DNA of 50,411 bases, taken from positions 1 through 50,411 of IMG/VR virus record IMGVR_UViG_3300046500_000035, one strand, 5' to 3'. Every line of letters begins with the position of its first letter. Within the stretch, counting starts at the first letter, position 1. The translations under genes and the position numbers were made by a program. A model generated the notes under the pieces. That model saw only the letters and a list, made by a program, of their open reading frames with translations, was not told the DNA's origin and searched no databases. Of the stretch, positions 1 through 50,411 are shown in pieces. This DNA is from a virus.

Positions 1-123
1 ATAGCCGCGGCAAAGATACTGCATGGCTTTGGCCGCACGTTTCGGGGTGTCGAGCAGGCCTTCGCGGGAAACGTCCTCGCCGAGTTGACCAAGGATCGCG
101 GTGTAGTTCTGTTCCAGTGTCAC
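1..123 (-). CDS. folE: GTP cyclohydrolase I, N-terminal part (host gene, runs off the window)
   Basis: The minus strand from a GTG start at 123 reads [20 protein letters not shown] and continues with [13 protein letters not shown], which I recognise as the N-terminus of pseudomonad FolE. FolE converts GTP to dihydroneopterin triphosphate, the entry step to tetrahydrofolate and, via QueD, QueE and QueC, to preQ0 and queuosine. Only 41 codons lie in the window. The start codon and first eight codons are inside the 30-bp att core, so integration rebuilds the coding sequence but replaces everything upstream of about position 128 with phage DNA. The integrase gene lies immediately upstream on the same strand. 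Confidence 0.9.
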
Positions 124-145
124 AGGGGCTTGTTCCGTGTGGGTT
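98..145. repeat. attL, left attachment site
   Basis: Matches 50285-50332: 30 identical bases, then differences at 128-130, then 15 more identical bases. Strand exchange must fall within the 30-bp block because the flanks differ on each side. The repeat ends one base before the integrase stop codon. Two TTTGTACC-like motifs just inside (about 175-190) resemble GTACCA motifs near 50162-50180 and may be integrase arm sites. Confidence 0.9.
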
Positions 146-1354
146 TCAGAGGGGTACTGTTTCTGTCTGTACCGAATTTGTACCAATCAAGCTCGTTTCC
201 AGTTTTTCCAACTCATTCCAGTCAGTGCTGGAGTTGATCCACTTGGCATATGTGGACAGCAGCATTTGCACGCTGTGCCCGAGCTGATTGGCGATAAACG
301 CAGGATTCATGCCCGCCATTAGGCACATGGTAGCGTAGGTATGCCGGCAGTTGTACTGCCGTCTGCCCCGTATCTCCAGCTTCTCTACAGCCACCTTGAA
401 GAACTTATCGGTCAAACTGGCCTGTTGCAGGTAGTCGCTGATCCGGGTTGGCGGAAACACGTAGGGCGATTCTCTCTTCATCCTCTTCTTTTGAGACCGC
501 CGAAGCTCGGCTACCTTCTCAGCCATCTTTAGCGCATTCATGGCCCTGCTGTTGAGCATGACCATGCGTGCCGCCTTCGTTTTCGTCCGCTCCTCGATGA
601 CCTTATCCACTACGATTCGGCAGACATGAGCAAGACGCTTGTCCTGATCCACCTCATCCCATCGTAAAGCCGCAATCTCGCCAGGGCGCATGCCGGTGTA
701 GAAAGCGAATTCAAAATAGGCGGCGTAAATCCCGGTCGCGCCGCTTAGCGCTGCATAGAGCTCAGCGATTATCGCGTCAGCCTCTTCGACAGTGAACGGG
801 TCAGGCTGCTTCTTTGTTCTCCCGGGCAGCTCGATAGCATCCACAGGGTTGCGCTGGACTGCTCCATCGGTAAGAGCAGACCCGAACATCGCCCCGAGTC
901 GCTCAATGGCCGAACGTCGCACCGCCGCACTGTGCCATTTGGTTTCAGAAATGACCCGTCGCAGATCCATTGGCGAAACCAGATCGATTGGCAGCAGCGC
1001 GAAATGGGGCATCCAGTATTTGTTCAGCGATATGCGGTAGTTCTTTCGCGTTCCACCGACCACTTCCCGACCATTGAGCCATGCCTGAGCGTAGGCCCCG
1101 AACAAGAGACGAGAACTGTGGTGGGCGTGCTTTGAATTTGGGAAAAGCTCGGCGTACCGGCTGGAATCCAGAACACCGTGCTTCGCCAGGCTGATTACGT
1201 TAGCGCGTAGATCGGCGGCAGCTTTGATCCCTTTTGGCGTTTGGGGATAAGGGAGGGTCTCGCAGCGTCTTTCGCCATTCCACGTGAACCTGATGCGGAC
1301 AGATTGGCCCGCGAATTCAACTCCGGTGGGCAGTCCCATTGGCTTTCGAGCCAT
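146..1354 (-). CDS. int: Site-specific tyrosine recombinase (phage integrase)
   Basis: 402 aa. The N-terminal region (about 10-70) resembles the DUF3596 arm-binding domain of phage integrases, followed by a core-binding domain. Catalytic motifs are visible: the first Arg in [13 protein letters not shown], the box-2 YNCRHTYAT (Tyr where His is commonest, then Arg-His), LGHS, and a late STYAKW tyrosine. It catalyses integration and, with Xis, excision between attP and the folE attB. The stop codon abuts attL, so transcription through int would continue into folE. The gene overlaps the excisionase by 160 bp; ATG 1354 is preferred because the N-terminal domain needs it. Confidence 0.95.
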
Positions 1355-1539
1355 GCCTCATATCTCCTAATGCTGTAATAGATGCGCCCATCAATCTCGT
1401 TCCAGACGCCCTTTGGGATGATTCCACGGGCGCGCTTACCTTGCAGGGCTCTTCGCGTGGTCCCGACGAGTTCGGCCATCTTCGCTTCAGGTACCTTGTC
1501 CGCGACATAGGGCTCGTTCAGCTTCTCTGCTGCTGCCAT
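1195..1539 (-). CDS. xis: Putative excisionase
   Basis: 114 aa. A helix-turn-helix/MerR-like stretch (about 15-65: VPEAKMAELVGTTRRALQGK, then [20 protein letters not shown]) is typical of small directionality factors encoded next to tyrosine integrases. Start ATG 1539 has GGAGG eight bases upstream. The last 50 or so residues overlap the integrase start in another frame, so Xis and Int translation are probably linked. The C-terminal tail is low-complexity and may be dispensable. Identity rests on the motif and position. Confidence 0.7.
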   Translation of the reverse strand: MAAAEKLNEPYVADKVPEAKMAELVGTTRRALQGKRARGIIPKGVWNEIDGRIYYSIRRYEAWLESQWDCPPELNSRANLSASGSRGMAKDAARPSLIPKRQKGSKLPPIYALT

Positions 1540-1561
1540 GCTGGTTACCTCCGTCCGGGGT

Positions 1562-1942
1562 CTATGCGGGGTTGAGTGGTGCGAGTTCGGCAGGGATGCT
1601 TACCGAATCGCCCAGTAGGTGAGCAACGATGCACTGACATGCCGCAACCAACGGCGATTCGCTGCTCTGACTGTGGGTCATGCCAATAAGCGCCTCGTAC
1701 TCCTCGAAGGAGTAGATGAGGCTGACGCGGTATCTCGCGATCAGTGGGCCGGCGTAATTCCAATCAGTTGAGGGCTGGTAGTAGGCGGTCCAGCAACCAT
1801 TGCCGCACGGCATCTCATAGATGCAGCAAACCGAGCGCGATGCGGTAACTGTCAAATCGGATGCCCCGGTGGCTTTAGCGACTGCCCAGTCAAGAGCAGC
1901 GCCTTCCAGTTCGGCGACCTTCAATTCAGTTGTTTCAGGCAT
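1562..1942 (-). CDS. NinX-like phage protein (DUF2591)
   Basis: 126 aa from ATG 1942, which has GGGAG five bases upstream; a longer frame exists but its first codons lack a ribosome binding site. LEGAALDWAVAKATG followed by a WTAYYQPSTDW region and a SYSFEEYEALIGMTHS-like stretch match the DUF2591/NinX family of lambdoid phages, whose role is unknown. It lies in the leftward early operon just before xis. Confidence 0.75.
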   Translation of the reverse strand: MPETTELKVAELEGAALDWAVAKATGASDLTVTASRSVCCIYEMPCGNGCWTAYYQPSTDWNYAGPLIARYRVSLIYSFEEYEALIGMTHSQSSESPLVAACQCIVAHLLGDSVSIPAELAPLNPA

Positions 1943-1995
1943 GAGAACTCCCGCCCGCCGAGCATTGGCAGGCATGTGGATAGATGGGGAAGGGG

Positions 1996-2130
1996 TTACT
2001 TGATCCGATCAGCAGCAGGCGCCGGCATGTACATCCCGTTGCAGCGCCACACGCCGAAGTCATCGACGGTGCATTCAGCCCAGCGCTCTGGATTGCCGTA
2101 CTGGGGTGGGAAGTAGACGAGGTAGGTCAT
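1996..2130 (-). CDS. Small hypothetical protein (44 aa)
   Basis: Reads MTYLVYFPPQYGNPERWAEC and ends MYMPAPAADRIK. Its ATG (2130-2128) overlaps the TGA of the upstream gene as ATGA, the coupling used throughout this operon, which is the main reason to accept so short a gene. It is rich in Tyr, Trp and Pro with two Cys. No family recognised. Confidence 0.6.
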   Translation of the reverse strand: MTYLVYFPPQYGNPERWAECTVDDFGVWRCNGMYMPAPAADRIK

Positions 2131-2378
2131 GGCGTAACCAGCTTCAACTGGTCTCTTGCCACGTCGGGGAGCACGTCAGAAACGGCCTTGAGGATCAACG
2201 CCGTGTCGGCAGGGCCCAGGCTCTTGCACATCGACCCTGTCGCGGCAGCCATAAATCCAGCCCATATCTGCGCCTTCTTCGCATGATCAGGTCCAGCGTT
2301 CAGGCTGACTACTTCGTTGAAAGTGGTGCTGAGCTCGTTCCACATAAAGGAGCCAAGATCCAGTTTTCCATCGCTCAC
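2127..2378 (-). CDS. Hypothetical protein
   Basis: 83 aa from GTG 2378, chosen because AAGGAG sits six bases upstream; the longer frame to 2414 has no such site. The protein (DGKLDLGSFMWNELSTTF...) looks helical and soluble, with no membrane segment or known motif. Its stop overlaps the next start as ATGA. Function unknown. Confidence 0.6.
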   Translation of the reverse strand: MSDGKLDLGSFMWNELSTTFNEVVSLNAGPDHAKKAQIWAGFMAAATGSMCKSLGPADTALILKAVSDVLPDVARDQLKLVTP

Positions 2379-2447
2379 GGTTTCTCCTTCGCCGCGCTCA
2401 GGCGCAGCAGGCAATAGGGATAGGGTGGGTCCGAACGGGCGGCGGGG

Positions 2448-2777
2448 TTACTTGTTCAGGCGGGCGATATCGTCGAGGCAGGCGTTCCAGCCCTCTACCT
2501 CTGCCAAGTACCGTTCGCTATTATCGTTGAACCACTCCCGCCGCTCAGGCATCACGACCGTGCTGCCTTGTGTTCGGAGGTGCTCCGAACATTGAGGGCT
2601 GACCTCCGAACATTGAATTGCAGCATCCTCGGCAGGGGCGGCGAGCAAATCCGCAAGGGACGCGACAGCGCGCCAAGCATCGACAAGATCCACCGCATTA
2701 ACGCCAGCGCCGCCCGCTTTAACTGCCCGCTTCAGCAGCTCACGCGGCACGCTAACCATTTGTTTGTTGTCGGTCAT
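2448..2777 (-). CDS. Hypothetical protein
   Basis: 109 aa. The N-terminal MVSVPRELLKRAV and the C-terminal WNACLDDIARLNK are common in small phage proteins of the Ea22-like type found in pseudomonad and enterobacterial early operons, but I cannot assign a function. The middle contains a short CSEVSPQCSEHLRTQ duplication. It begins inside the end of the preceding frame (4-bp overlap at 2774-2777), consistent with translational coupling. Confidence 0.65.
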   Translation of the reverse strand: MTDNKQMVSVPRELLKRAVKAGGAGVNAVDLVDAWRAVASLADLLAAPAEDAAIQCSEVSPQCSEHLRTQGSTVVMPERREWFNDNSERYLAEVEGWNACLDDIARLNK

Positions 2778-3704
2778 GGTTTCACCTGCATGCGCAATAA
2801 GAAGTCGTCCGGTTCGCGAACAAAGTGGACTCCGTCTGCGTTCTTGTAGACGTAGCGATTAAATCCTTTGAGAGTGCCCTCACCCTGCGCGATGGCTACA
2901 AACTGATAATCGCCCCCCCTTGCCGATGCACTCGTAGCGCTCACCCTTCGCGGCTGGCGCGTCCGGACATTTCTTGCACGCCCCAACACCGTCGCCGGGA
3001 CATTCATGATTCGCTGGCGTCCAGCAAGCGGCTGGCGCGGATTGGTGGGCGAGATAGGTGCAGACTTTTCGATAGTGGTCGCAGTTTGCAATCGAGTCGC
3101 AGACCTCACCGATCAACTCCCGCGCCTTGGTCAGTTCGTCTTGCAGCTTGTCGTTCTTAGCGCGCTCTTCGGTTAGTTCAGCCCGCTTGACCTGATAGGC
3201 ATCGGTTTTGCGCAATAGCTGATTTTCAGCTTCATCACGCTGACCGACGATGGTATCCACTTGCAGGCGATAGCTATGGTTTGAGGCTCGCAAGTCGCTG
3301 CGTTCAGCGCGTAGCCGCTCCACCTCGGCCTTGAGGGCGTCACGCTCTTTCTCCGCGGCAGTGCATTCACCCCGAATACGCCTCATGTGGTTAGCGGCGT
3401 TGTCGCGAAACGTGGTCATCTGAGCTAGCTCAGCCTGCAACCGGGTGACGTGGGCGCGGTCTACCAGTTCACGGCCATCCATAGTCCTTGCGGCTATTTC
3501 CACCTCCCCGCCAGCAGGCGGCACAGGGGCGTGGTGTTGGTGCTCATCGAACCGACGCTGAGCTTCCGCATCGCCTTTCAGGCAGCCACAGCGATATGGG
3601 TGCGCGGTGTAGTCGGCGTGGCAAAGCCGGTCGGGGTATGACTTCTTCTCTTCGCACCCGCAACGCGCCGGATGTGCCTGTGGTTGTTGGCATTCCTGAC
3701 TCAT
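2774..3704 (-). pseudogene. Cys-rich coiled-coil phage protein split by a frameshift at a 7-G run
   Basis: From ATG 3704 the frame encodes an N-terminus with paired Cys (ARCGCEEKK, YRCGC), a long coiled coil (about residues 80-200) and a second Cys cluster, then hits a stop at 2880 just after GERYECIGKGG. At the G7 run (C7 on plus, 2913-2919) dropping one base joins it to an open frame ending at 2774 that continues DYQFVAIAQGEGTLKGFNRY and FVREPDDFL, the normal-looking end of this kind of domain. Corrected length is 309 aa. Downstream and upstream starts are ATGA-coupled to the corrected ends. Either a real one-base insertion or a homopolymer sequencing error. Confidence 0.75.
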
Positions 3705-3895
3705 AAGCCCTCCTGAATATCCCGCTCACCGTCAGCCCGCATGGCGTCGATGGCGTATTGATGAATTTCCCGCGCCATTGCCAGCGCGGCGCTTGGTGAC
3801 AAGTGGGTTTGAGGCAATCGGTGAAGACTGATGCGATGACTGCCATCAGTGCCAACGAAAACGGTGGCTTTGACCATTCGAACTGGTTCAGGCAT
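3701..3895 (-). CDS. Small hypothetical protein
   Basis: 64 aa starting MPEPVRMVKATVFVGTDGSH. ATG 3895 is preferred over an upstream TTG because AGGGA lies upstream of it. The sequence suggests a short beta-hairpin followed by a helix (SAALAMAREIHQYAIDAM). Its stop overlaps the next start (ATGA). A pair of palindromes sits immediately upstream, so this gene and the genes after it may have their own regulated promoter. Confidence 0.65.
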   Translation of the reverse strand: MPEPVRMVKATVFVGTDGSHRISLHRLPQTHLSPSAALAMAREIHQYAIDAMRADGERDIQEGL

Positions 3896-3907
3896 GGCGA
3901 TATCCCT

Positions 3908-3953
3908 GTAACCCAATCAGGTTACTTTTCGAGATGTAACCTCTGGAGGTTAC
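3908..3953. promoter_or_regulatory. Tandem operators GTAACC-N6-GGTTAC
   Basis: Two identical palindromes, 3908-3925 and 3936-3953, each GTAACC-N6-GGTTAC, with centres 28 bp apart. They lie between the divergent genes starting at 3895 (minus) and 4024 (plus). A candidate plus-strand -35, TTGACG, follows near 3964. The arrangement is what a dimeric repressor binding two sites would use; the regulator is unknown. Confidence 0.65.
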
Positions 3954-4023
3954 TGTTGGTTGAGTTGACGGCTTGTTGAATTCGGGGATGATCTGGGTTC
4001 AATCTTTCGGAAGAGATCAGGTA

Positions 4024-4248
4024 ATGACATACATCGCAGATCAAAAAGACGAACTTCCAGCAGGCACCAGTCGCAAAAGCTCTGTTTGCTTTGGTTGCGG
4101 AAAAGTATTTTTCGGTGGGGCGGTTCGCTACGACGGATTCGGAGGGCCCGACACTGCACAGTCAATTTATCTGCACGCGGCATGTGCCTCGGCGATGGCT
4201 CAAGTCCTAATCTGCGATGCCTGGCCGAACCGCCGAAGAGAAAGTTAA
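4024..4248 (+). CDS. Small Cys-containing protein, opposite to the operon
   Basis: 74 aa, MTYIADQKDELPAGTSRK then SVCFGCGKVFFGG and LHAACASAM: a CxxC plus HxxxC arrangement that could bind zinc. Start ATG 4024 has GGAAGAG and AGG upstream. It is on the plus strand within a minus-strand operon, divergent from 3895 and convergent (4-bp overlap) with the DpdA-like gene. The opposite-strand frame here reads as arginine-rich shadow. No family recognised. Confidence 0.6.
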   Translation: MTYIADQKDELPAGTSRKSSVCFGCGKVFFGGAVRYDGFGGPDTAQSIYLHAACASAMAQVLICDAWPNRRRES

Positions 4249-4970
4249 AGCACCATTTCAGTTTGCGATTCACGCTGCCAGATCGGCGCGCTGTTATGTG
4301 CTTCGATCCGGTCTGCGATAACGTTTGCACGCTGTCCGGCGGTGGGCGGCACGTACATGCCGAACCGGCTGATGCTGCCGCCATTCACTGCGGCGTTCGT
4401 TGAGTCTGCGGAAGCAAAGGGCAGGCGTTGGAAGATTGCAGGGTCGAGCATTCGCAAGCCGTGAAGCCGACACGCCGGGCGGCCCTGATCGTCACAGATG
4501 GCATCCATTGCGGCGCCCATCCGCTTCCACCAGGATCCGGTGCCCGGTGTCGCCCACTGACCAGAACTGCCGATCGCAACCGTTCTCCAACACCTCGCCA
4601 GTCGTTGCAGCCGTTCAAGCGATTCGTGCAAGTGCCAGACCGGCACGCCTCGCAATTCCTCCGGCCACTGCCTGATGAGGCTGTCGTTCTCCTCTTCGTT
4701 GCCGTCGATGACGTCCGGAATCAGCGCCCAAGTGAAGCCTGGGTGTCGGTGCCAATCTTCGACCCAGCGCGTGTAACCGTCGACGTCTACCTGGCCCCCT
4801 TTCTTCCACACGGTGAACGCGCCGTTGTCGAAAACAAATGACTTGCACACATCAGCCACAATCCCGAGATCGTCTTTGCGGGGGAATGGCACAAGTGCGT
4901 GGCGCCCAGCCAAGAACTTCGCAGCGTCTTCACGCTTACCGCCCACCGGCGTGCCGTGGTAATGGATCAT
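4245..4970 (-). CDS. TGT-superfamily protein related to DpdA (7-deazaguanine DNA modification)
   Basis: 241 aa. Sequence features match the tRNA-guanine transglycosylase/DpdA fold: start YHGT; FDNGAFT (residues 47-53, Asp48 in the place of the TGT DSGG aspartate); WALIPDVID (81-89); VAIGSSGQW (131-139); CRLHG (167-171); and ASADSTNAA (186-194), where Asp189 would be the nucleophile. DpdA enzymes exchange guanine in DNA for preQ0 or related bases, which protects phage or genomic DNA from restriction. No queC, queD or queE gene is present in the prophage, so it would rely on host preQ0. The start overlaps the upstream gene (ATGA). A tRNA or other base-exchange role is not excluded. Confidence 0.7.
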   Translation of the reverse strand: MIHYHGTPVGGKREDAAKFLAGRHALVPFPRKDDLGIVADVCKSFVFDNGAFTVWKKGGQVDVDGYTRWVEDWHRHPGFTWALIPDVIDGNEEENDSLIRQWPEELRGVPVWHLHESLERLQRLARCWRTVAIGSSGQWATPGTGSWWKRMGAAMDAICDDQGRPACRLHGLRMLDPAIFQRLPFASADSTNAAVNGGSISRFGMYVPPTAGQRANVIADRIEAHNSAPIWQRESQTEMVL

Positions 4971-5212
4971 CCGCTCAACCTCACGGTTTCAATTTCGACG
5001 CCCTGGTGAGTTGCGATAATGGTCTGATCGCCGCCAAGGGTGTCGGAAAGGTGATCAGCAATCTGCTCATGCCAGCCAGTTTTGATCAGTGCCGTCGCCG
5101 CTTTGATGCGCTCGACGTGGATCATCGCTGACGATTTTATTTCGAGCCGGTAGACGATCATCTCGCCATCGGCAGGGCAGACAGCCGCGAAGGTGTGCCG
5201 GTAGGTGTTCAT
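4967..5212 (-). CDS. Small hypothetical protein coupled to the DpdA-like gene
   Basis: 81 aa, MNTYRHTFAAVCPADGEMIV, with alternating polar and hydrophobic residues suggesting a beta sheet followed by a helix (ERIKAATALIKTGWHEQIADHL written as two parts: ERIKAATALIKTG, WHEQIADHL). Its stop overlaps the DpdA-like start as ATGA, so the two are likely co-translated. Function unknown; an accessory role in the same modification is only inferred from coupling. Confidence 0.6.
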   Translation of the reverse strand: MNTYRHTFAAVCPADGEMIVYRLEIKSSAMIHVERIKAATALIKTGWHEQIADHLSDTLGGDQTIIATHQGVEIETVRLSG

Positions 5213-5279
5213 GCTGATCCTCGCCAGTGGCGTGATTTGTAAGTACGGTTGGGGGAAACTCTTGAAAGGAAGCTAAAAG

Positions 5280-5828
5280 ATGGTGGTATTTGGATTAGAA
5301 AAAGATCAGTGGGATGTAATAAACGGGTTCGCTAATTGGCTTGCCGCCGTAGGAACAATCTCCGCTGTTGTCCTTTCACTCCGCTTGGCGCGGGCATCCA
5401 GCAGTGTCAGGGGTAAGCTCTCAGTAAACGCACGTACCATTTTTCATGGTGATGGAAGTCCCGGTCGCCCAATAATTGAATATCAGCTGATCAACCAAGG
5501 AGTGCGGCCTTTTGAGGTAGTTAGTCTTGGCTGGCATTACGGGAAACGAAAATCCAGGCGCTCTTTTATGCAGCTTTTTAACTGGAACGCCTCAAACCAG
5601 ATCCCATTGCGTCTTCAAGAAATGGAAAGAGGGGCGTGGCATTTCCAAACCGACCAAGGGACGGTCTGGTACACCAGAATGTCCGGAGAATTTAGCCGCG
5701 ACTGGAAAAGAGAGCTTCGGTCGTTGCGAGCCTTCGCAAGTCTTAGCACGGGCGAGAGTATTGAGTGCTCACCAGACCCTTTTATACTTGAGCAATTGAG
5801 AAAGGCGCTCATTGCAAGAACGACTTGA
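5280..5828 (+). CDS. Membrane-anchored hypothetical protein (cargo gene)
   Basis: 182 aa from ATG 5280 with AGGAAG upstream. One N-terminal membrane segment (about 13-34, GFANWLAAVGTISAVVLSLRLA) followed by a soluble domain of about 145 residues rich in beta-strand and Trp. It is on the plus strand, divergent from 5212 and convergent with the methyltransferase, so it has its own promoter space (5213-5279). The codon use is less GC-rich than its neighbours. Single-TM proteins of this layout are often lysogenic-conversion or superinfection-exclusion genes, but I do not recognise the family. Confidence 0.7.
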   Translation: MVVFGLEKDQWDVINGFANWLAAVGTISAVVLSLRLARASSSVRGKLSVNARTIFHGDGSPGRPIIEYQLINQGVRPFEVVSLGWHYGKRKSRRSFMQLFNWNASNQIPLRLQEMERGAWHFQTDQGTVWYTRMSGEFSRDWKRELRSLRAFASLSTGESIECSPDPFILEQLRKALIARTT

Positions 5829-5847
5829 TCGCCAAGCTCTATACATT

Positions 5848-6984
5848 TCAGGCGGCTGGGGTGGTGTCGTGGAAGACATCCATCTGCGCCGCGCCGTCCA
5901 GCCAGGCCGCGTCAATGCGCGCTCTGGCCATTGCCGCGTATTCTGGGTTCAGCTCACACAGGATCGACCGCCGCCCTTCCTGCATCGAAACCAACGACGT
6001 GGTACCGGCGCCGCCGAACGGATCCAGCACCACACCGCCGCGCGGCGCGCCCGCCAGAATGCACGGTCTTATCAGGTCTGGCGGGAAGGTCGCGAAGTGG
6101 GCGCCCTTGAAACTGTGTGTGGCCACAGTCCAGACGCTGCGCTTGTTGCGGGTCAGCAAATCCCAGCTGCTCGGCTCACGATCTGGCCGATGCGTGCCTT
6201 TGCTCTGGCCGGGAATCGGCTCCTCGCGCTTCGATCCTTCACGCTGGAAGCTGTCTCGGTTGCTCCTGGCCGATCCTTCTTTGTGGAAAGCGCCGTGCCC
6301 GCCGGCGCCGGTTGAAGTGTCCCAGCCGGCCGGAACCGTTACTCTTGGCTTCGGTACCGCATCGAACCCATGACCGAACCCCACACCTGTCGGCGTCGGC
6401 CCGTATGCCGCCGGCTCCCGAATCGCCTGCATATCGCAGTGGTACCGGCGCGACTTGCTGAGCAGAAACAGGTATTCGTGCGCTTTCGTGCAGCGATCGC
6501 GCGTCGACTCAGGCATAGGATTCGGCTTGTGCCAAATGATGTCCTGACGCAGATACCAGCCGTCATCCTGGAGCGCGAATGCGAGACGCCAAGGCATGCC
6601 CATCAAGTCTTTCGGCTTGTACTCGGCGTGAGTAGTTGCCTTGGCTTTGCGCTGGCTCGCCATCACCTGGCGCTGGCTGATCGTCGAGACACCGACACCC
6701 ATATCATCCCGGCCGTGCGCACCCCAGCTTCCGGCGTAACTGTCACCCATATTCACCCAGGCCGTTGCGTCGTCGCGGAGTACTCGACGCACTTCGCGAA
6801 ACACGGCGACCAGGCGGGCGATGAACTCGGCAGGTGTTTCTTCCAGGCCAATCTGGCCCTCAACCCCGTAGTCGCGCAGGCCGAAGTAGGGCGGGCTTGT
6901 CACGCAGGTGTGAACTGACTTGTCCGGCAGCGTTCGCATCATCTCGATGCAGTCGCCGACCAGGATCTGGTGCTGCTGGCTCAT
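5848..6984 (-). CDS. DNA methyltransferase, beta-class (N4-cytosine or N6-adenine)
   Basis: 378 aa. Motif IV TSPPYFGLRDYG (about 29-40) precedes the C-terminal motif X/I region DPFGGAGTTSLVSMQEGRRS (about 330), the beta-class order. The middle carries DIIWHKPNPMPES and a variable Gly/Ser-rich region (about 230-290) likely to be the target-recognition part. It would methylate phage and host DNA; no restriction endonuclease is adjacent, so it is an orphan enzyme, probably protective. SPPY is found in both N4C and N6A enzymes, so the base is not decided. Convergent with 5828. Confidence 0.9.
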   Translation of the reverse strand: MSQQHQILVGDCIEMMRTLPDKSVHTCVTSPPYFGLRDYGVEGQIGLEETPAEFIARLVAVFREVRRVLRDDATAWVNMGDSYAGSWGAHGRDDMGVGVSTISQRQVMASQRKAKATTHAEYKPKDLMGMPWRLAFALQDDGWYLRQDIIWHKPNPMPESTRDRCTKAHEYLFLLSKSRRYHCDMQAIREPAAYGPTPTGVGFGHGFDAVPKPRVTVPAGWDTSTGAGGHGAFHKEGSARSNRDSFQREGSKREEPIPGQSKGTHRPDREPSSWDLLTRNKRSVWTVATHSFKGAHFATFPPDLIRPCILAGAPRGGVVLDPFGGAGTTSLVSMQEGRRSILCELNPEYAAMARARIDAAWLDGAAQMDVFHDTTPAA

Positions 6985-7043
6985 GGTTCGATTCCATGCG
7001 AGAGGGAATGGCCTACGCTTACCGCTCCACTGGAGGGAAGGTA

Positions 7044-7241
7044 ATGAGCGAAGACAGGGAAAAGGTGTTGAAGATGGCGCTGAAGGCGGTGCTGATTGCA
7101 GCGGTGGACCAGGGCCTGGATCTGGACGATCTGACCGAGGCCGCCGTCGAATCGATGCTCAACGACATCGCCTACATGTCAGAGGATGTCGCTCAGGCTG
7201 TCATTGCTATTGAGGTGGCGGCTGATGCGGTGGTGGTGTAG
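7044..7241 (+). CDS. Small acidic protein, opposite to the operon
   Basis: 65 aa starting MSEDREKVLKMALKAV. ATG 7044 has a strong GGAGGGAAGG upstream. About 16 acidic against 4 basic residues, predicted mostly helical. It lies between the two methyltransferase genes in reverse orientation, divergent from 6984 and ending 3 bp before the stop of the next convergent gene. No family recognised; the charge would fit a DNA-mimic or adaptor, which is inference only. Confidence 0.6.
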   Translation: MSEDREKVLKMALKAVLIAAVDQGLDLDDLTEAAVESMLNDIAYMSEDVAQAVIAIEVAADAVVV

Positions 7242-7244
7242 TGA

Positions 7245-7988
7245 TCAGGCAGGAATCACCGCGATGCAGGTGCTCACCAGTGTTCCTGACGCCTTGAACG
7301 ATGCATCGGGCAGGTTGACGATGCTACCGCTGCGCGCGGATATGATGCCCCGGAAGTCGCGCGCCAGTGCATCCTCGCGGAACATGACGCCAGTAGGCAT
7401 CACTGCGACGAGAAGGCCACGCGGCTTCAGGAACTTTAGGGCATGCAGGACGTGGTAGATGTCGCTGCGCTTCTTGTCGAACGGCGGGTTCATCACCACT
7501 CGGTCGTATTTCTGAGCCGGTTCTACAGAAAGGAAGTCGCCGACGACAACTGACTGGTAGACCTTTGCATCGATCAGATGCTTGGCGTTTTCCGGCAGGA
7601 GCTCGATACAGTCAACGTCGACGCCCTCGACGATCAAGGCCTCAGCAATCGCGCCGCGACCGGCCGACGGCTCAAGGGCAAACATGCCTACACCGACTTG
7701 AGCGAGATCAAGTAGCTTTGCTACCACTGCCGGCGGCGTCGGGAAGTATCCGAAGTCCTGCGGCACAGTGACCTCACCCGTCATGATGATGTTCTCCATT
7801 GCCTCAGCCGCATCGCCGTCGAACAGGTGGGCCTTGGCTTTCGTGTTCCATTTGCCGCCCGCAGCCTTCAGCGTTTTGTCCAGGCGCGCATACAGGCTCT
7901 TTTCGAGCTGTCCACCGGTGATGAAAAGCTTGTTGCCCTCAGTGCGGGATGCGCTCAGCAGCGCCATAACGTCGGTTGCGACCTTCAT
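7245..7988 (-). CDS. Class I SAM-dependent methyltransferase, N6-adenine type
   Basis: 247 aa. An N-terminal domain (about 1-75) precedes DFGYFPTPPAVVAKLLDLA, motif I ALEPSAGRGAIAEAL (about 105-118), an acidic motif II (CIELLPEN) and motif IV VMNPPF (about 162-167). NPPF and the FPTP entry are typical of phage N6-adenine methyltransferases related to the DUF4942 group. It has no separate target-recognition domain of the usual size. It may be a second protective methylase or act on something other than DNA. Confidence 0.8.
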   Translation of the reverse strand: MKVATDVMALLSASRTEGNKLFITGGQLEKSLYARLDKTLKAAGGKWNTKAKAHLFDGDAAEAMENIIMTGEVTVPQDFGYFPTPPAVVAKLLDLAQVGVGMFALEPSAGRGAIAEALIVEGVDVDCIELLPENAKHLIDAKVYQSVVVGDFLSVEPAQKYDRVVMNPPFDKKRSDIYHVLHALKFLKPRGLLVAVMPTGVMFREDALARDFRGIISARSGSIVNLPDASFKASGTLVSTCIAVIPA

Positions 7989-8098
7989 GTGTTTTTTCTC
8001 CGAGCAGAATCAAGCCTCCGAAAGTTCGGTGGCGAATAGGTTGGTGGTGTTCTATACGTGGTGACCGGCATGGGGCCGGGAATCGTCACGGTAGTGCG

Positions 8099-8350
8099 TC
8101 ACGCAATGCGAATGTGATCGTTCAACTGGTCATCCGGCATGCGGTCGGCGCCGCGAATCAGCCGGGAGATCATGTCCTGCTCTTCCTCGATCTTGGCGCG
8201 GGCCATGACTCGCTTTAGTGCCGCGTCATCGTTGTGATAAAGCTTCGTGACGATCTGCCGTGACAGAAGCAGGGCTTCGCGCTCCTGCTCGGACTTCTTG
8301 TCCCGATCGCGCTTTTCCTGCTGTCGCTGGGCTGCTGTCTTCGCTGTCAT
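8099..8350 (-). CDS. Small charged hypothetical protein
   Basis: 83 aa, a highly charged helix (AAQRQQEKRDRDKKSEQERE) followed by a second helical part ending DQLNDHIRIA. ATG 8350 overlaps the TGA of the upstream gene as TGATG. Function unknown. Confidence 0.6.
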   Translation of the reverse strand: MTAKTAAQRQQEKRDRDKKSEQEREALLLSRQIVTKLYHNDDAALKRVMARAKIEEEQDMISRLIRGADRMPDDQLNDHIRIA

Positions 8351-8766
8351 CACGCAGCCCTGTGCGCTGCAACAAACGCCTCTGCGTCATACTCCTGCAC
8401 CGATAGCCTGACGACCAGGTGCGGATCCTTCGATGTTGCGCACATGAACAGGATCTTCTGCAGGCCCTTGTGCCTGGCCCGGCTACCGACTTCGGCCAGC
8501 ACCTCTTTGAGCTTGACCGGCGATGCGTGAATCTCGGCGGCCAGCGCCATGATTAGCAGCACGTCCAGCCCATCGAGCGGACGCTTTTCAGAACGCCACC
8601 ACAGATGAGGCTGACCTATCGCCGCACGTTCCCGCGACACCTTGCCTTTGCCCTCAAGCTCAACGAGGTCAGCGCGCACTGCCTGGATGCTCATCCCGGT
8701 CGAGTCGGCCAGTGCCTGGGCGGTCATTCCGGTCGCCTGGGTGAGATATCGCCAAATTGGGGTCAT
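8350..8766 (-). CDS. Winged-helix DNA-binding protein
   Basis: 138 aa. Residues 1-50 (IWRYLTQATGMTAQALADST, MSIQAVRADLVELEGKGKVS) form a DeoR/MarR-like helix-turn-helix, followed by RERAAIGQPHLWWR as the wing. The second half looks like a helical domain. Probably a phage regulator, or a replication/partition accessory; the target is unknown. Sits in the early operon between small genes. Confidence 0.6.
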   Translation of the reverse strand: MTPIWRYLTQATGMTAQALADSTGMSIQAVRADLVELEGKGKVSRERAAIGQPHLWWRSEKRPLDGLDVLLIMALAAEIHASPVKLKEVLAEVGSRARHKGLQKILFMCATSKDPHLVVRLSVQEYDAEAFVAAHRAA

Positions 8767-8838
8767 GATTAATACCGCTCGGGGGTAAATGTATGTGTTC
8801 GGCCCGGCGCCGGGCGCGGACCGTATTGCTTATTCGCC

Positions 8839-9297
8839 TCATGCTGCCTTCGCCTGATCCCATACACCCATCGCCAAGAAGATGGCATTGGCTTCAGTCT
8901 CGGTCAGCGTCACTACGTCAGGGACTGCAATCCACCCCGACCCGATGACGTGCTTCTGATTGGCTGACGCGCAGATCTCGGCGTGTTTCTCGATCATCAG
9001 CGCCTCGAGGCTCGACAAGAGATACACGCCGTCTGTGGTGAACTCGGTCGCCTTGCTGTACTGGGCGCCGTTGGGCTCCTGGCAGAAAACCGCGATGTGC
9101 ACAGTCCATCGGTGAGCGATATCACAAAGAGCGTCGACCACCGGTAGGCTGCGGATCTGCTTGCAGTTCTTCCAGTTGAGCATTACCTGTCGATCAGGCG
9201 GCTCCACATCTACTACAGCAGCGTGATTGGTGCGGAGTAGGGCGCGGCAGGAACGATCCATTCGCGCCTTGAAGCTGTGGGGTTTCCTCTTGCTCAT
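8839..9297 (-). CDS. Hypothetical protein
   Basis: 152 aa from ATG 9297 (MSKRKPHSFKARMDRSCRAL), which overlaps the upstream stop as ATGA; a longer frame to 9453 overlaps a real gene and is rejected. It carries a basic N-terminus and a mixed alpha/beta body with WTVHIAVFCQEPNG and GVYLLSSLEALMIEKHAEIC. Families of this type are common in Pseudomonas prophages next to the recombination genes. No function assigned. Confidence 0.65.
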   Translation of the reverse strand: MSKRKPHSFKARMDRSCRALLRTNHAAVVDVEPPDRQVMLNWKNCKQIRSLPVVDALCDIAHRWTVHIAVFCQEPNGAQYSKATEFTTDGVYLLSSLEALMIEKHAEICASANQKHVIGSGWIAVPDVVTLTETEANAIFLAMGVWDQAKAA

Positions 9298-9536
9298 AAC
9301 GCCTCCGCCATCTGCCTCAATTGCTTGCGACCAGCAGGGGAGATATTTCGCGTCTTCCGCTTGAGCACCGTTTCGGGGTCTATCCAGTCCCGGCGCTTGG
9401 GCGGGATGGGGGTGCCGGTGAAGCATGCGCCCTGCGTGATACGGCCGCCGCATTGTTCGTAAGCCGCCATCGCGTCGGCGAATTCGGCTGATTTGCTGAG
9501 GGTTGGAGCGTCAGGACTTAGGCTGAAGCTGATCAT
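9294..9536 (-). CDS. Small hypothetical protein
   Basis: 80 aa, MISFSLSPDAPTLSKSAEFA with a CGGRITQGACFTG centre and a basic C-terminus (RKTRNISPAGRKQLRQMAEA). The 4-bp overlaps on both sides place it in a translationally coupled string with the exonuclease gene upstream. No family recognised. Confidence 0.6.
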   Translation of the reverse strand: MISFSLSPDAPTLSKSAEFADAMAAYEQCGGRITQGACFTGTPIPPKRRDWIDPETVLKRKTRNISPAGRKQLRQMAEAL

Positions 9537-10300
9537 GCTGCCTTACTCCTGAGCTGCTTCTCGTAGCCGTCCACCAGCTTGCTGAATTCCCAAAGGTCTT
9601 CTTCAAGCCGTTCGATGTAGTCGTCGTCGCGCTTGAACTCGCGCCACCAGAGCTGGCGGCCGACCGGTTTCAGCAGTGGGCAATACATACCGATATGCCA
9701 CCACTTACGCTCACTGATCCACATGCACCCCTGCACCTGGTCGATGACCTCGCTGGCGTCGTTGTCGATGTGGAAGGACCGAAGCTTGTCGGGCGCCAGG
9801 AAGCACTTGTACTCGCTGCCGCCGTCTTCCCCGATGAACCCGTCTGCACTGGCACCGAATACGCCGTCATCGGTTTTGATCAGCCCCACCTGGGTGACAA
9901 TCAGGCCGGTCTGGATTTCGTGTTCCATCCGGGCGTCGGGTTCAAGGTCATGCCCGCGGCGCATCTGCCACGTTTCAAATCCGCCATCCAGCGGCAGTCC
10001 GCCGATGCGCTCGACTGCGAGCTCGAAGGCATAGGTGAGGGCAGCATTGGATGGTTCACCGACCGTCTCGCCGTCCAAGGCGCGCTGTACGACTTCTGCC
10101 TTAGGCCCGGCCTTGTAACCGGCAAGCTCCATGGCTTTCGATTCGCTTTTTCCGGACAGCATGGCGTCGACGTATTTCTTTTGCTGAGCGTTGAGCCCGT
10201 TCACCTTCGAGCGAGCGGTGCTGAACATGCTGGCAGTGATGCAGCCTGCGCGCTCTTTAAGCCAAGCATCGCTGCCCTGGGCGCAATTGATGATGATCAT
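9533..10300 (-). CDS. YqaJ-type viral exonuclease (lambda-Exo fold)
   Basis: 255 aa. The start QGSDAWLKERAGCITASMF is the RxGxITAS signature of YqaJ/lambda-Exo nucleases. The PD-(D/E)xK core is visible as the Glu-rich EPDARMEHEI region, FGASADGFIGEDGGSEYKCF (Asp, then Glu-x-Lys) and the QVQGCMWI helix. It degrades one strand of double-stranded ends to give 3' tails for annealing. The next gene encodes the probable annealing partner, with a 4-bp overlap, forming a Red-like recombination pair. Confidence 0.88.
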   Translation of the reverse strand: MIIINCAQGSDAWLKERAGCITASMFSTARSKVNGLNAQQKKYVDAMLSGKSESKAMELAGYKAGPKAEVVQRALDGETVGEPSNAALTYAFELAVERIGGLPLDGGFETWQMRRGHDLEPDARMEHEIQTGLIVTQVGLIKTDDGVFGASADGFIGEDGGSEYKCFLAPDKLRSFHIDNDASEVIDQVQGCMWISERKWWHIGMYCPLLKPVGRQLWWREFKRDDDYIERLEEDLWEFSKLVDGYEKQLRSKAA

Positions 10301-11223
10301 TCGTCGACCTCCTCAAATTCGACTGTGTCGTTGGGCTCAGTTTCTGGTTGATTGTCCGCCTCGGCCTCGACAGTCTTAGCCGCTTCCGATGCGCTGGTTC
10401 CTGCGGCTTTCAGCTTCACGCCGCACGCCACCACAGACTCCTTAAACAGGTCGTACGAGGTTTTGTCTTTGGTGTCGTTTATGGCGGCGATGCCCGCTTT
10501 CCATACTTCGGTGAGCGCCTCCTGCGTGGCGGCTGCCTCTGCCTGCGCAATCCAATGCCTAGAAAGGGATGGGTCATGCGGCACGGGTTCTGGCTTCTGA
10601 TTTTGAGCTGGTGCCTGCTCCTGAGGTCGGAGCTCTTCGGGAAGGTCTTCAATGTCCTGAGTGAAGATGTCCGATGCGGCAGTGACGTTGAGCGTCATAG
10701 CGATCATGGCGCGCTTGCAGGCCATCTTGAGGATGGTGTTCGCCAGATCGGCAGGCTCGGTACGCACTTGGTCGACCGAATTGCCGTTTTTGTAAAACTT
10801 CTTCCGGCGCATGTTCTCGGGCGTAGCGTCGAGCTCAGCCTTACAGGCCGCACCGCGCCATTTGTACTTCTCCTCGCCGGAAGAGCATTCACCAACGCCT
10901 TCGCCAAGCACAGTGCCTGTGGTTTGATGGCGACCAACACAGGTAACGCGGTAGCGAGCCGTTTTGTCGTTCGACAGATCCTCGATGCGATATTCCTGTG
11001 CGACACGGAAAGTTACGCAGAGCACCTCGGCGCCGGGCTTGTACAGGGTTGGCTTCGGAGTGCCCGGGATGGTGCCGTAGTGGGTCTCACGCTTCATGAT
11101 GTCGCGCATCACTTCCTGCACCAGGTTTACACGCTGGCGAATCTCCACGGCCGAGAAACGATGAACCTCGGCGGCGGTCAGGCCGGCGCTTTCGCGCACC
11201 GGCATTTGAATAAGTTCGTTCAT
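10297..11223 (-). CDS. Putative single-strand annealing protein
   Basis: 308 aa. The N-terminal 190 residues carry HYGTIPGTPKPTLYKPGAEV, a Cys-rich GVGECSSGEEKYKWRGAACK and ANTILKMACKRAMIAMTLNV, which resemble the Rad52/Sak-like or related annealing proteins paired with phage exonucleases. The C-terminus is an acidic, Pro/Gln-rich tail (ending NDTVEFEEVDE), like tails of single-strand binding proteins. It is coupled to the YqaJ exonuclease. I assign the role mainly by partner and sequence style; it is not a typical RecT. Confidence 0.6.
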   Translation of the reverse strand: MNELIQMPVRESAGLTAAEVHRFSAVEIRQRVNLVQEVMRDIMKRETHYGTIPGTPKPTLYKPGAEVLCVTFRVAQEYRIEDLSNDKTARYRVTCVGRHQTTGTVLGEGVGECSSGEEKYKWRGAACKAELDATPENMRRKKFYKNGNSVDQVRTEPADLANTILKMACKRAMIAMTLNVTAASDIFTQDIEDLPEELRPQEQAPAQNQKPEPVPHDPSLSRHWIAQAEAAATQEALTEVWKAGIAAINDTKDKTSYDLFKESVVACGVKLKAAGTSASEAAKTVEAEADNQPETEPNDTVEFEEVDE

Positions 11224-11230
11224 GGCTGCC

Positions 11231-12427
11231 TCAGTAGGTGATGGCGATGTTCGGGATCTTGCGTTGAGCGATGAGGGTGATGGCCTGCTTGGCGCATTCC
11301 TCAGTCATGCCGCCGGCAACGAACGCATCCAGCGCGGCGCGGTTCGTCTTTGCTTTGTGGGCCTTGTCGGCATCTCGTGCCGCTTGCTGGCGTGCAACTT
11401 CCGCCGCCTCGGCCTCCTGACGTGCAATCTCGGCCTGGCGGGCGCGCTCTACGGCTTCGGCTTGGCGACGCTCGGCGGCGGCAGCCTCATCTTTGGCTCT
11501 CTGCTCAGCGGCTAGGCGATTGGCTTCGGCCTGCTCAAGCGCCTGCTGGTGCCGGCGCTCGTCGTCGATCTTCTGCTGTGCGGCCCGCTGCTCAGCTTCA
11601 ACCTTCTCCCGTGCGGCTTGGGCGGCAGCTCGCTCGGCTTGCTCTGCCGCAAGCTTCAGCTCCAGCTCGAGACGATCTGCTGCAGCCCTGGCGTCTGCTT
11701 CACGCTTGGTGGCCGCATCGCGCTCACCTTGAGCACGCTGCTCGGCTTCGATGCGAGCACGATCAGCGGCAGCGCGGGCAATCTCCGCCTCTCTGTCACG
11801 CTGGGCCTGAGCCTCAGCTTCGGCACGAAGACGGGCAAGCTCAGCCTGATCAGCTTCATAACGCTGAAGCTCAGCGTGGGTCGCTCGAAGCGCCTTAATT
11901 GCGAGATCCTTCGCGCCAGCGGCTTCCGCCTTGAATTCATCCCACTCATCGCCGATATCCACCGCCTCAGCCTGATCGATTAGGCCTTGAACATGAGCCG
12001 ACGTTTCGCTGGCGAGATTCTGTGGTAAGCCGCGCAGCCATTCGAGTTTTTCATTGTGCGCATCGACACGCTTATCCTCTGTCGCCTGCCAGTCATCCAG
12101 AGGCTTGCGCACCTCTTTTTGCCAGGTTTCGAGAATGTCCCAGACGCGCTTGCGTTCGGCGTCGATGCGCACCGGCACCTTCTTCTGCTCTGCCGAAAGC
12201 TCCTTGCCTTTGTTTTCGATTGCCGTTTTTGTACGAGCAACCTCATAAGCCATCGAAGCGATTTCCTTGCGGCCTTTGGCGGTTTTGAGGTCGGGGACCA
12301 CAGCCAAGAATTCGTCGATCTTGATGCGAATCTTTTCCAGCCAAGGCTCAAGGCCTTTGTCGGCGCTGTACACCGCCAGCGCTGTTTCCTGCGGCGGCGC
12401 AACGATCAGTTCTTTTTCTGCAGACAT
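11231..12427 (-). CDS. Large coiled-coil protein of the early recombination operon
   Basis: 398 aa. An N-terminal helical domain (about 20-170) with EIASMAYEVARTKTAIENKG and QKEVRKPLDDWQ, then a 190-residue Ala/Glu/Arg/Gln-rich coiled coil (about 185-365), then a small C-terminal domain (AFVAGGMTEECAKQAITLIA). The N-terminal part resembles DUF1351-like phage proteins that accompany recombinases. Databases sometimes name such proteins TolA-like, which only reflects composition. Probably a structural or clamp partner of the recombination proteins. Confidence 0.7.
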   Translation of the reverse strand: MSAEKELIVAPPQETALAVYSADKGLEPWLEKIRIKIDEFLAVVPDLKTAKGRKEIASMAYEVARTKTAIENKGKELSAEQKKVPVRIDAERKRVWDILETWQKEVRKPLDDWQATEDKRVDAHNEKLEWLRGLPQNLASETSAHVQGLIDQAEAVDIGDEWDEFKAEAAGAKDLAIKALRATHAELQRYEADQAELARLRAEAEAQAQRDREAEIARAAADRARIEAEQRAQGERDAATKREADARAAADRLELELKLAAEQAERAAAQAAREKVEAEQRAAQQKIDDERRHQQALEQAEANRLAAEQRAKDEAAAAERRQAEAVERARQAEIARQEAEAAEVARQQAARDADKAHKAKTNRAALDAFVAGGMTEECAKQAITLIAQRKIPNIAITY

Positions 12428-12488
12428 ACGGAGTCTCCCGCGCCATCCGTGTGCCGGGGCGCTGCGATTGAATAGGGTGGGGGTTGAA

Positions 12489-12596
12489 TCAGTGCGGTGC
12501 GTAAGCGCTGGCGATCATCCAGGTGGCGCAGAAAAGCAGGGTGAAGAAGCTGCCGCGCCAGAATGCGATGCGCTTGGCGTGTTGGTAGCGGGTCAT
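12489..12596 (-). CDS. Tiny membrane protein (35 aa)
   Basis: Reads MTRYQHAKRIAFWRGSFFTL and continues LFCATWMIASAYAPH: a basic N-terminus and one membrane segment (about 13-31). Start ATG 12596 overlaps the upstream stop as ATGA. Small inner-membrane peptide of unknown role. Confidence 0.55.
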   Translation of the reverse strand: MTRYQHAKRIAFWRGSFFTLLFCATWMIASAYAPH

Positions 12597-12772
12597 GGGC
12601 ACGGCCTTGGCTTGGCTATCGGCCGGCGCTTCAACCACTCGGCTTTGATCGGGTAGGGTAGGTCCGCGACCCGCATACCCTTAGGGCAAACTAGCGTGCC
12701 TCGTATCTGAGCGCGATCTTGTTCGTCAGCCACTTGCTCGTCGATCAGGGAGGGGTAGAGAGGGGTTGTCAT
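12593..12772 (-). CDS. Small hypothetical protein (59 aa)
   Basis: Reads MTTPLYPSLIDEQVADEQDR and ends KRRPIAKPRPCP. ATGA overlaps at both ends (12769-12772 and 12593-12596) make it a convincing link in the coupled operon. No family recognised. Confidence 0.6.
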   Translation of the reverse strand: MTTPLYPSLIDEQVADEQDRAQIRGTLVCPKGMRVADLPYPIKAEWLKRRPIAKPRPCP

Positions 12773-13212
12773 GGCTGCACCTGCTTGATTTGGTCATCCA
12801 CCCACTTGCGCATTCGTACCCAGCGTTGCTCCGGCGTTTCCCTCACAAACGCTCGACTTCCATCCGACTGCCATTGATAAGCGCCGGAATACTCATCGTT
12901 TTCGTAAACGATCTCCCGGACCATAGCCGAGGCGAGCCCAAGCTTATCAGCCACCACTTCTGCGTCATCCGGATCAATTACCGTCATGTCCAGGCCGCGA
13001 GCATTACCGACGACTCCGAGGGTGCAGAATTCGCCATCGGCCTGCAGTTCTTCGGTCACCAAACGTTTGACCGGCATCGCATCCATCGCCGCAGCCAGCT
13101 CAAGAAGGAATGCCTGCCCACGCTTGCCGCGCAGGGCAGAGGCAACGGCGCCCCGCCAGCAAATGTGGCTCCAGTTGTCATCAATATCGTCGCAATATCC
13201 GCTTCTGCTCAT
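12769..13212 (-). CDS. Conserved-type phage hypothetical protein
   Basis: 147 aa. CWRGAVASALRGKRGQAFLL and ALDAMPVKRLVTEELQADGE-like text (AMDAMPVKRLVTEELQ), then GEFCTLGVVGNARGLDM and VYENDEYSGA are stretches I associate with a family common in Pseudomonas and Burkholderia prophages, function unknown. It is soluble and mixed alpha/beta. ATGA coupling on both sides. Confidence 0.7.
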   Translation of the reverse strand: MSRSGYCDDIDDNWSHICWRGAVASALRGKRGQAFLLELAAAMDAMPVKRLVTEELQADGEFCTLGVVGNARGLDMTVIDPDDAEVVADKLGLASAMVREIVYENDEYSGAYQWQSDGSRAFVRETPEQRWVRMRKWVDDQIKQVQP

Positions 13213-13406
13213 GCCGCTATCCTCGCTTCACGCCCAGCCAAGCGCCTGAAGCGCTCACAGTAGTAGGCGAATTCTTCCGGGTTGATTTGGTTGCTGGTGA
13301 ACAGGTTGATGATCTGGCGCTCTACGATGGCTTCGTAGAAGGGCGGGTAATCCAGAGCCTCAAGCTGGTCCAGCTGTTTGCTGATGTGGACGTGCGGGCT
13401 GTTCAT
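13209..13406 (-). CDS. Small hypothetical protein
   Basis: 65 aa, MNSPHVHISKQLDQLEALDY then PPFYEAIVERQIINLF and a basic end (FRRLAGREARIAA). Helical, soluble. Overlaps neighbours by 4 bp at each end. Function unknown. Confidence 0.6.
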   Translation of the reverse strand: MNSPHVHISKQLDQLEALDYPPFYEAIVERQIINLFTSNQINPEEFAYYCERFRRLAGREARIAA

Positions 13407-13819
13407 AAATCAGCATCCTCTGCTTCAGCCTGAAGACCTGCCTCGGCGTGCGGCTCGACCAACGCCTTCGCGATATCGAACAGCTTGCCCATCGGCGTTT
13501 CACCCTCACCGAGCAGCGCCGCGGCGAACGCCTTGGCCGGTGCGCCGCCAACAGCCGCGATGACCAACTGCGCGAAGCAGTCTTCGGGATCCTCATCGTC
13601 GATCTGACGCTGATTCAGGTGTTCCTGAACCTTGGTGAGGTAGGCCGAATACTCGACCACGATCGGCGCCGAGTGCCGGCGGCGAATCACCAGATCACAA
13701 CCACGCACCAGGTTCTCGGCGGTGTCTTCGATCCAGCGGTGTGCCGCTTCCTCGAAACCGGAGTTGTCATCCGGCTGCAGGTTGTCCCAGCGTGCCTGGG
13801 CTCTTGCGAGTGAGTTCAT
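13403..13819 (-). CDS. Hypothetical protein
   Basis: 138 aa from ATG 13819, which has GGAGG five bases upstream; the longer frame to 13894 is not supported. MNSLARAQARWDNLQPDDNS, then helical text with AVGGAPAKAFAAALLGEGET and an acidic C-terminus (AEAGLQAEAEDADL). Function unknown; part of the leftward early operon. Confidence 0.65.
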   Translation of the reverse strand: MNSLARAQARWDNLQPDDNSGFEEAAHRWIEDTAENLVRGCDLVIRRRHSAPIVVEYSAYLTKVQEHLNQRQIDDEDPEDCFAQLVIAAVGGAPAKAFAAALLGEGETPMGKLFDIAKALVEPHAEAGLQAEAEDADL

Positions 13820-13930
13820 GGTCGCCTCCGTAGGCGCTGTCCAACCGCATTGATCAGATGCCCGCGCAGGTGACCAACCCGTGCCGTGAAGCACGCGGGC
13901 ACCTGTCGATGCGGTCGTTATGGGGTAGGG

Positions 13931-14140
13931 TTATTCAGTTGGTGGCGCAGGGAGCGGCTGCCACTGAAATCCGCAGTAGCAGTAATCTCTGTAGAAATTG
14001 CGTGGGAATCGTGCGATCCCACAGTCCAGGCATCTTTGAATGCCATCCCGCTTGCTGCTCTCGACGCCGCGGGCGGCTTTCCCTGGGTTTTTTCGTCCGT
14101 GGCAAGCGTCAATGACAGACTGATTTGGCAAATTGCTCAT
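13931..14140 (-). CDS. Small zinc-ribbon-like protein
   Basis: 69 aa from ATG 14140 with AAGGAG seven bases upstream. CLDCGIARFPRNFYRDYCYC gives a CxxC...CxC pattern that may bind a metal; the N-terminus is basic. Similar small metal-binding proteins are frequent in early phage operons and may be regulators. No specific family recognised. Confidence 0.6.
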   Translation of the reverse strand: MSNLPNQSVIDACHGRKNPGKAARGVESSKRDGIQRCLDCGIARFPRNFYRDYCYCGFQWQPLPAPPTE

Positions 14141-14462
14141 CTCAATCTCCTTGCTGATTAACCAAACATACTCAGCTGCAACCACAAGAACGCGAACGGC
14201 CAAGGGGCAGCGGAGGGGTTGCATGTGGGTGTGTTCGATATGGGGTAGGGGTGCCGGTCTTTCCCGGCTGTCACGGCGCTCGTGCCAGATCGAGGTAGCT
14301 CGCCAATACCAGGTTGGCGCTGACCCTGCGCAATGCGGGTTGAGCTATTCGCCGATTGATGCAGATCGCCGGAGCTGATCCCGGCTTGATGGCCTAACTC
14401 ATCTAGGGCTCAGTAGCTCATCAGCGAGCCTCGGCTTGCGCATCAGCCTGCGCATTCATCTG

Positions 14463-14598
14463 CATCGGGGTGTGATCTGACCGGGATTCGAGCCCGAAAG
14501 ACCTACGTCGATTCCAGCGGCGCCGCCGTCCTCAACCGCACCAGCTTGGTGTGGCGGCCCTGTACCAAACGAGCCAAACACCAGATCACACCCCGATG
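14463..14598 (-). ncRNA. tRNA-like structured element closed by a 17-bp inverted repeat
   Basis: Arms CATCGGGGTGTGATCTG (14463-14479) and its exact complement (14582-14598) enclose 102 bases. Read on the minus strand, the 3' side carries TCGGG-CTCGAAT-CCCGG, a T-arm-like hairpin that is followed directly by TCAGATC, complementary to GATCTGG at the 5' side: the 7+5 stacking of a tRNA acceptor/T domain. A GTTTGGTACAG stretch resembles a D-loop. No CCA end, no clean anticodon loop and C at position 54 argue against a working tRNA. It may be a degenerate tRNA, a tRNA mimic or a processing signal. Confidence 0.45.
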
Positions 14599-14620
14599 GG
14601 CACTCTTGCGAATGCCGACG

Positions 14621-14653
14621 GCTTACTGCGCACTCTGGGAATGCGCAGTAAGC
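14621..14653. repeat. 12-bp perfect hairpin downstream of the 14658 gene
   Basis: GCTTACTGCGCA (14621-14632) pairs with 14642-14653 around a 9-base loop. It begins 4 bases past the stop codon of the minus-strand gene 14658-14975. There is no T-run, so it is more likely an RNA-stability or processing hairpin than an intrinsic terminator. Confidence 0.7.
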
Positions 14654-14657
14654 TGGT

Positions 14658-14975
14658 TCAGATAAATGCTGTCAGGGTTTTGGAGCCATCTGGGTTGATC
14701 GTTGTCATGTGCATCACTGGTGTCGACGTTGACTGACGCTGGCTGTAAACCGTCTGGCGCAGCTGCTCGATGATCGCGTCTCCCGGCTCGTCAGTGCTCA
14801 GCTTGTCTAGGTCGGCCGCGTTAGACGGGATGCAGGTGCTGCACATCAAGTGCGGGTCCTCATCCGTAGGGATGCAAGCGGTGAAGAACAAGCCAATGCC
14901 GTTTTCTTTGCAGATGGCGATCACCTCCTGCATCAGCGGGCTGATCTGCTCGTCGTAAACCTCTTCTTTGTTCAT
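14658..14975 (-). CDS. Hypothetical protein
   Basis: 105 aa from ATG 14975 (MNKEEVYDEQISPLMQEVIA) with GGGAG seven bases upstream. The middle has FFTACIPTDEDPHLMCSTCI, giving three Cys that may bind metal, and the C-terminus ends in a beta-hairpin-like MTTINPDGSKTLTAFI. Similar short proteins occur in pseudomonad prophages; no function known to me. Confidence 0.65.
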   Translation of the reverse strand: MNKEEVYDEQISPLMQEVIAICKENGIGLFFTACIPTDEDPHLMCSTCIPSNAADLDKLSTDEPGDAIIEQLRQTVYSQRQSTSTPVMHMTTINPDGSKTLTAFI

Positions 14976-15033
14976 GATGCTGCTCCCGGTTGATTTCCAA
15001 AGCGCCCTCATCGAAGGCGCTTCAGCAAATCAT

Positions 15034-15225
15034 TCAGGCGATCAGCGCTTTCAACTTCTGGCGGCAGTCACGCGCTTCGGCGGCGCAACGCTGCGCTTCT
15101 GCCTTGTCGCCTTTGCGAAGCGCCTGCTTCGCCCAGTGCGTCCAATCTGCGATGAAGCCTTCAAGGTCAGCGACCATCGCCTGATTGATGCTGACGAACT
15201 GGCCCTTGTCGTTGCGAATGGTCAT
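15034..15225 (-). CDS. Small hypothetical protein, first gene of the leftward operon
   Basis: 63 aa from ATG 15225 with GGAGGG eight bases upstream. MTIRNDKGQFVSINQAMVAD followed by amphipathic helices ending CRQKLKALIA. It is the first gene after the leftward promoter and its long leader, the position of early regulators such as N in lambda, but the sequence is not Arg-rich and I do not propose that. Confidence 0.6.
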   Translation of the reverse strand: MTIRNDKGQFVSINQAMVADLEGFIADWTHWAKQALRKGDKAEAQRCAAEARDCRQKLKALIA

Positions 15226-15614
15226 TGCGAATCCCTCCGGTTGATTTTCCGGATACCCCTCGTAAGAAGGGCACCGAGAAAATCTGGTCTTGCACCGCGA
15301 CCCGCTACTGGCGTCGGTCGCTGGCTTGAATCGAATGTTGTGTCTCACCATCGCGACGGCATGCCGGGCGTAACAGCTCAACGGGTATTCCAGGCCGGTG
15401 TTACTCGCCACCTCCGGCTGGGCGAACTTCTTTCCATACGTTTTCGGTTTGGGCTTCCAGTGCTAATCAGATACGGCGCATCAGGGTGGGAATCGCCCAC
15501 GCCCGGTGCGTCAGTCCTTTTGCTGGCTGGAAGCCTTTAAACGGTTTGATTGTTAAAGAGCGGCGGGCCTCTTGAGGCCCTGTCGCACCGTTGGTTTGTC
15601 GCTGCGATGGGTGA
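15226..15614 (-). other. Leader of the leftward early operon
   Basis: About 390 bases between the leftward promoter and the first gene. On the minus strand it contains a perfect hairpin (15566-15581, GGGCCTC-AA-GAGGCCC) followed by a boxA. No frame in it has a convincing ribosome binding site. Long structured leaders with boxA are where lambdoid phages and rRNA operons load antitermination factors. Confidence 0.55.
15551..15562 (-). promoter_or_regulatory. boxA-like antitermination site
   Basis: The minus strand reads CGCTCTTTAACA, matching the boxA of rrn leaders and lambdoid nut sites, which NusB/NusE bind. It follows a GC-rich hairpin at 15566-15581. A clear boxB is not seen, so whether a phage N-like protein is involved cannot be told. 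Confidence 0.6.
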
Positions 15615-15655
15615 ACTATCACGCATCGTGTTTATTTCGTCAACACATAACGTGA
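15615..15655 (-). promoter_or_regulatory. Leftward early promoter with repressor operators (pL-like)
   Basis: On the minus strand TTGACG (15643-15638), 17 bases, GATAGT (15620-15615). Between the two boxes lies ACACGATGCGTGA, and overlapping the -35 is a second copy with related half-sites (15643-15655, ACACA-TAA-CGTGA). The first shares 13 identical bases with the operator in the rightward promoter, so one repressor should shut both. Confidence 0.75.
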
Positions 15656-15729
15656 TTTTATTTTACAAATAATCACGGCAGATTTTTGGTGACATCGCGG
15701 AAAGGAGTGGGATAAGCTTTTTGAAAACA

Positions 15730-15745
15730 CTGTACATTCATACAG
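15730..15745. promoter_or_regulatory. LexA box upstream of the 15763 gene
   Basis: CTGTACATTCATACAG fits CTGT-N8-ACAG exactly, the LexA consensus used in gammaproteobacteria. It ends 17 bases before the ATG, with TTGAAA nine bases to the left. This placement would block transcription of the downstream gene until SOS induction. Confidence 0.8.
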
Positions 15746-15762
15746 CAATCAAGGAGTAGCTG

Positions 15763-16077
15763 ATGGCAAAGCCCCAGAAACAGCAACGTGAAACCAAGAC
15801 CATGACTGGCATGGAACGCTTGGTAATAAGGGTCTCTAACATGGTCAATCACCCCGTAGCGCAGCTGGATAGACGGGTGACGATTCATCGCCTAGACACG
15901 GACGGTCAGCGGGAGTGGGACGAGATACTTGGGGTTCTGTCAGACACAGATGGCATCGACCTCACGATAAACGACGATGAAGAATCGATAACCTTGGAGT
16001 GGGAAGCGGCCAGTGATGAAGATCGGCCGGTCCAGGTCGATGACGTAGAACTGGCCGAGGCGCCAGCCCCGTTTTAG
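15763..16077 (+). CDS. SOS-regulated small protein, candidate antirepressor
   Basis: 104 aa, ATG 15763 with GGAG upstream. N-terminus basic (MAKPQKQQRETKTMTGMERL), C-terminus strongly acidic (NDDEESITLEWEAASDEDRP). It lies alone between the leftward promoter and a bidirectional terminator, convergent with the repressor gene, and is preceded by a perfect LexA box. LexA-controlled small proteins next to phage repressors often inactivate them (Tum of phage 186, antirepressors of Gifsy-type phages), which is the basis of the guess; the sequence itself matches no family I know. Confidence 0.65.
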   Translation: MAKPQKQQRETKTMTGMERLVIRVSNMVNHPVAQLDRRVTIHRLDTDGQREWDEILGVLSDTDGIDLTINDDEESITLEWEAASDEDRPVQVDDVELAEAPAPF

Positions 16078-16089
16078 CAAGCACAAAAA

Positions 16090-16115
16090 AGCCCGCTCAA
16101 GTGGCGGGCCTTTTA
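16090..16115. terminator. Bidirectional intrinsic terminator
   Basis: GCCCGC / GCGGGC stem (16091-16096 and 16104-16109) with CTTTTATT on the plus side and a run of six T on the minus side. It separates the convergent 15763 gene and repressor gene. Confidence 0.85.
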
Positions 16116-16126
16116 TTGAGGGGTTA

Positions 16127-16951
16127 TCAAGCCTTTCGAGCGTTCCAGATCAATAGAACCTTCGCGTGAATCGTTACATCGTCAATTCTGGCCTGCTGAT
16201 CCTTGTGCTTCTCGTTGTCCGAGATCAGCCAGAAATGCTCTTCATCTGCCATCTGCAGCCGTTTGATGTAGAGCAAGCCATGCCAGGTGATCACGTAGAT
16301 CCCGTCGCCGACAAACTCCGTAACGCCACGATCGACGATTACCGGGTCTTTGTCGTTGATCGTGCCTTCCATGCTCTGACCCCAGCCAGTTATCACTGCC
16401 AGCGCATTGAGTGCTGTGTAATTCACGCCTTTCTCGCGCAAGACCTCTTCCCGCACGATTAGATTTCGAAGGGTTTCGCTATAGTCCGGAGGCACCTGGC
16501 CATGACCCATGGCGGCACGGATGTCGTACTGGGGGATAAGCACCTCGTCAGGTTGAACCCGCAGGCCAGAAAAATCCGCGCTGATCACGTTATTCAGACG
16601 ATCAGCTGGGGACTGTGTTGCCGCAAGAATTTGGGTTTTGACCCCCTCCGGCAATCCCTTTCCATGCTTGGCAAGCATCTGCCTGACTGCATCGATTGAC
16701 GCGGCGGACGGCGCGGGCCCGGAATCCTCAGCGACAGATCCCGCAGATAGCCCTATTAACAGGTCTGACTGTGCGACCCCTAGCGCCTCAGCAATAACGG
16801 CGATATCCGCAAGGGTGGGCTCTCGAGTCCCAGCCTCATAATTTCCAACTCGCGACTGTGATTTCCAGCCGCACGCGTCCGCTAGGTCGGCCTGAGACAG
16901 GCCGGCCGCTTTTCTGAAGCGCTTTATGCGCTGAGCCAATGATTCGTTCAT
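16127..16951 (-). CDS. cI: CI-like prophage repressor with S24 peptidase domain
   Basis: 274 aa. Residues 5-60 form an XRE-type helix-turn-helix (RIKRFRKAAGLSQADLADAC, then SRVGNYEAGTREPTL). The C-terminal S24/LexA-like domain has Ser193 in GQSMEGT and Lys230 in LYIKRLQ, 37 residues apart as in LexA and UmuD. The region where self-cleavage normally occurs at Ala-Gly reads RAAMGHGQV (Ala147-Met148-Gly149), so the scissile pair is not canonical. It should repress the leftward and rightward promoters and maintain lysogeny. Divergent from cro with operators between. Confidence 0.92.
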   Translation of the reverse strand: MNESLAQRIKRFRKAAGLSQADLADACGWKSQSRVGNYEAGTREPTLADIAVIAEALGVAQSDLLIGLSAGSVAEDSGPAPSAASIDAVRQMLAKHGKGLPEGVKTQILAATQSPADRLNNVISADFSGLRVQPDEVLIPQYDIRAAMGHGQVPPDYSETLRNLIVREEVLREKGVNYTALNALAVITGWGQSMEGTINDKDPVIVDRGVTEFVGDGIYVITWHGLLYIKRLQMADEEHFWLISDNEKHKDQQARIDDVTIHAKVLLIWNARKA

Positions 16952-16958
16952 GCGCGGG

Positions 16959-17029
16959 ATTTCATCACGAAATGAAATACCCAGCTTTCACTTATTGTGT
17001 TTGCCTTTAACACGATGCGTGTTTATCCT
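16959..17029. promoter_or_regulatory. Operator region and rightward promoter (pR-like) between cI and cro
   Basis: Plus-strand promoter TTGCCT (17001-17006), 17 bases, TATCCT (17024-17029). The spacer holds the perfect dyad ACACG-ATG-CGTGT (17010-17022), whose 13-base core recurs in the leftward promoter. TCACT-TAT-TGTGT (16988-17000) and the palindrome ATTTCAT-N6-ATGAAAT (16959-16978), just ahead of the cI start, are candidate second and third operators. Confidence 0.75.
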
Positions 17030-17054
17030 GTGTTCAACTATGGAGGAGCACCAA

Positions 17055-17279
17055 ATGAATCAAGTCCGAATGATCCGCGAGAGGGCTGGGGTAACTCAGG
17101 CCGCGCTACGCCGGGCGCTCGGCTGGAATCAGTCCCGCCTGGCGAATTACGAATCTGGTCTGCGAAGCCCAGGGCTTAGCGAGGCCCGCCTCATCGTCAA
17201 GGCGTTGAACGCTCTGGGCGCGAAATGCGGACTCGATGATGCGTTCCCTCCTGAAAAGCAATCCCTTACTGCCGCTTAA
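17055..17279 (+). CDS. cro: Cro-like repressor
   Basis: 74 aa from ATG 17055 with GGAGGAG seven bases upstream; a longer frame begins inside the operators and is rejected. The whole protein is an XRE helix-turn-helix: RMIRERAGVTQAALRRALGW then SRLANYESGLRSPGLSEARL. It is the first gene of the rightward early operon and would shut off cI on entry to the lytic cycle. Confidence 0.85.
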   Translation: MNQVRMIRERAGVTQAALRRALGWNQSRLANYESGLRSPGLSEARLIVKALNALGAKCGLDDAFPPEKQSLTAA

Positions 17280-17307
17280 CCATTTCATCAGCCACAAGGA
17301 GCAGCAC

Positions 17308-17496
17308 ATGTACACCGACCCTAACCACCTGCGCGATAAGGCCACGAAGGTGCGCCTCGACGAGGTAGCAGACGATTTACTTACAGCAATGGCCAGGTTC
17401 CACAGAACCCAAAAGGCAGTACTGGCGCGTGACCTGCTCGAGCGTGCTTTGAACCAGATGATGGAAGAGCTTAACGCGAAGACTGACGTGGCTTGA
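17308..17496 (+). CDS. Small ribbon-helix-helix-like protein
   Basis: 62 aa from ATG 17308 with AAGGAG six bases upstream. KATKVRLDEVADDLLTAMAR followed by QKAVLARDLLERALNQMMEE looks like a CopG/Arc beta-helix-helix. It occupies the place of a CII-type regulator after cro. Could control the replication operon or a host gene; target unknown. Confidence 0.6.
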   Translation: MYTDPNHLRDKATKVRLDEVADDLLTAMARFHRTQKAVLARDLLERALNQMMEELNAKTDVA

Positions 17497-17514
17497 AGTA
17501 GCCGAGGAGGGACT

Positions 17515-17697
17515 GTGCCTGAAAAGAAAGAGCTGGAGATTCAGCTCGATATGAGGGGCAGGGCCGAGCTTGAGCTTGTTGCGAAGTTGAAAGGAATGAC
17601 GCCTGAAGAGATGGGCGCATTTTTGATCAACAAAGCGCTTTCTCAGCTCCGTCCTGACCCATCCAGAAGCAACGTCAGAGCCTTCCGTAAGGGCTGA
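17515..17697 (+). CDS. Arc-like small DNA-binding protein
   Basis: 60 aa from GTG 17515 with GAGGAGG upstream. KELEIQLDMRGRAELELVAK, MTPEEMGAFLINKALSQL and a basic tail (SRSNVRAFRKG) suggest another ribbon-helix-helix protein. It sits directly after the 17308 gene, so the two may be a duplicated or paired regulatory set. No family assigned beyond the fold. Confidence 0.5.
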   Translation: MPEKKELEIQLDMRGRAELELVAKLKGMTPEEMGAFLINKALSQLRPDPSRSNVRAFRKG

Positions 17698-17767
17698 TTA
17701 GCCCCTGAGGGACTCATGAGGAACTGCCAAGTGACAAATCCAAACACCAAATCGCAGGCACAAAAAA

Positions 17768-17793
17768 ACCGACGTACGAGGTCGGTTCTTTTT
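17768..17793 (+). terminator. Intrinsic terminator after the cro-side genes
   Basis: AACCGAC (17768-17774) pairs with GTCGGTT (17781-17787), followed by CTTTTT. It lies between the small regulators and the Rha-family gene, the place of tR1 in lambda, and would make the replication genes depend on read-through. Confidence 0.8.
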
Positions 17794-17825
17794 ACAGCTG
17801 TTTGCACAACGTTCTGGAGCGAATA

Positions 17826-18632
17826 ATGCCCATGTCCAATTCATCTGTCAATTCGCCACTGCTCGCGCCACGAAATGACGATTCCGATTTCGTGGCGCGA
17901 ACGATGTCTTCGCGGGAAATCGCCAAACTTACGGGCAAGGCTCATAAGCATGTTCTCGCTGACATTCGCTCGATGCTCACTGACCTTGAAATTGACTGGG
18001 CCGATTGTTCGGCTCAGTACCAGGACAGCACCGGGCGCAAGCTTCCCTGCTTCAACCTAAATCGAGAGCTAACCGATACGCTGCTGACCGGCTACAGCGC
18101 AAAAATGCGTTTAGCTGTTATTCGCCGCTGGCGCGAACTGGAGCAACAGGCGGCGTCACGCGAAGCCGTCACGGCCAACGGCACTAAGGTAATTGGCGAG
18201 ATCACCATTATGGAATGCTTCACTCGCCTGCTGAAGCCGTCACCGTCCAGCCAAATCATGATGCTGACCAAGATCGCCCAGAACAACGGTCTTGATCCGC
18301 AGTTCCTCCCAGGCTACGCCATTGACGCCGCTCCGGACGCTACTGGCGGGTCTTCCATGCAGTCGAAGCCCATCACCGACCTAATCAAAGAGAACGGCAT
18401 TGCCAGCACTGCCGCTGCGTTCAACCGCCTGCTCGCCACCCACGGACTCATCAGGAAGTGCCAGCGCAACAGCACTAAGCGCGGCGTCGTGGACTTCTGG
18501 TCGATCACTGATAAGGGCCTCGCCTACGGCAAGAACCTCACCAGCCCTCAATCCCCTCGCGAGACGCAGCCGCACTGGTACGTCGATCGCTTCCTTGAGC
18601 TTGCCGGGCTTGTCGGCAAAGGCAGCAAGTAA
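17826..18632 (+). CDS. Rha-family phage regulatory protein
   Basis: 268 aa from ATG 17826 (GGAG seven bases upstream). Residues about 20-105 match the Rha domain: VARTMSSREIAKLTGKAHKH, VLADIRSML, a polypeptide DSTGRKLPCFNLNRE and KMRLAVIRRWRELE. The C-terminal part (about 190-250) resembles the phage antirepressor KilAC/winged-helix region (TAAAFNRLLATHGLIRKCQR). Rha proteins affect lytic growth in hosts lacking IHF; exact role unclear. The early codons contain a 14-bp inverted repeat that recurs before the portal gene. Confidence 0.85.
   Translation: MPMSNSSVNSPLLAPRNDDSDFVARTMSSREIAKLTGKAHKHVLADIRSMLTDLEIDWADCSAQYQDSTGRKLPCFNLNRELTDTLLTGYSAKMRLAVIRRWRELEQQAASREAVTANGTKVIGEITIMECFTRLLKPSPSSQIMMLTKIAQNNGLDPQFLPGYAIDAAPDATGGSSMQSKPITDLIKENGIASTAAAFNRLLATHGLIRKCQRNSTKRGVVDFWSITDKGLAYGKNLTSPQSPRETQPHWYVDRFLELAGLVGKGSK
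17863..17900. repeat. 14-bp inverted repeat, copy 1
   Basis: TCGCGCCACGAAAT (17863-17876) and ATTTCGTGGCGCGA (17887-17900) with a 10-base spacer, inside the N-terminal codons of the Rha-family gene. The arm core CGCGCCACGAA / TTCGTGGCGCG also occurs at 24682-24722. Confidence 0.85.
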
Positions 18633-19414
18633 TGGCCGGAGACTGGATAAAAATGCGCATCGAACTGCAAACGCATCCGAAAGTGTTCCGCATGGTATCC
18701 GCATTGAATGCGGACAGACTTCGCATCATTGGTGGACTTCACATCGCCTGGAGCATCTTTGATGTGCATTGCGATGATGGTGTTTTGGTCGGATACACCG
18801 TTGATGCGATGGATGCGGTGGTTGGCTGGCCCGGCTTCACTCAGGCGATGATCGACGTCGAGTGGGCTGCTGTAGATTCCTCTGGAAGCCTTGTAATGCC
18901 TCGCTTTGACGAGCATAACGGCAAGTCTGCAAAGCGTCGTGCGAACGACTCAGAGCGCAAGCGGAATGCCCGTGATGCAGTGATGTCCGCCAGTGATGCG
19001 GACAAAAACGGGACCAGAGAAGAGAAGAGAAGAGAAGAGAAGAAAGATCAAGATCAAAAGCCCTCGTCGCAGGCGCCGAGCGTTGATGCGTTTTCGAAGT
19101 TCTGGGCGCTGTACCCCCGGAAGGTCTGCAAGGCAGCTGCCGAGAAAGCCTGGAAGAAGCTCAAGGTCACTGACGACCTGTTCAACCTGATCGCCCAGGG
19201 TCTGGCCAAGCAGTGCGTCTCGCCAGGCTGGACCAAGGACAACGGCCAGTTCATCCCGCACCCGGCGACCTGGCTCAACGGCAAGCGCTGGGAGGATGAA
19301 GTCTCCACCCCGAGCAACGTGCATCACCTGCCGAGCAGCCGTCACACCGGCTTTGATCAGCGCGATTACAAGGCGGGCCTCGTTGCCGTCGGGGATGGGT
19401 CCTATGACTTCTGA
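18632..19414 (+). CDS. O-like replication initiator
   Basis: 260 aa; ATG 18632 overlaps the previous TAA (TAATG). N-terminus DWIKMRIELQTHPKVFRMVS with ADRLRIIGGLHIAWSIFDVH and GVLVGYTVDAMDAVVGWPGF forms the DNA-binding winged-helix part found in phage O-like proteins. A charged linker (about 105-150) is encoded by an AGAGA-repeat tract. The C-terminal DAFSKFWALYPRKVCKAAAE domain is the helicase-loader interaction type common in phage replication proteins. It is coupled to a DnaC-like gene, so it probably recruits host DnaB at an origin, perhaps within this gene. Confidence 0.8.
   Translation: MAGDWIKMRIELQTHPKVFRMVSALNADRLRIIGGLHIAWSIFDVHCDDGVLVGYTVDAMDAVVGWPGFTQAMIDVEWAAVDSSGSLVMPRFDEHNGKSAKRRANDSERKRNARDAVMSASDADKNGTREEKRREEKKDQDQKPSSQAPSVDAFSKFWALYPRKVCKAAAEKAWKKLKVTDDLFNLIAQGLAKQCVSPGWTKDNGQFIPHPATWLNGKRWEDEVSTPSNVHHLPSSRHTGFDQRDYKAGLVAVGDGSYDF
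19016..19047 (+). repeat. Homopurine AGAGA tract inside the O-like gene
   Basis: Thirty-two consecutive purines built from a five-base AGAGA unit, encoding a Glu/Lys/Arg-rich linker. In lambdoid phages the origin lies within the O gene, so this tract is a candidate part of an origin, or simply a repeat that can expand. Confidence 0.7.
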
Positions 19415-20222
19415 ATCCCCGAAGATCGACCTGACCGTGAATGAGATCGAGCGCCGTTTCGGCGTGGTCGCCAAGCAGGCCGCTGAGTGCCAAAGCCACG
19501 GCGCGTATGCCGCAATCATCCGCAAACAGTCCGAGACGGCCTCTGGTTGCCCAGGATGCGCCGCCGACGCTCAGCTGAGACGCGATCAGGACGAACAGCG
19601 TGCGATGTACGCCCGGATCGCCGAAGAGCGCCTGGAGCGCAAGCTGGGGGCCTCGCTGATTCCTCGCCGGTTCATGGGCAAGAACTTCCAGGACTACCGC
19701 GCCGAGACCGCAGACCAGAAAGCCAACCTGGCGAAGTGCATCGAGTACTCCGAAAGCTTCCCCCAGCACCTGGCTGACGGTCGCTGCATCGTCATGACTG
19801 GAACGCCCGGCACCGGCAAGACTCACCTCGCTACGGCGATCGCGGGCTACGTGATCACCCACCACAAGGCCACGGCCGTGTACCGCACCGTCGGCGGGCT
19901 GCTGCAGTTCATCAAGGGCAGCTACGGCGACAGGGCCGAATACACCGAGGCCGAGGCATTCGCCAGTCTGGTCGAGCCCTCGCTGCTGATCATCGACGAG
20001 ATCGGTGCCACCAAGCCGACCGAGTTCGAGCTGGCGACCCTGTTCGCCGTGATCAACGGACGGTACGAGGAGCAGCTGCCCACCATCGTCATATCCAACA
20101 TCGACGCCAAGGAGCTTGGCACCGTGCTGGGCGATCGCAGCGTGGATCGGCTGAGGGAAGGGCGCGGCATTGGCCTGGTATTCGAAGGCGCCTCGGCGCG
20201 CATCCCTCGGAGGGCTTCGTGA
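19404..20222 (+). CDS. DnaC-like helicase loader ATPase
   Basis: 272 aa from ATG 19404, which overlaps the O-like gene; the longer frame upstream is a shadow. The N-terminal CPGCAADAQLRRDQDEQRAM gives a zinc-like Cys pair. AAA+ core: Walker A TGTPGTGKTHLATAIAGYV (about 130-148), Walker B LLIIDEIGA (about 195), sensor-1 VISNID and an arginine-containing DRLREGRGIG. It loads the host DnaB helicase at the phage origin. Followed by an overlapping small gene. Confidence 0.92.
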   Translation: MTSESPKIDLTVNEIERRFGVVAKQAAECQSHGAYAAIIRKQSETASGCPGCAADAQLRRDQDEQRAMYARIAEERLERKLGASLIPRRFMGKNFQDYRAETADQKANLAKCIEYSESFPQHLADGRCIVMTGTPGTGKTHLATAIAGYVITHHKATAVYRTVGGLLQFIKGSYGDRAEYTEAEAFASLVEPSLLIIDEIGATKPTEFELATLFAVINGRYEEQLPTIVISNIDAKELGTVLGDRSVDRLREGRGIGLVFEGASARIPRRAS

Positions 20223-20410
20223 TGATCGTCACCAAACACAAACACCTGCTCAAGGCTCAGGCTGATTTCGGCCACCTGGTAGCCAAGTGCGGGAAGACGG
20301 TATCAAGCCGTGCGATCACTGAGTACGAGGAATGGGCGACCTGTTCGAACTGCCTGCGTCAGGCGGCAAAGTCAGAAAGCAGCGTTCGCGTGATTCGAGG
20401 TGAGGTATGA
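20222..20410 (+). CDS. Small hypothetical protein
   Basis: 62 aa, MIVTKHKHLLKAQADFGHLV with CGKTVSSRAITEYEEWATCS and NCLRQA: Cys pairs suggestive of a small zinc fold. ATG 20222 shares the A of the previous TGA; a GTG at 20219 with GGAGG upstream is the alternative start. It lies in the nin-like region. Function unknown. Confidence 0.6.
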   Translation: MIVTKHKHLLKAQADFGHLVAKCGKTVSSRAITEYEEWATCSNCLRQAAKSESSVRVIRGEV

Positions 20411-20799
20411 GCATTCGTGAAGAGTTTGAGGCCTGGCTGCTTGAGGTCCATGGGCTGGATTCCGTTTGGCAGGAAGAGCGCAACTGCTTCGCTGACTTCC
20501 CCGCGCATTTGGCCTATCAGGCATGGCAGGCATCTCGCGAGGCGGCGGAGCAGTCCGCTATGGGGCCTGAACTCCAGGCAATGCTCAGCCAGTTTGAAGC
20601 CGATGAGAACGCCCAGATTCAGCGGGCTGAAACGTTTGTTCGAGCGACTAGCCGGGCCTCCATATCGGCCATCCAGCGAAACTTCAAGCTGAACTACGGC
20701 AGCGCCTGCCGCCTCATGGACAAGCTGGTCGCCAGAGGAATCGTATCGCCAATCGACTCAGAAGGTCGCCGTTCGGTACTGCCCGAGGTGACCCAATGA
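20407..20799 (+). CDS. Protein with a C-terminal FtsK-gamma-like winged helix
   Basis: 130 aa. The first 75 residues are a helical domain (EFEAWLLEVHGLDSVWQEER). The last 50, SRASISAIQRNFKLNYGSAC then RLMDKLVARGIVSPIDSEGR, follow the FtsK gamma-domain pattern, which in bacteria reads KOPS sequences and contacts XerD. There is no ATPase domain. In a phage this might read host KOPS or act as a general DNA-binding module. Coupled by ATGA on both sides. Confidence 0.7.
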   Translation: MSIREEFEAWLLEVHGLDSVWQEERNCFADFPAHLAYQAWQASREAAEQSAMGPELQAMLSQFEADENAQIQRAETFVRATSRASISAIQRNFKLNYGSACRLMDKLVARGIVSPIDSEGRRSVLPEVTQ

Positions 20800-20912
20800 C
20801 CAACACCATCTGGATAGCAATAGCCCTGATCACCCTGGTAGCCGGATACGGCTTGCATCACAAAGTTGAGCGGGCCACTGCGCCTGTAAGCATGGAGAGC
20901 GTCTTCAAATGA
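20796..20912 (+). CDS. Tiny membrane protein (38 aa)
   Basis: MTNTIWIAIALITLVAGYGL followed by HHKVERATAPVSMESVFK: one membrane segment (about 4-20) and a short cytoplasmic or periplasmic tail. ATGA overlaps at both ends (20796-20799 and 20909-20912) support it strongly. Unknown role. Confidence 0.65.
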   Translation: MTNTIWIAIALITLVAGYGLHHKVERATAPVSMESVFK

Positions 20913-21325
20913 TCGAGATCCTCATGCAAAACGCCCAAGACACAAGTCGCCTGTTCGGCGTGTTGCGCGGCACCGACTTCACCAAGCCCAAGCTGATCGT
21001 GATCAAGGAGCCGGACCGCAACGGTGAGCAGAACAAGAAGCTCCACGCGATGCTGGCCGATATCTCCCGCCAAGTTGAGCACGCCGGTCGGAAGTGGGAC
21101 GTCACCGTTTGGAAGCGACTGTGCACCGCCGCATGGCTGCGCGAGAGCGGCGAAACCATACAGATGATCCCAGCTATCGACGGGAAGGGCATCGACGTCC
21201 TGTACGAGCGCACAAGCAAGCTCACGGTAAGTAAGTGCGCCGAGTTGATCGAGTGGGTTTCCGCATTCGGCGCCGAGCACGAGGTGCGATGGACGCAGAA
21301 GGATCTGTGGGAGGGCCGGTACTGA
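20909..21325 (+). CDS. ninB: NinB recombination protein
   Basis: 138 aa. KPKLIVIKEPDRNGEQNKKL, HAMLADISRQVE, WDVTVWKRLCTAAWLRE and the ending AFGAEHEVRWTQ are the hallmark stretches of NinB (Orf of lambda), a protein that helps RecFOR-type loading and recombination. Normal length for the family (about 140). It begins the nin-like cluster with NinG two genes later. Confidence 0.92.
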   Translation: MIEILMQNAQDTSRLFGVLRGTDFTKPKLIVIKEPDRNGEQNKKLHAMLADISRQVEHAGRKWDVTVWKRLCTAAWLRESGETIQMIPAIDGKGIDVLYERTSKLTVSKCAELIEWVSAFGAEHEVRWTQKDLWEGRY

Positions 21326-21630
21326 TGAGCCATCAATTCAAGCCGGGCGATTTGGCGATGATTACTCATGAGAGCAATTTTGGCCGAGTCGTTACCGTTC
21401 TGTCCGCTCACATTGGCCCGTGCCGCCTCGACTTTCCCGACACCCGTTACCAGCTAATCCCTCCGGGCTCTGACGCTTATGTGGTCGACGGTGAAGCGCT
21501 TGTTGGTGTCATGACAGCTAGCGGTAAGCAGGTCATCGCATCACGGATGGCGTACAGGGGCAAGTGGCTGATGCTCCTGCGCGGCGACTTCGCTCCAGAG
21601 CAAGCCAAGTCCGTCGAGGTGCCAGCATGA
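21325..21630 (+). CDS. Hypothetical protein
   Basis: 101 aa from ATG 21325, overlapping the ninB stop as TGATG. MSHQFKPGDLAMITHESNFG followed by RVVTVLSAHIG and KWLMLLRGDFAPEQ suggest a small beta-barrel (SH3/KOW-like) protein. Common in pseudomonad prophages at this position; function unknown. Confidence 0.65.
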   Translation: MSHQFKPGDLAMITHESNFGRVVTVLSAHIGPCRLDFPDTRYQLIPPGSDAYVVDGEALVGVMTASGKQVIASRMAYRGKWLMLLRGDFAPEQAKSVEVPA

Positions 21631-21734
21631 AGACCATTAAGGCCCTCATCAGTACCGTCCGCTGCTTCGTCACGCTCATTGAGGCTGGGTATCAGCACCA
21701 CCAGGTGGAATTCAAGTTCGGGGGTGGCCTGTGA
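21627..21734 (+). CDS. Small hypothetical protein (35 aa)
   Basis: MKTIKALISTVRCFVTLIEA then GYQHHQVEFKFGGGL. Linked by ATGA at 21627 and by GTGA to ninG at 21731, which is the support for so short a gene. An amphipathic helix is the only visible feature. Confidence 0.55.
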   Translation: MKTIKALISTVRCFVTLIEAGYQHHQVEFKFGGGL

Positions 21735-22363
21735 TCGGCCAGGCAGCGAAGAAGTCGCCGCCGGCGCGCCGGAAGAAGCGCTGCGTGAATGTAGCCTGTG
21801 GCACCCAGTTCATTCCGCAGCGCCTGGGCCAGAAAGTGTGTAGCCCATCCTGCGCACTGTCCGAAGCCAAGAACCCAGCGAATCAGGCGAAAGCCCGAAA
21901 GGCGCTGGCAGATATGGACCGTCAGGACGTCAAGGCGCGGAAGGAGAAGCTGAAGAGCAGGGCAGAATACGCGAAAGAAGCCCAAGCGGTGATCAATCGC
22001 TACGTCCGCCTGCGCGATGCACGTCTGGGCTGCATCAGCTGCACCAAGCCTGCGACATGGGGTGGTCAGTGGCATTGCTCGCACTTCCGCAGTGTCGGCG
22101 CCGCCCCACACATACGCTTCAACCTCTGGAACATGAACAAATCCTGCTCGCAGTGCAATTCCCACCTTAGTGGAAACCTTGCTGGTTATAGGCCAGCGCT
22201 GATCGAGAAGATAGGTCAAGCGCGCGTCGACTGGCTGGAATGCAACCAGGCAACCGGGCGGCATGACATCCCGTACCTGAAAAGGCTTAAAGCGGTTTTC
22301 GCGAAAAAGGTTAAGCGGCTTGAGCGGCGTTGTGAGGAGGCTTTGTCATGGGGAGCAATGTGA
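21731..22363 (+). CDS. ninG: NinG (Rap) recombination protein, with altered C-terminus
   Basis: 210 aa from GTG 21731. The N-terminal zinc motif is RRKKRCVNVACGTQFIPQRL with VCSPSC; then VINRYVRLRDARLGCISCTK, HCSHFRSVGAAPHIRF, NKSCSQCNSHLSGNL: clear NinG. In lambda NinG (Rap) cuts or resolves recombination intermediates. The last 30 residues (YLKRLKAVFAKKVKRLERRC...) differ in detail from the usual tail, and a fragment resembling the usual tail lies 600 bp downstream past an HNH gene, which overlaps ninG by 16 bp. Confidence 0.9.
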   Translation: MIGQAAKKSPPARRKKRCVNVACGTQFIPQRLGQKVCSPSCALSEAKNPANQAKARKALADMDRQDVKARKEKLKSRAEYAKEAQAVINRYVRLRDARLGCISCTKPATWGGQWHCSHFRSVGAAPHIRFNLWNMNKSCSQCNSHLSGNLAGYRPALIEKIGQARVDWLECNQATGRHDIPYLKRLKAVFAKKVKRLERRCEEALSWGAM

Positions 22364-22980
22364 TTCTTGTTCGACAGTCGTTAGTAGAGATTTCCGGGTC
22401 GAAAAGGTCGATTGGCGTGTTCCGGTGCCCTGAGTGCCGAACCGAGTTCGAGACGCGGCTAGAGCGCGCAAAGGTCATGACTGGTCTGTGCATTCCCTGC
22501 AATAACAAGGCCGCTGGAAGAAAGCGTGCAACCCATGGCTTCAACAACGCTAACAGCAGACTTCACGTGACATGGGCAAACATGAAGCGCCGCTGCCTCA
22601 AGCCGCGCGGTACCGAGGTTCAGAAGTACGCGGGCGTGACTCTCTGTGAGGAGTGGATGAGATTTGAGCCGTTCATGACGTGGTCCCTTGCCAATGGCTA
22701 TGCCGATCACCTCACCCTTGACCGAATCGAGTCGTCGAAAGGCTATGAGCCAGGCAACTGCCGTTACGCGGATTACAACGTACAGGCAGCAAACCGCAAG
22801 AAGACCGACAAAAACACCAGCGGTCACGTAGGTGTTTCATGGGACCGGGGTAAGTGGTGCGCAAAGGTCCAGTGGCAGAAAAAACAGATACACCTCGGCA
22901 GGTTCAAGGATATCGAAGACGCGGTGAAGGCGCGTAACGACTACCTAAACGAACACGACCTGCCGCACCTGAGGGCCTGA
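22348..22980 (+). CDS. HNH homing-type endonuclease with AP2 DNA-binding domain
   Basis: 210 aa from ATG 22348. N-terminal zinc ribbon (FRCPECRTEF, LCIPCNNK), a middle HNH-like nuclease region (HVTWANMKRRCLKP, HLTLDRIESSKGYEPGNCRY) and a C-terminal AP2-like domain (TSGHVGVSWDRGKWCAKVQW, HLGRFKDIEDAVKARN). This set is characteristic of free-standing mobile endonucleases of phages. It starts inside the end of ninG and is followed by a leftover that resembles the ninG tail, indicating insertion there. It probably cuts uninvaded ninG alleles. Confidence 0.85.
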   Translation: MGSNVILVRQSLVEISGSKRSIGVFRCPECRTEFETRLERAKVMTGLCIPCNNKAAGRKRATHGFNNANSRLHVTWANMKRRCLKPRGTEVQKYAGVTLCEEWMRFEPFMTWSLANGYADHLTLDRIESSKGYEPGNCRYADYNVQAANRKKTDKNTSGHVGVSWDRGKWCAKVQWQKKQIHLGRFKDIEDAVKARNDYLNEHDLPHLRA

Positions 22981-22982
22981 AG

Positions 22983-23054
22983 GTGGACGACCTGAAAGAG
23001 ATCAAGGCCGAGTACCGGGCAAAGACCAAAGAGCTGAAGGGGAGAGCAGCATGA
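22983..23054 (+). pseudogene. Remnant resembling the NinG C-terminal tail
   Basis: 23 codons, VDDLKEIKAEYRAKTKELKG then RAA, ending in ATGA with the next gene. From memory lambda NinG ends TIEECKAIKAEYQQKLKDLR, so this matches the very end of NinG, separated from ninG by the HNH/AP2 gene. It could start at GTG 22983 with GAGGG upstream, so it may still be translated as a short peptide. Confidence 0.6.
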
Positions 23055-23728
23055 AACTCATCAACGCTCGTCAGGCATGGACTGACTCGCAACACGAATC
23101 GAACGTCTCGATCAGCGCCGCGGCTGCAGAGCGCGCCAAGTCGGCAACCGTCGTCCGAAAGGAGAAGGCTGCTCTGCGGGAGATCATCTTTGCCGCCCAG
23201 GGAGGGGACAAGGAGGAGCGCATCAAGGCTGTACGCCAGAAGATCAGCATTGCAGAGAGCCGCCGTGCGCCAATCGGTCGTTCGACTCATCGCGCCGCCC
23301 ACCTCATCACCATGGGCAAGGTTCAGCGAGCCATTGAGACGCTGCCGTTCCAGGTGCAGCAGCTCGGGCACTACCTGTACCACCCATGCATGACCGTGAT
23401 CCACATGCTCAATGCGGAGAAGCTGATCTGGTCCGACATCGACGTATCGACCCTGACGGATGCCAAGCAGCAGAAGGTCCATTGTCTGGTGACCTGCGCT
23501 TTGCAGTCCTACAAGGCCGAGGCAAACGGCGGGGATGCGTGGGGACCTGCAATGGTCGCTGATGCCATGATGAAGCTCTACAGCGTCAGGATCGAGCCCA
23601 AGGTGTGGGATCGTGACTGGAAAGACATCTGGAATTTCCTGCGAGATGCCATTCATGACGTTGATGTTCAGGCGCAACAACCGGTATGGCAGGTGATTCA
23701 CGCGGAAAATAGCGAGGACGCGGCATAA
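23051..23728 (+). CDS. Putative late antitermination protein (Q position)
   Basis: 225 aa from ATG 23051. A helical N-terminus (SISAAAAERAKSATVVRKEK), RAAHLITMGKVQRAIETLPF, and FQVQQLGHYLYHPCMTVIHM. It is the last gene before two terminators and the start of the late genes, exactly the place of Q-type antiterminators, and proteins like it are common there in Pseudomonas phages. I do not see a diagnostic motif, so function is by position. Confidence 0.55.
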   Translation: MKLINARQAWTDSQHESNVSISAAAAERAKSATVVRKEKAALREIIFAAQGGDKEERIKAVRQKISIAESRRAPIGRSTHRAAHLITMGKVQRAIETLPFQVQQLGHYLYHPCMTVIHMLNAEKLIWSDIDVSTLTDAKQQKVHCLVTCALQSYKAEANGGDAWGPAMVADAMMKLYSVRIEPKVWDRDWKDIWNFLRDAIHDVDVQAQQPVWQVIHAENSEDAA

Positions 23729-23802
23729 AAGTGTTGCCATGTTGGGGGATTCGATGTACTTTTCCCACACTGCGCAACTTACCTCCAGCGCACGACCATT
23801 TT

Positions 23803-23829
23803 AAAGCCTCGCCAAGTGCGGGGCTTTTT
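23803..23829 (+). terminator. Intrinsic terminator before the late operon
   Basis: AAAGCCTCGC (23803-23812) pairs with GCGGGGCTTT (23818-23827, one G-T), with a T-run from 23825. A terminator just downstream of the Q-position gene is where late antitermination acts. Confidence 0.8.
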
Positions 23830-23887
23830 GCTTTCTGAGGCCCTCATAAGGCCCACGTTTCCATCGCTGCTCCTCCTCAGCGCCTTT

Positions 23888-23910
23888 GCCCGGATTCCTC
23901 GGGCCTTTTA
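23888..23910 (+). terminator. Second candidate terminator
   Basis: GCCCG ... CGGGC hairpin followed by CTTTTATT, immediately ahead of the 23923 gene. Weaker than the first one. Confidence 0.55.
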
Positions 23911-23922
23911 TTCGGATTGCCC

Positions 23923-24231
23923 ATGACTGACGTATCCCGCATCGCTGACAGCACGGTGTTCAAAATCGTCGTGCCTGTCCTGCAGACCATTCTGTCTGCT
24001 GCTGCGATTGGCGCTTTCGTGTATGTCGTGGGCTCGCTGTCCACACTTCAAGCCTCGCTGAACGCATACCAAACAAGCCAGGCTCTGCTGACTCAGCGCG
24101 TTGACTCCCTGGAGCGCTCCCGCGATGCCGGTGACAAGTTCATCGATACGCTGCGCAGCTCCGACCAGCGCCAAGACTACCGCCTCGATTCGCTCACCGA
24201 GATGGTGAAGTCGTTCGGACGGCCAAAGTGA
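23923..24231 (+). CDS. Membrane-anchored coiled-coil protein (lysis region)
   Basis: 102 aa from ATG 23923. One membrane segment (about 15-36, FKIVVPVLQTILSAAAIGAF) then a coiled coil with LLTQRVDSLERSRDAGDKFI. It is the first gene of the late region and is coupled (GTGA) to a lipoprotein gene and then a holin. The N-in anchor plus coil layout resembles an inner-membrane spanin, and the following lipoprotein would be its partner; a holin-like role is the alternative. Confidence 0.6.
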   Translation: MTDVSRIADSTVFKIVVPVLQTILSAAAIGAFVYVVGSLSTLQASLNAYQTSQALLTQRVDSLERSRDAGDKFIDTLRSSDQRQDYRLDSLTEMVKSFGRPK

Positions 24232-24476
24232 GGTGCGCACTGGTTGTGGTGCTGTTGCTTGCCGGGTGCGCACAGCAAGACGCAGGAACCAGGCAACCAG
24301 CCGAGCACAAGACAACGGTTTTCCGGTTCACGTCTGCCCCTTCGGTGTGTCCTGAGCCTGAACCACCAAAGGCCGCACTGCGCCGCGTGACAAAAAGCCG
24401 TGACGACTGGAAGCGCTACGCCGAAAGCCTCGAAAAACTAATTCCCTCGGACGCAGAACATGGCCCTCATCCCTGA
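24228..24476 (+). CDS. Small lipoprotein, possible outer-membrane spanin
   Basis: 82 aa from GTG 24228. MRCALVVVLLLAGCAQQDAG has a clear lipobox (LLAGC, Cys14). The mature part has PSVCPEPEPPKAALR, a Pro-rich segment typical of Rz1-like lipoproteins, then a charged helix. A second, classic Rz/Rz1 pair lies at 49175-49705, so the prophage has two candidate spanin lipoproteins. It overlaps the holin gene by 17 bp. Confidence 0.6.
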   Translation: MRCALVVVLLLAGCAQQDAGTRQPAEHKTTVFRFTSAPSVCPEPEPPKAALRRVTKSRDDWKRYAESLEKLIPSDAEHGPHP

Positions 24477-24681
24477 ATGGCGGAAAGCCTGGCGAATGAC
24501 CAGCGTTCAGCTCGCTGCGTTGATTGCCGCGGTCAACGCTGCGGCGGTGGCCTGGTCGGTGTTTCAGGGGGCAGTGAACCCGTTGGTGTTCGCCAGCGTG
24601 AACATGGCGCTGAGTGTCGCTGTGGCGGTGGCCCGGGTGGTGCAACAGTCGAAGCTGCGTGAGCCACCGGTAAACGAATAA
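24460..24681 (+). CDS. Holin, two membrane segments
   Basis: 73 aa, MALIPEWRKAWRMTSVQLAA with segments at about 15-35 (SVQLAALIAAVNAAAVAWSV) and 42-62 (PLVFASVNMALSVAVAVARV) and a charged C-terminus. The layout and the opening motif match small class II holins of Pseudomonas phages (DUF7940-like). It would form the lesion that releases or activates the lysozyme, which is encoded 24 kb away at 48738. Confidence 0.75.
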   Translation: MALIPEWRKAWRMTSVQLAALIAAVNAAAVAWSVFQGAVNPLVFASVNMALSVAVAVARVVQQSKLREPPVNE

Positions 24682-24722
24682 CTCGCGCCACGAATTCAGA
24701 TGCGTCCGTTTCGTGGCGCGGG
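24682..24722. repeat. Inverted repeat, copy 2, ahead of the portal gene
   Basis: CTCGCGCCACGAA (24682-24694) and TTTCGTGGCGCG (24709-24720) share their arms with the repeat at 17863-17900 but have a different spacer. It fills the 53-base gap between holin and portal. No T-run follows. Confidence 0.8.
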
Positions 24723-24734
24723 ATTGATCATTCT

Positions 24735-26141
24735 ATGACCACAAGTAAACCGCGAATTCCAGTGACTGCGGGCAAGGTCATCACAGCCGACAGTCTCTCG
24801 AACATGGTCGCCAACATCGGCACCAACCGTGACAAGCGCACACACAACCAATTCGGCTTCGAGTTCGTCACCCCGTACGAGCTTGAAGCGGCGTATCAAT
24901 CGAACTGGCTCGCCCGCCGGATCGTGGACAAGCCAAACGAAGACGCCCTGAGAGAGTGGCGGGCGTTCAGCGGCAAGCAGGCCAAGCAGATAGCGACCGA
25001 AGAGCGCCGCCTGGGTGTGCAGCAGGCCTACCTCGACACCTGCTGCTGGGCTGACCTGTACGGTGGTGCTGCGATACTGATGGTGACCGGCCAGGACCTG
25101 AGCCAGCCGCTCAACCTCGACAAGATCAAAAAGGGCGGACTGAAGAACCTGGTGGTGTTTGACCGCTGGGATATTCAGCCGACCGAGTTCAACTTCACCA
25201 ACCCGCTTGCCCCGAACTGGATGCTCCCCGAGTTCTACATGATGGTGAACGGGCAGCAGAAGATTCATCACAGCCACATCATCCGCCGCACGGGTGCTCG
25301 CCTGCCGCGCCGGATGCGCCAGTTCGAACAGGGCTGGGGTGACAGTCGCCTACGTCGCTGCATGTCTGATCTGCGCGACGCGGTAGCGACCAAGGGCGGC
25401 ATTGCCTCCCTGGTGCTGGAAGCCAACGTCGACACGATCAAAGTGAAGGGCTTGAAGGCGGCACTCGCAAGTGCTCAGTGCGACAACGTGACCGAGCGCT
25501 ATCGCATGTTCGGCATGCTCAAGTCGATTGTGAACCTCGGCCTGCTGGATGCGGAAAGCGAAGAGTACGAGCGCAACAGCATCTCGTTCTCCGGCCTGAG
25601 CCAGATCATGGAGCAGTTCATGGTCTGGACGGCAGGTGCTGCAGAGATGCCCGTCACCGAGTTGTGGGGGCAGTCAGCCTCCGGACTGAGCGCCAATGGC
25701 GAAGGCGACCTGAAGACCTACCACGGCACGATCAAGGGCAAGCAGGACGGCCAAATGCGGCTGGACCTCGAGCTTATGGACCAGGTGCTGATCCGATCCG
25801 CGCTGGGCACCTACCCGGACGACATCGAGTTCGAATGGAATCCGCTGGCTCAAACCTCTGGTGTCGAGCAGGCTCAGGAGGATCTGGCAGAAGCTCAGGC
25901 AGACGCTCTGTACATCGAGAATGGCGTGATCAAGCCAAGCCATGCGATGCGCAAAGCTCAGGCCAAAGGCACCTACGCCATCACCGACGAGCAGATCGCC
26001 GCGCAAGAGAAGTTAGAGAAGGATCAGGCTGATGGCATTGGTGACGACGGCGACGACCTCCCGGGTTTCTCCTTTGGCAAAACTGACGGCGCTGAACAAG
26101 ACGCTGATGGAAAAACGGCCAAGGAAACCCCGAGCCCCTAA
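24735..26141 (+). CDS. Portal protein (DUF1073 / Phage_portal_3)
   Basis: 468 aa. YELEAAYQSNWLARRIVDKP, DLYGGAAILMVTG, GLKNLVVFDRWDIQP, IHHSHIIRRTGARLP, VWTAGAAEMPVTELWGQSAS and GLSANGEGDLKTYH are the conserved blocks of this portal family. It forms the dodecameric DNA gate at one head vertex. The C-terminal 60 residues are acidic. Databases sometimes attach an anti-CBASS label to this family; I see portal features only. The next gene overlaps by about 110 bp. Confidence 0.93.
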   Translation: MTTSKPRIPVTAGKVITADSLSNMVANIGTNRDKRTHNQFGFEFVTPYELEAAYQSNWLARRIVDKPNEDALREWRAFSGKQAKQIATEERRLGVQQAYLDTCCWADLYGGAAILMVTGQDLSQPLNLDKIKKGGLKNLVVFDRWDIQPTEFNFTNPLAPNWMLPEFYMMVNGQQKIHHSHIIRRTGARLPRRMRQFEQGWGDSRLRRCMSDLRDAVATKGGIASLVLEANVDTIKVKGLKAALASAQCDNVTERYRMFGMLKSIVNLGLLDAESEEYERNSISFSGLSQIMEQFMVWTAGAAEMPVTELWGQSASGLSANGEGDLKTYHGTIKGKQDGQMRLDLELMDQVLIRSALGTYPDDIEFEWNPLAQTSGVEQAQEDLAEAQADALYIENGVIKPSHAMRKAQAKGTYAITDEQIAAQEKLEKDQADGIGDDGDDLPGFSFGKTDGAEQDADGKTAKETPSP

Positions 26142-27003
26142 ACCGGTCCTGCCGAGCAAGGATGCGGAGCAGTTCTACCGTGGGCAGCTTCGAGCGATGG
26201 TCCGGTTGATGGCGGGTGAGCTGGTTGCCTCCGTCGAGCCTGAGCTGAAGCGGTTGAAGCCCGACTACATCGCTGACAGCCGCATGACGCTCGATGGCAG
26301 CTGGACGGAAGAGATCCTGAAGGCGATTCGCAGCGTGTCACAGCGATTCGTCACGCCTCTGTTTGATGCGCAGGTTCAGCGGGTGGCCGCGAGTACGATC
26401 AGTCGCGCCGAGGCCGATAACGCCAAGGACTTCCGCGATTCGATAAACCGTGCGGTAGGTGTCGATTTCGAGCTGATCACACGACCCAAGGGCATGCAGG
26501 ATTACCTGGAGGCCTCTACCGCTGAAAACGTCAACCTGATCAAGTCCATCAAGACTGAGTATTTTCAGAAAGTTGAAGCGATCGTGTTGGGCGGCATGAA
26601 GGGTGGCGCTGCACCTTCGGTTATCGCCAGGCAGATTCAGGAGCAGACAGGGATTACCGCTCGCCGTGCCAAGTTGATCGCGCGGGACCAGGTGTCTCAG
26701 CTCAACTCGGACCTGACCCGTCAGCGTCAAGTGGCTGCCGGGCTTGAGTTCTACAAGTCATTGGATGCCGATGATCAGCGGGTGTCCGGCAACCCAGCGG
26801 GTAAGTACCCGAACGCGAAGATCAGCTGCTACGGCATCGCGCGCAACGACATTGGCCACGGCCCGGGGGTTTATTCCCTGGCTGAGGGCGCCGAGTGGGG
26901 CGGCAAGACCGGACTTCACCCTGGCAAGCATCACCCTCTCTGCCGCTGTGTCGCCATCGCCATGATCCCCGGCGTGAACTACTTCCCCGACAAGGGCAAA
27001 TGA
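26032..27003 (+). CDS. Head morphogenesis protein (Mu F / SPP1 gp7-like)
   Basis: 323 aa. The second half has ITARRAKLIARDQVSQLNSD, LEFYKSLDADDQRVSGNP and the C-terminal HPGKHHPLCRCVAIAMIPG, the usual ending of this family. It is a minor capsid protein attached to the portal and involved in head assembly or ejection. ATG 26032 is favoured by AAGGAT upstream, though ATG 26107 would avoid most of the portal overlap. Confidence 0.88.
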   Translation: MALVTTATTSRVSPLAKLTALNKTLMEKRPRKPRAPKPVLPSKDAEQFYRGQLRAMVRLMAGELVASVEPELKRLKPDYIADSRMTLDGSWTEEILKAIRSVSQRFVTPLFDAQVQRVAASTISRAEADNAKDFRDSINRAVGVDFELITRPKGMQDYLEASTAENVNLIKSIKTEYFQKVEAIVLGGMKGGAAPSVIARQIQEQTGITARRAKLIARDQVSQLNSDLTRQRQVAAGLEFYKSLDADDQRVSGNPAGKYPNAKISCYGIARNDIGHGPGVYSLAEGAEWGGKTGLHPGKHHPLCRCVAIAMIPGVNYFPDKGK

Positions 27004-28094
27004 TGAAAAGAATGACCATCGACGAGACCTTCGCGCCTACGTCTCGCACGCTCACGCCTGAGGGTTTTCTCTGCGTGAAAGGGATTGCGGCGCGTACGGG
27101 GGTTTATCAGTACCTGTCGAGCGAGTTGGAGCTCGAAGGGCCTGAGCGCATCGTCAACGTGTACCGCCCGCCAGAGCAGGTGTTTGCGCCCGAATCCATG
27201 GCGACCTACCCGCACAGCGACATTACCAACGACCACCCGGAAGACCTGGTTGATTCGACAACCTTCAAAAGCGTGTCGGTAGGCCATGTTCGCGGTGTCG
27301 AGCAGGACGGCGACAACGCGGTTGTTGACATGATCATCAAGGATCAGTCGGCCATCGACGACATCCAGTCCGGCAAGGCAGAGCTATCCCCCGGCTACAT
27401 GGCCGAGTACGTCAAGGCTCCAGGAATTGCCCCTGACGGCACCCCATACGAGTTCGAGCAGCGCGACATCGTGATCAATCACGTTGCCGTTGTAGAAGCA
27501 GCGCGGGCCGGAAAGGTCGCCCGTATTTTTGACCACAAACCGAAAGGTGTACCAATGGCACAACGGAAAGTCTTTTTAGACTCCAAGAAAAGCCGCTCCA
27601 TCACCGTTGACGAAGAGGTTGCTCTGGTAGTCGAAGACGCCGTTGCAAGCCTTCAGAAGTTCGCCGACGAAGAAACCGCCCGCGCAGACAAGGCAGAAGC
27701 CACCAAGGACGAGGCCGAAGAAAAGCTGGAAGAGGCCAAGAAGGAAACTTCTGACGCCGCTATCGGCCTGCGTGTCAAAGCCACCCTCGACACCATCGCC
27801 CTGGCCTCGAAAGTCGTGAAGTCCTTCGACGCCAAAGGTCTGGTTTCCCCTCTGGAAATCAAGCGCGCCGCCATGGCACAGCTTAAGCCGACCCGCGACT
27901 GGGCGGCCAAGTCCGAGGCCTACGTGACCGCCGCATTCGACGCTGCCGCTGATGAAGCGGACGAAGAGGATGACGACGACAGCAAGACCACCAACGACAG
28001 TCTGAAGCAGTTTGCCAAGGACGCCGCCAAGGCTCCGACGCTGACCACGGACGGCTCCACCGCATACGACAAGTTCCTGCGAGGTGAAAAGTAA
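27003..28094 (+). CDS. Prohead protease-scaffold fusion (DUF2213)
   Basis: 363 aa. The N-terminal 165 residues (GVYQYLSSELELEGPERIVN, VYRPPEQVF, SMATYPHSDITNDHPEDLV, DMIIKDQSAIDDIQSGKAEL, SPGYMAEY) are the DUF2213 maturation-protease type. Residues about 215-265 form a Glu/Lys/Ala-rich coiled coil (DEAEEKLEEAKKETS) and the C-terminus is acidic then helical, as in internal scaffolds. It shapes the procapsid and is then cleaved. Start ATG overlaps the previous stop (ATGATG at 27000-27005). Confidence 0.85.
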   Translation: MKRMTIDETFAPTSRTLTPEGFLCVKGIAARTGVYQYLSSELELEGPERIVNVYRPPEQVFAPESMATYPHSDITNDHPEDLVDSTTFKSVSVGHVRGVEQDGDNAVVDMIIKDQSAIDDIQSGKAELSPGYMAEYVKAPGIAPDGTPYEFEQRDIVINHVAVVEAARAGKVARIFDHKPKGVPMAQRKVFLDSKKSRSITVDEEVALVVEDAVASLQKFADEETARADKAEATKDEAEEKLEEAKKETSDAAIGLRVKATLDTIALASKVVKSFDAKGLVSPLEIKRAAMAQLKPTRDWAAKSEAYVTAAFDAAADEADEEDDDDSKTTNDSLKQFAKDAAKAPTLTTDGSTAYDKFLRGEK

Positions 28095-28603
28095 TGGCCA
28101 TCGCTATTGATACCTTCGGCCAGTACGCTGGCAAGGCCTACGAAGGTCAGATCAATGATCTGTCCATGGCCGACGTCACCACAGGCGTGGCGGACGTTGT
28201 AATCCCGTTCGGTCGCGCAGTGGTCTCCGGCTCCGCTGCTAAGCGTGATGCCCTGCCTGGTGCGGGCGCGGGCTTCTTCCTCGGCATCGCTGTGCGTAAA
28301 GCTGTCGGCGTCAGCTCCAGCTACATCACTGGCCAAGGTCAGGGCAGCGCGAACCTTCCGGGCGCCTATCGCGTCGGTGAAGAAACCAGCCGCGTCAGTC
28401 ACGGCCGTATCTGGGTTAAGACTTTGGGCGGTGCCACCGTAGGCCAGCAGGCTTACGCCTTGCCGACCACGGGCGAGTTGACCAACGCCAATACCGCCGG
28501 CAACCACCTGCTTCCAGGCTGCACCTTCCTGACCGCTGCTGCGGCCGGTGAGTTGGCGCTGATGCAAGTCAAGGCCATCAACCCAACCACCATTGCCGCT
28601 TAA
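28094..28603 (+). CDS. Capsid cement protein (gp24-like)
   Basis: 169 aa. MAIAIDTFGQYAGKAYEGQI, VADVVIPFGRAVVSGS, SYITGQGQGSANLPGAYR, GRIWVKTLGGATVGQQAY are Gly-rich beta-barrel blocks of structural cement proteins found next to DUF2184 capsids. It decorates and stabilises the head. ATG overlaps the previous stop by one base. Confidence 0.8.
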   Translation: MAIAIDTFGQYAGKAYEGQINDLSMADVTTGVADVVIPFGRAVVSGSAAKRDALPGAGAGFFLGIAVRKAVGVSSSYITGQGQGSANLPGAYRVGEETSRVSHGRIWVKTLGGATVGQQAYALPTTGELTNANTAGNHLLPGCTFLTAAAAGELALMQVKAINPTTIAA

Positions 28604-28614
28604 GGAGCGCTCAC

Positions 28615-29592
28615 ATGAGAACAATGGACGCACAGGCCCAGGCGCAACTGGGCTTTCTGATCGGCAACCTGACGTACATCGAGCAGGAAGTGCTGCGTCA
28701 GCCTTACCCTGAAATCCGATATCCGACGTTGCTCAACGTCGACACCTCGGCACCGGACTACATCGAGTCGATCGGCTTCAAGGTCCTAGACTACAAAGGT
28801 GAGCCAGCCCCAATCGGTGATAAGTCGCATGATTTCCCCCGCGCTGAAATCGCGTCGAAGGTTGGCGGCGTAGACGTTGTCCAGGCAGGCCTGGGCTACG
28901 ACTACACCCAGATCGAAGTCGGCAAGGCCATGGAAATGGCGAACGCTCAGGGCTTCGGTGGTGCGATCAACTACCTGGCTGAGAAGCCAATCGCGACCCG
29001 CACCCTGACCGAGCAGTGGCTGGACCGCGTTGCGATGGTGGGTGATGCGCGCTGGCCTTCACTGGCAACTGGCGGGCTGATCAAGTATCCGGGCGTTCCT
29101 GTTCTGGCTACCGGCACACTGCTGGGCGGCGCTAACAAGACCATCGCCCAGATCCTGGCTCAGGATCCGGATACAGCCGCCGCCGAAGCCTTAGAGCTGT
29201 TGAACAACCTGATTCTCCAAGTGTATTCGGTACAGACGAACAGCATCTTCCGCCCCACGCACATTGAGTTGCCGCTGACTCAGTACGGAAAGCTGACCAC
29301 ATTCCGAATCCCGAACACCTCGGAAACCTTGATCAGCTACCTGGAGCGCGTGCTGAAGGTAACGATCGAGCCAATCCTTCAGCTGGCTGGCGCCGGCGTC
29401 GGTGGTACAGACCGAATGATGGCGTACACCAAAAACGCCCAATTCGCGAAGTTCCACCTGCCCATGCCGTTCACGTTGAATGCCCCGATCCCGGCGCATG
29501 GGGGCCTGCTGTTTGAGGCGGCCGGTGTGGTGCGCACTGCTGGTACAGAGCTGCGTGTTCCGATGTCCCACGCTTACGTCGACGGCATCTAA
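28615..29592 (+). CDS. Major capsid protein (DUF2184)
   Basis: 325 aa. TYIEQEVLRQPYPEIRYPTL near the N-terminus, then SIGFKVLDYKGEPAPIGDKS, GYDYTQIEVGKAMEMANAQG and the C-terminal block MAYTKNAQFAKFHLPMPF and VVRTAGTELRVPMSHAY match the DUF2184 HK97-fold capsid family. Following protease and cement genes gives the normal head order. GGAG lies seven bases before the ATG. Confidence 0.92.
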   Translation: MRTMDAQAQAQLGFLIGNLTYIEQEVLRQPYPEIRYPTLLNVDTSAPDYIESIGFKVLDYKGEPAPIGDKSHDFPRAEIASKVGGVDVVQAGLGYDYTQIEVGKAMEMANAQGFGGAINYLAEKPIATRTLTEQWLDRVAMVGDARWPSLATGGLIKYPGVPVLATGTLLGGANKTIAQILAQDPDTAAAEALELLNNLILQVYSVQTNSIFRPTHIELPLTQYGKLTTFRIPNTSETLISYLERVLKVTIEPILQLAGAGVGGTDRMMAYTKNAQFAKFHLPMPFTLNAPIPAHGGLLFEAAGVVRTAGTELRVPMSHAYVDGI

Positions 29593-29601
29593 GGAGGTCA
29601 C

Positions 29602-29982
29602 ATGACTTCGAAGAAGGTTTACACCAATACCAGCGCCAATCCGGTGGTCCTGTCGGATGGCAGCTCAGTGGGGGCCGGTGAGCAAACGACCGATGCCCAA
29701 TTCGAACTGGCGAAAGGCTCGTTCTGGGAAGAGCACGGCGTGCTGGTCCCCGGCGCGCCGGAAATCGCGCCCGAGAACAAGGCCCAACTCGACGAACTGC
29801 GCGCCGAGAACGCCAAGCTGAAGGAGGACCTGTTCAATGAGCAGACCAGCCGCCAGAAGCTGGAAACGGACCTGAAGGACCTGCCCGAACAGCTCAAACA
29901 GGCGCAGGACAAGCTGACCGACGAACAGGCTCGTTCCCAGAAGCTGGAAACGGACCTGAAGGCGGCCCTGGCCAAGAAGTGA
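29602..29982 (+). CDS. Small structural protein with C-terminal coiled coil
   Basis: 126 aa. First half SNPVVLSDGSSVGAGEQTTD-like text (NTSANPVVLSDGSSVG) with a small beta region; second half a coiled coil made of a repeated unit: QKLETDLKDLPEQL then QKLETDLKAALAKK. The DNA behind the repeat is 26 bases, identical, 84 bases apart. Placed just after the capsid gene, perhaps a head or connector accessory. A terminator follows. Confidence 0.7.
   Translation: MTSKKVYTNTSANPVVLSDGSSVGAGEQTTDAQFELAKGSFWEEHGVLVPGAPEIAPENKAQLDELRAENAKLKEDLFNEQTSRQKLETDLKDLPEQLKQAQDKLTDEQARSQKLETDLKAALAKK
29853..29962 (+). repeat. 26-bp direct repeat, 84-bp period
   Basis: The same 26 bases (CCAGAAGCTGGAAACGGACC plus six more) occur at 29853-29878 and 29937-29962, in frame and 28 codons apart. 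A recent in-frame duplication of a coiled-coil unit is the simple explanation. Confidence 0.85.
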
Positions 29983-30000
29983 TCGACACCGCAAGACATC

Positions 30001-30023
30001 AGCCCCGTCCTGTGCGGGGCTTT
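30001..30023 (+). terminator. Intrinsic terminator within the late operon
   Basis: AGCCCCG (30001-30007), 7-base loop, CGGGGCT (30015-30021), then TTTCT. It would reduce transcription between the head genes and the tail genes unless antiterminated, a way to set the capsid to tail ratio. Confidence 0.75.
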
Positions 30024-30043
30024 CTCATTCTGGAGTTTGCAAA

Positions 30044-30487
30044 ATGTCCGAGCTGACCATCGAAGTGACGCCCGAGATCATTGCTGACTTCCGCGGGTTC
30101 TACCCCGAGTTCACTGACGTCGTGGTGTGGCCTGATGCACAGGTCACCAAGGCGCTGTACATCGCCCGTGGCGAATTCGGCGGCTGTGGATGTGCCGGAT
30201 GGGGCGACTACAAACCCTATTCGTTCCTGCAGCGCGGCTGGTTCGCCCTGGCGGCGCATTACCTGACCTGGCTCAAAGCTCAGACGGCGGCCACCACGGC
30301 TGACGGCAGCGCCTCCACGCCATACGCGCAGGCCAGCAAGAGCGTGCGCGACGAGTCTGTGTCCTTTGCTATCCCGGCGGCGAACGCTGCCTTGACGACG
30401 TGGGAGGCCGCTCTGGCGCTGACCCCCTACGGTGTTGAATACCTGCACCTGCGCTCGCGGGCTGGCATGGGAGCGATCTGCGTATGA
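30044..30487 (+). CDS. Head-tail connector / adaptor (DUF4054)
   Basis: 147 aa. IIADFRGFYPEFTDVVVWPD, QVTKALYIARGEFGG, FLQRGWFALAAHYLTWLKAQ are the signature of DUF4054 adaptors, which form the ring under the portal. ATG 30044 follows TGGAG by nine bases. First gene of the connector-tail block. Confidence 0.85.
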   Translation: MSELTIEVTPEIIADFRGFYPEFTDVVVWPDAQVTKALYIARGEFGGCGCAGWGDYKPYSFLQRGWFALAAHYLTWLKAQTAATTADGSASTPYAQASKSVRDESVSFAIPAANAALTTWEAALALTPYGVEYLHLRSRAGMGAICV

Positions 30488-30981
30488 TCGCGCCTACCGT
30501 AAGTCTCATCGGTAAGCAGCAGGTTGAGCAGGCCCTCAAGGAGCTTGCGGACAGGCTCAACGGGAATACCCGCCTGCTGGCCGGCGTGCCCAAGGGTGCC
30601 GGCGACTACGAAGACGGCCTGACCATCGCCACCGTGGCCGCGGTCAACAACTTCGGCTCTGAAGACGGCTTGATCCCGGAGCGTCCATTCCTCGGGCCCG
30701 CGATCGACAAAGGCGCCCCACAGTACCGCCGCCTTGCTGAACTCATGCTGCCCAAGGTCATGGCCGGCGAGATGGATATGCGCATTCTGCTTGAGCAGAT
30801 GGGCCAGCTCGCCGAGGGCCACATCAAGAAAGAGATCACCGATCTGCGGGTTCCTGCCAACGCCGCCTCCACCATCGCGGCAAAGGGATCAGACAACCCG
30901 CTTATCGACACCGGCGCGCTTCGCCAATCCATCCGCTACGTCATCGACGACGGGGCCGACCCTATCGAAGAGGGTATCTGA
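30484..30981 (+). CDS. Head closure / tail completion protein (HK97 gp10-like)
   Basis: 165 aa. GVPKGAGDYEDGLTIATVAA with NNFGSEDGLIPERPFLGPAI (IPxRPFLRPA pattern) and NPLIDTGALRQSIRYVI (the LxDTGxLxxSI end) are typical of gp10-like tail completion proteins. It joins the head to the tail tube. 4-bp overlap with the previous gene. Confidence 0.82.
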   Translation: MIAPTVSLIGKQQVEQALKELADRLNGNTRLLAGVPKGAGDYEDGLTIATVAAVNNFGSEDGLIPERPFLGPAIDKGAPQYRRLAELMLPKVMAGEMDMRILLEQMGQLAEGHIKKEITDLRVPANAASTIAAKGSDNPLIDTGALRQSIRYVIDDGADPIEEGI

Positions 30982-31400
30982 TGGGCCTGAACATGCGCGG
31001 CCAGGTCAGCGGGCCCTTCGTCACCCACAAAGGCGTACAGCTCAATCGCTACGCCAGCGCCGTGGTGGACTTCGAGCAGAAGCTGACCCTGGTCTACTTC
31101 GACACCTTCGACGCGAACGTTCAGCCGGTGAGTGACAAGGAAATCGAGTCCCTGCAGATCGGCGCCGAGCGCATCAACGACGTGCGCGTCATTCACCGGA
31201 ACGACGGCAAGGGCATCGAGCCCTCCACGGCCGGGAAGCTCGCTGACATCCTGGTGTTTGCGGAGACGCCGGACAAGCCAGCCACCTGGTGGAAGTCCAT
31301 CGCGACCGACTACCGCCCCTGGCATAACTTCTGCCGCGCGGTGATCGCCAAACTGGACGCGGAAGAAATTGCCAAGCTGGAGGGCCAGGCCAATGCTTGA
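30981..31400 (+). CDS. Conserved-position tail/neck protein, unknown
   Basis: 139 aa, MGLNMRGQVSGPFVTHKGVQ then LTLVYFDTFDANVQPVS and AGKLADILVFAETPDKPATW. Mixed beta protein located between tail-completion and neck-terminator genes, so probably part of the neck. No family recognised with confidence. Confidence 0.65.
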   Translation: MGLNMRGQVSGPFVTHKGVQLNRYASAVVDFEQKLTLVYFDTFDANVQPVSDKEIESLQIGAERINDVRVIHRNDGKGIEPSTAGKLADILVFAETPDKPATWWKSIATDYRPWHNFCRAVIAKLDAEEIAKLEGQANA

Positions 31401-31950
31401 TACCAAAGCGTTGTGCAAGACGGTCTGCCGCATCGTCGTCGCGGCTACTGGCCTTCCAGCCGATCACGTCATCATCGGTGACCCAGGCGGGCCATCCCCT
31501 GCTGGGCCTTACTGTGCGGTTCGCCTGCAAGACCCGGCGCAGTTCGGTCAAGCCAATGTCACGCAGCGCAATGTGCCGGCGCTGGACAACCCTCAATACG
31601 AGGACGTCATCGTTCGGGTCGCTACCCAGTTCACGCTGGGCTTCAGCCTGAACTTCTACCGCACGGGCGCCATGGCCTACGCCGCCTCGATCAGCGAGGC
31701 AAACAAGCGTGAGCCCATCAAGAACATCATGCGCCGCGACAAGCTTGGATGGTCGCGCGTGTCAGCGGTGAGCAACCTGACCGGCCTGTATCAGGCAGCC
31801 ATGGAAGAACGAGCCCAGCTCACCCTCTACCTCTACGGCGAATCCATCGCAGAAGACCGCGTACAGCGGATCTATCGCGTCGGTTTCGAAGTGCAAACCG
31901 AACAATCTGGCGCGATCGCGCAAGGGGAAGTAAATGGCTTATCCGGCTGA
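31393..31950 (+). CDS. Neck / tail terminator protein
   Basis: 185 aa from ATG 31393, overlapping the previous gene by 8 bp. AATGLPADHVIIGDPGGPSP with GPYCAVRLQDPAQFGQ, VIVRVATQFTLGFSLNFYRT and ERAQLTLYLYGESIAEDRVQ resemble the phage neck terminator family (LIC_12616-like). It caps the tail tube and docks to the head. Overlaps the sheath gene start by 17 bp. Confidence 0.75.
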   Translation: MLDTKALCKTVCRIVVAATGLPADHVIIGDPGGPSPAGPYCAVRLQDPAQFGQANVTQRNVPALDNPQYEDVIVRVATQFTLGFSLNFYRTGAMAYAASISEANKREPIKNIMRRDKLGWSRVSAVSNLTGLYQAAMEERAQLTLYLYGESIAEDRVQRIYRVGFEVQTEQSGAIAQGEVNGLSG

Positions 31951-33064
31951 AGACATCATCAACATCACCACGCTGATCAGTTCAGCCGGCCTCGGCAATG
32001 CCAACTTCGGTGCTGGCATGGTGTTCGCGGACTTCGACTCGTCCAGCGATGCGACGTTTCTGGAAGGCAGCTATCGCGATTACGGCAGCGCGGCAGCGGT
32101 GGCTGTCGACTTCAACATTGCGTCTGACCCGTACAAGGCGGCGCTGGCTTGGTTCTCTGCCATTCCTAAGCCGAAGTCGCTGCGCATCTATCTGCGCCTC
32201 GAGGACGACACGCCTGTCGAATCGATTAACGACGCGATCAACAAGGGCATCTGGTTCTACTGGTACGAGTTCGAAACAGCGATTCGAGCGAATGATGCTG
32301 ACGTACTGGCCTTGGCAAGCGCCGGCGATGCTGCTGGCAAGTTCTACGCCTACACCACCAGCCAGGCTGCGGTGCGTGATCCATCGCTGTCGACCGACAT
32401 CGTCAGCAAGGCTGTCACTCAGGGCTCGCGACGCCTGTTCGTGCTAAGCCACGCCACAGCCCCTTACGCGGGCTTCGAACTGGCCGCAGTCTTCAGTCGC
32501 GTGAACTTCAACGCAGCGAACACCACTATCACCGGTGAATTCAAAAAGCTGCCAGGCATCGACGCCGAGGACCTGACCAAGACTGCATACGCAGCGATGA
32601 AGCAGAAAGGCGCTGTGTTCTACACCAAGGTGGAGACCGGTGGCGAAGTCGACAACGGCCGCATCATCAACTCGAAATCTACCTCGACGTTCGGTGAGTT
32701 CATCGACGACGTGTTCAACCTGGATGCCTTCGTCAACTTCCTCACTGTCGGGTTGTACAACGCTCTTGCCAAGGTGCCAACCAAGGTCAAGCAGACTCCT
32801 GAAGGCCAGCAAATCCTGATCGATGCTGCCGCCCAGATCGGCGAGAAGTTCATCGACAACGGCTATCTCGGCGCGCGCACCTACACCAGTGACGAGACGG
32901 GCGAAGAGGTGCTGAGCCGCGGTTACGAGATCCTGACCGTGGCAAACGACATCCTCAACATCACCGATGCCGAACGCGCCGAACGCGCCGCCGCCCCCAT
33001 CACCTTGCGCCTGTTCCGGGCCGGTGCCATCCATACCGTCGATGTCACGGTTCAAGTTGATTAA
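31934..33064 (+). CDS. Tail sheath protein (DUF3383)
   Basis: 376 aa. MAYPAEDIINITTLISSAGL, NFGAGMVFADFDSS, YRDYGSAAAVAVDFNIASDP, FKKLPGIDAEDLTKTAYAAM-like text (KKLPGIDAEDLTKTAYAAMK) and the C-terminal FRAGAIHTVDVTVQVD match the DUF3383 sheath family. It forms the contractile outer sheath, the main evidence that this is a myovirus. Confidence 0.9.
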   Translation: MAYPAEDIINITTLISSAGLGNANFGAGMVFADFDSSSDATFLEGSYRDYGSAAAVAVDFNIASDPYKAALAWFSAIPKPKSLRIYLRLEDDTPVESINDAINKGIWFYWYEFETAIRANDADVLALASAGDAAGKFYAYTTSQAAVRDPSLSTDIVSKAVTQGSRRLFVLSHATAPYAGFELAAVFSRVNFNAANTTITGEFKKLPGIDAEDLTKTAYAAMKQKGAVFYTKVETGGEVDNGRIINSKSTSTFGEFIDDVFNLDAFVNFLTVGLYNALAKVPTKVKQTPEGQQILIDAAAQIGEKFIDNGYLGARTYTSDETGEEVLSRGYEILTVANDILNITDAERAERAAAPITLRLFRAGAIHTVDVTVQVD

Positions 33065-33077
33065 GGAGCAATAGAGC

Positions 33078-33482
33078 ATGGCCTTGAGCGATCTCTCAGT
33101 AGAAAACACGATTGTGGTCATCACCGGCGTAGGCGTGCTGGACGACTGGGGCCGCACAGACCCGCCGTTTACGGTCGAACAGATCGATGACAACGCGAAC
33201 CTCTCTCGCGGCCTCGGCGGTAATGCCGTGCGCTTCCACCGGAAAAATCCCGGGCTGCGGCTGACAGTCAACCTGATGCCGGGTAGCCCTCAGGCTTTGG
33301 CGCTTCAGGCCCAGATCACTGCGAAGGCAGAAATCTCCGGCTCCTATGCCTCAATTGCCGGTCTGGAAGGTGCGGTGTTCAGTGAAGGCGTAGCGACCCG
33401 CGGTAAATCCATGGGGCGCGGCGGTCCAGGCATGAATGACGCGACCTTCATCATGGAATTCAACAAAGGCGTGATTGTATGA
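33078..33482 (+). CDS. Tail tube protein (DUF3277)
   Basis: 134 aa. SDLSVENTIVVITGVGVLDD, FHRKNPGLRLTVNLMPGSPQ, GKSMGRGGPGMNDATFIMEF are the DUF3277 blocks. It makes the rigid inner tube, following the sheath as in other contractile phages. GGAG lies before the ATG. Confidence 0.88.
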   Translation: MALSDLSVENTIVVITGVGVLDDWGRTDPPFTVEQIDDNANLSRGLGGNAVRFHRKNPGLRLTVNLMPGSPQALALQAQITAKAEISGSYASIAGLEGAVFSEGVATRGKSMGRGGPGMNDATFIMEFNKGVIV

Positions 33483-33964
33483 ATGCCGCTGAGTCCCTGA
33501 TCCGGTCCATCGTGTTCGAGGGCGTGACCTACCGCTTTGCCATGCCCAGCGCCGAGAAGCAGCGCGCCGTGCTGTTCCGGCTGGGGAAGTACGGTGTTGA
33601 GCCGATGATTCACGGCCTGGCGCTTTCTGAGGTAGGCGGTGCGTCGTCGATCGCCATCGCAGGAGGCATCGTCGGAACCATGCTCGCCCGAGTGCCTGAG
33701 GATGATTTCAATTTCATCTGCGACAGCATGCTGGGCAAGCTTTTCCAGGAAGGCAGCACCACGCCGCTCACCCTGAACGATTTCTCCGGCCGGCTGAAAA
33801 CCTACTTCACGTTGGTGGTGCTGGCACTAGGAAACGCGTTCGAGGATTTTACCGGACTCCTGACCCTCTTCCAGAAATCTACCGATTCAGCCGAGGCGGT
33901 GGATCAGAGTCAGGAGAACGACTCAACCCCGCAATCGACTGGGAGCTCTGGCGTCCCTGCATAG
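33479..33964 (+). CDS. Tail assembly chaperone (G-like, frame 0)
   Basis: 161 aa. SIVFEGVTYRFAMPSAEKQR, AVLFRLGKYGVEPMIHGLAL and TMLARVPEDDFNFICDSMLG match the DUF6246-like tail chaperone of this phage group. It keeps the tape measure soluble and helps tube polymerisation. Its end overlaps a -1 frame extension without its own start codon, so a longer product is expected by frameshifting, as in lambda G/GT. Low-complexity C-terminus (ENDSTPQSTGSSGVPA). Confidence 0.8.
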   Translation: MNAAESLIRSIVFEGVTYRFAMPSAEKQRAVLFRLGKYGVEPMIHGLALSEVGGASSIAIAGGIVGTMLARVPEDDFNFICDSMLGKLFQEGSTTPLTLNDFSGRLKTYFTLVVLALGNAFEDFTGLLTLFQKSTDSAEAVDQSQENDSTPQSTGSSGVPA

Positions 33965-34110
33965 GGATTCCCGGCCTCTGCCCGCCGCTGTGCTCCTACA
34001 AAGATTTGCAGGACGGCACCTACTCGCTCGGGTGGGTGCGCCGCGCAAACCTCGCCATGGATGAAATGCTGTACGCCCGCAACCTGGCTGAAGCCAATCG
34101 ACCACAATAG
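33925..34110 (+). CDS. -1 frame extension of the tail assembly chaperone (T-like)
   Basis: The -1 frame relative to 33479 is open through the end of the chaperone gene and continues NPAIDWELWRPCIGIPGLCP, then SYKDLQDGTYSLGWVRRANL and DEMLYARNLAEANRPQ. It has no ATG, GTG or TTG before about 34050, so expression needs a -1 frameshift. The fused product would be 210 aa. No textbook slippery heptamer is seen; TCA-ACC-CCG near 33923 is one place to look. The N-terminal boundary given is approximate. Confidence 0.7.
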   Translation, partial: NPAIDWELWRPCIGIPGLCPPLCSYKDLQDGTYSLGWVRRANLAMDEMLYARNLAEANRPQ

Positions 34111-34125
34111 CCAGGAGATCTGCCC

Positions 34126-35955
34126 GTGAAGGTGCTGGAATCGTTTCTTATTGCTCTCGGCATCAAGGTCGATGAGAAATCGTTTCAAAAGGCTGACGCG
34201 GCGTTTGGCGGCCTGACCAAGTCCGCGTTGCAATTCGGCGCAGTGCTGGCCAGCAAGTTGGCAATCGACAAGGTGGTAGGCGATTTCAAGAACGCTGGCA
34301 CCGAGCTGAGCAACTTCAACAAATTGACCGGGCTCAGCACCCAGAACGTCCAGGCTCTCGGCCAGGCTCTGGCAGCGCAGGGAGGCAACGCTGCCGACGC
34401 CTTTTCGGCAATGAAGAAGATTCAGGACCTGATGGCATCTCCCATCACAGGCAACACCGGATGGTTCGGGGATGTGGCAAAGCTCGGGCTCAACCCTGAC
34501 GTGATCATCAAGGCGAAGGATACTGCTGAAGCGCTCGCCAACATCGCGGGCGAGTTCGAACACATGACGCCGCTCAATCAGCGTCTGGCCGGTAACGCGC
34601 TGGGCTTTGATGATTCCACGGTCCGCCTACTGATGCGCGGTCGCGCCGAGGTCGAAAGGCAGCTGGACGTTCGCGGCAAGCTGGCCGTGATGACACAAAA
34701 GCAGATCGACGACTCTGCCCGGCTGACGAAGGCGTCCAGCGAACTGGATCAGGTGTTCACTGATATCGGCAACACCATCGCGGGTGAATTGGCGCCGGCC
34801 TTCGCCGAAATGGCCGAAGACTTCGTTGCCTTCTACCGCGACAACAAGGAACTGGTCGATTCAGGCCTGCAGGAGTTCTTCGGCGGGCTAGCGAAGAATA
34901 TCGAGCTTGTTTCGGTAGCCGTTGCGCTGATGGGTGGTGCAAGTGCGCTGAAGGGTTTGGCAGCGCTCCGTGCGCTGATCGGCCTTGGCGCCGCTGGCGC
35001 TGGCGTTGGTGCCGCTGCTTCAGGCGCCGCTGGGGCGGCGGGCGCTGCTAGTGCCGGCGCTACTGCAGCGAGTGGCGGAGCGTCAATGCTTGCGGTTGCC
35101 GGCGGTAGCGCTGCGGCTTTGCTGTATTCGAGCAAGCTGAATGAGGGTGAAGACGGCGAGCTACTCAACAACCGTTTGAAGAAAGGCGGTCCAGAGGCAG
35201 CGGGCGCAACCATCGACTTTTTCCGGCAGAAAGGCTGGACTGAAGAGCAGGCCATGGGCATCGCGGCCAACATCGAGCAGGAAAGCGGATTTCGGTCTGA
35301 TGCTGTGGGAGATGGCGGCCAGGCTTACGGCTTGGCGCAGTGGCACAAGGACCGCCAGGACAACTTCGAGAAATTTTCCGGAAAGGACATCCGCAAGGCC
35401 TCTGCTGCTGAGCAACTTGAGTTCATCAACCACGAACTGACCAGGGGTCGCGAAAAGGCCGCCGGCGACAAGCTGCGCCTTGCAGCCACCCCGCAGGAAG
35501 CAGCTGGAATCGTTTCATCTGAGTACGAGCGGCCAGCGGATCGCGTAGGCGAGGCTCAGCGCCGCGGCGAACTTGCCCAGTCATATGCGGGGTCAGGCAA
35601 CACCAAGTCGGCAGCTCCCGAAGTCACCGACGAGCAACTGACCAAGCTCCGCGCCGGTTACGGCAAGCCAGAGCAGCCGCAGGAAGGCTTTCTAGACCAG
35701 ACCAAGTCGTGGCTCGACTCCTACCGCAAACCCCCACGGGAATACTCAGTGGACGCGGTCGTGCAGCCCCCGGCCAAGGCCGCAGAGGCCCCGAGTCAGC
35801 AGGCCATGCCAGCGGCGACTGCCCCTGCCTACACAGATAACCGCCAGTTCCATATCCACGGCGCCGACACGGAAAAGGTCAAGCAGCTCTACAACGAGCA
35901 GCTGAGCGGACTCACTGAGTCGACGATGGAAGATTTCAGGAGCCCAGAACGATGA
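34126..35955 (+). CDS. Tape measure protein with tail lysozyme domain
   Basis: 609 aa from GTG 34126. N-terminal helical part (about 1-250), hydrophobic Ala/Gly segment (about 265-330, AAGAGVGAAASGAAGAAGAA), then a phage tail lysozyme domain (about 365-480) with FFRQKGWTEEQAMGIAANIE, QESGFRSDAVGDGGQAYGLA, QWHKDRQDNFEKFS; the Glu in NIEQESG is the likely catalytic residue. The C-terminus is Pro/Gln-rich. It sets tail length and digests peptidoglycan on entry. The short length implies a short tail (tens of nanometres). Confidence 0.9.
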   Translation: MKVLESFLIALGIKVDEKSFQKADAAFGGLTKSALQFGAVLASKLAIDKVVGDFKNAGTELSNFNKLTGLSTQNVQALGQALAAQGGNAADAFSAMKKIQDLMASPITGNTGWFGDVAKLGLNPDVIIKAKDTAEALANIAGEFEHMTPLNQRLAGNALGFDDSTVRLLMRGRAEVERQLDVRGKLAVMTQKQIDDSARLTKASSELDQVFTDIGNTIAGELAPAFAEMAEDFVAFYRDNKELVDSGLQEFFGGLAKNIELVSVAVALMGGASALKGLAALRALIGLGAAGAGVGAAASGAAGAAGAASAGATAASGGASMLAVAGGSAAALLYSSKLNEGEDGELLNNRLKKGGPEAAGATIDFFRQKGWTEEQAMGIAANIEQESGFRSDAVGDGGQAYGLAQWHKDRQDNFEKFSGKDIRKASAAEQLEFINHELTRGREKAAGDKLRLAATPQEAAGIVSSEYERPADRVGEAQRRGELAQSYAGSGNTKSAAPEVTDEQLTKLRAGYGKPEQPQEGFLDQTKSWLDSYRKPPREYSVDAVVQPPAKAAEAPSQQAMPAATAPAYTDNRQFHIHGADTEKVKQLYNEQLSGLTESTMEDFRSPER

Positions 35956-36584
35956 GCGTCATGAGCGGCGTTATGAGCATCTTTTCGAAAACGCTGCCTG
36001 CTCTGGGGTTGATCGAGTTCGATGCCAAGCTTGAGGGCGTCACCAGCAAGGCGATCCAGCTGACGCAGTTCCCGGTCGAGTTCGGGGCAAACGTCAACGA
36101 TCACGCAATTCTGCTTCCTGACCGCTACCTGCTTACCGGGGCGGTTTCCAATACCCCACTCGGAATTGGCCTTGACGATATCGGGATGATGGGGGCCGGC
36201 GCGGTCGCGTCAGCAGTTGGTGGCGTTGCTGGTGCTGCCATCAGTGCTGTGTCGGCTTATCTACTCGCGGGCAGCGATGAGACACGTTCGGCCACCACCT
36301 GGCGCGCGCTTTCTGCCTTGCTCAAGTCGCGCGCCCCCATCGAGCTGGTTACCGAATACGAGACGATGCCCGAGATGGTCATCATTCGCCTGGATCAGCG
36401 GACGCGTCCTGAAGATGAAGACGGCCTGATATTCATCGCCGAGCTTCAGGAGATCCGCCGTATCAGCTCACAGGTCGGCCAAGGCGTCACATCTGCTGAC
36501 CAGTTGGCGCAGAACGATCCTGTCGCCACTCAGGGCGCGCCAATGGTTACGACCGGCTCGGCAGCCGTGGAGGTCATCGCATGA
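35952..36584 (+). CDS. Baseplate/tail protein
   Basis: 210 aa. FDAKLEGVTSKAIQLTQFPV, EFGANVNDHAILLPDRYLLT, a Gly/Ala hydrophobic segment (about 80-105), TTWRALSALLKSRAPIELVT and VIIRLDQRTRPEDEDGLIFI. Proteins like this lie between tape measure and plug protein in Pam3-like baseplates, where they bind the tube end. 4-bp overlaps on both sides. Confidence 0.75.
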   Translation: MSVMSGVMSIFSKTLPALGLIEFDAKLEGVTSKAIQLTQFPVEFGANVNDHAILLPDRYLLTGAVSNTPLGIGLDDIGMMGAGAVASAVGGVAGAAISAVSAYLLAGSDETRSATTWRALSALLKSRAPIELVTEYETMPEMVIIRLDQRTRPEDEDGLIFIAELQEIRRISSQVGQGVTSADQLAQNDPVATQGAPMVTTGSAAVEVIA

Positions 36585-36883
36585 GCCGGTACAAGGTCGA
36601 GGTTCAGGCTCTGCCTGCTCAAACCTTCAGCGCCGCTCTTGGTGACAACACGCTCACCATTGAGCTCCAGTGGATGGTCAGGCTCAGCGTGTTTCGCGTG
36701 AACATTCTGACGCCGCTGGGCGCGACGCTCACGGCTGGCCGTTATTTGCTGCCTGACGTCGATCTGCTCGCCGGGCTATACCCGCATTCGGATACTGATT
36801 ACGGGTCCTTGGTGCTGGAGGGCGAGCAGCCGACACCCGCCAACCTTGGCATAACGAACATGCTGGTGTGGTCCGATGGCTGA
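36581..36883 (+). CDS. Baseplate plug protein (Pam3 gp18-like)
   Basis: 100 aa. VEVQALPAQTFSAALGDNTL, RLSVFRVNILTPLGATLTAG, YLLPDVDLLAGLYPHSDTDY and LGITNMLVWSDG fit the baseplate plug family, seen in the Pam3 cyanophage as a small closing part of a simple baseplate. Overlaps the next gene by 8 bp. Confidence 0.78.
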   Translation: MSRYKVEVQALPAQTFSAALGDNTLTIELQWMVRLSVFRVNILTPLGATLTAGRYLLPDVDLLAGLYPHSDTDYGSLVLEGEQPTPANLGITNMLVWSDG

Positions 36884-37811
36884 CGAAATCTACATGCGCC
36901 GGTACCGGCTGAAGGTCGGTCGCGAAACAGGGTCTCTGACCTACGAAATGGATGTCACCGGCGATGGCCTCCGGGTCACGTTCCAGGTGATCCACTTCGC
37001 CGGCGGCGCATTCAGCGTTGCTGAAATCACTATCTACAACGTCTCGGCGTACACCACTCGGCAGATGCTCGGCGACGGAATCGCCAAGAAATATGAGTTC
37101 ATCTCGTTCGATGCTGGTTATGCGGGCCTCTTCGGCAATATCTTCACCGGGCAGATCACCAACGCCCAGCGCGTGCTGGAGGATGGCGGCTCTACTCGTG
37201 GCGTTCGGTTCTTCTGCAAGTCCTCCGCCAAGGAGCGGGACCAGAACATCATAAACCTGACGCTGTCGGCCGAGACAGATCCGGTTCAGATCATCGAGGC
37301 CTGCGCCGAGCCGTTCAATGCAGAAATCAGGTTCTACGGCGACTTCTCCGAGCTCAAGCGGCGGTCGCGGGGCACGGTGCTCCAGGGCAGCCCAACCGCG
37401 TGCATGAATGAACTGGCAGAGACATTCCAGTTTGATTGGATGGTTGAAAACGGCGCCATCAAGATCATCAAACGCGGATTCGCCATGCCGAATCAGGTTT
37501 ACACGATCAGCTCAGCGACGGGAATGATCGGCCCCCCGGTAGTGACAGACACTGAAATAGGCATCCGCTCAGTGCTCAACCCGGCTCTGAAGCTCGGCAG
37601 CACCATCAAGCTCGAGTCGATGGCGCCTCAGTTCGAGTTCTCAGGTGCGTATTTCTACGAGGTCCCGCGCACCATCGGCGAGGGATTCTACAAGGTCAAC
37701 TCTCTGGCCTACCTGGGCGACTCCCACGGCGACCCTTGGGAAACACACGTCAGCTGTCTGCGCCTCAGTGCGGCGGCTCAATCAGGTATATCCGATAGGG
37801 CTACTCGATGA
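36876..37811 (+). CDS. Baseplate hub protein
   Basis: 311 aa. RYRLKVGRETGSLTYEMDVT near the N-terminus, AEITIYNVSAYTTRQMLG, KYEFISFDAGYAGLFGNIFT (tail-hub beta fold), CMNELAETFQFDWMVENGAI and VLNPALKLGSTIKLES are hub-family blocks. It joins tube, plug and spike at the base. Overlaps both neighbours, as throughout the baseplate block. Confidence 0.78.
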   Translation: MADEIYMRRYRLKVGRETGSLTYEMDVTGDGLRVTFQVIHFAGGAFSVAEITIYNVSAYTTRQMLGDGIAKKYEFISFDAGYAGLFGNIFTGQITNAQRVLEDGGSTRGVRFFCKSSAKERDQNIINLTLSAETDPVQIIEACAEPFNAEIRFYGDFSELKRRSRGTVLQGSPTACMNELAETFQFDWMVENGAIKIIKRGFAMPNQVYTISSATGMIGPPVVTDTEIGIRSVLNPALKLGSTIKLESMAPQFEFSGAYFYEVPRTIGEGFYKVNSLAYLGDSHGDPWETHVSCLRLSAAAQSGISDRATR

Positions 37812-38482
37812 ACGATCCGCTTTCATCGCGCACACAGGCGCAGTTCTCAAAGATGCTGCGGGAGATCTTCGGCGAGTACCTGAAAGACAACGTGCGCACC
37901 AGCATCCCTGGCCATGTTCTCAGTTTCGATCCGGATACCCAGTTGGCCGAAGTTCAGATCGGACTGATGCTGGAAGACCGCCAAGGCGCACAGGCAGAAC
38001 GTAGGCCAATCATCCACGTTCCCGTTCAGTTCTGGGGAGCAGCGGGCGGAACGCTAGAATGCCGCGTCGCTGCCGGGACTGAGGGCGCGCTGCTCTTCTC
38101 GCAGGAGTGCATCGACTCTTGGGTAGACCAGGGCGGCGTGGCCGTGAAATCAGAGCCCCGTAGGTTCTCCATCAATGACGCCTATTTCATCCCGGGCGTA
38201 CGCTCGAAGCCCAACGCCATAACCGCATTCGCGAATGATGGCATACGCCTGCGCAGCCTTGACGGAACGGCCTATTTCTGGATTCACGACGACAAGACCC
38301 TTGAGGTAGACGGGGTCTCGCTTAACGTGAAGTGCATGACCAACTTCGAGATGCCAGTGAACTTCGAACAGGCGGTCACCACCGAAACCACGATCACCAA
38401 CCATGACGTGAGCATCGGCTTCGAGCACGAGCACATAGGCGTGCAGTCCGGCAACGGCACATCAGGGCCAGTCAATCCATGA
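37808..38482 (+). CDS. Membrane-puncturing spike (Gp138 family)
   Basis: 224 aa. TSIPGHVLSFDPDTQLAEVQ is the OB-fold start, then PIIHVPVQFWGAAGGTLECR and GTEGALLFSQECIDSWVDQG, the Gp138 N-terminal domain; the C-terminal half is a repetitive beta-helix-like spike ending in GFEHEHIGVQSGNGTSGP (a His motif that may bind iron at the tip). It pierces the outer membrane on sheath contraction. Confidence 0.88.
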   Translation: MNDPLSSRTQAQFSKMLREIFGEYLKDNVRTSIPGHVLSFDPDTQLAEVQIGLMLEDRQGAQAERRPIIHVPVQFWGAAGGTLECRVAAGTEGALLFSQECIDSWVDQGGVAVKSEPRRFSINDAYFIPGVRSKPNAITAFANDGIRLRSLDGTAYFWIHDDKTLEVDGVSLNVKCMTNFEMPVNFEQAVTTETTITNHDVSIGFEHEHIGVQSGNGTSGPVNP

Positions 38483-38844
38483 CAGTTAGAAAACTCGACG
38501 CAGACGGCGACTTGGCCATGGGGCAGAAAAAGCTGCTGACTGGTTACACCGCCGAAGAAGTCGCCCAGAACGTGCGCACACGGCTGAAATTCTTCCTTGG
38601 CGAGTGGTTCCTGAATACCGCTGACGGCACTGACTGGTTCGGCAGTGTGCTGGGCAAGGGATCTCGTCTTGCTTCTCGCGAGGCCGTAATTCGTCGGAGG
38701 ATTCTCCTAGCCCCCGGATGCGCAGGCATGACCGCCTTCAGCGTCACTTCTGACGTGGTAACCCGAGAAGTCACCGTGAGCGCGACGATCGTCAGTTCGA
38801 ACGGCGAGAGCGCAGACATCAACTACGTGCAGGCGATCGTTTAA
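38479..38844 (+). CDS. Baseplate wedge / sheath initiator protein (gp25-like place)
   Basis: 121 aa. LDADGDLAMGQKKLLTGYTA, EEVAQNVRTRLKFFLGEWFL, NTADGTDWFGSVLGKGS. The RTRLxxFxGEWFLN and DGTDWF pattern is that of the gp25/W-like wedge proteins that precede baseplate J. It connects baseplate to the first sheath ring. Confidence 0.82.
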   Translation: MTVRKLDADGDLAMGQKKLLTGYTAEEVAQNVRTRLKFFLGEWFLNTADGTDWFGSVLGKGSRLASREAVIRRRILLAPGCAGMTAFSVTSDVVTREVTVSATIVSSNGESADINYVQAIV

Positions 38845-40103
38845 TGGCTGAAATCACAGATCAGGGCATCACAGGCGAATCGCTCAACGATTACCTGGCT
38901 GCCATCAAGCAGAAGGTTCTGGCCATCGATCCAGACTGGAACCTCGACCCCGACTCGCCGGATGGGGAGTTGGTAGGCATCGAGGCCGAGCTGATGGCGA
39001 ACCTGGATGAGGGGCTGCTTGCGGCTTACCGTAGCAAAGACCCCGACAGCGCAACCGGTGAGGCGCTGCGCGACATCGGTAAAATCTCCGGCGTTCAGAT
39101 TCGCGCCGCCACTTACTCGGTAGCTCCGATCACCATCACTGGCCCGGCTGGCACCGTCCTACCAGCAGGCTCTCAGATCCGCAGCAAGATCGACAACACG
39201 TTGTGGCTGACCACATCGTCAATCGTCATTGGTATAAGTCAGAGCGCAACGGGTTTCGCGACCTGCTCTACGTCTGGCCGGGTACTGGCCGGCGATGGCG
39301 AGCTGACTATCATCGGAACCCCTTATCCAGGCTGGTCGTCAGTCACCAACGGCGAGGCGACTCCAGGCGAAGCTGCAGAATCCGATGTCGAGTTCAGGGC
39401 GCGGCGTAACAACTCCGTAGCGCTGGCCGGCAGCAACATGAAAGATAACATGCTGGCGAGCATCGCCAACGTGTCGGGCGTAACCGACGTCAAGATCCTT
39501 GAGAACAACAGCGACTCACCCGTAGATACCGACGGAATCCCTTACACGGCCATCGCTGTAATTGTGAACGGCGGGTCGGATGCAGACATCGGCAAGGCGA
39601 TGTACGCGAAATACAACCCAGGCACCCCGATGTATCCGCGCTATAGCACCAAGACAGACACATGGGTTGACCCACCGGGAGCTACCGGCGTGAAGGTCGA
39701 GGTGACGTCTCCCACCACCGGCAACGTGGAAACAATGACCTTCCAGCGCGCTGTCGGGCTTCCTGTGTTCGTTGCTTTGAACGTCAAAAAGGTCGGAAAC
39801 CTTCCTTTCGACATCGAAGATCGTCTAAAGACGGCCATCATCGAAGATTCGACCAAGTCGCTATTTGCCGGCGAATCAGTGGCCGGATTCAATCAGGGCG
39901 GCTATGACATTGGCGAACTGGTTCCGGTAGGCCGACTGTACACGCCGGTGAACAAGATCCTCGGCCAGTTCGGCGACAGCTACATCATCAGCCTGACCAT
40001 TGGAACAAGCGCTGGTGGCCAAGGGCTCACGCCTATTCAGCCTGCGATTGCGCAGATGGCCACGTTCGACCCCGACAACATCGATATAACGGTGACGCCA
40101 TGA
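38844..40103 (+). CDS. Baseplate J-like protein (Mu gp47)
   Basis: 419 aa. ITDQGITGESLNDYLAAIKQ, DSPDGELVGIEAELMANLDE, GEALRDIGKISGVQIRAATY, GTVLPAGSQIRSKIDNTLW, WSSVTNGEATPGEAAESDVE and FRARRNNSVALAGSNMKDNM match baseplate J. It forms the wedge arms of the baseplate. Overlaps the previous stop by one base. Confidence 0.92.
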   Translation: MAEITDQGITGESLNDYLAAIKQKVLAIDPDWNLDPDSPDGELVGIEAELMANLDEGLLAAYRSKDPDSATGEALRDIGKISGVQIRAATYSVAPITITGPAGTVLPAGSQIRSKIDNTLWLTTSSIVIGISQSATGFATCSTSGRVLAGDGELTIIGTPYPGWSSVTNGEATPGEAAESDVEFRARRNNSVALAGSNMKDNMLASIANVSGVTDVKILENNSDSPVDTDGIPYTAIAVIVNGGSDADIGKAMYAKYNPGTPMYPRYSTKTDTWVDPPGATGVKVEVTSPTTGNVETMTFQRAVGLPVFVALNVKKVGNLPFDIEDRLKTAIIEDSTKSLFAGESVAGFNQGGYDIGELVPVGRLYTPVNKILGQFGDSYIISLTIGTSAGGQGLTPIQPAIAQMATFDPDNIDITVTP

Positions 40104-40759
40104 ACATGGACCACGTCGAGCGGGCGAAGAAGCGGATCATCAACCAGTATCGCGGCAAGCCACTCATGCTGAAGTGGCTGACGCATCTGCCTCAGGTCGC
40201 CAACGATAGCCTGGAACCCGCTATCGACCAGATCTACGGCAGTTATGACGTTGACACGGTAACCGGCGAACAGCTTGACGTGATCGGTCGGATCGTGGGA
40301 ATCCCTCGACCGATCCTTCGCGGGGCAGCATATGACGTCTTCGGCTACGCAGGGAACGACAGCTACACCAACTACAACGTCGCTCCTTACATCGGAGATG
40401 GTGCCGCGGTCGATGCGCCGCTCAACAATGACCTGTACCGGAAACTGATCAAGGCCAAGATCGCTCGGAATGTCAGCGACGGCACCAGCGACAGCATCAT
40501 TCAACTTCTCGAAATTGTGATCGGCGTCAAGGTGACCGCGCTCGCAAGCAACGGCGACAAGTCATTCGACATCGGAATCGCCTCAGAGCTCGACAACACC
40601 ACGCAGTACCTGCTCGACAACTTCGACATCATTCCTCGCCCGCAAGGTACGCGCATCGGCCAGATATTCATCCTGCCGACAAACATCGCCGCGATCGAGC
40701 AGGCGTCTGACCGCATCTACAACTTTGCAAACTTCACACTGCCCGGAGATGTGTCCTGA
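40100..40759 (+). CDS. Baseplate/tail-fibre linking protein (DUF2612)
   Basis: 219 aa. LEPAIDQIYGSYDVDTVTGE, QLDVIGRIVGIPRPILRGAA, FGYAGNDSYTNYNVAPYIGD, LYRKLIKAKIARNVSDGTSD and SIIQLLEIVIGVKVTALASN are DUF2612 blocks (functionally like Mu gp48/P2 I). It attaches fibres to the baseplate. 4-bp overlaps. Confidence 0.88.
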   Translation: MNMDHVERAKKRIINQYRGKPLMLKWLTHLPQVANDSLEPAIDQIYGSYDVDTVTGEQLDVIGRIVGIPRPILRGAAYDVFGYAGNDSYTNYNVAPYIGDGAAVDAPLNNDLYRKLIKAKIARNVSDGTSDSIIQLLEIVIGVKVTALASNGDKSFDIGIASELDNTTQYLLDNFDIIPRPQGTRIGQIFILPTNIAAIEQASDRIYNFANFTLPGDVS

Positions 40760-41640
40760 TGGCAAGACAAGCCTTTAACAAGCGCTGGGCAGAAGACGTT
40801 GAGACGCAGGATGTTTCGACAGTCTTTCAGAACCCCGGCGACCTCAGGATCGGCACCGGCTGGGAAGGCGGCCAGGACAAGGACGCACCTCCTGCCGGAC
40901 AGGAGAATTATTGGCACAACCGGGTCGATTCAGCACTCCAAGACATCGAGCGCCATGGCGTGATGACCTGGCATAACGAGGCTGTTTACTCAATCGGGGC
41001 TCCTTGCCTTGCAGAAGACGGCCTCTATTACGAGTCGATCGCAGACGGCAATGTCGGCAATTCACCTCCCAGCAGCGCTGCGTACTGGCGCCTGATCGGC
41101 GCGAGCCTGTATTCCAGTTTCACCGTTGGTGAATATAAGGACGTCGCCCATAACGGCTCGCCTGACTCGGGCTGGCTGAAATGCAACGGGGCGTTGCTGC
41201 TCCGATCGGCATACCCGAAGCTATTCGCCAAAATCGCCACCGACTACAACACCGGCGGCGAGCTCAGCACCCAGTTCAGGCTTCCCGATTGGCGCGGCAT
41301 GTTCCCACGCATGCTTGATGACGGTAGAGGCGTAGATACCGGTCGCGGATTAGGCAATACGCCACAGCCGAGTCAGAACCTTCAGCACGGTCACTCTGCC
41401 TCTACTAGTAATGCCGGTGAGCACCAGCACTCGACGACGTTTCAGCGTGAAAAAATCTTGGCTGATTCGACATCTGTCGGGGGAAACGCGGTGCTTGGGG
41501 ACCTATCCACGGATGGCTATCAGACCATCTCAACGTCTGCGGCTGGTAACCACACGCACGTTGTCAGCATTGGCACGAACGGTGGCCCTGAAGCCCGCCC
41601 AGTCAACCTTGTTCAAGTGCGGTGGATCAGATACCTATGA
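40759..41640 (+). CDS. Tail fibre with phage tail collar domain
   Basis: 293 aa. N-terminal attachment region (FNKRWAEDVETQDVSTVFQN), then AHNGSPDSGWLKCNGALLLR, AYPKLFAKIATDYNTGGELS, FRLPDWRGMFPRMLDDGRGV (collar domain, about 130-210) and a His-rich GHSASTSNAGEHQHS before the C-terminal GGPEARPVNLVQVRWIRYL. Host-binding protein. The following tiny gene is ATGA-coupled. Confidence 0.88.
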   Translation: MARQAFNKRWAEDVETQDVSTVFQNPGDLRIGTGWEGGQDKDAPPAGQENYWHNRVDSALQDIERHGVMTWHNEAVYSIGAPCLAEDGLYYESIADGNVGNSPPSSAAYWRLIGASLYSSFTVGEYKDVAHNGSPDSGWLKCNGALLLRSAYPKLFAKIATDYNTGGELSTQFRLPDWRGMFPRMLDDGRGVDTGRGLGNTPQPSQNLQHGHSASTSNAGEHQHSTTFQREKILADSTSVGGNAVLGDLSTDGYQTISTSAAGNHTHVVSIGTNGGPEARPVNLVQVRWIRYL

Positions 41641-41834
41641 GCCAGAAGACTGTTTATCAGTACGACGCTGAAGGCTGGTACATGGGTGAGACGCTGGCCG
41701 ACGCCGATCCGATGGTTCCCGGAAACTGGCTACTGCCAGCCGGAACGACCGAAACCAAACCTCCAATTTTCACAGCGAACAAGATCCCCAACTGGGTCGG
41801 GTACAAGTGGAAACTGGTAAGTCCGCAGGTGTGA
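41637..41834 (+). CDS. Small tail-fibre-associated protein
   Basis: 65 aa from ATG 41637 (ATGA overlap). VYQYDAEGWYMGETLADADP, MVPGNWLLPAGTTETKPP resembles the N-terminal module found in tail fibre assembly proteins and fibre tips of many phages. Probably a fibre accessory or chaperone. It ends one base before the terminase small subunit start. Confidence 0.6.
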   Translation: MSQKTVYQYDAEGWYMGETLADADPMVPGNWLLPAGTTETKPPIFTANKIPNWVGYKWKLVSPQV

Positions 41835-41835
41835 T

Positions 41836-42279
41836 ATGGAAAAGAAGCGGAAATTGCGCTTCAGCCAGAAGATGGAAAACTTCTGCCTGGCCTACATCGA
41901 ATCCGGCAACGCCTCGGAGGCCTACCGACGCTCCTACGATGTCAGCGGCATGGCTGAGCAAACGGCAGCTCGCGAGGCATGGAACCTGCTTAAGCGTCCG
42001 CAAATCGAGGCTCGTATCGCGGAACTGCGCGAGGTTGTTATGCAGCGTAACGATATCACCGTCGACACGCTGCTGGCCGAATTGGAGGAAGCGCGCGCGC
42101 TCGCTTTGGAAACCGGTAGAGCCGCGGCAGCGGTGACGGCTACCATGGGTAAAGCGAAGCTTCTTGGCCTGGATAAGCAGATAGTCGAGCTCACTGGCAA
42201 GAATGGCGCGCCGATCGAGACAAAGTCTCAGGTCACTGTCGACAAACGCACCCTTGAGTCCGTTCTGGACCGCCTATGA
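41836..42279 (+). CDS. terS: Terminase small subunit (Terminase_2)
   Basis: 147 aa. FSQKMENFCLAYIESGNASE, AYRRSYDVSGMAEQTAAREA, WNLLKRPQIEARIAELREVV: the helix-turn-helix of Terminase_2-type small subunits (FVxEYLxxxNAtqAa pattern). It recognises the packaging site and delivers DNA to the large subunit, with which it overlaps by 4 bp. Its location after the tail fibre genes instead of before the portal is unusual. Confidence 0.88.
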   Translation: MEKKRKLRFSQKMENFCLAYIESGNASEAYRRSYDVSGMAEQTAAREAWNLLKRPQIEARIAELREVVMQRNDITVDTLLAELEEARALALETGRAAAAVTATMGKAKLLGLDKQIVELTGKNGAPIETKSQVTVDKRTLESVLDRL

Positions 42280-43889
42280 ACGATCTCCTCGACTGGGAAA
42301 ACATGAGTCGGGAGGAAAAAGAAGCATCAAAAATGATCAGCGAGCATTCCCCGCTCGCGTTCATGCGCGTCTTTTTCCAGATCAACCAGGGGATGAAGTT
42401 CCTGTGCAACTGGCACCACCGGTACATGGACTACACCGCCCAACAGGTGCTGCAGGGCAAGCTGAAGAACGTCGTCTTCAACATGCCACCAGGTGGCACC
42501 AAGACCGAGTACTGGTCGATTCACTTACCTGCCTATGTGATGACGAAGTTCGATCGGACACGCAATCTCAGTGTTTCCTACTCGAAATCGCTGGTCGAAG
42601 AAAACTCCAACCGCATCAAGTCGATTATCACCAGCGCCGAATATCAGGACCTCTGGCCCTGCTCGTTGGGGAAGGCCGACGTTGCGAACTGGATCGTCAC
42701 CGACGATAACGGCCGCAATAAACACCAGATATTCAGCCGTTCGACCGGCGGCCAGATCACCGGCGTCCGTGGCGGATACATCTCCGAAGGCTTCAGCGGC
42801 TTCATCAACCTTGACGACCCAGAGAAGGCTGACAGCGCCTTCAGCGCCACCATGCGGGCAAAGGCCCAGCGGATTGTCACCAACACCCTGCGCAGTCGCC
42901 GCGCCTCGCCGGAAACCCCAGTCATTTGCACCCAGCAGCGCCTGCACACCGACGATGTGTCCGGATTCTTGCTTAAGGGCGGCATGGGCCTGGACTTCAG
43001 CCACATCAAAGTCCCGGCGCTCGTCACCCGCGATTACATCGCCAGCCTGCCTGCGGAGATTCGCGAGCACGCAGAACGCGACGTCTTCAGCGGCCCATCG
43101 ATCATTCGGGGCGGCGTCGAATACTGGTCATACTGGCCGGCTAAGGAAACCGTTACTGATCTGATGGCGCTGTGGGATCGCGACTCCTACACGATGGTCA
43201 GCCAGTACCAGCAGGAGCCTATAGCGCTGACTGGCGGCATGATCGATGCTGACTGGTTCAAGAGCTACGAGCAACTGCCATTTATGGTGTGGCGCGGCGT
43301 CTACGTGGACACCGCCCAGAAGACCGGTGAGCAGCACGACTATTCGGTGTTCAGCCATTGCGGCCTGGGCATCGACGGCAACCTCTACATCATCGAGGTT
43401 GTGCGCGGCAAATGGGATGCGGGCGATCTTGAGGCCGAAGCTTTGTGCGTTTGGCATCGCTGGCAGCCCTGGGACCAGTTCCGACCTGCGGTGCTCCGCT
43501 ACATGCGAGTCGAGGACAAATCGTCCGGTACAGGCCTGATCCAAACCATCAGCAAAAAGGGCTCAATTCCCATTGAGCCTCAACCCCGTGGGCCGGCTGC
43601 CAACAAGGTGACTCGCTGCATGGATGCCGTCCCATGGTTTAAGTCCGGCCGGGTGTTTGTCCCGGCCATTTACGACGAGCAGGGTCGCAAGATCGAGCAC
43701 GTTAAAGACCACCGCGGCGAGATCGTTGCTTCCACCGACTGGGTTGTGCCGTTCCTCACGGAAGCGTCTGCCTTCACCGCCGATGACAGCCACGACTTCG
43801 ACGACCAGGTCGACACCATCTTTGATGCCGTGGCCGACATGCTGATCAACGGCGCAGGCGACTTCTTCTCCAGCAACTGGATTTCGTAA
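42276..43889 (+). CDS. terL: Terminase large subunit
   Basis: 537 aa. ATPase: Walker-A-like NMPPGGTKTEYWSIHLPA (about 70), GFINLDDPEKADSAFSATMR as Walker B region (LDDPEK). Nuclease domain with VYVDTAQKTGEQHDYSVFSH (Asp near 349) and a late DDSHDFDDQVDTIFDA acidic motif. It drives DNA into the procapsid and cuts it. Followed by a 60-bp gap and the second tail fibre. Confidence 0.93.
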   Translation: MNDLLDWENMSREEKEASKMISEHSPLAFMRVFFQINQGMKFLCNWHHRYMDYTAQQVLQGKLKNVVFNMPPGGTKTEYWSIHLPAYVMTKFDRTRNLSVSYSKSLVEENSNRIKSIITSAEYQDLWPCSLGKADVANWIVTDDNGRNKHQIFSRSTGGQITGVRGGYISEGFSGFINLDDPEKADSAFSATMRAKAQRIVTNTLRSRRASPETPVICTQQRLHTDDVSGFLLKGGMGLDFSHIKVPALVTRDYIASLPAEIREHAERDVFSGPSIIRGGVEYWSYWPAKETVTDLMALWDRDSYTMVSQYQQEPIALTGGMIDADWFKSYEQLPFMVWRGVYVDTAQKTGEQHDYSVFSHCGLGIDGNLYIIEVVRGKWDAGDLEAEALCVWHRWQPWDQFRPAVLRYMRVEDKSSGTGLIQTISKKGSIPIEPQPRGPAANKVTRCMDAVPWFKSGRVFVPAIYDEQGRKIEHVKDHRGEIVASTDWVVPFLTEASAFTADDSHDFDDQVDTIFDAVADMLINGAGDFFSSNWIS

Positions 43890-43949
43890 CTCACTCACAT
43901 CGTTGACCGTTCCCGATCGCGCTCATTAAATTCGTCCCAAGGAAATAAC

Positions 43950-46634
43950 ATGGCTGACCAGACCCAGCGGCTCGAGATCGCCACCGTAAGAGCAGAAGTC
44001 GGTAGCAACATCCTGTTCCGGTTTGCCAACGATGCTGCAGCAGCAGGGCCAATCCCTACCGACTCAGGGGATATTCCGAATCTGAAACAGGTGATCATCG
44101 AGATTCAGACGGATGCGTCTGACAAAATCAGCATCGCTACGACTATCTACCAGACAGCGGCAGCCGGTCTTGCTGCTACCGCTGACGGCGGAATTTTCCT
44201 GGTTCAGTCATCCGATGCGGACACGATCTACACCGTCTGGCAAAACCAGGCAGGTGCTGCCGTCAACACCGGCAAGACCGCCATGTCGTCTCAGGCTATT
44301 CAGGATGCTCTGACCGCCTCCAACGAGGCCGCACAGGCGGCGGAAGATGCTGCGGATGTTGCGACCAATCGAACTGCAGGGTTTCTCCAGCCAGCCGCCG
44401 AGCCGCCTACAGTTCGCGATGACGGTCTGCCGTTGCAGGTCGGCGACCGCTATTTCAATACCGAAAGCGAGACCGAGTATCTTTTCAAGGATGGCGCGTG
44501 GGTCTCTAACGACAGTCTTGCAGCCATCGCAGAGCTTGAAGCAAGCATAACTGAGCACCCCACTCCGAATGGCACGCCGAAAGCAGGTGATGACGGCAAG
44601 ATCGATTTCGGCTGGATTCCTGACCAGGTTGCGACCGCAGAGGAGCTGGATTGGCTTCAGGAAAACTACCAGCAGTACAAAACTGATTCCGACCGTACCC
44701 TCATGGGGACAAGTATGGATCAGCGCACAATGTTCCGTCGTCGACTCGTCGCCGATTTCCCAATGAAGGGTGCGCAGCACGACGCGATCATAGCTGCTCA
44801 GGGATATGCTTATCTGTATCCGCAGGGGTTTGTAATCGACAAGTCGGCCGACCAGATTATCATCAACTACGGGCGCAGTGGCGGCAGCAACGAGTGGTGC
44901 TGGCTCTACGTGTACAAGCTGTCCACCAAGCAGCTGTTGACCGTAGTCACACCTGAATACAACTTCAACGAGACCATGGTCATTCGCTATGAGAATGGCA
45001 CTACGTACTCTGAAGAAAACTTCACGGGTGCGACCCGCTACCTGTACGCCAGCGCCGACTATGGCCTCACGTCGGTAGGCGGCTCCAACCTGATTCGCAT
45101 GGACCTCACTAGCATTGAGTCCAAGCCCATGCTTTCCTCGGTTAAGTCGATTGCGACCCTGCCTTACCCTTCGGTACAAGCGTACTCGTTCATTGCATGG
45201 ACCGGTCGCGAGTGGGTTGTGCAGCGCATCCAAGCATCCCGTGGTCGCCGCCGGCGCCACCTCTTTGACCGCTGGAGCTCCAACTTCTCCGCAATCGTGG
45301 GATCATTCTCAACGGTGTTTGGCTTCACTGGCGACGTAGGCGGGGATTACTACGCCACCTCGCCAAAGGCTCAGGGCTTCGCCATCGCTAACGGCAAGAT
45401 GTATACCGCCTTTGGCGCGCCGTTCTCGTTCGCCGGCAGTGCGGCAAACAATGATCCGAAGGCCGCGCAGAAGATGTACGGCATCTGTAGCGTCAACCCT
45501 GACGGCTCGGGCCTTGAATCCGCCCTGTGTCAGGCCGACGGATTCATTAATACGGCTAAGCCGTTTCTCGGTTACGAGCCGACGCAAGTCGAAGCAGAGG
45601 GTATGTGCGCCAACTTGGGCAAGCTGTACACGCTGTTTGTGATGCTCAGCACTGCCGCTCCCGGAGATACTAAGGGCATCGCAATCTTTGAAGAGATGTC
45701 GAGTGCATTTGACGCTATAGATTTTTCGAAGGCTGCTGTTATCCACCGAGGATTCCACAATGAAGTAGCGACTCAGATCAGAGTGCACAACAACGCTGCT
45801 TCGCAGCTGCGTAACCCCGTCACAGGTGATGCGCTGACCACGTACCTGCAAATCGCTAACATGGTTTTGGGGTTGGACCTCTCGACCTACAAATTTGCAG
45901 GGAATGGACAGTTGCTTACCGACATCAATGGCGCGTCCGTCACTACCACCAATAAGCTCTTTGAGTTTACAGGCATTACTGCTGATGTGGTGTTCCTGAA
46001 GATCACCGGGGCCACCAGCCAGGAAAGTTACTACATCACGCCTTCGGTACCCAGCCAGGTACCATCCGGCTTCACAGTTGCAATCGACCCGTCAGCATTT
46101 CCGATTACCTCTGGCTATACAGCCGTCAACGCGGGAAGCCTGGGGAAGACGCAGTCCTACCGTTCCGGCAATGGGGCGCTGGCGCAATATGAGTTTTACA
46201 ACCTGAACCCAGCCGGGACCGCGAAGCAGCTGGCGGGATACATCACATGCAACAACACCACCACCAGCTACGTCACTACATCAGATGTCGAATTGAAAGA
46301 TGATTGCGGTTGGATGGATGCTGAGACGGCCCTCGACCTGGTTCAGTCAATCAAGTGGCACCGGTACACATGGAAATCTACAGGTGTCCAGGATTACGGA
46401 GTTTTTGCGCAAGAGTTACACGAGATATACCCGGCAGCAGTAGTTGTTGGCGGCTGGGATGGCGAGGATGGCGAGCCGAGAGAGCATTACATGCCATGGG
46501 GCGTAGATTACTCGAAGCTAGTGGTACCCATAGGTCGAGCCCTGCAAGCGCAGATAAAAATGACCCAGCTTCTTCAGGATCAGGTCGCAGCGCTGCTGAA
46601 GAGGATCGAAGGTCTTGAGTCAAATGCTAACTAG
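43950..46634 (+). CDS. Long tail fibre or tailspike with S74 intramolecular chaperone
   Basis: 894 aa. N-terminal beta domain (about 1-90), Ala-rich helical linker (about 105-150, ALTASNEAAQAAEDAADVAT), a receptor-binding body including WCWLYVYKLSTKQLLTVVTP, and a C-terminal peptidase S74 domain (about 785-890): TSDVELKDDCGWMDAETALD with the Ser and Lys of the self-cleaving dyad, DYGVFAQELHEIYPAAVVVG, VDYSKLVVPIGRALQAQIKM. The chaperone trimerises the fibre then cuts itself off. This is likely the main host-range determinant. Confidence 0.88.
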   Translation: MADQTQRLEIATVRAEVGSNILFRFANDAAAAGPIPTDSGDIPNLKQVIIEIQTDASDKISIATTIYQTAAAGLAATADGGIFLVQSSDADTIYTVWQNQAGAAVNTGKTAMSSQAIQDALTASNEAAQAAEDAADVATNRTAGFLQPAAEPPTVRDDGLPLQVGDRYFNTESETEYLFKDGAWVSNDSLAAIAELEASITEHPTPNGTPKAGDDGKIDFGWIPDQVATAEELDWLQENYQQYKTDSDRTLMGTSMDQRTMFRRRLVADFPMKGAQHDAIIAAQGYAYLYPQGFVIDKSADQIIINYGRSGGSNEWCWLYVYKLSTKQLLTVVTPEYNFNETMVIRYENGTTYSEENFTGATRYLYASADYGLTSVGGSNLIRMDLTSIESKPMLSSVKSIATLPYPSVQAYSFIAWTGREWVVQRIQASRGRRRRHLFDRWSSNFSAIVGSFSTVFGFTGDVGGDYYATSPKAQGFAIANGKMYTAFGAPFSFAGSAANNDPKAAQKMYGICSVNPDGSGLESALCQADGFINTAKPFLGYEPTQVEAEGMCANLGKLYTLFVMLSTAAPGDTKGIAIFEEMSSAFDAIDFSKAAVIHRGFHNEVATQIRVHNNAASQLRNPVTGDALTTYLQIANMVLGLDLSTYKFAGNGQLLTDINGASVTTTNKLFEFTGITADVVFLKITGATSQESYYITPSVPSQVPSGFTVAIDPSAFPITSGYTAVNAGSLGKTQSYRSGNGALAQYEFYNLNPAGTAKQLAGYITCNNTTTSYVTTSDVELKDDCGWMDAETALDLVQSIKWHRYTWKSTGVQDYGVFAQELHEIYPAAVVVGGWDGEDGEPREHYMPWGVDYSKLVVPIGRALQAQIKMTQLLQDQVAALLKRIEGLESNAN

Positions 46635-46642
46635 GTGAAGCA

Positions 46643-46664
46643 GGCCCGGCAGATGCCGGGCCTC
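46643..46664. terminator. Hairpin between fibre and glycosyltransferase genes
   Basis: AGGCCCGGC (46643-46651) pairs with GCCGGGCCT (46656-46664) around a 4-base loop, between convergent genes. No T-run on either side, so a terminator role is likely but not certain. Confidence 0.6.
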
Positions 46665-46672
46665 CATCTGTG

Positions 46673-48550
46673 CTAAAACCCTCTTATAGCGTAAGAGTAA
46701 AAGCTCTCTGCCCGTTCCATTTTTACAGTGGTTTTGTAGGTGAGCTTATGGATGTTAGTGGCATTGCAAATTGCCTTATACCTTTCAAGGTCGAAATCAT
46801 CTGCGAGGCTAAAGTACCACTCATGCGGAACAGACGAAGGGAGTTGATCAACAGCATCCCGCTCAGCTTTGAATGCTTTATCAAGGCGGTAGAGTGCTTC
46901 AAATACATGATGAAATATGAAGTAATTAACCTCCTCGTCATGGTGTTCCCAATACGCCAGCATGGCCTCTTTCCACATGTGGATCAGCCAAGAGTCATTT
47001 CTACACTTGAGGTACCAGACAGAGAGAGACGAAAGGCTGCCTACGGAATATGCGGTAAACGGCCCCTCCGATGATCGATGCGTAGGATCTACCGGGCCTG
47101 TAAGGTAGCATGTCGCATCCATCCAGGTACCCCCGAACTTGCTCAACAGAAGAAGCCGCAAAATATCCGAAAAGAAAGCCGAGCGTGTACTCAACTTATC
47201 CTTTATGTGCTCAGGAACTGTTACATAATTCTTTAAGTTCGACTCATGCAATAGAATAACAGAATCTGACGGTAGATATTTCGCCATTTGGCGCTGGCAG
47301 GCAGATACCATTAGCGGTGCGTCCCCGAATCCTTGCGCCCAGTAGCAGAAGATCTTATTTGTAGAGACGTCAGCGATTGAGGATAATGATTTGTGCGCCC
47401 TATCTGTGATGGTTTTTAAATGTTCTTGTATGAAGTCATACATTAGAACTCTTGATCTGATTCTTCTTTGGTTTAGCGAAAACATCTCCAAGTGCTCGGG
47501 CTTGTATTCTGGTCGGTCCTGAATAGCAGAAATGTAGATAGGCTTCGCCTTTTCGGGAAGCTTCAGCGTGTCGTAACATTCAGCCAAACCAAATCTATAC
47601 TCTATATTGTTCGAATCAATATCCAAAAGCATTGCATAGTAGGTCTTAGCGAGCCGCCAGCGTCCATCCTTCACAAGCGCTTTAGCCTTTGAAAGAATTA
47701 TATCCTCAGCGGTAATATCTAAGGAGTAGATGCTAGCGTAATTGTCTATAGCTAGAAGCAGCCTTCCAAGCCTATCTTTATCTTCCGCATTTAGTAGGTT
47801 CAACAAGCTACAATCGTGGCTCTTTAGATGCTGGACTAACAAGAAAGCCGCCCAGATCTTTACGCTATCATCATCAGCCTCCGCCTCTGCTAGGCTGGTG
47901 ATATTAAGCAACAAAGGCCATGGCTGCTCTAGGATCTTCATTGAACCTGAGTCGAGAGCATCACAAACAGATGAGCGCGTACCACCATCGGAGACAGGCA
48001 AGCTGTCTCCTCTGTAACGCTTGGAGGATATGTTTGAGATCCCGCTCAAATTCGCAGACAGGTCAAATAGGAAATGCCGCTCAAGCGTGTGGTGAGGAAA
48101 CTCGTCCTTTCTTAGAAAAGCCTCAACCTTTAGTGAGCTTGAGCGGATTCCCCAATAGTCCGATCTATTTCCAATTGTGATTGTAAAGTTTCGCAAATTC
48201 TTCTTCGTTCTTATGCTTAACTTTGGGTGTAGTTCCTTTTCCGAGTGTATATCTATGCCTTTTGAGATTTCAAAGGACGCTTCTGACCTGCCTTCCTCGC
48301 CAAATTTTGAGGACAAAACAGCGATACCGCCATATTCACTTCCGAATATGTCGATAGGCTGGCCTGGCTTGTCGTTGTAGAAGAACTCAATCTTCCCCAA
48401 GTTTAAATATTCTGGGGTATCGGACGCAAGGGATATGTCGATTTGGGAGGTTTCTCCATCGATCTTCACTCTTAGCTTGTCGTATTCTGTTGAACCAAAA
48501 TATCCCAAAGGCATGTTTGTCCCTTCACACATTTTAATTGTAATGGCCAT
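46673..48550 (-). CDS. Glycosyltransferase with capsular-polysaccharide-synthesis domain (cargo gene)
   Basis: 625 aa on the minus strand, clearly more AT-rich than its neighbours. N-terminal beta-rich domain (about 1-150), helical TPR-like middle (about 285-345, RWRLAKTYYAMLLDIDSNNI, YRFGLAECYDTLKLPEKAKP), then a Caps_synth/Gly_transf_sug domain (about 385-490) with IFCYWAQGFGDAPLMVSACQ, RSAFFSDILRLLLLSKFGGT and WMDATCYLTGPVD; Asp478 would be the metal/nucleotide-sugar aspartate. It probably modifies LPS or capsule and so changes phage adsorption. It has its own upstream region and opposes the late operon, so it may be expressed in the lysogen. Confidence 0.82.
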   Translation of the reverse strand: MAITIKMCEGTNMPLGYFGSTEYDKLRVKIDGETSQIDISLASDTPEYLNLGKIEFFYNDKPGQPIDIFGSEYGGIAVLSSKFGEEGRSEASFEISKGIDIHSEKELHPKLSIRTKKNLRNFTITIGNRSDYWGIRSSSLKVEAFLRKDEFPHHTLERHFLFDLSANLSGISNISSKRYRGDSLPVSDGGTRSSVCDALDSGSMKILEQPWPLLLNITSLAEAEADDDSVKIWAAFLLVQHLKSHDCSLLNLLNAEDKDRLGRLLLAIDNYASIYSLDITAEDIILSKAKALVKDGRWRLAKTYYAMLLDIDSNNIEYRFGLAECYDTLKLPEKAKPIYISAIQDRPEYKPEHLEMFSLNQRRIRSRVLMYDFIQEHLKTITDRAHKSLSSIADVSTNKIFCYWAQGFGDAPLMVSACQRQMAKYLPSDSVILLHESNLKNYVTVPEHIKDKLSTRSAFFSDILRLLLLSKFGGTWMDATCYLTGPVDPTHRSSEGPFTAYSVGSLSSLSVWYLKCRNDSWLIHMWKEAMLAYWEHHDEEVNYFIFHHVFEALYRLDKAFKAERDAVDQLPSSVPHEWYFSLADDFDLERYKAICNATNIHKLTYKTTVKMERAESFYSYAIRGF

Positions 48551-48694
48551 TCAGCCGAATCTAATCACACCAGCTATCCTATCGCTTTATCGATCAGGCG
48601 TCTCGACAAAGCTCATTTGGCGTTGATCGAGCGGCAGACGTGATTTACCAACATCAGATCGATGCTATAGACAAACTGTTACCGATTTTTAACA

Positions 48695-48719
48695 AGCCCG
48701 CCGATGAGCGGGCTTTTTT
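48695..48719 (+). terminator. Intrinsic terminator ahead of the lysozyme gene
   Basis: AGCCCGC (48695-48701), 6-base loop, GCGGGCT (48708-48714), then a run of T to 48719. It lies 19 bases before the lysozyme ATG and so would block read-through unless antiterminated. The 48551-48694 part also holds the promoter of the glycosyltransferase gene. Confidence 0.85.
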
Positions 48720-48737
48720 ACGTCTGGAGAAAAGTCA

Positions 48738-49178
48738 ATGCGCACATCACCGAAGGGCATCGCCCTGATCAAGTCGTCCGAAGGCCTGCGCCTGACGGCC
48801 TATCCGGATCCAGCCACCGGTGCAGATCCGTGGACCATCGGCTATGGATCAACCCGAGGCGTACTGAAGGGCATGACGATCACTGACGAGCAGGCCGAGC
48901 GGATGCTGATCAACGACGTTTCCCGGTTCGAGCCTGAGCTTGATCGGCTGGTGAAGGTGCCCCTGAGCCAGAACCAATGGGACGCGCTGATGAGCTTCGT
49001 CTACAACCTCGGTTCGGCGAACCTGGCGTCATCGACTCTCCTCAAGCTGTTGAACGCCGGCGACTATACCCGCGCCGCAGATCAGTTCTCGCGCTGGAAC
49101 AAGGCCGCAGGCAACGAATTGCCCGGCCTGACCAAGCGCCGCACGGCCGAGCAGGCCTTGTTCCTGAGTGCAGCATGA
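48738..49178 (+). CDS. Phage lysozyme (endolysin, GH24)
   Basis: 146 aa. SPKGIALIKSSEGLRLTAYP, DPATGADPWTIGYGSTRGVL gives the E-(8)-D/C-(5)-T triad of T4-type lysozymes (Glu in SSEG, Asp/Thr in the YGST region), then LSQNQWDALMSFVYNLG and the C-terminal GLTKRRTAEQALFL. GGAG lies nine bases upstream. There is no signal-anchor sequence at the start, so it should need the holin. Coupled by ATGA to Rz. Confidence 0.93.
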   Translation: MRTSPKGIALIKSSEGLRLTAYPDPATGADPWTIGYGSTRGVLKGMTITDEQAERMLINDVSRFEPELDRLVKVPLSQNQWDALMSFVYNLGSANLASSTLLKLLNAGDYTRAADQFSRWNKAAGNELPGLTKRRTAEQALFLSAA

Positions 49179-49705
49179 TCGCCGCCATCAAGCTGGTCCC
49201 AGTCTGGGCCTGGGGCGTGGTCGCGCTGATCATCGCCTTGTCTGCCGGTTCGTTCGCCGCAGCCTGGTGCTGGCAGGCCAACGCCTATGGCCAGGTCATC
49301 GCCACGAATGAGGCCAACCGCCAAGCCGATCTGGCGCTGATCGCCAATGCCGGAGCCACACAGGCGCGCCAGGCGCTGGCCAAGCAGCAGGACGCCGAGC
49401 AGAAACTCGCGGCCATGGACAAAGGCGCCACCGAACAGAAGGAAAAGGCTAATGCTGAAAATGAAGCTCTGCGCAGCGCTGTCGCTGCTGGCACTCGCCG
49501 GTTGCGCATCGCAGGCGCCTGCACGACTGGTCCCAATAGCAGCAGCGTGTCCAAAACCGCCAGCACCACCAGCTTGGGTGATGCAGGCACCGTCGAACTC
49601 AGTCGAGAAACTGGACAAGCTGTTCTCGATCTCCGAAGAGACCTCATCTCCGACCAAGCAGCCCTGAGGGCGGCGCAGGCTTACATCAGGGACGTGTGCC
49701 ACTGA
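49175..49705 (+). CDS. Rz: Inner-membrane spanin (Rz-like)
   Basis: 176 aa from ATG 49175 (ATGA with the lysozyme stop). One N-terminal anchor (about 8-30, VPVWAWGVVALIIALSAGSF) and a periplasmic coiled coil (ATQARQALAKQQDAEQKLAA). The C-terminal IRDVCH is usual for Rz-type proteins. It links to the lipoprotein encoded inside it to fuse inner and outer membranes at lysis. Confidence 0.85.
   Translation: MIAAIKLVPVWAWGVVALIIALSAGSFAAAWCWQANAYGQVIATNEANRQADLALIANAGATQARQALAKQQDAEQKLAAMDKGATEQKEKANAENEALRSAVAAGTRRLRIAGACTTGPNSSSVSKTASTTSLGDAGTVELSRETGQAVLDLRRDLISDQAALRAAQAYIRDVCH
49452..49667 (+). CDS. Rz1: Outer-membrane spanin lipoprotein (Rz1), nested inside Rz
   Basis: 71 aa from ATG 49452 in another frame of Rz. 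MLKMKLCAALSLLALAGCAS has a lipobox (LALAGC) and the mature part AACPKPPAPPAWVMQAPSNS is Pro-rich, the Rz1 signature. Fully embedded Rz1 genes are known in lambda-like phages. Confidence 0.85.
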   Translation: MLKMKLCAALSLLALAGCASQAPARLVPIAAACPKPPAPPAWVMQAPSNSVEKLDKLFSISEETSSPTKQP

Positions 49706-49715
49706 TCGAAGCGCC

Positions 49716-49759
49716 TTGACCGGCAAGTGGGAATTCTCGTTAACTGTACGCATATACAG
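49716..49759 (+). promoter_or_regulatory. LexA-controlled promoter of the UmuD'-like gene
   Basis: TTGACC (49716-49721), 18 bases, TTAACT (49740-49745), overlapped by CTGTACGCATATACAG (49744-49759), an exact CTGT-N8-ACAG LexA box. The ATG follows 14 bases later. It is the second perfect LexA box in the prophage. Confidence 0.8.
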
Positions 49760-49773
49760 TTACGAGCTTTGCC

Positions 49774-50112
49774 ATGCTTTTCGATCAACAGAAAATTTCG
49801 CTCGACCAGCTACTCAACATCCGCGCGCCTGGCACCTACCTAATAAAGGTGGAAGGTGACAGCATGCAGGGTGCCGGAATCTTTTCCGGTGACATCCTGA
49901 TTGTGGATAAAGGCATGGAGCCTGCCGCCGGCAGAGTCGTGATTGCCCTGGTCAACCGAGATCCGCTGGTGAAATACCTGTCGTTCGTAGATGGAATGCC
50001 GGTGCTCACATCTGCAAACCCAAAATACCCAGCGCGTTACATCCTTGAGAACGATGAATTCGAAGTGTGGGGCGTGGTCACCCACAGTATCCGCGACCAC
50101 GACAGGAATTGA
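49774..50112 (+). CDS. UmuD'-like S24-fold protein, naturally short
   Basis: 112 aa. ISLDQLLNIRAPGTYLIKVE, GDSMQGAGIFSGDILIVDKG match UmuD closely, with Ser30 and Lys67 (LVKYLSF) 37 residues apart as in UmuD (60 and 97). The protein begins just before this domain, so the N-terminal arm with the Cys-Gly cleavage site is absent: it is already in the UmuD' form, which in E. coli is the active partner of UmuC. No umuC is present. It could act with host UmuC/DinB-type polymerases, or as a decoy of UmuD or LexA. Last gene before attR. Confidence 0.85.
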   Translation: MLFDQQKISLDQLLNIRAPGTYLIKVEGDSMQGAGIFSGDILIVDKGMEPAAGRVVIALVNRDPLVKYLSFVDGMPVLTSANPKYPARYILENDEFEVWGVVTHSIRDHDRN

Positions 50113-50211
50113 TTGGGAGAGGGTACAGGTCGGCAGGACGCCGGGGAGGGAGAAGCAGCTCGTACCAATTTTTGTACCACTGCATGTGTTTTCGCGGTTT
50201 TTCGCGTGTTC

Positions 50212-50258
50212 GCCAAAGTAAGAAAGAGCCTGAATTTACTGGGTTTTCTTACTTTGGC
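50212..50258. repeat. 14-bp inverted repeat between umuD' and attR
   Basis: GCCAAAGTAAGAAA (50212-50225) pairs exactly with 50245-50258, 26 bases before attR. It could be a terminator or a recombination accessory site (integrase, IHF or Xis). Two GTACCA motifs lie to its left (about 50162-50180). Confidence 0.75.
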
Positions 50259-50284
50259 CTGCCCTGCAAAACCTACTGAAAATA

Positions 50285-50332
50285 GCGGTGTAGTTCTGTT
50301 CCAGTGTCACAGGGTTGTGTTCCGTGTGGGTT
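50285..50332. repeat. attR, right attachment site
   Basis: The 30-bp core (50285-50314) is identical to 98-127; the following bases differ at 50315-50317 then match for 15 more. On the minus strand it still carries the folE GTG and first codons, cut off after codon 8-9. Confidence 0.9.
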
Positions 50333-50411
50333 CAAAAAAACGCCGGCTTGGTGGCCAGCAAAGGCGCACATAGTAGCTTAGCCGGGCGCGGAGGGGTACG
50401 GCAGGCGACCG
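50333..50411. other. Host DNA: former upstream region of folE
   Basis: No gene seen. Because folE is on the minus strand, this is the natural upstream region of folE; any host folE promoter lying here or further right now points into the end of the prophage rather than to the intact gene. Confidence 0.6.

Follow-up and report, generated by a model that had tools for sequence, protein, structure and literature searches.

What do a DpdA-like gene and the short gene that overlaps it do in a Pseudomonas prophage, and does the site at which this prophage is inserted have anything to do with them? The question is raised by record IMGVR_UViG_3300046500_000035, which was analysed as a whole (50,411 bases; the window). 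Our preferred answer, which we consider probable, is that the overlapping pair forms a minimal phage DNA-modification cassette, in which DpdA would swap in a host-derived 7-deazaguanine and the partner would act on the nitrile base. The evidence for each gene, for their pairing and for the role of the insertion site is considered in turn.

The prophage and its DpdA-family protein

The record is a Pseudomonas prophage with both attachment sites. Direct repeats of 51 nt, 92% identical to each other, form the cores of attL (95-145) and attR (50282-50332). At 1-123 on the minus strand lies the 5' part of a host folE gene, a FolE1-like paralogue. It matches Pfam FolE above the cut-off (1-114, minus strand), has a GTG start at 121-123 with the N-terminus in frame, and reads leftward off the window; its first codons fall inside attL. 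The gene for the tyrosine integrase (146-1354, minus strand; PF00589, 8.6e-19) runs in the same direction as folE, from which its end is some 22 nt away, and an excisionase gene is found at 1195-1539 (minus strand; phrog_9668, 6e-41). Insertion at the folE start, with int directly upstream of folE, had been proposed in a first-pass annotation and is confirmed here by the repeats over the start, the Pfam match and the in-frame GTG. The dpdA gene and the 81-aa gene sit beyond the integrase within the leftward early operon.

The dpdA gene (4245-4970, minus strand) was assigned by its PHROG, homology, residues and an AF2 model. It encodes 241 aa with the motifs FDNGAF (D48), WALIPD (D86), IGSSGQW, RLHG and ASADST (D189). 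Among the PHROGs the protein matches phrog_887 (E=3.7e-69), and tblastn returned 158 phage records, among which the DpdA genes of phages of the Seurat and CAjan types had E-values of 1e-7 to 1e-9. A profile built from 28 homologues matched gp38 of MED16 (8e-79) and the corresponding proteins of 7-11 (2e-58), Seurat (3.8e-21), Funsized (2e-16) and Dp-1 (1e-13); in hhalign the match to Seurat DpdA reached 97.6% (E=4e-12). The first-pass assignment to DpdA is borne out by these matches. Five residues (D48, H113, H170, D189 and S190) do not vary among the 42 homologues aligned, DpdA of Seurat, Dp-1, 7-11 and MED16 included, and among them are the two aspartates that had been picked out as catalytic. 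D48 was aligned by hhalign with the Asp of the TGT motif DSGGFQ, and D48 and D189 occupy the places of general base and nucleophile, whose roles are established for TGT.

A direct match to TGT itself was sought and had to be rejected. Pfam gave the 241-aa protein no family at E<=1, hence no TGT match (PF01702). In hhalign the dpdA profile reached an insignificant 0.4% against canonical host TGT, as did Seurat DpdA with 1.3%. The AF2 model (pLDDT 85) shows a barrel-like alternation of strands and helices, and its best 50 Foldseek matches were generic TIM barrels with no TGT among them. Since neither Pfam nor hhalign nor Foldseek singles out TGT, membership in the family rests on the homology to DpdA; of the profile comparison that had been suggested as a check, the DpdA part stood and the canonical TGT part did not. 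Judged by sequence, the 241-aa protein is a DpdA-family enzyme with a predicted transglycosylase activity.

These relations bear on the question whether the pair modifies host or phage tRNA, i. e. RNA, and not DNA. DpdA derives from the tRNA-modifying TGT superfamily, phrog_887 carries the name 'queuine tRNA-ribosyltransferase', and the archaeal QueF-L, to which the partner is compared below, acts on tRNA (PMC5485725). Yet the dpdA alignment contains no invariant Cys, and the TGT zinc motif is therefore absent; 7-deazaguanine occurs in the DNA of related phages with DpdA only; and dpdA of phage 9g fails to complement tgt (PMC6884629). We regard RNA as an improbable target.

Some further DpdA- or TGT-related sequences were met in the searches. 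In the genome that carries locus L265 (G012), QueC and QueD lie no more than 4 kb from a weak TGT match (contig C4, 208370-212069), as in bacterial Dpd islands, and this host may have a 7-deazaguanine DNA system of its own besides the prophage dpdA. Five Pseudomonas genomes (L549-L553) contain a 307-aa ORF with short, weak matches to the DpdA profile (44-110), perhaps another class of DpdA in the genus. The 1.7-kb record OR850331.1, labelled 'Staphylococcus phage SA 1298 Kay', holds a dpdA of 45.9% identity, the same value as the Salmonella phage copies, and is probably a case of contamination or mislabelling.

As to the other genes of the window, two DNA methyltransferase genes lie just upstream of the pair on the minus strand (5848-6984 and 7245-7988; N6_N4_Mtase at 1.2e-44 and a weaker methyltransferase match), so that 4 kb of the phage hold three candidate genes for DNA modification. 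Roughly one in four of the Pseudomonas loci has a C5-cytosine DNA methyltransferase gene close to dpdA (Epa33, L083:3740-5830, and 19 of L003-L082), which suggests a wider anti-restriction region. In L543, where dpdA has no 81-aa partner, the region upstream of dpdA contains an ORF resembling a C5-cytosine methyltransferase. In the window, the next ORF upstream of the pair is a lone one of 182 aa (5280-5828, plus strand), on the opposite strand in the leftward operon; it matches neither PHROGs nor PADLOC, has a hydrophobic segment close to its N-terminus, and looks like a prophage-expressed moron. At the right end, a 625-aa gene (46673-48550, minus strand) opposes the late genes; part of it matches phrog_3605, of unknown function, and it is a possible moron or defence gene.

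The 81-aa gene and its pairing with dpdA

The 81-aa gene (4967-5212, minus strand) ends on dpdA: its stop codon overlaps the dpdA start in the sequence ATGA (4967-4970), an arrangement of 4 bp shared by most relatives, which suggests translational coupling. In a search with dpdA, the 81-aa gene adjoined it in 69 of 80 loci. When the 81-aa protein was the query, dpdA lay directly behind the gene in all 80 loci, with the exact overlap in 75. When all fetched loci are pooled, each of the 125 distinct copies of the 81-aa gene adjoins dpdA; this number includes loci found via dpdA, so that the unbiased counts are the 80 of 80 and a genome sample. Of the 299 Pseudomonas genomes in this sample, 10 have the 81-aa gene, each time directly before dpdA, and 11 have strong dpdA matches; about 0.4 joint cases would be expected if the genes were independent. 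The 81-aa gene is thus an obligate partner of dpdA, no copy examined being without it.

Pseudomonas phage Epa33 has both genes as well. The pairing extends to distant phages. Rhizobium phage RHph_X2_30 has the order YhhQ, an unknown gene, an 81-aa-like gene and DpdA, and in Microcystis phage Mae-JY30 the order is reversed, with DpdA before the 81-aa-like gene and an overlap of 4 bp. More pairs were found in L484-L486, with YhhQ behind, and in L487; a scan with the partner of the Rhizobium phage added one further locus only. An HMM search for a distant 81-aa homologue in the dpdA loci that do not have the gene found none, a plasmid search with the 81-aa family gave no match, and neither dpdA nor the 81-aa gene matched the models of known defence systems. 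In RHph_X2_30 the gene between YhhQ and the QueF-like gene (L410:3748-3993) also encodes 81 aa; it has no known function and is a possible fourth component.

The 81-aa protein itself corresponds to phrog_37496, to which no function is assigned. Its AlphaFold2 model (32 sequences; pLDDT 96.5) has the element order bbaabb of a T-fold (E2-11, E18-27, H33-41, H48-59, E62-69, E72-78). In the PDB, ranks 1-13 of the Foldseek matches were all archaeosine synthase QueF-Like (E from 4.2e-4, prob 1.00, TM 0.71-0.81), followed by GTP cyclohydrolase I, and in BFVD the third match bears the name archaeosine synthase. The profile comparison agrees with this: hhalign gave a score of 25.4 (E=7e-4) against five phage QueF-type proteins, compared to 10.1 +/- 2.0 (maximum 16.0) for 60 column shuffles, and the score of 22.6 against QueF plus the five proteins was reached by none of 60 shuffles. 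The scores against FolE, QueD, TGT and TrpA lay within the shuffled nulls (that of FolE was reached by 3 of 60, that of QueD by 40 of 60). With these profiles not above the shuffles and neither a CEHH nor an HGH motif present, a FolE- or QueD-like protein was rejected. By sequence search, none of 32 members of the family matched Pfam QueF (PF14489) up to E=10, and the family had no match in the PDB.

In the alignment Cys12-Pro13 fall on the CP motif of QueF and His48-Glu49 on FHE. C12 and E49 are invariant in 34 of 34 sequences, H48 only nearly so. The general acid/base Asp of QueF and QueF-L (in CPxTGQPD) has no counterpart: the TGQPD segment is shortened in the 81-aa family and contains no invariant Asp, and where the 81-aa protein has D15, L269 and L286 have Asn. 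Because fold, nucleophile and anchor are present but the catalytic Asp is missing, we call the protein QueF-Like-type and not QueF-Like. Taking model, alignment and linkage together, it looks like a QueF-Like-type T-fold, for which the fold and the two residues suggest an action on the nitrile base. The suggestion of the first-pass annotation that the linked gene may be an accessory gains strength from this fold and from the obligate pairing.

Further hints come from what stands in the place of the partner. The 81-aa gene is absent in L065, L079, L080 and L081, where another protein fills the slot with the same 4-bp overlap. The L079 protein matches Pfam Vut_1 (the YhhQ family), and the other three are 89-100% identical to it. 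YhhQ is a preQ0 transporter (PMC6884629), and YhhQ-like genes were also found beside dpdA in PEAT2, AB3P2, RHph_X2_30, L283, L284 and L285. No QueC was found in the phage studied here. On the host side QueC was found in 30 of 32 genomes, which says little since QueC is common anyway (over the cut-off in 9 of 14 control genomes). The two hosts without QueC over the cut-off are those of L283 and L285, both of which have the YhhQ-like gene beside dpdA. The gene beside dpdA tends to concern preQ0, and this supports both preQ0 as the substrate and the proposed role of the partner.

The main alternative is that DpdA acts as proposed while the 81-aa protein is no enzyme at all, being instead a carrier of preQ0 or a specificity subunit, perhaps in the form of a stable thioimide, that passes the base on to DpdA or keeps host QueF away from it. 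In its favour, the acid Asp at C+7 of QueF and QueF-L is missing. The thioimide that QueF-L forms with free preQ0 is stable and does not turn over (PMC5485725), and a transporter in the same gene slot at four loci suits a supply role. However, the Cys-Pro and Glu that are invariant here form the catalytic pair in QueF, and a protein serving only as a carrier would have no need to conserve its Cys. We see a carrier as a serious contender, if clearly the less probable one, and continue with the modification cassette in which the partner acts on the base.

The folE site and dpdA

The first-pass annotation had also proposed a functional tie between the folE site and dpdA. In this case the phage would integrate at folE to raise its expression and hence the supply of preQ0 for DpdA. 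The integration is real, and the co-directional arrangement of int and folE would fit. The survey of folE-site prophages and dpdA that had been named as a check was carried out in both directions. Eighty loci with relatives of the folE-site integrase were fetched and dpdA was sought in the 10 kb upstream; it was present in 6, and 2 of the 12 integrase loci that show folE itself beside int had it. Conversely, a related integrase (>=49% identity) lay within the 4 kb flank in 5 of 80 dpdA loci. All these counts are lower bounds, as the windows were of limited length, yet even so the contrast to the counts for dpdA and the 81-aa gene is strong.

The proposed tie is not supported by these data. As many as 74 of the 80 integrase relatives have no dpdA nearby, most dpdA relatives come without a related integrase, and other phages that bear the pair have unrelated integrases. 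Moreover, one related Pseudomonas genome contains two folE paralogues, one of which resembles the attB copy. The coupling was thus rejected by co-occurrence in both directions, integration for the sake of folE expression and preQ0 supply seems very improbable, and the position of the prophage at folE appears to be a coincidence. By this, the tempting but unsupported story of the folE site can be parted from the supported one of the gene pairing.

Proposed role of the pair and comparison with known systems

In the modification cassette, DpdA would use a TGT-type mechanism with an Asp nucleophile to put a 7-deazaguanine, either preQ0 or a related base, in the place of guanine in the phage DNA. 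The preQ0 would be drawn from the queuosine pathway of the host, the phage itself presumably making no precursor; in relatives it could be imported by the YhhQ-type transporter encoded beside dpdA. The partner would anchor the base with Glu49 and use Cys12 to attack preQ0, be it the free base or one already in DNA, and would then convert it or pass it on to DpdA. Phage DNA modified in this manner may be less visible to restriction enzymes. Going by homology and by the published relatives, DpdA most likely inserts host preQ0; going by fold and residues, the partner most likely engages the nitrile via Cys12.

The cassette is weakened by the insignificant match of the dpdA profile to canonical TGT together with the generic TIM barrels in Foldseek, by the missing acid Asp of the partner and by the modification levels of relatives. 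Phages with DpdA alone are the largest group of DpdA phages, and Hutinet et al. 2019 placed 76 DpdA phages without synthesis genes in a third group whose status is hard to predict (PMC6884629). Per million nucleotides, the DNA of phage 7-11 contains 50 dADG (PMC6884629) and that of MED16 354, which had little influence on digestion by the restriction enzymes tried (PMC8306585); in these two phages without biosynthesis genes this is only 0.02% and 0.13% of G, respectively (PMC6884629, PMC8306585).

Such traces would also be expected if the pair were decayed or neutral cargo, a relic whose modification activity has been lost. Against this stand the strong purifying selection on both dpdA and the 81-aa gene (dN about 0.05-0.18 compared to dS >1.5 where estimable), the invariant active-site residues and a pairing kept over great distance, so that we give the relic hardly any credence. 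An extended version of the cassette is that the 81-aa family founds a minimal, Asp-less QueF-Like subfamily dedicated to DNA, which would turn host preQ0 into a 7-deazaguanine derivative (archaeosine-like, an amide or a new one) in phage DNA jointly with a precursor-free DpdA, as a two-gene system spread by temperate phages. This can be offered tentatively, its chances being somewhat short of even.

Among the known systems, the singleton DpdA of the gamma-proteobacterial phages 7-11 (Salmonella) and MED16 (Pantoea; 'DpdA/TGT_1') belongs to the same family and, as here, comes without preQ0 synthesis genes. In contrast to the Pseudomonas branch with its obligate 81-aa T-fold partner, no QueF-like gene was recognised beside their dpdA. 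The DpdA of the Seuratvirus phages CAjan and Seurat is homologous to the 241-aa protein over the catalytic core, and in CAjan deletion of dpdA abolishes dPreQ0 (PMC6884629). Yet the Seurat-type protein has 306 aa and the phage a full preQ0 operon, whereas the protein here has 241 aa and its phage no QueC.

A QueF-type T-fold is clustered with DpdA, as here, in Streptococcus phage Dp-1 (queF-queC-queD-queE-folE-queT-dpdA) and in Mycobacterium phage Funsized, where genes 2-4 are QueF-like, DpdA and QueC. Unlike the present phage without QueC, these phages have genes for making the precursor (the whole pathway in Dp-1, QueC in Funsized), and their QueF proteins have 132-173 aa and the catalytic Asp, which is absent from the partner of 81 aa. 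The best fold match is archaeosine synthase QueF-Like of Pyrobaculum calidifontis (PDB 5jyx/5k0p), with Cys and Glu in register. QueF-Like, however, acts on preQ0-tRNA and has the catalytic Asp, whereas the partner is about 25 aa shorter, has no such Asp and is paired with a DNA-type transglycosylase. The limited open-access literature searched contained no case in which a precursor-free DpdA has a truncated, Asp-less, QueF-Like-type protein for its obligate partner.

Hence QueF together with DpdA in precursor-making phages is already known, and DpdA alone is a known kind of enzyme; what is new is a previously unannotated partner of dpdA with the fold of preQ0-processing enzymes. If the proposed role is true, it would explain part of the DpdA-alone group and give phrog_37496 a function, and the pair would be a two-gene, host-fed DNA modification that could be transferred to a laboratory strain.
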